Origin: a virus
Length of the DNA stretch: 22,642 nt
Strand: one strand, 5' to 3'
IMG/VR virus record: IMGVR_UViG_3300047277_000371
Location: 1-22,642 of that record
Positions 1-22,642 of the stretch are shown in pieces (within the stretch, counting starts at the first letter, position 1; every line of letters begins with the position of its first letter). A program made the translations under genes and the position numbers. Under the pieces are notes generated by a model. It had not been told where the DNA came from, did not search any database, and saw only the letters and a list, made by a program, of their open reading frames with translations.

Positions 1-875
1 TCTAATAATCGCTTAGATTCTTTCTGTTTGTCTTCCAATTCTTTCTTTTGTGCTCTAGCGACAACAGCTTGAGCTTCTAGTTTGTCTATTTCGGATACAT
101 CAAATATAGCGGAATCTTTAGTTACAGCAGGTATTTCGTTTAGTTTGTTTTTTTGCTCAATTTCCAGAGCTTCAAATATGGATTTTGAATTGGTTATTTG
201 ATCTGTAATAATCGGTATTTGAGTTATATCAGCATTCAACACAGGAGTTATTATTGAACTATATGTTGTTTCATATCCAGCTATGAGTAAATCAATACTC
301 TGACTTTCAAGTAATAACTTGCTATTGCTTTCAGACAATAATGTGATATTTTTGTCAATAGCTTCTACTTTTTTAGTCCAAACTTCTAATCCTAGCACTT
401 TTATTAAGAAATCAAAGGATTCTTTGGCTGTTAGTTTTAAGAAAAAACCACCTTCTTTTTGTTTCTTATGTATCATCTTTTTAAAAAGCTTAATTGGAAT
501 TCCAATTAAATTCTCTAGTCTTTCCTCGGCTAATTTGATATTGCCGCTTATTGTTTCTTCTCCGATAGTTAAAGATAGTCCGTCTTTTTTTGACCGCTTT
601 ATTCGAACCAAAACACCGTCAATTTCATATAGCGCATCGGTAGCTATAGTTGTTTTAGTTATTCTAGACTGAAGAACTGTAGTTGGAATATCACTTAGTC
701 CTAAGTTATAATCTAATGCATTAAATACAGTTGATTTTCCAGAACCTGAAGAACCACCTGTGTTATTGTTTTTACCATCAATTTGAATTAATTTACCACG
801 ATTCCTGAAATCAATGGTCTGTGGTGTGATGAACCTACCTATACCTACAAAATTAAGCTCCAGTAATTTTATCAT
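1..875 (-). CDS. gp46/SbcC/Rad50-like recombination ATPase, N-terminal part (runs off the window)
   Basis: About 291 codons are visible and the frame is open at the window edge, so the 3' part is missing. The protein starts MIKLLELNFVGIG, the usual beta-strand opening of SMC/Rad50-type ATPases, and has a Walker A loop GSSGSGKST near residues 43-51. From about residue 190 it becomes rich in charged and Leu residues (EQKNKLNEI, ARAQKKELEDKQKESKRLL), which fits the start of the long coiled coil. In this family the ATPase pairs with an Mre11/SbcD-type nuclease (T4 gp47) to process DNA ends; a gp47-like gene lies at 4104-5057. The ATG at 873-875 has an AAAGGA Shine-Dalgarno and overlaps the stop of the upstream repeat protein (ATGA). 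The gp46 assignment rests on motif, start context and the gp47 partner. Confidence 0.85.
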   Translation of the reverse strand, partial: MIKLLELNFVGIGRFITPQTIDFRNRGKLIQIDGKNNNTGGSSGSGKSTVFNALDYNLGLSDIPTTVLQSRITKTTIATDALYEIDGVLVRIKRSKKDGLSLTIGEETISGNIKLAEERLENLIGIPIKLFKKMIHKKQKEGGFFLKLTAKESFDFLIKVLGLEVWTKKVEAIDKNITLLSESNSKLLLESQSIDLLIAGYETTYSSIITPVLNADITQIPIITDQITNSKSIFEALEIEQKNKLNEIPAVTKDSAIFDVSEIDKLEAQAVVARAQKKELEDKQKESKRLL

Positions 876-1102
876 TTTAAGTCCTTTCTTAGCTCAGAAT
901 ATAGCTCAGAATATAGCTTGGAATCTAGCTTGGAACATAGCTTGAAATACAGCTTGGATTCTAGCTCGGAATATAGCTTGGAAAATAGCTCAGAATATAG
1001 CTTGGAATCTAGCTTGGAACATAGCTTGGAATATATCTTGGAATCTAGCTTGGAACATAGCTTGTATCTTAGCTTGGAATTTAAGTTAATTGGTTTTTTC
1101 AT
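872..1102 (-). CDS. Tetrapeptide-repeat protein (16 x xS[K/E]L)
   Basis: A 76-aa protein that is almost entirely a four-residue repeat: after MKKPINL come about 16 units of the form x-S-K/E-L, with x = C, D, Y, F, R or E (for example CSKLDSKIYSKL), then a short RKDLK end. The repeat comes from a 12-bp DNA repeat (889-1080). It sits between the zinc-ribbon gene (TGAATG junction) and the gp46-like gene (ATGA junction), so it looks translationally coupled on both sides and real rather than a chance frame. A Leu every fourth residue could give an amphipathic helix or a short-pitch solenoid; neither can be decided from the sequence. It is not the pentapeptide-repeat family. Function unknown. The plus strand is also open across the repeat, but only as a consequence of the repeat. 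Confidence 0.65.
   Translation of the reverse strand: MKKPINLNSKLRYKLCSKLDSKIYSKLCSKLDSKLYSELFSKLYSELESKLYFKLCSKLDSKLYSELYSELRKDLK
889..1080. repeat. 12-bp minisatellite, 16 tandem copies
   Basis: Sixteen consecutive 12-bp units, plus-strand consensus ATAGCTTGGAAT, with variants such as CTAGCTTGGAAC and ATAGCTCAGAAT. Phase is kept throughout (192 bp = 16 x 12) with no indel. Higher-order order is visible: the sequence of units at 985-1020 resembles that at 901-936, suggesting duplication of several-unit blocks. Because 12 is a multiple of 3, copy-number change would add or remove whole tetrapeptides in the coding frame. Confidence 0.95.
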
Positions 1103-1354
1103 TCAATCATCTTCTCTGTACATCTTATCTTGTTCTTTTAAAACAACTTCATTCATAACCTCAACTGCTTTAGATTGGTTTCCATTATCTACAACTTGTG
1201 TTGAATGACTACCTGGTGCTGATAGCTGTCTTTCTAGTTTACCAAAACCACATTCTCCGCAATCTAAATAAGGAGGTATGTCTTTGAAATTATTAAATAG
1301 TTTTGTTATGTGATTTTTGCAATCGCTATTATTACATTGAAATTTAATAAGCAT
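1103..1354 (-). CDS. Small zinc-ribbon protein (FmdB-like)
   Basis: An 83-aa protein beginning MLIKFQCNNSDCKN. Cysteines at 7, 12, 32 and 35 form a zinc-ribbon pattern, followed by GFGKLERQLSAPGSHSTQVV, which resembles the RQLSAP/VVDNG tail of small FmdB-type regulators found in many phages. The start at 1354 is preferred over an upstream in-frame ATG at 1417 because it has an AGAGG Shine-Dalgarno about 6 nt upstream, the cysteine motif starts right after it, and the extra N-terminal residues overlap the probable promoter at 1384-1394. The stop abuts the ATG of the tetrapeptide-repeat gene. Molecular function is unknown; a DNA- or protein-binding role is only a family-level guess. Confidence 0.75.
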   Translation of the reverse strand: MLIKFQCNNSDCKNHITKLFNNFKDIPPYLDCGECGFGKLERQLSAPGSHSTQVVDNGNQSKAVEVMNEVVLKEQDKMYREDD

Positions 1355-1383
1355 TTTATACCTCTTTATGTTTAATACAGTAA

Positions 1384-1394
1384 TATCATACCAT
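1384..1394 (-). promoter_or_regulatory. Variant phage promoter motif (ATGGTATGATA)
   Basis: Minus-strand ATGGTATGATATTA matches the recurrent GTGGTATTATAA element at most positions. Its -10-like hexamer TATGAT (1385-1390) lies 30 nt before the ATG at 1354, with an AGAGG Shine-Dalgarno between, and just downstream of the terminator at 1425-1450. It would start the zinc-ribbon, repeat-protein and gp46-like unit. Confidence 0.5.
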
Positions 1395-1424
1395 AGAATT
1401 ATTGTTTTTACAAACAAATTTAAA

Positions 1425-1450
1425 CAAAAAAAACCCTCTTTCGAGGGTTT
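1425..1450 (-). terminator. Intrinsic terminator after the ClpP-like gene
   Basis: On the minus strand an 8-bp stem AAACCCTC/GAGGGTTT with a GAAA tetraloop is followed by a run of T (TTTTTTTTG). It lies immediately after the stop codon of the ClpP-like gene at 1456. The plus-strand reading also has a T-rich tail, so it could act in both directions. It is the clearest terminator in the window and separates the exported-protein unit from the gp46 unit. Confidence 0.9.
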
Positions 1451-1455
1451 GTTTT

Positions 1456-2406
1456 TTATAACCAGTTAAATTTTCTTATATTTTCGAAGTTTCTGTCTTT
1501 AAAGAACATAAAAGCTTTATATCTCTTGCTTGATTCAGTAATCTTTGTTATTTCTGCATAAGTAATAGGAGGTGCGAAAACCAAGGAATCTGTTTTTTTA
1601 AATAATTGCTCTCCTTTTTCTTTTTCTTCTAAATTATATCCTTTGTTTTCTAGAACAAATCTCTGTCCAGTAGATAAATTTACTATAGCCACTTGGTATT
1701 TTAAAACAGATAACATCAATGGGCACTTAGATGTTTCGTACTTAATCTCTATGGATATCACTCCACCTACGTATTCTCTTACATTTACAATATCATTTGA
1801 AGATAGTAGCTCAGCTGAACATGAAATTGTAACTACTTCATCTGCGTATCCTGTGTCTACAGCATTTTGTCCAGTAGTCCAAAGTTCGTCATTATACGAT
1901 TTTTGGTAGCTTTCTAATGTTTGTTTCCCATTAGTTCTGCTAACTACTTGTTTATCCATCGTGTCGATTATTTCATTTATTTGGCCGATTCTTTTTTCAA
2001 CACTAAGTCCTTTTCCAAACTGCCCTCTTTCTCCTCCAGACATAGGATGTGACATTAGAGTTCCAGTATCTAGGATTAAACGAGCACCAGGATTTCCTTC
2101 AGCAATTTGAAACCCCATAGAAGCTGAAAAAACGGTTATAGTTTTAACAGGTACGTTAAATCCCTTTAAAAAGTGAATTAAATTTAACCCATCGAATACA
2201 CTGCCACCTGGGGTATCTAAAACTAGATAGATAACTGGCTCTTTATTATCTGCTTTAGCAGATAATTCAGACATTGCTTTTGTGACACTTTCTGCTTCTA
2301 CAATATCTTTTAAAAAGACTGTGTTTTCTGAGTTTAATTTTATAGTATCAGCACTTGCGTTTACGCTCAATAACAGAGCAAATAAGATTCCGATAACTTT
2401 AGTCAC
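1456..2406 (-). CDS. Exported ClpP-fold serine protease
   Basis: A 316-aa protein with an N-terminal Sec signal peptide (MTKVIGILFALLLSVNASAD, cleavage probably after ASA). The ClpP/crotonase-fold core follows: LVLDTPGGSVFDGL (61-74), nucleophile Ser96 in FSASMG (compare ASMG in ClpP), His120 in LMSHPMSGG (compare MIHQP) and candidate Asp173 in YNDELW, with the usual late GQNAVDTGYADEV segment (179-191). The whole Ser-His-Asp set therefore seems present. A C-terminal extension of about 115 residues (200-316) is not recognised. Known phage ClpP-like proteins are mostly cytoplasmic head-maturation proteases; a signal peptide points to the periplasm instead. It is the last gene of a three-gene exported unit, with promoter motif 2441-2451 upstream and a terminator just downstream. 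Targets are unknown. Confidence 0.85.
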   Translation of the reverse strand: MTKVIGILFALLLSVNASADTIKLNSENTVFLKDIVEAESVTKAMSELSAKADNKEPVIYLVLDTPGGSVFDGLNLIHFLKGFNVPVKTITVFSASMGFQIAEGNPGARLILDTGTLMSHPMSGGERGQFGKGLSVEKRIGQINEIIDTMDKQVVSRTNGKQTLESYQKSYNDELWTTGQNAVDTGYADEVVTISCSAELLSSNDIVNVREYVGGVISIEIKYETSKCPLMLSVLKYQVAIVNLSTGQRFVLENKGYNLEEKEKGEQLFKKTDSLVFAPPITYAEITKITESSKRYKAFMFFKDRNFENIRKFNWL

Positions 2407-2440
2407 ATGTACCCCCTTAAGGTGTTTTTTTTTGATATAT

Positions 2441-2451
2441 TATAATACCAC
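2441..2451 (-). promoter_or_regulatory. Phage promoter motif GTGGTATTATA before the ClpP-like gene
   Basis: Minus-strand GTGGTATTATAAT in the gap between 2460 and 2406. The -10-like hexamer TATTAT is at 2442-2447, leaving a 35-nt leader with an AAGGGGG Shine-Dalgarno. No -35-like hexamer is visible at normal spacing. Confidence 0.6.
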
Positions 2452-2459
2452 GTTTATTT

Positions 2460-2786
2460 TTATTTTTTAGACAAAACTTTGCATTTTAAAGAATAAAGTA
2501 CATTTTTACCGTCTTTTGTGAATTCAATGTAATCATTAACTTCTGAAAGCTTAGATGTATTCTCTATATGGATAGTTACGTACATTCCATCTGCTTTTTC
2601 ATGAGTATGAAAAGTCTGTCCTTCTGGAGCTTCTAGTGACACATCTCCTCTTTTAAACTGACATTGTATCTTTAACACACTAGTTGCATTGGCATTTGTG
2701 ATAAGGAAATCAATTGTTATTGTTAGTAACATGATAATTGATACAAATAATGCCGTAAACATAATTCTTCTTAAAAAATCTTTCAT
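2460..2786 (-). CDS. Small exported or membrane-anchored protein, unknown
   Basis: A 108-aa protein with a basic start (MKDFLRR) and one long hydrophobic segment (about residues 8-30), ending in ITNANATS, which could be a signal-peptidase site or leave the segment as an anchor. The rest (SVLKIQCQFKRGDVSLEA...) is polar and beta-like with two cysteines (42 and 102) that could form a disulfide outside the cytoplasm. The ATG directly follows the stop of the preceding exported gene (TAAATG), with a G-rich Shine-Dalgarno inside that gene. No family recognised. Its neighbours, a signal-peptide protein and an exported protease, suggest a shared periplasmic role. Confidence 0.7.
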   Translation of the reverse strand: MKDFLRRIMFTALFVSIIMLLTITIDFLITNANATSVLKIQCQFKRGDVSLEAPEGQTFHTHEKADGMYVTIHIENTSKLSEVNDYIEFTKDGKNVLYSLKCKVLSKK

Positions 2787-3122
2787 TTAAAACCCCCAAT
2801 TAATGCTTATTATACCTTTTATTTCTTTATTTCTTAAGTCATACAGTGCATCTGGCCTTAAAGTTCCATCCATCACTGTATAGCTGTATTTAAAAAACTT
2901 TGTATCAATCCGCCCTTTAATTAAAGTAACAGTAATGCTTGCAACAGGGGTTATGTATTCTTTTGGAATGTTTATAGTTTTTTCTATTTTAGTGCTTATG
3001 TTTTTTTGAATCAATTGGTACTCTTTTGAGGCCATAATAGCTTCTTTTGTTTTATCCATGGCTCTAGCTGAGTCTTCAGCATAAGATGTGTTTAGCATAA
3101 ATAGTAAAACAAAAAACTTCAT
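2787..3122 (-). CDS. Small secreted protein, unknown
   Basis: A 111-aa protein with a short signal peptide (MKFFVLLFMLNTSYAEDS, likely cleavage after YAE or SYA). The mature part is helical and charged at first (AMDKTKEAIMASKEYQLIQK) and then beta-like, ending in an aromatic residue (ISINWGF). No cysteines, no family recognised. It is the first gene of the exported trio. A TATAAT hexamer lies only 6 nt before its ATG with no Shine-Dalgarno between, so its mRNA may be leaderless. A terminal aromatic residue is common in outer-membrane proteins, but the protein is small and this is weak evidence. Confidence 0.7.
   Translation of the reverse strand: MKFFVLLFMLNTSYAEDSARAMDKTKEAIMASKEYQLIQKNISTKIEKTINIPKEYITPVASITVTLIKGRIDTKFFKYSYTVMDGTLRPDALYDLRNKEIKGIISINWGF
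2808..2817 (-). promoter_or_regulatory. Promoter-like AAGGTATAATAAG
   Basis: Minus-strand AAGGTATAATAAG, with a perfect TATAAT at 2809-2814, lies 22 nt before the ATG at 2786, inside the end of the upstream gene. The same 13-mer occurs at 3127-3139 before the upstream gene, which makes chance less likely. Confidence 0.45.
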
Positions 3123-3126
3123 AGAC

Positions 3127-3139
3127 TTATTATACCTTT
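3127..3139 (-). promoter_or_regulatory. Start-proximal promoter AAGGTATAATAAG
   Basis: Minus-strand TATAAT at 3129-3134 is followed by only AAGTCT (6 nt) before ATG 3122. With the usual spacing of about 7 nt from the -10 hexamer to the first transcribed base, the transcript would begin at or next to the A of ATG. No clear TTGACA is seen upstream. Confidence 0.55.
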
Positions 3140-3152
3140 ATTAAACTATATG

Positions 3153-3797
3153 TCAAGAGTCCTTGCTGCGCTGGAACTTGGCCAGAGCTTTAAGCAGATT
3201 TCCAGCAGCTTCTTCAGAATCTGGATTGGTTGTGATATCAACGGTTTTGTCATTTCTTTGAGTAACAGTTGCTCCGCCAGTTCCTAAGTTTATGTTTACA
3301 GTTGGCTTGTCGCTTTCTGAATTACCAGAAGGACTAATCAGTTTTTCCAATACTTCCAATGCTTTATAATAAGAAGCGAGGTTTTTGGTGTCCATTTCTT
3401 CTATAATAGAGCTATCATTTGTGGCTAAATATTTATTTGCTTTATCGTTATAAAACTGTCCTAAAGCTGATATTATATTTAAAACAGTATCTGCTGATTG
3501 GATCTTTGTATTTCTCATTTTAGTAGCAATTCCAGTTGATATGTCTCCATAATAATCAACTCTCTTTAGGAACCATTTAGATCTATGAGCTATATATAGA
3601 ACTAAATCCTTCTTGTCCTTTGTAATATGAGCTATTTCAGCATAACTTTTCCCATTCATATATAGATTTAGCCAAGAAAAAACCTTAGCATCGTCTATCT
3701 TCACAAGACCAGGGCATCCGTTAGATATGTATTCCTGTAATGATTTCTGTTCCTCTGGAGTCATATCATCAGGTAGAACTTGAGTTGTTATTTCCAT
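3153..3797 (-). CDS. HTH-containing protein, possible small-terminase-like
   Basis: A 214-aa protein. Residues about 40-80 (VFSWLNLYMNGKSYAEIAHI through HRSKWFLKR) look like a helix-turn-helix of the kind found in small terminase subunits and phage DNA-binding proteins. The middle (105-155) is helical, and the tail (160-214) has a Thr/Gly/Asn-rich stretch (PTVNINLGTGGATVTQRNDK) and a final helix. It overlaps the preceding gene by 10 bp, and an AAAAGG Shine-Dalgarno lies 6 nt before its ATG. It is distant from the large terminase at 17542-19386, so the packaging role is only a suggestion. A transcription regulator is the main alternative. Confidence 0.55.
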   Translation of the reverse strand: MEITTQVLPDDMTPEEQKSLQEYISNGCPGLVKIDDAKVFSWLNLYMNGKSYAEIAHITKDKKDLVLYIAHRSKWFLKRVDYYGDISTGIATKMRNTKIQSADTVLNIISALGQFYNDKANKYLATNDSSIIEEMDTKNLASYYKALEVLEKLISPSGNSESDKPTVNINLGTGGATVTQRNDKTVDITTNPDSEEAAGNLLKALAKFQRSKDS

Positions 3798-4114
3798 AGA
3801 CTACCTTTTAGTTTAAATTCAACAGCGGTATTTGACCAAAATAGGAATCTTGTCCACAAAGTAAGATCCTCAAATGCCTTTTTTCTTTTCTCTTCTGATG
3901 GATAGATATTTTCCTTAAAAGTAAGATCGAATATTACCTTGCCTTCATAAAACTCAGAACTGGCATTAATAAAATCATAATCTACTAATACTTCATCAAC
4001 ATTGTCAAAAACAATTAAAGGCCATTGTTTAAGATTTGTTTCTTGGAATTCAGATATGTTTTTAGAAACCATAAGCATATTCCTATGGTCGTCAATAATA
4101 GTATTAGATGACAT
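3788..4114 (-). CDS. Small hypothetical protein
   Basis: A 108-aa protein beginning MSSNTIIDDHRNMLMVSKNI. The ATG at 4114 is chosen over the TTG at 4126 because GGAGG lies 5 nt upstream of it. That Shine-Dalgarno is inside the end of the gp47-like gene, whose last 11 bp it overlaps. The sequence is acidic and aromatic (FDNVDEVLVDYDFI, LWTRFLFWSNTAVEFKL) with no signal peptide. No family recognised. Position between the gp47-like nuclease and the HTH protein implies co-expression with replication and recombination genes. Confidence 0.65.
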   Translation of the reverse strand: MSSNTIIDDHRNMLMVSKNISEFQETNLKQWPLIVFDNVDEVLVDYDFINASSEFYEGKVIFDLTFKENIYPSEEKRKKAFEDLTLWTRFLFWSNTAVEFKLKGSLWK

Positions 4115-5057
4115 CAATTCCTCCAATGTACTCTGTTATTTCAAGTACAGAAATACCAACTAATGGTGTGAAATTATTTAGTGCATATTCGTTTATATTC
4201 AATAACTTAGATCCATCTGTCTTTACGTGCTTTCTATCAATAGGAACTGCTTTTATTGATCCCTTTCCTTTTAATTGTTTTTTTATGTTGGCTATCCAAG
4301 AGCTTTTACCAATCAACTCAAAAGCCATCTTTGCATTAGAAGGGAACTCTGGAATTTCCTCTCCTTCTTTTATTGTTACCCTATACATAGGTTGCACAAC
4401 CTCTTTAGTAGGTAGGAACTCTTTTTCTCCAGTATCATCTGAAATAAGCCATATTCCTTTTTCTTCCCCTGCATCTGTAGCTGTCATCCACATTGGGCTG
4501 CCAGCGTAAAATACCTTACCTTGACTTAGTTTATTGGAATGAACGTGGCCACTTATTATACTAGTCTGTGGTATTAAATCTGGATTGATCATGTCTCCGA
4601 ACAATTCCTGAGTAAAATTAGCATGAGCAATTAAAGTAGTAGTTCCAATAGCATTTTTACAATTATTTATTAACTTATTGGAATCATGTGTATATGCATG
4701 GTAGATGTACTTGCCAGATACAAAATGATCGTTTACTATATTTACGTTTTTTATTTTATCTTTTAAAGTAAATAAAGAATATATCTCCGTTTCTTTTTCT
4801 TTTACGTGTATTTGATCATGGTTTCCAACTAATACTATTATTGGTTTTTCTAATAAATTAAAAACATCTAGGTTTTTAGTCCAAAAAACATTAACTTCTT
4901 GTCTTATAATTGCGTGAGTATCGTATAAATCACCTAGAAAAACTACTTTACTTACAGAATTATCGCTTGCGATTACGAGAGCGAAATCTATTAGATCTTG
5001 AGCTTCCTCAATATTGCTTGGTTTGCAGTGTACGTCACCGATATAAAGAGTTTTCAT
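4104..5057 (-). CDS. gp47/SbcD/Mre11-like DNA exonuclease subunit
   Basis: A 317-aa calcineurin-type metallophosphoesterase. The ordered metal-binding motifs are visible: GDVHCKP (7-13; Asp8, His10), GDLYDTH (42-48), GNHDQ (78-82), and a late GHVHS (about 170-174) after an internal IAHANF. This spacing matches phage gp47 and bacterial SbcD nucleases, which cut DNA ends in complex with an SbcC/gp46 ATPase. The partner gene begins at 875 but is separated from it by about 3.2 kb, including an exported-protein unit. It follows the GroES-like stop by a few bases with an AGAGG Shine-Dalgarno, and its end carries the Shine-Dalgarno of the next gene. Confidence 0.9.
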   Translation of the reverse strand: MKTLYIGDVHCKPSNIEEAQDLIDFALVIASDNSVSKVVFLGDLYDTHAIIRQEVNVFWTKNLDVFNLLEKPIIVLVGNHDQIHVKEKETEIYSLFTLKDKIKNVNIVNDHFVSGKYIYHAYTHDSNKLINNCKNAIGTTTLIAHANFTQELFGDMINPDLIPQTSIISGHVHSNKLSQGKVFYAGSPMWMTATDAGEEKGIWLISDDTGEKEFLPTKEVVQPMYRVTIKEGEEIPEFPSNAKMAFELIGKSSWIANIKKQLKGKGSIKAVPIDRKHVKTDGSKLLNINEYALNNFTPLVGISVLEITEYIGGIDVI

Positions 5058-5357
5058 TTACGCCTCTTTTACCATCAATATATATCCGATGCTCAATGTT
5101 ATAAAACTTCCTTCGATAGCGTCACATTCCATTGGAGTTAAGACGTTTTGGTTTTCGTATAAATACTTCTCATTTAAAAATACCACAGATCCTTTCTTTA
5201 TAGTCTGAGTATCACTGATTCTGGCATCAGCTAAAACTTTAAGTCCAACCACAGTAACACGTTGTTTTACAGTGGCTAACCCCTTATTTACAGTTGCTTC
5301 TATTTTTCTTTTGCTTGTGTACGGCTCTACTATAATTACATTATTTATTGAGATCAT
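5058..5357 (-). CDS. GroES-like co-chaperonin
   Basis: A 99-aa protein, the usual GroES length. VIIVEPYTSKRKIEA (7-21) matches the first strand DRVIVKR, KGLATVK (25-31) sits where the mobile loop GGIVLTG contacts GroEL, VVGLKVLADARI (36-47) resembles GEVLAVGNGRI, KKGSVVFLNEKY (54-65) resembles KVGDIVIFNDGY, and the end GYILMVKEA (91-99) resembles DILAIVEA. Identity is low but the order and spacing fit. Phage co-chaperonins (T4 gp31) help fold the large capsid protein. A GroEL-like gene is present at 20379-22151, so the two could form a phage-specific chamber. The ATG lies inside the end of the KTSC gene with an AAGGA Shine-Dalgarno. Confidence 0.65.
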   Translation of the reverse strand: MISINNVIIVEPYTSKRKIEATVNKGLATVKQRVTVVGLKVLADARISDTQTIKKGSVVFLNEKYLYENQNVLTPMECDAIEGSFITLSIGYILMVKEA

Positions 5358-5625
5358 TTTCTTCTTCCTTTTTTAATTGTAGTTCTACATCTAATTTAGC
5401 AAATTCATATTTCGTTTTAATACTGTTGAAATACTTTCCAACACTTTCTGCTTTTTTCATACGTTCGAACTCCTCTTTAGGAGTCTTTGCATAGGAATAA
5501 ATTGTTTTGTTTATAAAAGTAACAAACATAAGCTCATTAGGCTCGTCATATGCTATATTTGCAATATTAGATGATTTTGTGTTAATCATTTCAGTTACTT
5601 GGATTACTTTTTTATCATCACTCAT
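5341..5625 (-). CDS. KTSC-domain protein
   Basis: A 94-aa protein. Residues about 18-75 match the KTSC pattern: SSNIANIAYDEPNELMFVTF, then TIYSYAKTPKEEFERMKKAE, SVGKYFN and a final KYEF. The domain is named after its similarity to the C-terminus of lysyl-tRNA synthetases; its role in phages is not established. The C-terminal tail is acidic and lysine-rich. The start overlaps the stop of the sigma-factor gene (ATGA), and its own end overlaps the GroES-like start by 17 bp, so it is tightly coupled within the operon. Confidence 0.8.
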   Translation of the reverse strand: MSDDKKVIQVTEMINTKSSNIANIAYDEPNELMFVTFINKTIYSYAKTPKEEFERMKKAESVGKYFNSIKTKYEFAKLDVELQLKKEEENDLNK

Positions 5626-6677
5626 AAATCTACCCCTTTTAATCTTATTACCTTTTTTTCTATTAAAAACAAATCACTTGATGATTTTGATACTTTTCTC
5701 ATTAAATCCATTTTTTCAACTTCATCGCTTACTTCGTTCTGATTATGAGCCTCTAGTTTATTAGAGAGATAATCATAATGACTTGCCCCTGTTCCATCGT
5801 CATCACTCTCTATGTTTGCATCAGCACTTACTGGAGTTGCACTGTTCATCAGTATGTGCAAATACGTTTTGGTTATAGGAAGTTTAGGAGTTGCTCTTCC
5901 TTCTATCTTATCCTGTTTAAAGCTTTCGTTCAAGGCTTTTGTTAAAATATTTATGTCGTCTATTTTTAGCTTATGTTTCAATGCGTTAGCTCTGTATAAT
6001 ATTTTTCTATCTGAAGGATACATTCTAAGCAATGACTTAGAGTATTCCTCCATCATGTGTCCTGTCATTCTTCCAATGCATACGGATCTCCAAACAGTTG
6101 TATAGGGGCCATTGTACTTATCTATACCATTAATAAGTCCATGTGTACAGATATTTATAAAATCCAACAAAGTTAGATGTGATTTCGGTACTTTGCGATA
6201 AAACAGCTTGGCTCTATTTATAGCAAGAGGTATGTTGTTCTCTATTAAAATGTTTCTAGATAAAACTAATTTTTGGTATATATCATCGCTTTTTTTAGGA
6301 AGAGGACTTCCCCAATTATCAACTATGAATTTTATCAACATGAAATTGCCTTGAAAATCCATAAGTCTCTTTGGATTCCTTCCTTTTATTGCTGGAGTTA
6401 TGTTTTTTGTGAAATCAACTCCAGTTTCTCTAAAATAAGGGCGAGCACTTAATATATTTCCCAAATCTTTTATAATAAACAAAATAAAAAGGTCATATGT
6501 TTCATATCCCCTTGTATGTTTTTTTATGCTATCTATAAATGAAACTTCAAGAGCCATTACATTCTCAACTTGAGTTTTTTGATCTCCTATCAAGTTCTCA
6601 TTGTTTATGAGAGTTTGATTAACCTTAGCGGCTAGCTTTTGGAAATCACGATCTGAATATTGTTTGTTTTTAGCCAT
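5622..6677 (-). CDS. Phage RNA polymerase sigma factor lacking region 4.2
   Basis: A 351-aa protein starting MAKNKQYSDR. Residues about 140-205 read like sigma-70 region 2: NNIPLAINRAKLFYRK, then LTLLDFINICTHGLINGIDK, then VWRSVCIGRM, with region 3-like helices up to about 252 (EEYSKSLLRMYPSDRKILYR). A segment ATPVSADANIESDDDG (about 283-298) resembles the region 3.2 finger. The end VIRLKGVDL resembles the region 4.1 motif VLRLRFGLD and stops there, so the -35-binding helix-turn-helix is absent. Start: an in-frame ATG at 6713 has no Shine-Dalgarno and overlaps the helicase. ATG 6677 is preferred because a TATTAT hexamer lies 6 nt upstream, giving a leaderless transcript. The stop overlaps the KTSC start. 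Confidence 0.75.
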   Translation of the reverse strand: MAKNKQYSDRDFQKLAAKVNQTLINNENLIGDQKTQVENVMALEVSFIDSIKKHTRGYETYDLFILFIIKDLGNILSARPYFRETGVDFTKNITPAIKGRNPKRLMDFQGNFMLIKFIVDNWGSPLPKKSDDIYQKLVLSRNILIENNIPLAINRAKLFYRKVPKSHLTLLDFINICTHGLINGIDKYNGPYTTVWRSVCIGRMTGHMMEEYSKSLLRMYPSDRKILYRANALKHKLKIDDINILTKALNESFKQDKIEGRATPKLPITKTYLHILMNSATPVSADANIESDDDGTGASHYDYLSNKLEAHNQNEVSDEVEKMDLMRKVSKSSSDLFLIEKKVIRLKGVDL

Positions 6678-6681
6678 ATGT

Positions 6682-8163
6682 TTATAATACCACATCTTCA
6701 CCAGTTTCTTCATAGAATTTTATTCTTTTTTTCAACTGATTTTCTAAAATAGACTGATTCTTTACATCAAAGTCATATATAGTGCAAAATGGTTTTGGTT
6801 TGTGCAAGTGTTTGTATTTGCTGTTTTCTAGTTTTCTAGTACTTCTTCCCATTGATCCTTGAAAACATGTTATCTCTGAACTTCCACCTACCCAATTTAT
6901 AGTATTTGCATTTGGATAAAAATTTACTCCAGTAGAAACTGATCTAGTTCCTATCAAGACTTTTACTTCACCATTGTTAAATCTTTCTATTTCTTCTTGT
7001 GGATCTACTTGTTTTAAACCCCAAACTCCAGCGTCTTTTTTAGAAGCACTGTGTACGTATGTAAATGGTACTGTTAATCTGCTAGCTAACATAGCTATCT
7101 GCCCTAATTCTTCCACTAATATTAAAGTTGATTCTTCTCTAGCTTCCCACTTGGCATTTGCAATTTGAGCTGTTATTTTTGCTATATTTTCGTTTCTAAG
7201 AAAATGAAGTCTTTTGCATTCAATAGGATCGCTTCTATACGCTGAAGAAGGAGATGTAGTTGGTATTATCTTGAATTTCAATGGACATAAGAATCCACCT
7301 TGTATCCCTTCCTCCACGTTCATATTTATGACTTCTTTGCCAATAATAGACTGAAGAAATTTTACCCCTCCATCTCCTCTAGTTTGAGTAGCTGAAAGCA
7401 AGAATCTATAAGGAACTTCACTCAAAACCCCATGAGCTACCTTGGCCAGTGTTTCAGCGGCTATTTGGTGAGATTCATCACCAATAAATACTTTTTTGTT
7501 TTTAAAAAAATCATAAGCTGGAGTGCCTTCTTTTAACATAGTTAAGCTTTTAGCTATTGTTACTGTTATTTTTTTCTTAATATCTTTTTTACCATCTCCA
7601 AAAGCTCCTACATTTTTTTCGCCAAGATGAAATTGAAACAACTTGAACAGTTCAGAAAATATAGATTGACTAGGAGTTACAATTACCGTATCTAATCCTA
7701 ATTTTTGAGTCAACATTAGTAATATCAATGACTTGCCTAGCCCTGTAGCTAAACTGACACATCCATGTTTTACTTCTAAAAGTCTATCTAAAGACTGTTG
7801 TTGGTATTCATATGGAGTAAACTCCAAAGGTTTCTTCCAAGACATTGGTTTTGCAGTAGGATATTTGATATGATTGTTTATTATAAGCTCTATTCCTTTA
7901 ATATAAGGAATAAAACCAGGTCTAATGAAATATCTACTTCCTTCTTTATACAAAAGGCTTACATAAACCTGAGATTCTAGCTCTTTTTTTTGTCTATCGA
8001 ATTCATCTGGATCTCTATCTCTTAGCCAACTTCTCTGTAGAAATTTATTTAACTCAAAGTACTTAGCACTATTTCTATAGTACATCTGATCACCCAACTT
8101 AGTGATCTCTTCTGAAGTTCCTTGAATGTACCCCTGAACAGGAGATATAATGTCAATAATCAC
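6682..8163 (-). CDS. UvsW-like SF2 DNA helicase
   Basis: A 493-aa protein with SF2 helicase motifs in order: FTPYEYQQQSLDRLLE (Q-motif-like, 115-130), ATGLGKS (139-145, Walker A), VIVTPSQS (160-167, Ia), GDESH (228-232, motif II), LSATQTRGDGG (256-266, III), IGTRSVSTGVNF (401-412, V) and QGSMGRSTRK (432-441, VI). An N-terminal domain of about 110 residues precedes the helicase core, as in T4 UvsW, which unwinds branched DNA and R-loops. The start is a GTG at 8163 with AAAAGG upstream. It is the first gene of an operon running at least to 3153. The last codons (VVL plus TAA) are the promoter motif of the next gene. Confidence 0.85.
   Translation of the reverse strand: MIIDIISPVQGYIQGTSEEITKLGDQMYYRNSAKYFELNKFLQRSWLRDRDPDEFDRQKKELESQVYVSLLYKEGSRYFIRPGFIPYIKGIELIINNHIKYPTAKPMSWKKPLEFTPYEYQQQSLDRLLEVKHGCVSLATGLGKSLILLMLTQKLGLDTVIVTPSQSIFSELFKLFQFHLGEKNVGAFGDGKKDIKKKITVTIAKSLTMLKEGTPAYDFFKNKKVFIGDESHQIAAETLAKVAHGVLSEVPYRFLLSATQTRGDGGVKFLQSIIGKEVINMNVEEGIQGGFLCPLKFKIIPTTSPSSAYRSDPIECKRLHFLRNENIAKITAQIANAKWEAREESTLILVEELGQIAMLASRLTVPFTYVHSASKKDAGVWGLKQVDPQEEIERFNNGEVKVLIGTRSVSTGVNFYPNANTINWVGGSSEITCFQGSMGRSTRKLENSKYKHLHKPKPFCTIYDFDVKNQSILENQLKKRIKFYEETGEDVVL
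6683..6693 (-). promoter_or_regulatory. Start-proximal motif GTGGTATTATA before the sigma gene
   Basis: Minus-strand GTGGTATTATAAACATATG. The hexamer TATTAT (6684-6689) is followed by 6 nt and then the ATG of the sigma gene. The motif doubles as the last codons GTG GTA TTA TAA of the helicase. It would allow sigma expression independent of the helicase promoter and possible self-activation. Confidence 0.6.
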
Positions 8164-8203
8164 TAATTAGCCTTTTAAGTAGATTTAGAGTTTCATATAT
8201 CAT

Positions 8204-8214
8204 AATAATACCAC
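8204..8214 (-). promoter_or_regulatory. Phage promoter motif GTGGTATTATT before the helicase operon
   Basis: Minus-strand GTGGTATTATTATG with TATTAT at 8205-8210, about 41 nt before the GTG start at 8163. It sits back to back with the plus-strand promoter for the lysis-like genes in an 86-bp intergenic region, the clearest place for a divergent control region in the window. Confidence 0.65.
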
Positions 8215-8229
8215 AAAAACTGTAATCTT

Positions 8230-8235
8230 TATAAT
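8230..8235 (+). promoter_or_regulatory. -10-like TATAAT for the plus-strand gene pair
   Basis: Perfect TATAAT 14 nt before ATG 8250, followed by a GAGAGG Shine-Dalgarno. No good -35 is seen at 17 nt, and it lacks the GTGG extension of the minus-strand motif, so these two genes may answer to a different polymerase form. Confidence 0.45.
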
Positions 8236-8249
8236 ATAAGAGAGGAAAC

Positions 8250-8912
8250 ATGGAATATTTAAGTGAAAAATACGGTCTAGTGACAGATAACGATCCTGTA
8301 ACTGAAAACGGACAGCTTTTTTTGGAAGAGTTACGCCAGCTTACTCCAGAAGATAAATCACTGAATGAACTGATGAATACACAATTACTCAATAGTCGAG
8401 TTGAGTCTGGACTGTACCATCGAAACCCTGAATTATCTGATAGAAGATGCATGTCTCATGACAACTTAGAGGCTATTTTTGCATATTCATTTTCCACAAA
8501 AACTCCTCATAGGTTTACTATATGGAGTTACTTGCTATGGCATTGTGGCACTTATGATAACACTAAAGGAAAAACATCTCAGTTCCAAAAATACCTTCCT
8601 TTCAACCCATCTAACTTTTTTATTTGGGGCCTATGTGCTGAATCCAAAATTTATTTGTTGTTTTTTCCATTATTTCTAATCACCTTAGTTATTTCTTGCA
8701 ATAAGCCAGTTAGCGATACTTCAGGAAAGATACTAAGTAGTGTTGGATTAACTCCTCATAAAGATCATTGGATTGTAAAGTATTTTTACAGATATTATGA
8801 AAAGAAAATGAAAGCTCAGTACGGTGATGATTACTTAAAGAAATTATTGACTATATATCACGGAAGTAATTCCACTGAGTTTCCAATATTAAAAGTTTTA
8901 AATAAGGAGTAA
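8250..8912 (+). CDS. Single-span membrane protein of a probable lysis cassette
   Basis: A 220-aa protein. It has an acidic, polar N-terminal part (1-65), an aromatic central part (HRFTIWSYLLWHCGTYDNTK, about 87-106; FNPSNFFIWGLCAES, 118-132), one hydrophobic segment YLLFFPLFLITLVIS (about 135-149), and a basic C-terminal part (WIVKYFYRYYEKKMKAQYGD). The gene is followed after 3 nt by an M15-type peptidase, and the pair are the only plus-strand genes. That context suggests a holin- or spanin-like lysis role, but one membrane span late in the protein is not typical of either, and no family is recognised. SD GAGAGG, ATG at 8250. Confidence 0.65.
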   Translation: MEYLSEKYGLVTDNDPVTENGQLFLEELRQLTPEDKSLNELMNTQLLNSRVESGLYHRNPELSDRRCMSHDNLEAIFAYSFSTKTPHRFTIWSYLLWHCGTYDNTKGKTSQFQKYLPFNPSNFFIWGLCAESKIYLLFFPLFLITLVISCNKPVSDTSGKILSSVGLTPHKDHWIVKYFYRYYEKKMKAQYGDDYLKKLLTIYHGSNSTEFPILKVLNKE

Positions 8913-8915
8913 AAT

Positions 8916-9326
8916 ATGTTAAGCATGAATGAAATATTACTAGGAAAGGATTTAAGCGATTTAACGCAAGAGCAACAGGATAATTTAGCTATTCTTCTAG
9001 AAAGAGCTAATAAGTTAAGAGCAGTATGGGCAAAACCAATGACTCCTACCAATTGCGTTCGAACAATGTCAGAACACTTGGCTATTTATGCTAAAAAAGG
9101 AATCACTGATCACTCCAAGATACCTATGAAATCTAAGCACTTAATAGGAGCTGCATTGGATATATCAGATCCAACTTTAGCTTTAACTAAATGGTTAGAA
9201 TCTAATCCACAAGTAATAGAGGATTGTGATATTTGGCTAGAAAAAGGAAATGCGAATTGGGTTCATATTCAAATTCACCCCTTTAGATCATATAAGGCTG
9301 GCGGAACACGTTGGTTTTTACCTTAA
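8916..9326 (+). CDS. M15-type peptidase (D-Ala-D-Ala carboxypeptidase-like endolysin)
   Basis: A 136-aa protein with the zinc-ligand pattern of M15 peptidases: SKHLIGAALDISDP (His75 and Asp82 of the SxHxxGxAxD motif), then WLEKGNANWVHIQIHP with candidate catalytic Glu109 and third ligand His117. The end RWFLP is common in phage members. Such enzymes cleave peptidoglycan peptides and often act as endolysins. There is no signal peptide, so it would need a partner to cross the inner membrane; the membrane protein directly upstream is the candidate. AAGGAGT Shine-Dalgarno. Its stop codon overlaps the stop of the convergent helicase gene in the palindrome TTAA. Confidence 0.8.
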   Translation: MLSMNEILLGKDLSDLTQEQQDNLAILLERANKLRAVWAKPMTPTNCVRTMSEHLAIYAKKGITDHSKIPMKSKHLIGAALDISDPTLALTKWLESNPQVIEDCDIWLEKGNANWVHIQIHPFRSYKAGGTRWFLP

Positions 9327-10351
9327 ATATAAGTCTTAAATATCTCTGGATTCATCAATCCAACAACGCTATAAAGTAATTTTATTTCATTACTAAGCTC
9401 TTTCTTAGAAACGACTGATATATAGAATTTCTTAATACTTTCTGGATGCTTTCTTAATATACGTCCAAATAACTGGTTTTTAGAGTCCAAGTCCTTACTT
9501 CCCTTAAGGTCTATCAAACCAGTGACCATGTCATCACTAAAGCCTAATATGCCCTTATTAACCACTATTAGTGTATCAGCTTCACCTGATTTAAAGCGTT
9601 TTATTTGAATATTATCAGTGTCATTTCCTGACGTACTTATAGCTATCTTTCTTCCTAGTCTTTTTACGTATATTCCTAGAATATAAGCGTCATTAACCGT
9701 TTTACAAGCTATCATTAGTTTTTTATCGTCAAATCTATTATCTGATTTAAGTTTAGCTATTGCCTTTGTATAGTTTTGAATAACATTTGTTCCGCCTTCT
9801 ATAGCATCTACTACAACATCAGAATATACATCTTTTTCTGCCAATTCATGACCTGATATGTAATGAATCCCATATAAATTATAACCAGCGTCTTGATTTG
9901 CCTTATTATAACAACCGTGAGATCCTGTCATAAATACTTTATATTTAGGGTTAAATTTGGCTAAAACACTATTAACCATTGCACAACCTACATATTGGTG
10001 AGCTTCGTCAATAACCAGTAAATCACAGGCTTTTATTTTAGCTCTAGAAGAAGGAATTCCAACTTCAACTTGTGAGTTAGATCCAAACTCTCCAAAGGTA
10101 AAATCTGGCTTAACAAATCCACTAGAAAATCCTTCTAGCATTTGATCTCTTAGAATGTTTTGATTATGAGCAAAAATAATTACCTTAAGAGAAGGATTGC
10201 TCTTTAAGAACAGATTGATTATGTGGATTACGATAGACGACTTCCCTGCGTTACAGGCAGCTGCCAAAACTACAGCCAAGTGTTTCTCAGACATTGACAT
10301 GTCGTAGATAGATTGCGATGCTGAAATTTGATATGAATATTTATTGTTCAT
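9323..10351 (-). CDS. Second SF2 helicase (DEAH type)
   Basis: A 342-aa protein with compact SF2 motifs: AACNAGKSS (31-39, Walker A), VIIFAHNQNILRDQ (57-70, Ia), LLVIDEAHQY (111-120, motif II), VFMTGSHG (139-146, motif III with TGS in place of SAT), VNKGILGFSDD (264-274, V-like) and QLFGRILRKHP (293-303, VI). It lacks the N-terminal domain of the 493-aa helicase and is not an obvious duplicate. Family role: DNA or RNA unwinding or translocation; the substrate is not evident. It is driven by a consensus sigma-70 promoter whose -10 lies 6 nt from the ATG, with no Shine-Dalgarno. Confidence 0.8.
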   Translation of the reverse strand: MNNKYSYQISASQSIYDMSMSEKHLAVVLAAACNAGKSSIVIHIINLFLKSNPSLKVIIFAHNQNILRDQMLEGFSSGFVKPDFTFGEFGSNSQVEVGIPSSRAKIKACDLLVIDEAHQYVGCAMVNSVLAKFNPKYKVFMTGSHGCYNKANQDAGYNLYGIHYISGHELAEKDVYSDVVVDAIEGGTNVIQNYTKAIAKLKSDNRFDDKKLMIACKTVNDAYILGIYVKRLGRKIAISTSGNDTDNIQIKRFKSGEADTLIVVNKGILGFSDDMVTGLIDLKGSKDLDSKNQLFGRILRKHPESIKKFYISVVSKKELSNEIKLLYSVVGLMNPEIFKTYI

Positions 10352-10357
10352 TTAGAG

Positions 10358-10386
10358 ATTATATCAGGTAAGGCATTCTTTGTCAA
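10358..10386 (-). promoter_or_regulatory. Perfect sigma-70 promoter, start-proximal
   Basis: Minus-strand TTGACA (10381-10386), 17-nt spacer, TATAAT (10358-10363), then CTCTAA and ATG 10351. Both hexamers are perfect consensus and the spacing is optimal. The predicted first base of the RNA is the A of the start codon. It is a strong candidate early promoter used by unmodified host polymerase. Confidence 0.9.
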
Positions 10387-11169
10387 TTATCTCTTAATGT
10401 AAGGTTTGATTATATGCTCCATTGCCTTTTTATGGGAACTTATAGCTTCATTGCTTCCTCTATATAAAAAATACCTATGCTTAGAGCGTTGTTTGACAAA
10501 TTGAGCATCTGGATGGTGTTTTAATATATCACCCTTCTTTTGTGATCCAAATTTAGCTCTACATGCTCTGGCACTATAGAGTTTTCCGTTTATAACTACC
10601 CCAAATCTATCACCTTTTTTTGATTTAACATTTGGATTAGAATCTCTCATTGATCCTACATAGTAGAAATTACATGCTTGGTATATTGTTCCTACTTCTC
10701 CAGCTAGGTGATCTGTAGTTACTGTGATTATCTCATACTTCTTATCGAGCATTTTTATAGCTCTCATGACTAATTTACTACCAGTATTTTTAGGTGTCCA
10801 GTGTAAACAAACCCCTCTATTGAGTAGGAGCATCTTACCTGTATATCCGTACTTATCCCAGATCCCTAAATTCTCAGAATACTCAGGGCCAAAACAAACA
10901 ACTCCTCCGCAAACATCGCCAAAAAAAATACCAAAATAAAACATACTTACAGCTGGCATACAACCAAGCCATTCGTATTCTTCAATGATCTTTTTAGCTA
11001 AAGACCTGTCCACTGGTTTTACAATTGCATTTTTTAAGTCCAAATCAGCATTTAGCCAATACGGATTATTCTTTTCTTCTTCAGCTTTTTGCATTCTTAT
11101 TTTGTATTGATAAGCAACTCCAATCTGGTCGTCATCTAAAGATTCGTTATAATTTGGTTTAAAACTCAT
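10387..11169 (-). CDS. Mom-like DNA-modification protein (GNAT-type fold)
   Basis: A 260-aa protein. The central part resembles phage Mu Mom and relatives: KPVDRSLAKKIIEEYEWLG (51-69), GIFFGDVCGGVVCFGPEY (80-97), LLNRGVCLHWTPKNTGSKLV (115-134), then IITVTTDHLAGEVGTIYQAC with NFYYVGSM after it (147-174) and a C-terminal KHRYFLYRG (230-238). Mom converts adenine to a carbamoylmethyl form that protects phage DNA from restriction. The fold is GNAT-like and several phage relatives are unstudied, so another acyl-transfer or RNA/DNA-modifying role is possible. The N-terminal 45 residues are charged and not recognised. An AGG Shine-Dalgarno lies between the tRNA and the ATG; the two are 13 nt apart and probably co-transcribed. 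Confidence 0.65.
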   Translation of the reverse strand: MSFKPNYNESLDDDQIGVAYQYKIRMQKAEEEKNNPYWLNADLDLKNAIVKPVDRSLAKKIIEEYEWLGCMPAVSMFYFGIFFGDVCGGVVCFGPEYSENLGIWDKYGYTGKMLLLNRGVCLHWTPKNTGSKLVMRAIKMLDKKYEIITVTTDHLAGEVGTIYQACNFYYVGSMRDSNPNVKSKKGDRFGVVINGKLYSARACRAKFGSQKKGDILKHHPDAQFVKQRSKHRYFLYRGSNEAISSHKKAMEHIIKPYIKR

Positions 11170-11182
11170 ATTTACCTAAAAA

Positions 11183-11258
11183 TGGAGCGGCTAGATAAGA
11201 TTTTCACTTTCACCTCACATCTGGAAGATGTGCATCCTGTTAGTTAGACTATAGCCGC
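11183..11258 (-). tRNA. tRNA-Gly (anticodon UCC), with unusual D and T arms
   Basis: The 7-bp acceptor stem GCGGCTA/TAGCCGC is perfect, followed by discriminator T and an encoded CCA. Anticodon arm CACAT-CTTCCAG-ATGTG is perfect with anticodon TCC after T33. Acceptor, discriminator and anticodon fit bacterial tRNA-Gly. The D stem (GTCT/GGAT) has two G-T pairs and its loop AACTAACA lacks the GG pair. The T stem (GAAAG/CTTATC) closes only with a bulged A, and the loop TGAAAAT lacks TTC. It may be a decayed or a specialised tRNA. It lies between the head morphogenesis gene and the Mom-like gene. Confidence 0.8.
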
Positions 11259-11271
11259 ATAATCGTATATA

Positions 11272-12108
11272 TTACAATACCACAGATTTTTTAATTTTGT
11301 CAACTTTTTTCTTTTTTATTTCTTCTAATTGCGACACTGGAGGATAATTGTCTTTCTGAAACTTATACTCATCATGATCAGATGATTTCCAAGCAATTTT
11401 GCCAGATTCATTAAATGCAAATCCTTTAGGTAAAAAAGTAAGATGGCATCTGCAATTGGGATTAGTTCCTTGTAATTTTGGTGTTGGATCACCTTTTTTG
11501 TGATATTCAGCTCCTAAGTCACTGATTTTCCATAATCTAGGTGTAAGTCTATCTGGAAGTAAATGCAATCGGTATGTTTCAGGATCGTTACGTTCGTCAA
11601 TCACCACATTAAAGAACACATTAGGATCTTTATCATCATTGTCAGAAGCAACTCGAACTATTTGTAAAGCCGTTGCTGTTCCTCTACATTGATTGGATTC
11701 TGCGTTAACTATAAGTTTTACATGGTTTTGAGATCCATCCATCTCTTTTACTATTATTTTTCTAATATCACTTGGTCTTACTTTCTCTTTCTTTAAAGAT
11801 TGTTCCTGTGCATAGGCATTTACAGCCTGAGCTGTTCTAGTCTGCGTTCTGACCTTAAGAGCCTCTACATATCCAGCCGCTACACGCAACTGAGTCTTTA
11901 AAACCTGCTCTTCTTCTTTATTTGGAATCTTATTACCTAAAGACCTAATAAACAAAGACGTTAAACTATCTTTCTTGCTATGTAGCTTAAAACGTTTATT
12001 TTTGTCTATTTTTGGAACTATGCCTAAAAAATCAACCAAAAAGGAATCAAACTGAGTTCCTATTATTTGTTCAATTAAATCTAGTATTTTTTGATTTACG
12101 CCAAACAT
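11272..12108 (-). CDS. Head morphogenesis (minor head) protein, Mu gpF/SPP1 gp7-like
   Basis: A 278-aa protein. Residues about 130-230 carry the C-terminal signature of phage minor head proteins: LIVNAESNQCRGTATALQIV, FFNVVIDERNDPETYRLHLL, then TPRLWKISDLGAEYHKKGDP and the late cysteine motif NPNCRCHLTFLPKGF. The N-terminal part is basic and helical. Members of this family sit near the portal and act in head assembly or DNA ejection. It follows the Q-rich gene (TAA then A then ATG, no clear Shine-Dalgarno, so probably coupled) and lies close to the portal. Its final codons VVL plus TAA are a copy of the promoter motif (GTGGTATTGTAA) ahead of the tRNA. Confidence 0.8.
   Translation of the reverse strand: MFGVNQKILDLIEQIIGTQFDSFLVDFLGIVPKIDKNKRFKLHSKKDSLTSLFIRSLGNKIPNKEEEQVLKTQLRVAAGYVEALKVRTQTRTAQAVNAYAQEQSLKKEKVRPSDIRKIIVKEMDGSQNHVKLIVNAESNQCRGTATALQIVRVASDNDDKDPNVFFNVVIDERNDPETYRLHLLPDRLTPRLWKISDLGAEYHKKGDPTPKLQGTNPNCRCHLTFLPKGFAFNESGKIAWKSSDHDEYKFQKDNYPPVSQLEEIKKKKVDKIKKSVVL
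11274..11283 (-). promoter_or_regulatory. Variant phage promoter motif before the tRNA
   Basis: Minus-strand GTGGTATTGTAA differs from the recurrent motif by one base in the -10-like hexamer (TATTGT, 11274-11279). It overlaps the stop of the head gene and lies 15 nt before the tRNA 5' end, so it could drive the tRNA and the Mom-like gene. Confidence 0.45.
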
Positions 12109-12109
12109 T

Positions 12110-12721
12110 TTACAACTTTAACCCTTCTTCTTTAATTCTTTCTTCAAGGTTATCAGCTGTAAGCCCTGATTCTTTGGCCCATGACTTTAATATACTGTCC
12201 ACCATAGACTTTTGAGCACTTATGATTTGTGGCTTGTTTTCTTTCATTTTCATCTTTTGTGTTTTTCTTAAATCAGATAAAGCCGTTACTGTTTTTCTAA
12301 GATCACTGATCGTAGGTTTTTGTCCTTTGCTTACAAGATCTTCTAATTCATTAATATACATGTCTAATTCAGTGCCTTGTCCTTCAGGCATTTCTTCTGC
12401 CATAGGATCACCTTGTTGACCTTGCATAGCCATTTGATCTTCTGGAGACATTGGTTGTCCTTGCATAGAAGGATCTATAGGCTGACCGTTCTCATCAACA
12501 GCTTGTTCTTGTCCACCTTGAATAGGCTGACCTGTGGCTGGATCTACTTGTTGTCCTTGCATAGCCATTTGTTGTTGTTGCATTTGTTGAACTTGCATTT
12601 GAGCATTTTCAGTAGCAGCTTGTTGAAGTCCTTGTTCAAAACCCAATCTATACGCCAGGTTAGTAGCCTCTAAGGTTTTTGACTTAAGTTCTTTATAACG
12701 TTGTTTAAAATCTACACTCAT
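12110..12721 (-). CDS. Q/M/P-rich protein of the head module, possible scaffold or structural protein
   Basis: A 203-aa protein. The N-terminus is helical (MSVDFKQRYKELKSKTLEAT), the middle (about 35-125) is low-complexity and dominated by Gln, Met, Pro and Gly (for example QQMQQQQMAMQGQQ), and the C-terminal 75 residues are charged and helical with coiled-coil character (DMYINELEDLVSKGQ, SDLRKTQKMKMKENK). The low-complexity part probably acts as a disordered linker. It lies between HEG3/portal and the head morphogenesis gene, where scaffold, protease or minor structural proteins are often found, but no family motif is seen. AAAGGAG Shine-Dalgarno 6 nt before the ATG. The function is inferred from position only. 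Confidence 0.65.
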   Translation of the reverse strand: MSVDFKQRYKELKSKTLEATNLAYRLGFEQGLQQAATENAQMQVQQMQQQQMAMQGQQVDPATGQPIQGGQEQAVDENGQPIDPSMQGQPMSPEDQMAMQGQQGDPMAEEMPEGQGTELDMYINELEDLVSKGQKPTISDLRKTVTALSDLRKTQKMKMKENKPQIISAQKSMVDSILKSWAKESGLTADNLEERIKEEGLKL

Positions 12722-12736
12722 ATTTTCTCCTTTATT

Positions 12737-13612
12737 TTATAATTCCCATTTCTTATGTCCATAATCGTATATCTTATATAAGGGCTTTTCATGACCTAGA
12801 TATTTTCTACTAAACACTCCACCCAACGCTTGAGCCTTTTCACTAGGATATTGAGCTATAATTTCAGGATCGTTTATTCTCTTGCATTTGTAGCGCCAAA
12901 TTCTCTGTGTTAAATCGGTGTAGTAATACGATGGATCAATGGTCTTTGTAATCTCTTTAAATCCAAGTTGTTGATAAACATTTCCAACACTAAGCCTATT
13001 ATTTGAGAAAGTAATCAAGCGTTCTCCGAACTCTCTCTTAAATTCTTTAATAAGCCTACCACCATTGCCATGCACTAAATAACTATAGTCGTTTGCAAAT
13101 CTAGCTATTTCCCAGCTTTTATCTGCAAAACTCTTTCTAAAACTTAGGCATGATACTAATATGTCGTTATGAAACAATCCATAAGCAAAACTAGCATTTG
13201 TGTGTCCATCTAAGTGAAATTTAGCGAAAAAATCCTTAAATTGCTTATTATTATCTAATTTTCTTAATTCAAGCTTAGAGGCTCTTAGTTTTGTTAAAGG
13301 AGCTATTTTAAGTCTGTACTTAATCATTTCCTTTAGAAGTTCTTGTTTTGTTGGGTTATTCCATTCATCTTCGAATATCGCAAGAAAATTTATGTTATTT
13401 TCTTTAGCTAAGACTACTTTTCGCATATTTTTCTTTTTTATATTAACCTGAGTAGTTTCGTTATTGCTATCAAGTCCTATAAATTCAACTCCAAACTTAA
13501 ACTCTGGTGAATAAATATCTAATTCTAACGGCTCAGTGATATTTAATTGAACTTCACCAGAATAGTTTTTTTTAATAAATTCGAGAATTTCTTTTGGTAT
13601 TTTTTTACTCAT
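12737..13612 (-). CDS. Free-standing homing endonuclease: N-terminal PD-(D/E)XK/Vsr-like nuclease plus GNAT-like domain (HEG3)
   Basis: A 291-aa protein. Residues 25-80 look like the Vsr/EDxHD nuclease core: PLELDIYSPEFKFGVEFIGL (candidate Glu30, Asp32, Glu43) then KNMRKVVLAKENNINFLAIF. Residues about 110-240 read as a GNAT/Mom-like fold: GLFHNDILVSCLSFRKS, WEIARFAND, HGNGGRLIKEF, then TFSNNRLSVGNVYQQLGF. The C-terminus (LGGVFSRKYLGHEKPLYKIY, DYGHKKWEL) is typical of phage homing endonucleases of this architecture. It lies directly after the portal gene with its own start-proximal promoter motif. The ATG follows TATTAT by 5 nt, so a leaderless mRNA is likely. The target site is not identifiable here. 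Confidence 0.75.
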   Translation of the reverse strand: MSKKIPKEILEFIKKNYSGEVQLNITEPLELDIYSPEFKFGVEFIGLDSNNETTQVNIKKKNMRKVVLAKENNINFLAIFEDEWNNPTKQELLKEMIKYRLKIAPLTKLRASKLELRKLDNNKQFKDFFAKFHLDGHTNASFAYGLFHNDILVSCLSFRKSFADKSWEIARFANDYSYLVHGNGGRLIKEFKREFGERLITFSNNRLSVGNVYQQLGFKEITKTIDPSYYYTDLTQRIWRYKCKRINDPEIIAQYPSEKAQALGGVFSRKYLGHEKPLYKIYDYGHKKWEL

Positions 13613-13616
13613 ACCT

Positions 13617-13627
13617 TATAATACCAC
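13617..13627 (-). promoter_or_regulatory. Start-proximal motif GTGGTATTATA before HEG3
   Basis: Minus-strand GTGGTATTATAAGGTATG lies between the portal stop at 13630 and ATG 13612. TATTAT at 13618-13623 is 5 nt from the ATG. AAGG lies within 2 nt of the ATG, too close for a normal Shine-Dalgarno. Confidence 0.65.
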
Positions 13628-13629
13628 AA

Positions 13630-15393
13630 TTATTCATTTTCATCTAGATAATCTTGGAGATAATCCAATAAAATATCCATACTATCGCTTCTTGTAGCAT
13701 AATAAGCTTTAACTGCATTTGGATTAAATTGAGCTAGTGTTTGCAAGTTAGCAGCCCAGAATTGAGAGTTTTTGTATTTCAAAAGTGGATCAATATTTGC
13801 AGCTGGGCTTTCTAAGAATTCAGCACTAAGAACACTTTGGTCTAAATAATTAGCTGATATTGTCTGGTATCTCTCATTAAACGGAATGCTTCCGCCTAAA
13901 TGAGATCCTAATGGTTGTTTGTCAACATCTGACATAACATCATCATAAGTCATAAAAACAGGCATGTCTCTAGTTAATCTATTAGATTCTTGCTCTTTTG
14001 TTTCAGCATCAAACCCAGCCATAGAGATAGTACATAACTTAGATAATTCAGGATCAATCAATGGAAAGATTTTATTGTTTAAAAAATCTTGCATTTTTAA
14101 AATAAGAGGTCTGAGTCCAATATCTCTAGCCGCTGTTAATTTATACTCAGAACTTGACTCTGACATTGACTGTTGATTTGTTGCTCTAGATAAATGACCA
14201 AAACCTGGTAGTTCATCTGGAGATAATCCAAAAGCCATGAGTATGTTTCTGGTTGTTTGGTCAAATAAGTATTGGAATTCTCCATCCTTTTTAGTGGGTT
14301 GAGTGCTAACCCAATCTACAGCGTCTTTTGTTCCAACGCCAAAAATAGGGGTTCTAAAAGAGTTTGTTACGTTGTTTATACTGGCATTATATTGTTGTTT
14401 AATATCTTCGATTGTGCTGTTATCAATCTCGTCAGATTTTATTACCAACATACCTCTAGCAGCACGACCGTTCTGGAAGTATAATTTATTATAAATCTCG
14501 ATAGATGTATGTGTTGTAACAGATGTTATAACTGTATCAAGAGGGGTTACTGGATAACCATTATGCTCAATATCTGATGAAGGATATAAGTTATAAACTA
14601 TCATCTCTTCTGGAGTAAAAGCCTGTCTTGGAGTACCATCAATATATTGAATCCAAGAATATCTATCTTTCTTCAGTTGGTTTATATCTATTTTTACACC
14701 TGTCATTTGTTCTAATAACTTTATAGAACTAGTTCTAAGACCAGCAGCAGCTTCGCCATTTCTAACAGCTTTCATTATAGTACCAGCATCCACTGGTCTA
14801 AATCTATTAAACTGTTCGTTGTTTTCATCAGCCCATATAATTTCCGTAGCAAATCTACCAAACGAAAGACCGTTTCTTGTAGATACATCAAGAAATTCTG
14901 ATAAATTCATTTTATCTTCTTCTAATAATCCTTCTGTGTGACCGCAATTAACAAGGATTTTTAGAAAGCTATTTATCCTATCCTGTATTAATATCATCTG
15001 CTCAGGTTCAACTAGATCCTTAAGCTCAGGTTTAATGTCACAAGCAATACCAATATCAAATCTGTCTTTTTGGATCTGTCCGAAAGAAGATATGTGATTT
15101 CCTCTGGCACGTAATATTCCTGCGATAAGGTGATTTTGAACTCTTACTTGCTTAATTACAGAATCAGGAATCAATCCTTTCTTTAACTTGAAAATTCCAG
15201 CATAGTTGTCCATCGCTGTGGGTTGAGCCGTGAATGCAAGTCTTGGAGCCAACTTTTTATTAGCTGAACCCATTGCATTTTTAATGAGATCGTTTACTAG
15301 GTATTCTTTTCCTGAGTTTTTAAGAATAGCTTCATTCATAGCTGATTGAGCAGCTTGAAGTGAAGTTTCAGGTAGTTTTTTTAATTCGCTCAT
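13630..15393 (-). CDS. Portal protein
   Basis: A 587-aa protein with portal-like organisation: a tail-knob/core region with repeated amphipathic helices, DEIDNSTIEDIKQQYNASIN (about 324-343), the wing segment with NILMAFGLSPDELPGFGHLS (about 385-404) and the contact motif SRATNQQSMSESSSEY (404-419). That combination of GLSPDEL and S-rich segment is typical of HK97-like portal proteins, followed by a long C-terminal clip/stem region (LGGSIPFNERYQTISANYLD about 510-529). The portal forms the dodecameric ring through which terminase pumps DNA. An AAGGAATTAAC ribosome site precedes the ATG, overlapping the end of HEG2. It is flanked on both sides by homing endonucleases. Length and context agree with a portal. 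Confidence 0.85.
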   Translation of the reverse strand: MSELKKLPETSLQAAQSAMNEAILKNSGKEYLVNDLIKNAMGSANKKLAPRLAFTAQPTAMDNYAGIFKLKKGLIPDSVIKQVRVQNHLIAGILRARGNHISSFGQIQKDRFDIGIACDIKPELKDLVEPEQMILIQDRINSFLKILVNCGHTEGLLEEDKMNLSEFLDVSTRNGLSFGRFATEIIWADENNEQFNRFRPVDAGTIMKAVRNGEAAAGLRTSSIKLLEQMTGVKIDINQLKKDRYSWIQYIDGTPRQAFTPEEMIVYNLYPSSDIEHNGYPVTPLDTVITSVTTHTSIEIYNKLYFQNGRAARGMLVIKSDEIDNSTIEDIKQQYNASINNVTNSFRTPIFGVGTKDAVDWVSTQPTKKDGEFQYLFDQTTRNILMAFGLSPDELPGFGHLSRATNQQSMSESSSEYKLTAARDIGLRPLILKMQDFLNNKIFPLIDPELSKLCTISMAGFDAETKEQESNRLTRDMPVFMTYDDVMSDVDKQPLGSHLGGSIPFNERYQTISANYLDQSVLSAEFLESPAANIDPLLKYKNSQFWAANLQTLAQFNPNAVKAYYATRSDSMDILLDYLQDYLDENE

Positions 15394-15394
15394 G

Positions 15395-16495
15395 TTAATT
15401 CCTTAAAAAATTTAAACATTTTTCTATAGTATGTTGTTTATTTGAATTATATTCTTTTTCTGTTATATGCAATATGCCAATTCCTTTGCTTTTGAAATAA
15501 TCATCCTTAATTTGATGATAATTTTCAATATCTTCATCTGGCCAGTTTTTTCTGCCTCTCTTTAGTCCAGCAAAAGAATGGTGAAATGTACCGTCAAATT
15601 CTATCCCTTTTCTTAATTCTGGCACGTAAATATCTATTTCAAAACCAAAAATCAATGGTTTGTCAGGTATGGTTATCTTTCTTTCCACTAATCTTATTGT
15701 TTTTGGAAAAAGTATTTTTATGCTATGAAATAAATCCAATTCTTGTTGTGAAATACTACTGTGTTTGTCCATATGACTACAAACTTTATCTAATATTTTC
15801 AGCTCTCTACAGTAAGCATAAATATGAGGAGCTGTTGATTTAAAAACTCCTCTTTTTGAATACTTTAAAGCCTCTTCAACAGCTCGATCATGGCTTAATG
15901 GCAAGTATACTAATGTCATATGTGAGCATATTTTATCTAATATTTTAAGCTTTATGGCCGCTTTGTACTGCTTTGGACTATTTTCTCTAAATTCATTTCT
16001 AGTGCTATATTGTGAAGCTTCCAAGGTTACTTGCTCTTCACTCCAAATATGCACTTTGTAATCAGGCATATGAGCACATACTTCTTCTTTAATCATTAAT
16101 TTAGAAGACAGTCGATACAAATAAGGATTTTTATCTTTAAATTCAGTTCTAGTTTTATATTTCAAGGCTTCTTTTTTTATAAAATTAACAGTGATTGTTT
16201 GTTTTAAATTTTTATTTGGAAAAAGCTTGTCCATATATCCACTTTCTACAGCATACTTGTATCCAGAGGGGTATGTTTTTTTAAAATTACTTCTGCCAGT
16301 GCATTTTTTTGACAGATGAATAACAGTCTCTAAATCCCATTTAATTTTAAGCACTTGCATGTGAGAACAAACTTTGTCTAGTATATTCAATCTTATCGCA
16401 GCTCTGTAAGCAGATCCTGACTCTTTAAATTCACTCTTAGTGTTGTACTTCAAAGCCTCTTCTTGAATCAATTCAAATGTCCATTTCACTACCAT
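15395..16495 (-). CDS. Free-standing homing endonuclease: five DNA-binding modules plus C-terminal Vsr-like nuclease (HEG2)
   Basis: A 366-aa protein. Five about 40-residue modules (about 6-46, 55-93, 103-143, 151-193, 201-242) follow the pattern EALKYNTKSEFK...YRAAIRLNILDKVCSHM; the second is divergent. These are expected to bind DNA. Residues 250-366 are the nuclease: FEIDIYVPELRKGIEFDGTF (candidate Glu286, Asp288, Glu299), His305/306, IKDDYFKSKGIGILHITE. This matches the EDxHD/Vsr-like homing nucleases fused to repeated DNA-binding modules in large phages. It sits between the 16512-17456 structural gene and the portal, with its own promoter motif 5 nt from the ATG. The stop is 1 nt before the portal ATG. 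Confidence 0.8.
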   Translation of the reverse strand: MVVKWTFELIQEEALKYNTKSEFKESGSAYRAAIRLNILDKVCSHMQVLKIKWDLETVIHLSKKCTGRSNFKKTYPSGYKYAVESGYMDKLFPNKNLKQTITVNFIKKEALKYKTRTEFKDKNPYLYRLSSKLMIKEEVCAHMPDYKVHIWSEEQVTLEASQYSTRNEFRENSPKQYKAAIKLKILDKICSHMTLVYLPLSHDRAVEEALKYSKRGVFKSTAPHIYAYCRELKILDKVCSHMDKHSSISQQELDLFHSIKILFPKTIRLVERKITIPDKPLIFGFEIDIYVPELRKGIEFDGTFHHSFAGLKRGRKNWPDEDIENYHQIKDDYFKSKGIGILHITEKEYNSNKQHTIEKCLNFLRN

Positions 16496-16499
16496 ATCT

Positions 16500-16510
16500 T
16501 ATAATACCAC
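16500..16510 (-). promoter_or_regulatory. Start-proximal motif GTGGTATTATA before HEG2
   Basis: Minus-strand GTGGTATTATAAGATATG lies between the structural-gene stop at 16512 and ATG 16495. TATTAT at 16501-16506 is 5 nt from ATG. The 18-nt cassette is the same as that of HEG3 except at one base (AAGAT versus AAGGT). Confidence 0.65.
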
Positions 16511-16511
16511 G

Positions 16512-17456
16512 TTATTCTCCACTCATATAATAAATTGTGGCTGTCTCTTGACTTTCATTTGTTATAGACGCTGAGTACATAGAAGAGTTTCTAAGAAACA
16601 TTCCTGATTTTAAAGAAGTTCCTATAGCAAATGGCTCAATAGCTCCACCAGCAGCTCCGTCAATAAGAAGGCTTGTTTTTTTGTCTGATTCAACAAATAA
16701 GAATTTTTTAGAATTACTGAATATTTGTAAGTCACTTGAGACATCTGTTTCTGATGGTAAGCTTTTAATACTATATAATTCAATAGACGCTGGACTTACA
16801 TCTGTTATTTCATAAGTTCCAAAACTAACCGATGAAAACCCTGAAGATATCTTGACTTTTTGCCCTACTTGGACACCAGCTGCACTTTGAATAACAACTT
16901 GATTTGCAAAATCAGTATCTAGTAGAATTGGCCCTTCAGCTTGTCCACTGGCATTTTCTATAGTAAATTGACCTGCTATGACAGATAAGATTTTAAACTT
17001 GCCTTGATTTGCTACATTAAAAAAAGAACCAATTCTTACCTCATCTCCAACTACCACTGCACTTAAAGAAAGTATTGGCCCAGCAGTAAATGAGAATACC
17101 AGTAAAGTACCGTTTTTTGTTATAGTTATTTCACTAGTAGCGTCAGTTCCTAAAGCTCGATTGGTTCTGAACACAGGAGCTGTTCCTGAGTTGTAAGCCA
17201 AGGTGTAAGTGTTCGTTGTTCCTGTTTTTAAAGATAAATCATAAGTAGTTGTATTGTCGTCAGAAATAACAACTTCTCCTGAAAACAAAGAGAGTGTTTG
17301 ACCTGAAGCTAGAGAGATACTGGCACTAGAAGGTTCAGTAATATCAATGCCTTGTAGATCTGAAACCCATTTAGATACGTTTTTAGAAGGATGGCTACTT
17401 ACACTTAAATCATTGTACACATTCAATGCCAATAAAAGGTTCATTTTGCTGCTCAT
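16512..17456 (-). CDS. Probable virion structural protein (Ser/Thr-rich, beta)
   Basis: A 314-aa protein lacking cysteines, rich in Ser, Thr, Val, Ile and Gly, with alternating beta-like strands (SASISLASGQTLSLFSGEVV, FANQVVIQSAAGVQVGQKVK) and several SG/DG turns, and no signal peptide. That composition is typical of capsid decoration, neck or fibre proteins. It lies between terminase and portal, interrupted by HEG2, so a structural or head-decoration role is likely but not family-based. It has its own sigma-70-like promoter (17481-17508), a GGAG Shine-Dalgarno and a leader of about 20 nt. Confidence 0.6.
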   Translation of the reverse strand: MSSKMNLLLALNVYNDLSVSSHPSKNVSKWVSDLQGIDITEPSSASISLASGQTLSLFSGEVVISDDNTTTYDLSLKTGTTNTYTLAYNSGTAPVFRTNRALGTDATSEITITKNGTLLVFSFTAGPILSLSAVVVGDEVRIGSFFNVANQGKFKILSVIAGQFTIENASGQAEGPILLDTDFANQVVIQSAAGVQVGQKVKISSGFSSVSFGTYEITDVSPASIELYSIKSLPSETDVSSDLQIFSNSKKFLFVESDKKTSLLIDGAAGGAIEPFAIGTSLKSGMFLRNSSMYSASITNESQETATIYYMSGE

Positions 17457-17480
17457 GTTTTCTCCGTTTTTCTATTTTAT

Positions 17481-17508
17481 ATATTAAAGATTACCGTTTT
17501 TACGTCAA
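17481..17508 (-). promoter_or_regulatory. Probable sigma-70-like promoter before the structural gene
   Basis: Minus-strand TTGACG (17503-17508), 16-nt spacer, TAATAT (17481-17486), 24 nt before ATG 17456 with GGAG between. It lies in the 85-bp gap after the terminase. A T4 late-type TATAAATA box is not clearly present (TATAAAATA is near). Confidence 0.55.
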
Positions 17509-17541
17509 ATTAAGGTTAAAGTAGCGTGTTTTACGCAATCA

Positions 17542-19386
17542 TTACCACATTATCCTTTTTTTTGTTACTTTTGCGTCTTTTTTCTCATTTTCTACGTTTG
17601 GAGCTAGTTCTTTGAGTTTTCCATACATTAATCCTGCATTTTTGTCTACAATTTTCTCTTGCAAGGTTTGCTCTTTATCTTTTTTCTGCTCGTCAGAATT
17701 AATAGTAAATCTCACCTTACCACCTTTGCTGAATAGACATTGATGTGGATATCTCAAACTATCGGCTATGTCACTCACCCCATCTTTATCATGGTAAGGT
17801 TTCTCCGTAGGATTGCCGTGATTGTCTAAAGCCCATTTATAATCACCAAACATCTGAATTATCCTTTCAGTATTAGGTTGTTTTATTACAAATAATCTTC
17901 TAACTCCTGTAGCATCAACTATTTTTGATTGCACTGCGGAAATACCGTCAGCAACTACTTTAGTAAATTCAGGACATTTCATACCATTTTTACGCATCGT
18001 TACCAATAAACTAGGATAGTTTTGATCAACGTACCATTTGTCAATTTGCCATTTTTCTTGCAATTCTTTAGCGTGTTTTACAACATCACTGTGTTCAAGT
18101 CCTTTTTCTAACATACCATCTACTATCCAAACAATACCTCCAGGCAATAAAGCTAAGACGACTAAACTAGTATAATCTGTAAAACCCCAATCTCCTCCGC
18201 CTATAAAAGTAATACCTAAATTCATCAAATAATCATGTAAGTGTTCTAGAGAGGTGTTGTTAGGTTTTTCACCAAGTAACTCAGTCAACGCTTGCTCTGG
18301 TGTCATTATGTTTAATAATGGATTAAAACGACCGTAAACTAATCCAGCACTAGATGGCTTGTTACACAAAAGCTGAGCATCTGCTATTTCAATATCTGTT
18401 ACTTTAAAGTTATTGTGAACAGCTGTAAGTGGTTTGTACAAATACCCTGTATCTTCAGAAGATCTGTCAACTAAGTAGTTTCGCATGACAGGTAGCATTT
18501 TATGTTCAGCAATTCCAGCATAAGCACTGAATTGCTCGTATTTGTTTTTATCTTTTTCTTCTAATAACAACCATTCTTGTGGGGATAAATTAGACATTGG
18601 GAGCTGTGAGCTAATATATCTCTCTACCATTGGTAGATGCTTTAGAGATATGTTTTCGGATATATGTTCAGCCACATCCAAAATATTCCATTGAAAAACT
18701 TTTCCTCCTATGCTTGGAGTTCTAGTTATCTCAGATTCCATAAGTCCCGAAGCGAATTTCCTTGTGCTTAAAATTAGAATTAATGGAGCAATACCTCTGT
18801 ACATAGAAGGAACCATTCTGCTTTCTTTAAAAGCGGCTCCATCCATAAGATCCAATTCATCCAGAACCAAAAAAGGAACGTGGCGAGAATTAAAACCTTC
18901 CTTTGTAGCTGTTAAAACAGTGAGTGAAATATCATCGCCAGCTGGCGTTCTCCATTCAATTAAGGTTTTATTGTCTGATGTTTTAGTCCAGCCGTGATAT
19001 TCTAGATAAGGTCTAATTTTGCGAAACATTGTATTTACATAAGCAACACAAGCTCCAGCTTGGAATTTAATGGCCGCTGCATGAGCCATAGGTAGTTGAA
19101 AATGAACAAATAAAAGAACCTCAATAGCGGCTGCGGATAATGTTTTATAGCTATCTCTTGAAGCGCACATAACTACTTGTGGACAATCTACAGTTCCGCC
19201 TGTTTTAAAAAGATTGTAAATGCTCCACATAGAATGAGTAGGTGATGAATTGCTAGTTGGGTATACAACGCCACTTGGAAAGTAAATCCCTAAATAAAGA
19301 TACACCCATTCTCTTAATTCTTCTTCTGAATTAAGAGGCTGGAATAACATATCTCGTTTGTGTTGTTCTAATTCTTCTGGTGTCAT
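17542..19386 (-). CDS. Terminase large subunit (DNA-packaging ATPase and nuclease)
   Basis: A 614-aa protein with both terminase domains. ATPase: a Walker A variant ASRDSYKT (75-82, no glycine in the loop), Walker B FLVLDELD (172-179), and STR (207-209) as coupling motif. Nuclease (RNase H-like): FIGGGDWGFTDYTSLVVLAL (394-413; Asp399), YVDQNYPS (452-459; Asp454), and DKDGVSDIADSLRYP (533-547). The enzyme pumps DNA into the head and cuts concatemers. The start overlaps the stop of HEG1 (ATGA) and lies inside one copy of an 11-bp direct repeat (19379-19389). The current Shine-Dalgarno (AAGAAG) is weak. Confidence 0.9.
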   Translation of the reverse strand: MTPEELEQHKRDMLFQPLNSEEELREWVYLYLGIYFPSGVVYPTSNSSPTHSMWSIYNLFKTGGTVDCPQVVMCASRDSYKTLSAAAIEVLLFVHFQLPMAHAAAIKFQAGACVAYVNTMFRKIRPYLEYHGWTKTSDNKTLIEWRTPAGDDISLTVLTATKEGFNSRHVPFLVLDELDLMDGAAFKESRMVPSMYRGIAPLILILSTRKFASGLMESEITRTPSIGGKVFQWNILDVAEHISENISLKHLPMVERYISSQLPMSNLSPQEWLLLEEKDKNKYEQFSAYAGIAEHKMLPVMRNYLVDRSSEDTGYLYKPLTAVHNNFKVTDIEIADAQLLCNKPSSAGLVYGRFNPLLNIMTPEQALTELLGEKPNNTSLEHLHDYLMNLGITFIGGGDWGFTDYTSLVVLALLPGGIVWIVDGMLEKGLEHSDVVKHAKELQEKWQIDKWYVDQNYPSLLVTMRKNGMKCPEFTKVVADGISAVQSKIVDATGVRRLFVIKQPNTERIIQMFGDYKWALDNHGNPTEKPYHDKDGVSDIADSLRYPHQCLFSKGGKVRFTINSDEQKKDKEQTLQEKIVDKNAGLMYGKLKELAPNVENEKKDAKVTKKRIMW

Positions 19387-19389
19387 ATT
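19379..19389 (-). repeat. 11-bp direct repeat copy at the terminase start
   Basis: Minus-strand AATATGACACC contains the terminase start codon and the stop of HEG1. An identical 11-mer contains the HEG1 start at 20365-20375. The two copies bracket exactly the HEG1 ORF, as would be left by insertion of that ORF at the original terminase start. Confidence 0.7.
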
Positions 19390-20372
19390 TGATCTTCTTT
19401 GATTAAATGAGATATTTGCAATAGCTCTATTTGTTCTAATATAAACCGTTCTTTGTTTTTAACTACATAAGGTACAACAATCAATTTAGTTTCATTTTTA
19501 TCACATAATTGTTGTTTCAATATATCTCTATCTTGAATACCTTGAAATGTAGTTTTTCCACCCCAATAATCAATAGCATGATAGTGTTGCTGTCCGTTAT
19601 ATTCTAATGCAATATTTAAATCATGGTTATAACAATCTAATTCTAAGTTAGATCCAGTATCTGGATTTTGAAGAAAATCTGGCCTAATATTAACAAACTC
19701 TACTCCAAATAAGCTTTGCATAATTTGTCTACATTCTTCTTCATGTTTGTGAGTTTGACATTTAGTACAGCGATGTGTGGTTTGAAAATTATTCCATCTG
19801 ACAGAGAATTCATGACCTTCTTTGCATTTTAATGTCACAATACTTTTTGCGTTTTTATAACCATCTGGTAATGCAACAAAAGAAAATCCAGTATTAATAA
19901 TTTGTTTATACATATTTTCCAATGGAAGTTTTTGATCTACAGAAACTTTTTTTATATTACACTTTGCACATGGAGTTGTGTTTTCTACACGTATAGAGTC
20001 TAATATTTTACATGTTTTTCTTATTTGCTCTCCATGAATATTACATATAAATTTAATTGAAGAATTGTTATTTTTATATTCTTTATCTGTTGAAATAACA
20101 CTAAAACCACTTAATTCAATCTCTTTTTTTACTTTAGTAAATAACAGTCTTTTAGGGTGAAAATCAACTAAGCTCTCTACGTAACACTGTCTGCATACAT
20201 ATATATTCGCCAATCTGCAAATCTCTTTTGTGAAAATATGTCCTTTTTTACACATTAGTTTTACTGGATAAGAAACACCCTTGAAGTCTAACTTATCAGT
20301 TAAGATGGTCAAATCCTTTCTATCTGTTATTTCCTGTGCTTGTTCATATGTTTTCTTACTATGCGGTGTCAT
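19383..20372 (-). CDS. Free-standing homing endonuclease: three zinc-ribbon modules plus C-terminal Vsr-like nuclease (HEG1)
   Basis: A 329-aa protein. Three zinc-ribbon-like units are seen: Cys41-His45-Cys60-Cys63, Cys110-His113-Cys135-Cys138, and Cys183-His187-Cys202-Cys205. They are presumed DNA-binding. The nuclease (about 210-329) has LELDCYNHDLNIALEYNGQQ (243-262; candidate Glu244, Asp246, Glu257), His263/265 and IQDRDILKQQLCDKNETKLI (279-298), as in Vsr/EDxHD nucleases. It lies between groEL-like and terminase, both starting ATGACACC; the ORF is bracketed by an 11-bp direct repeat. AGGA Shine-Dalgarno 5 nt before the ATG. Which cleavage site it uses cannot be told. Confidence 0.75.
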   Translation of the reverse strand: MTPHSKKTYEQAQEITDRKDLTILTDKLDFKGVSYPVKLMCKKGHIFTKEICRLANIYVCRQCYVESLVDFHPKRLLFTKVKKEIELSGFSVISTDKEYKNNNSSIKFICNIHGEQIRKTCKILDSIRVENTTPCAKCNIKKVSVDQKLPLENMYKQIINTGFSFVALPDGYKNAKSIVTLKCKEGHEFSVRWNNFQTTHRCTKCQTHKHEEECRQIMQSLFGVEFVNIRPDFLQNPDTGSNLELDCYNHDLNIALEYNGQQHYHAIDYWGGKTTFQGIQDRDILKQQLCDKNETKLIVVPYVVKNKERFILEQIELLQISHLIKEDQI

Positions 20373-20375
20373 ATT
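20365..20375 (-). repeat. 11-bp direct repeat copy at the HEG1 start
   Basis: Minus-strand AATATGACACC, identical to 19379-19389. In this copy the upstream context supplies an AGGA ribosome site (AGGATAATATG), which the downstream copy before terminase lacks. Confidence 0.7.
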
Positions 20376-20378
20376 ATC

Positions 20379-22151
20379 CTAAGAACGCTCATTAGCTTCG
20401 TTCCTTATCCCTTCTGCATTTTCTAATGTACTTCTAAAGTTGATATCATCTAGAGCTTCTTGACGTTCTAAAGCGCCATCTCTAGGAAAACAAACAACTC
20501 CGCCTAATACACCCATAACACCGCTAATACTAACTGCGTTACTTAAAGCCTGTTGTACAGCTAATGTAGCGTCAAATACGCCTAATTCCTTAGCTGTACC
20601 ATATTTTGCATTTTCTACATCATATACTAATTTTTTATCACCCAACATCTGAGCTAATATTTCTTCTTGTTCTTCTACTATATATCCAGCGTTATCCAAT
20701 AATTTAAAGAAAGGAGCGAATAAAGAAGGAATCAAAACATTTGCTATAATTTCTTTGTTATCTGTTTCAGTACTAAGCTCTATTCCTAAGTTTATAAGAG
20801 TTCTACATCCACCTGGCAAACAGCCATGGTTTAGAGCTGCTCTAACTGCACAAACAGCATCTTCAGCTCTATCTGCTTTTTCCTTAAGCTCTCCAGAAGA
20901 AGATCCGTATAATTTAAGCTGAGCAATTCCACTTGTAAGTTTTCCTAGTCTTTCTTCAAATAAAATCTTATCAATCTTACTTTCAGCTTGTTCCATTCTT
21001 TTTTGAATCTGATTAGCTCTATCTTCAATATTTACTTCATCAGAGTCACCAATTACAGTTGTTCTGAATCTACTAATCTCTATCTTTTGCATTCCGTTTC
21101 CTAAGTCTTCTGTCTGAGCATCTGCAATAGAATTACTCATATCAAAAATCTTGGCTCCAGTAAAAGCTGATAAATCCATTAAAAATTCTAATTGAGAATT
21201 AGCTTGTTGAGACATTGGAGTTAAAATAGGAACTATGTTGATAGTATTAGGGTTTGAAAAATTGAATGATAGAGTAGTCAATACTTGATCTGAAAATCCA
21301 TGTGCTACTACTACTACGTTTTTAAACTCAGATTGTCCGTTTACATATGCCTCTCCAATAGCTTCTAATAGAGATTGTATTTGCATCATATCAGAAATCT
21401 GACCATCAAAAAGAATAAATAAAGGAGCGTCAAGAACACATCTTTGAGTTCCTTGGTCGTTTATAAAAGCTTGGTGAAATTTACCGATGCTTTCTTCATA
21501 TCCTTTTTCAATAGGGAATCCGTCTATTTTTTTTACTTCATATTTGCCAGATGGCCCAGAAAGCTCTTGAATAGTAACATGAGAGCTAGCCCCAAATCCT
21601 ACCATTTCAAATGCTTCTATAACAGCTCTTGCCATGTCAGTATCTCCATTGGCAGAAACTGTAGCTACTTTTTCCAGTAAGTCTTGATTCTTAGTGTTTA
21701 TCTTAATAGATTGCTTTTGAATAGAAGGAATCATTTTATCTTTCAATAAAGAATTCATAACTCTTACTACTTTTTGAGGAGAATATCTCCTGTTACTAGC
21801 ACAAAATGCAAATAGATTTTTTATCAAAGCTGCTGAAATTACAGTAGCAGTTGTTGTTCCATCTCCAGCCTCATTTACCGTTCTAATTGCAGCATCACGG
21901 ACTTGTTCAATAATAATATGTTTATATGGATCATTAGATCCAAGTGCTCTAAAAATAGAAACACCATCTTTTGTATTTTTATTAGGAATTCCGTACAGGT
22001 CTGACTCTACAAGAACAACTCTACCGCCTGGCCCTAGACTAGATCCAACTATATTTGAAATTTCATCCATAGTTGATACTACTATTTTTTGTAGCTTAGA
22101 TATATCGCTAGTGAATATCTTTGCAGGGGTTTTAATACGTTTAACGCTCAT
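20379..22151 (-). CDS. GroEL-like chaperonin
   Basis: A 590-aa protein, longer than the 548 aa of E. coli GroEL. Catalytic and nucleotide-binding motifs are present: SLGPGGR (38-44), TKDGVSI (60-66; Asp62 matches Asp52), EAGDGTTTATV (94-104; Asp97 matches Asp87), RAEDAVCAVRAALNHG (matches RVEDALHATRAAVEEG with Asp398) and GGCRTL. The C-terminus is charged (IRNEANERS) and has no GGM tail. The protein has diverged strongly in the apical domain, which binds substrates and GroES. Phage chaperonins of this type form rings that fold phage proteins. A GroES-like gene is at 5058-5357. AAAGGAG Shine-Dalgarno, with promoter motif 22181-22191. Confidence 0.9.
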   Translation of the reverse strand: MSVKRIKTPAKIFTSDISKLQKIVVSTMDEISNIVGSSLGPGGRVVLVESDLYGIPNKNTKDGVSIFRALGSNDPYKHIIIEQVRDAAIRTVNEAGDGTTTATVISAALIKNLFAFCASNRRYSPQKVVRVMNSLLKDKMIPSIQKQSIKINTKNQDLLEKVATVSANGDTDMARAVIEAFEMVGFGASSHVTIQELSGPSGKYEVKKIDGFPIEKGYEESIGKFHQAFINDQGTQRCVLDAPLFILFDGQISDMMQIQSLLEAIGEAYVNGQSEFKNVVVVAHGFSDQVLTTLSFNFSNPNTINIVPILTPMSQQANSQLEFLMDLSAFTGAKIFDMSNSIADAQTEDLGNGMQKIEISRFRTTVIGDSDEVNIEDRANQIQKRMEQAESKIDKILFEERLGKLTSGIAQLKLYGSSSGELKEKADRAEDAVCAVRAALNHGCLPGGCRTLINLGIELSTETDNKEIIANVLIPSLFAPFFKLLDNAGYIVEEQEEILAQMLGDKKLVYDVENAKYGTAKELGVFDATLAVQQALSNAVSISGVMGVLGGVVCFPRDGALERQEALDDINFRSTLENAEGIRNEANERS

Positions 22152-22180
22152 ATAGCTCCTTTAATTGATTAGATGTTTAA

Positions 22181-22191
22181 TATAATACCAC
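22181..22191 (-). promoter_or_regulatory. Phage promoter motif GTGGTATTATA before groEL-like
   Basis: Minus-strand GTGGTATTATATTAAAC with TATTAT at 22182-22187, 30 nt before ATG 22151 with an AAAGGAGC Shine-Dalgarno. It lies just before the end of the upstream small gene. Confidence 0.65.
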
Positions 22192-22196
22192 GTATT

Positions 22197-22385
22197 TTAC
22201 TGATTTTGACTGTCATTTTGTATAACCTGATTGCTTTCTTCTATCTTGTATTTTACACATTTTAGATCAAAGCATTTATCACAATACTCACCGTCATCAT
22301 CCATGCCATCTTTGTTATCAACAAACTTACCAAACATATGCAATCTTTCTGGCTCTACTTTACATGTTGTACATTTAAATTTCAC
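22197..22385 (-). CDS. Small cysteine-rich (zinc-binding-like) protein
   Basis: A 62-aa protein using a GTG start: VKFKCTTCKVEPERLHMF. Two CxxC pairs, CTTC (5-8) and YCDKC (35-39), plus Cys43, form a zinc-ribbon-like pattern, with an acidic middle and an Asn/Gln-rich end. The GTG at 22383-22385 is preferred over an upstream in-frame ATG at 22451 because a GGAG Shine-Dalgarno precedes it and the start is right at the end of the upstream gene. Function unknown. Confidence 0.65.
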   Translation of the reverse strand: MKFKCTTCKVEPERLHMFGKFVDNKDGMDDDGEYCDKCFDLKCVKYKIEESNQVIQNDSQNQ

Positions 22386-22386
22386 A

Positions 22387-22620
22387 TTAAGCTCCGTGTA
22401 ATGGGCAATTGCCACTAATACTGTAATATCCTGTTGGATAAGCATCTTCATTATCTATCTTCGCACACTTACATTTTGGCGTATCCCAGAATCTATGGAA
22501 CTTAGCGTCTTGTGAGAACCCCCACAACTCCTGTAATTTAAATTCTAATTGAGTTAAATGGTTAGCATGTGATTTTAACACATCAAGATCTTTTTCGTTT
22601 TTGATAGATTCATAAACCAT
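22387..22620 (-). CDS. Small conserved-looking phage protein, Cys-rich (possibly extends beyond the window)
   Basis: A 77-aa protein. The N-terminal half is helical (KSHANHLTQLEFKLQELWGF); the C-terminal half (KFHRFWDTPKCKC, NCPLHG) has three cysteines and two histidines in a pattern commonly seen in small phage proteins, plausibly zinc-binding. ATG 22620 has no good Shine-Dalgarno, and the frame stays open to the window edge, so the true start could lie upstream. The stop is 1 nt before the GTG of the next gene. Confidence 0.6.
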   Translation of the reverse strand: MVYESIKNEKDLDVLKSHANHLTQLEFKLQELWGFSQDAKFHRFWDTPKCKCAKIDNEDAYPTGYYSISGNCPLHGA

Positions 22621-22642
22621 AAGTTTAATCTCATGAGTTGCC

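Follow-up and report, generated by a model that had tools for sequence, protein, structure and literature searches.

What a ClpP-fold protease preceded by a signal peptide would be doing in a bacteriophage, encoded between the genes of the SbcD/gp47-like and SbcC/gp46-like proteins, is the question raised by this locus. One has to keep in mind that phage ClpP-like genes are routinely labelled as head-maturation proteases; the family described here does not play that part, and many records are probably misannotated. The window, by which we mean the whole stretch of DNA analysed (22.6 kb, 33% GC), is a virus fragment from IMG/VR and belongs to a group of large, uncultivated phages. Its sole close named relative is Myxococcus phage Mx1, whose terminase shares 30% identity with the large terminase of the window; near relatives in IMG/VR share 65% identity in the terminase and 61% in the portal protein, and their terminase, portal, groEL-like, helicase, and SbcD genes follow one another as in the window. 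The GroEL-like chaperonin gene (20379–22151; phrog_5725, 7e-91) adjoins the large terminase gene and is kept across the lineage. Amid the head genes, the segments 12737–13612, 15395–16495, and 19383–20372 are inserted genes, possibly homing-endonuclease-like, and the close relative L004 is without them there.

Used alone as a query against viral contigs, neither the ClpP-like nor the SbcD-like protein of the window retrieved any relative, and it is with the terminase, the portal, and small alignments that the searches succeeded; alignment-based scans then gave 66 viral loci with a ClpP of this type, from which 53 IMG/VR homologues were aligned with gene starts set by the ribosome-binding site. 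The occupancy of the locus was read in a separate sample of records retrieved via the portal protein, a choice that avoids selecting for the presence of ClpP. Only canonical ClpPs were found among the matches examined in named GenBank phages, and the literature searched offered nothing on an exported phage ClpP, nor on the Mx1 genome.

The sequence-only reading had described three consecutive minus-strand genes between the two nuclease-complex-like genes, and they are indeed present there (A, B, and the ClpP-like gene in Table 1). Some 30 relatives show the gene order sbcD, g3788, g3153, [A], [B], ClpP, g1103, sbcC, where square brackets mark genes that may be missing, so that g3153 and g1103 border what we call the slot. 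The three genes had also been seen as what separates gp47 from gp46; the close relative L103 has nothing in the slot, and the same three remaining genes still part the two. The right border gene g1103 is listed as an ORF extending to 1417, its homologues beginning at a methionine near 1354. The left border gene g3153 has no Pfam match over the cut-off and no PHROG match; its Mx1 homologue sits immediately before terL, and it is possibly a small-terminase-like protein. Rfam gave zero matches near the A-B-ClpP unit. Between g1103 and sbcC lies a 76-aa tandem-repeat ORF (LYSKLCSKLDSKLYSEL...; 872–1102) found in the window phage only.

Table 1. Features of the A-B-ClpP locus and its borders (window coordinates).
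Feature	Position	Strand	Evidence or remarks
Predicted exported ClpP-fold serine protease	1456–2406	−	316 aa, GTG start; PF00574, AF2, Foldseek, conservation in 53 homologues
B	2460–2786	−	108 aa; N-terminal hydrophobic segment, two conserved Cys
A	2787–3122	−	111 aa; probably exported, short signal peptide
g3153, left border of the slot	3153–3797	−	conserved family
g1103, right border of the slot, CxxC zinc-ribbon-like	1103–1354	−	sub-threshold Zn_ribbon_8 match only
SbcD/gp47-like nuclease gene, upstream neighbour	4104–5057	−	phrog_100, 7.3e-22
SbcC/gp46-like gene, downstream neighbour, truncated by the window end	3–875	−	phrog_77, 1.3e-12
Consensus sigma70 promoter before A, TTGACA-16-TATAAT	3129–3156	−	12/12 match
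Phage promoter-like motif upstream of ClpP, GTGGTATTATA	2441–2451	−	common to groEL and other window genes
Intrinsic terminator after ClpP	1431–1450	−	8-bp stem, T-rich tail; symmetric, would also serve the + strand

The assignment of the last gene of the unit to the ClpP fold, made at the outset, is borne out by three lines of evidence. Pfam matches residues 23–193 to PF00574 (4.4e-17); an AF2 model built on the 53-sequence alignment adopts the ClpP fold at a pLDDT of 83 (with only four sequences the pLDDT was 49, and that model was not used); and Foldseek aligns it with PDB ClpP chains at TM scores of 0.72–0.80 on the target. The model comprises a ClpP core (about 21–196), a beta-rich domain (about 207–254), and a C-terminal helix. 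The best viral structural match, at 31% identity over most of the length, is the ClpP A0A6J5KYR7 of an uncultured Caudovirales phage (BFVD), which is probably a member of the same family and is named merely as a ClpP protease subunit, with no mention of export in the name.

A complete Ser96/His120/Asp173 catalytic set had been proposed, of which the first two residues stand, both being invariant in 53/53 homologues (the serine motif reads ASMA in some of them). Asp173 was rejected as the acid: only 10/53 homologues have D at this position, to which variable residues correspond in canonical ClpPs, against E or D at position 174 in all 53 (Glu in 51, Asp in 2). In S. aureus ClpP and in eight canonical phage ClpPs, the residue aligned with Glu174 is the catalytic Asp. 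Since Ser96 and His120 are invariant and Glu174 takes the place of the catalytic Asp, we assign the family to a Ser-His-Glu variant of the fold rather than to the Ser-His-Asp triad of S14 ClpP. Two further residues, C196 and C228, are present in 53/53 homologues and absent from the eight canonical phage ClpPs, as expected if the protein is exported and disulfide-bonded. The proteins are under constraint, given that dN/dS between pairs of homologues ranges from 0.02 to 0.36, which indicates purifying selection.

The signal peptide that had been noted on the ClpP-like protein is a good one of Sec type (MTKVIGILFALLLSVNASA/DT, residues 1–19). Export was scored by a simple rule on charge and hydrophobicity and by eye: an export signal or membrane anchor was found in 53/53 aligned homologues, in each of which positive charges at the N-terminus precede a hydrophobic core. 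An A-x-A cleavage site is seen in many of them and a lipobox in one (L016), and the members of one subgroup show the long linker that is usual in anchored proteins. With automatic gene starts, the same rule accepts 59/64 ClpPs, against 0/37 for g3153, 0/37 for g3788, 0/71 for the portal protein, and 0–19% for the remaining gene families of the same contigs, A and B being set apart. A ClpP-type protease predicted to act outside the cytoplasm is thereby supported, and the two invariant cysteines, the separate prohead protease, and the further cytoplasmic ClpPs described below agree with it. We speak of the periplasm as an assumption, since two membranes surround the only candidate hosts, Myxococcus together with the Deltaproteobacteria and Saprospiraceae whose metagenome-assembled genomes contain homologues of this ClpP.

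We then come to the slot itself, which could be read in 17 portal-sampled records. It holds an exported-type ClpP in 11 of them (two nearly identical), a trypsin-like protein with an export-type N-terminus in five, and nothing in one (L103); in other words, a protease of one kind or the other fills it in 16/17, and the two kinds occur together in 0/34 portal-sampled records. Three of the trypsin-like proteins, scanned singly, pass the curated cut-off of Trypsin_2 (PF13365) with E-values of 1e-8 to 2e-12, and a genome-level search places all five over it; a lipobox or an N-terminal anchor is present in 5/5. On a portal tree of 33 records, the trypsin label changes at least three times across well-supported branches, and the sister records L148 (ClpP) and L150 (trypsin) differ in occupant. 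At one slot, a serine protease predicted to be exported has repeatedly undergone non-orthologous replacement. Such an interchange of ClpP and trypsin-like enzymes suggests that the benefit comes from proteolysis in the compartment, and not from a property specific to ClpP; that an unrelated fold has refilled the slot several times further suggests that envelope proteolysis is real and selected in infection. In L103 at least, where the slot is empty, the function must be dispensable.

A and B behave otherwise. The A family has seven distinct members including that of the window, located just after g3153 and, where the record continues, upstream of B or ClpP; the B family has four including that of the window, its homologues in L018, L022, and L230 lying immediately upstream of ClpP, and it occurs only in the window clade, always accompanied by A. 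B has neither a Pfam match over the cut-off nor a PHROG match. BLAST gave zero matches between the A protein of the window and its L007 counterpart, their relation being shown by an iterated profile. All three products of the unit had been credited with a signal peptide or a hydrophobic N-terminal segment; this stands for ClpP and is weaker for the two small families, as 3/7 members of A and 2/3 of B pass the simple export rule, and in the window's A the hydrophobic core behind the call is short. Both genes are accessories in the window clade, sporadic in the manner of add-ons. The C-termini of A in the window, L007, L017, L018, and L022 show a final Phe after alternate hydrophobic or aromatic residues (ISINWGF, NINIGWEF, LNISISF); they resemble the targeting signal of outer-membrane beta-barrels, bearing in mind that mature A has only about 95 residues.

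The unit had been given promoters of its own, one of them a repeated 13-mer, as well as a strong terminator. The promoter before A matches the sigma70 consensus in full and ends 7 nt from the ATG of A, so that the transcript would be nearly leaderless; a TTGAC/TATAAT-like sequence is seen by eye at the corresponding position ahead of A in L007, L018, L022, L037, and L230. ClpP is preceded by a different motif, GTGGTATTATA, with exact minus-strand copies near gene starts at 2441, 6683, 13617, 16500, and 22181 and 12 sites with at most one mismatch in the window (2.9 expected); its core, TGRTATW, lies upstream of clpP in 22/56 cases (2.5 expected). The 13-mer fared less well as a second promoter: its second copy (2806–2818) is inside the 3′ coding sequence of A (codons for KGIIS), and the motif precedes B in 0/3 relatives having B, which led us to reject that copy as a B promoter; repeated 13-mers number 88 in the window, versus 21 in order-1 random sequence. 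The terminator is confirmed and follows the ClpP gene, with similar strong ones in L008, L017, L018, L019, and L022 and in few members outside the clade. Judged from these sequence signals, A-B-ClpP is a transcription unit of its own in the window clade.

Two of the alternatives to be weighed would assign the protease to the virion. The best PHROG matches of the exported-type ClpP carry the name head maturation protease, and one could suppose a head-maturation enzyme displaced from the head cluster, its hydrophobic N-terminus being a propeptide; the border gene beside terL in Mx1 and the location of this ClpP within the head cluster in a second phage group would agree with it. We nevertheless rejected this identity, which the sequence-only reading had already doubted, on the presence of a separate prohead protease. 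Indeed, the annotated prohead protease of Mx1 has phrog_1028, a head maturation protease, as its best PHROG (1e-4), and its homologues are found in more than 20 loci, including L004, whose contig carries both this homologue and the exported-type ClpP; in L062, of the second group, the head cluster contains two ClpPs, one anchored and one cytoplasmic, and, just upstream of scaffold-like and capsid-like genes, a protease of phrog_1028 (2.3e-44). A second ClpP is present in 19/23 long records with the exported type, and an export signal on 0/9 of those with a readable start. One does not expect a propeptide to be of the cleavable, lipobox, or anchor type, and a swap with trypsin-like lipoproteins fits a head protease poorly; we consider this identity very improbable. 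An exported protease carried by the virion, on its surface or inside it, could act at entry, for instance against a barrier at the surface or in the periplasm. The proximity to head genes in the second group and the promoter motif common to clpP and portal- or groEL-type genes would agree with this; incorporation into a virion needs no Sec signal peptide and the protein carries no fused tail or virion domain, and we consider this reading just as improbable.

The other two alternatives leave the protease in the envelope. The locus had been taken for a self-contained, moron-like cassette, that is to say a recently acquired A-B-ClpP moron, independently expressed and altering the host surface, e.g., for superinfection exclusion. 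The promoter before A and the terminator after ClpP, the clean absence from L103, and the sporadic occurrence of A and B speak for it, the first of these in the window clade only. A moron should be sporadic or variable in position, whereas dozens of relatives carry the protease gene at this one position, 16/17 portal-chosen records have either it or its replacement in the slot, and its homologues are under purifying selection, leaving only A and B as sporadic elements; outside the clade, most of the protease genes lie close behind g3153 and have no terminator; and a search at E 1e-30 did not find the family in two sets of other bacterial genomes (57 and 246) from the phyla of the positive metagenome-assembled genomes. 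We do not retain the cassette for the protease, and regard the moron as improbable. It could also be that the protease does housekeeping for the phage, disposing of signal peptides and of exported phage proteins that are misfolded or cleaved, and does not attack host proteins. In cells, such quality control is carried out by SppA (ClpP fold) and DegP (trypsin fold), so both folds of the slot fill roles of this kind, and their interchangeability suggests a broad specificity. The host presumably owns DegP and SppA already, though, and few other exported proteins were noticed in the window; we consider housekeeping unlikely.

The reading that we favour, with moderate confidence, is that of a Sec-exported, probably disulfide-bonded, ATPase-free envelope protease with a Ser96-His120-Glu174 triad, in a slot dedicated to one protease. 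Its starting points are the fold, the export signals, the catalytic residues, the cysteines, the fixed slot, and the replacement, all read in the sequences. The Sec pathway would export the ClpP-fold protease, its signal peptide being removed or, in some relatives, the protein remaining anchored or lipidated; a disulfide would form between the two invariant cysteines, the enzyme would assemble without an ATPase partner, and the triad would cut host envelope proteins or peptides during infection. The g3153–g1103 slot would be dedicated to one extracytoplasmic serine protease, mostly of the ClpP type and otherwise trypsin-like, to which the window clade would add small exported A and B as co-transcribed accessories. 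The targets may be host receptors, stress sensors, or barrier proteins, or else exported proteins of the phage itself, and candidate purposes are a block to superinfection, a weakening of the envelope, or the silencing of host envelope sensing; an action on envelope proteins or superinfection, as first suggested, is plausible. On a broader scale, we incline to the view that a widespread lineage of large phages has an “envelope protease slot” for an ATP-independent, disulfide-stabilised Ser-His-Glu ClpP enzyme interchangeable with trypsin-like lipoproteins, which would imply a previously unrecognised exported ClpP-fold enzyme and a conserved extracytoplasmic proteolysis step in infection. The repeated swap of folds at one slot points to such a step at the host envelope, for which the literature searched offers no precedent, and makes an unusually clean evolutionary argument for function.

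Several known systems can be set beside this family. ClpP (MEROPS S14) and phage ClpP-like proteins have the same fold, Ser and His motifs, GG oxyanion region, and helix arrangement. ClpP normally needs assembly into two stacked heptameric rings and an AAA+ ATPase partner; the family described here differs by its export signal or anchor, its Glu acid in 51/53, an extra C-terminal beta domain with the two invariant Cys, and a compartment where no ATP is expected. If the enzyme is active, its ClpP fold and His-Glu pair would be at work in an extracytoplasmic compartment and independently of ATP. The phage ClpP-type head-maturation proteases (phrog_94, phrog_133) are distantly similar in sequence, and annotation pipelines would apply their name, but the present family is predicted to be exported and coexists with a separate phrog_1028 prohead protease. 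SppA/SohB and 1510-N/NfeD (S49) are ClpP-fold, ATP-independent enzymes that work outside the cytoplasm or at the membrane, and by analogy the exported ClpP may work in a similar way; S49 enzymes use a Ser-Lys dyad in place of Ser-His-Glu, and the exported ClpP has no match to PF01343 (S49) and a conserved His instead. DegP/HtrA differ from it in fold and clan and recall the alternative occupant of the slot, likewise a trypsin-like protease (PF13365) with export features; no PDZ domain was matched in the three trypsin-like slot enzymes scanned.

Two minor observations concern other members of these groups. In Mx1 (L014:3633–4202; WNM70284), an exported-looking protein ending in GVTAQF is encoded after the cytoplasmic ClpP gene. 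In other phage groups, the exported-type ClpP gene lies near recombination genes, as it does here near gp46/gp47, possibly by chance: at L045:7728–8585 and L062:9701–10789 it is found beside RecA-like or PD-(D/E)XK nuclease genes.
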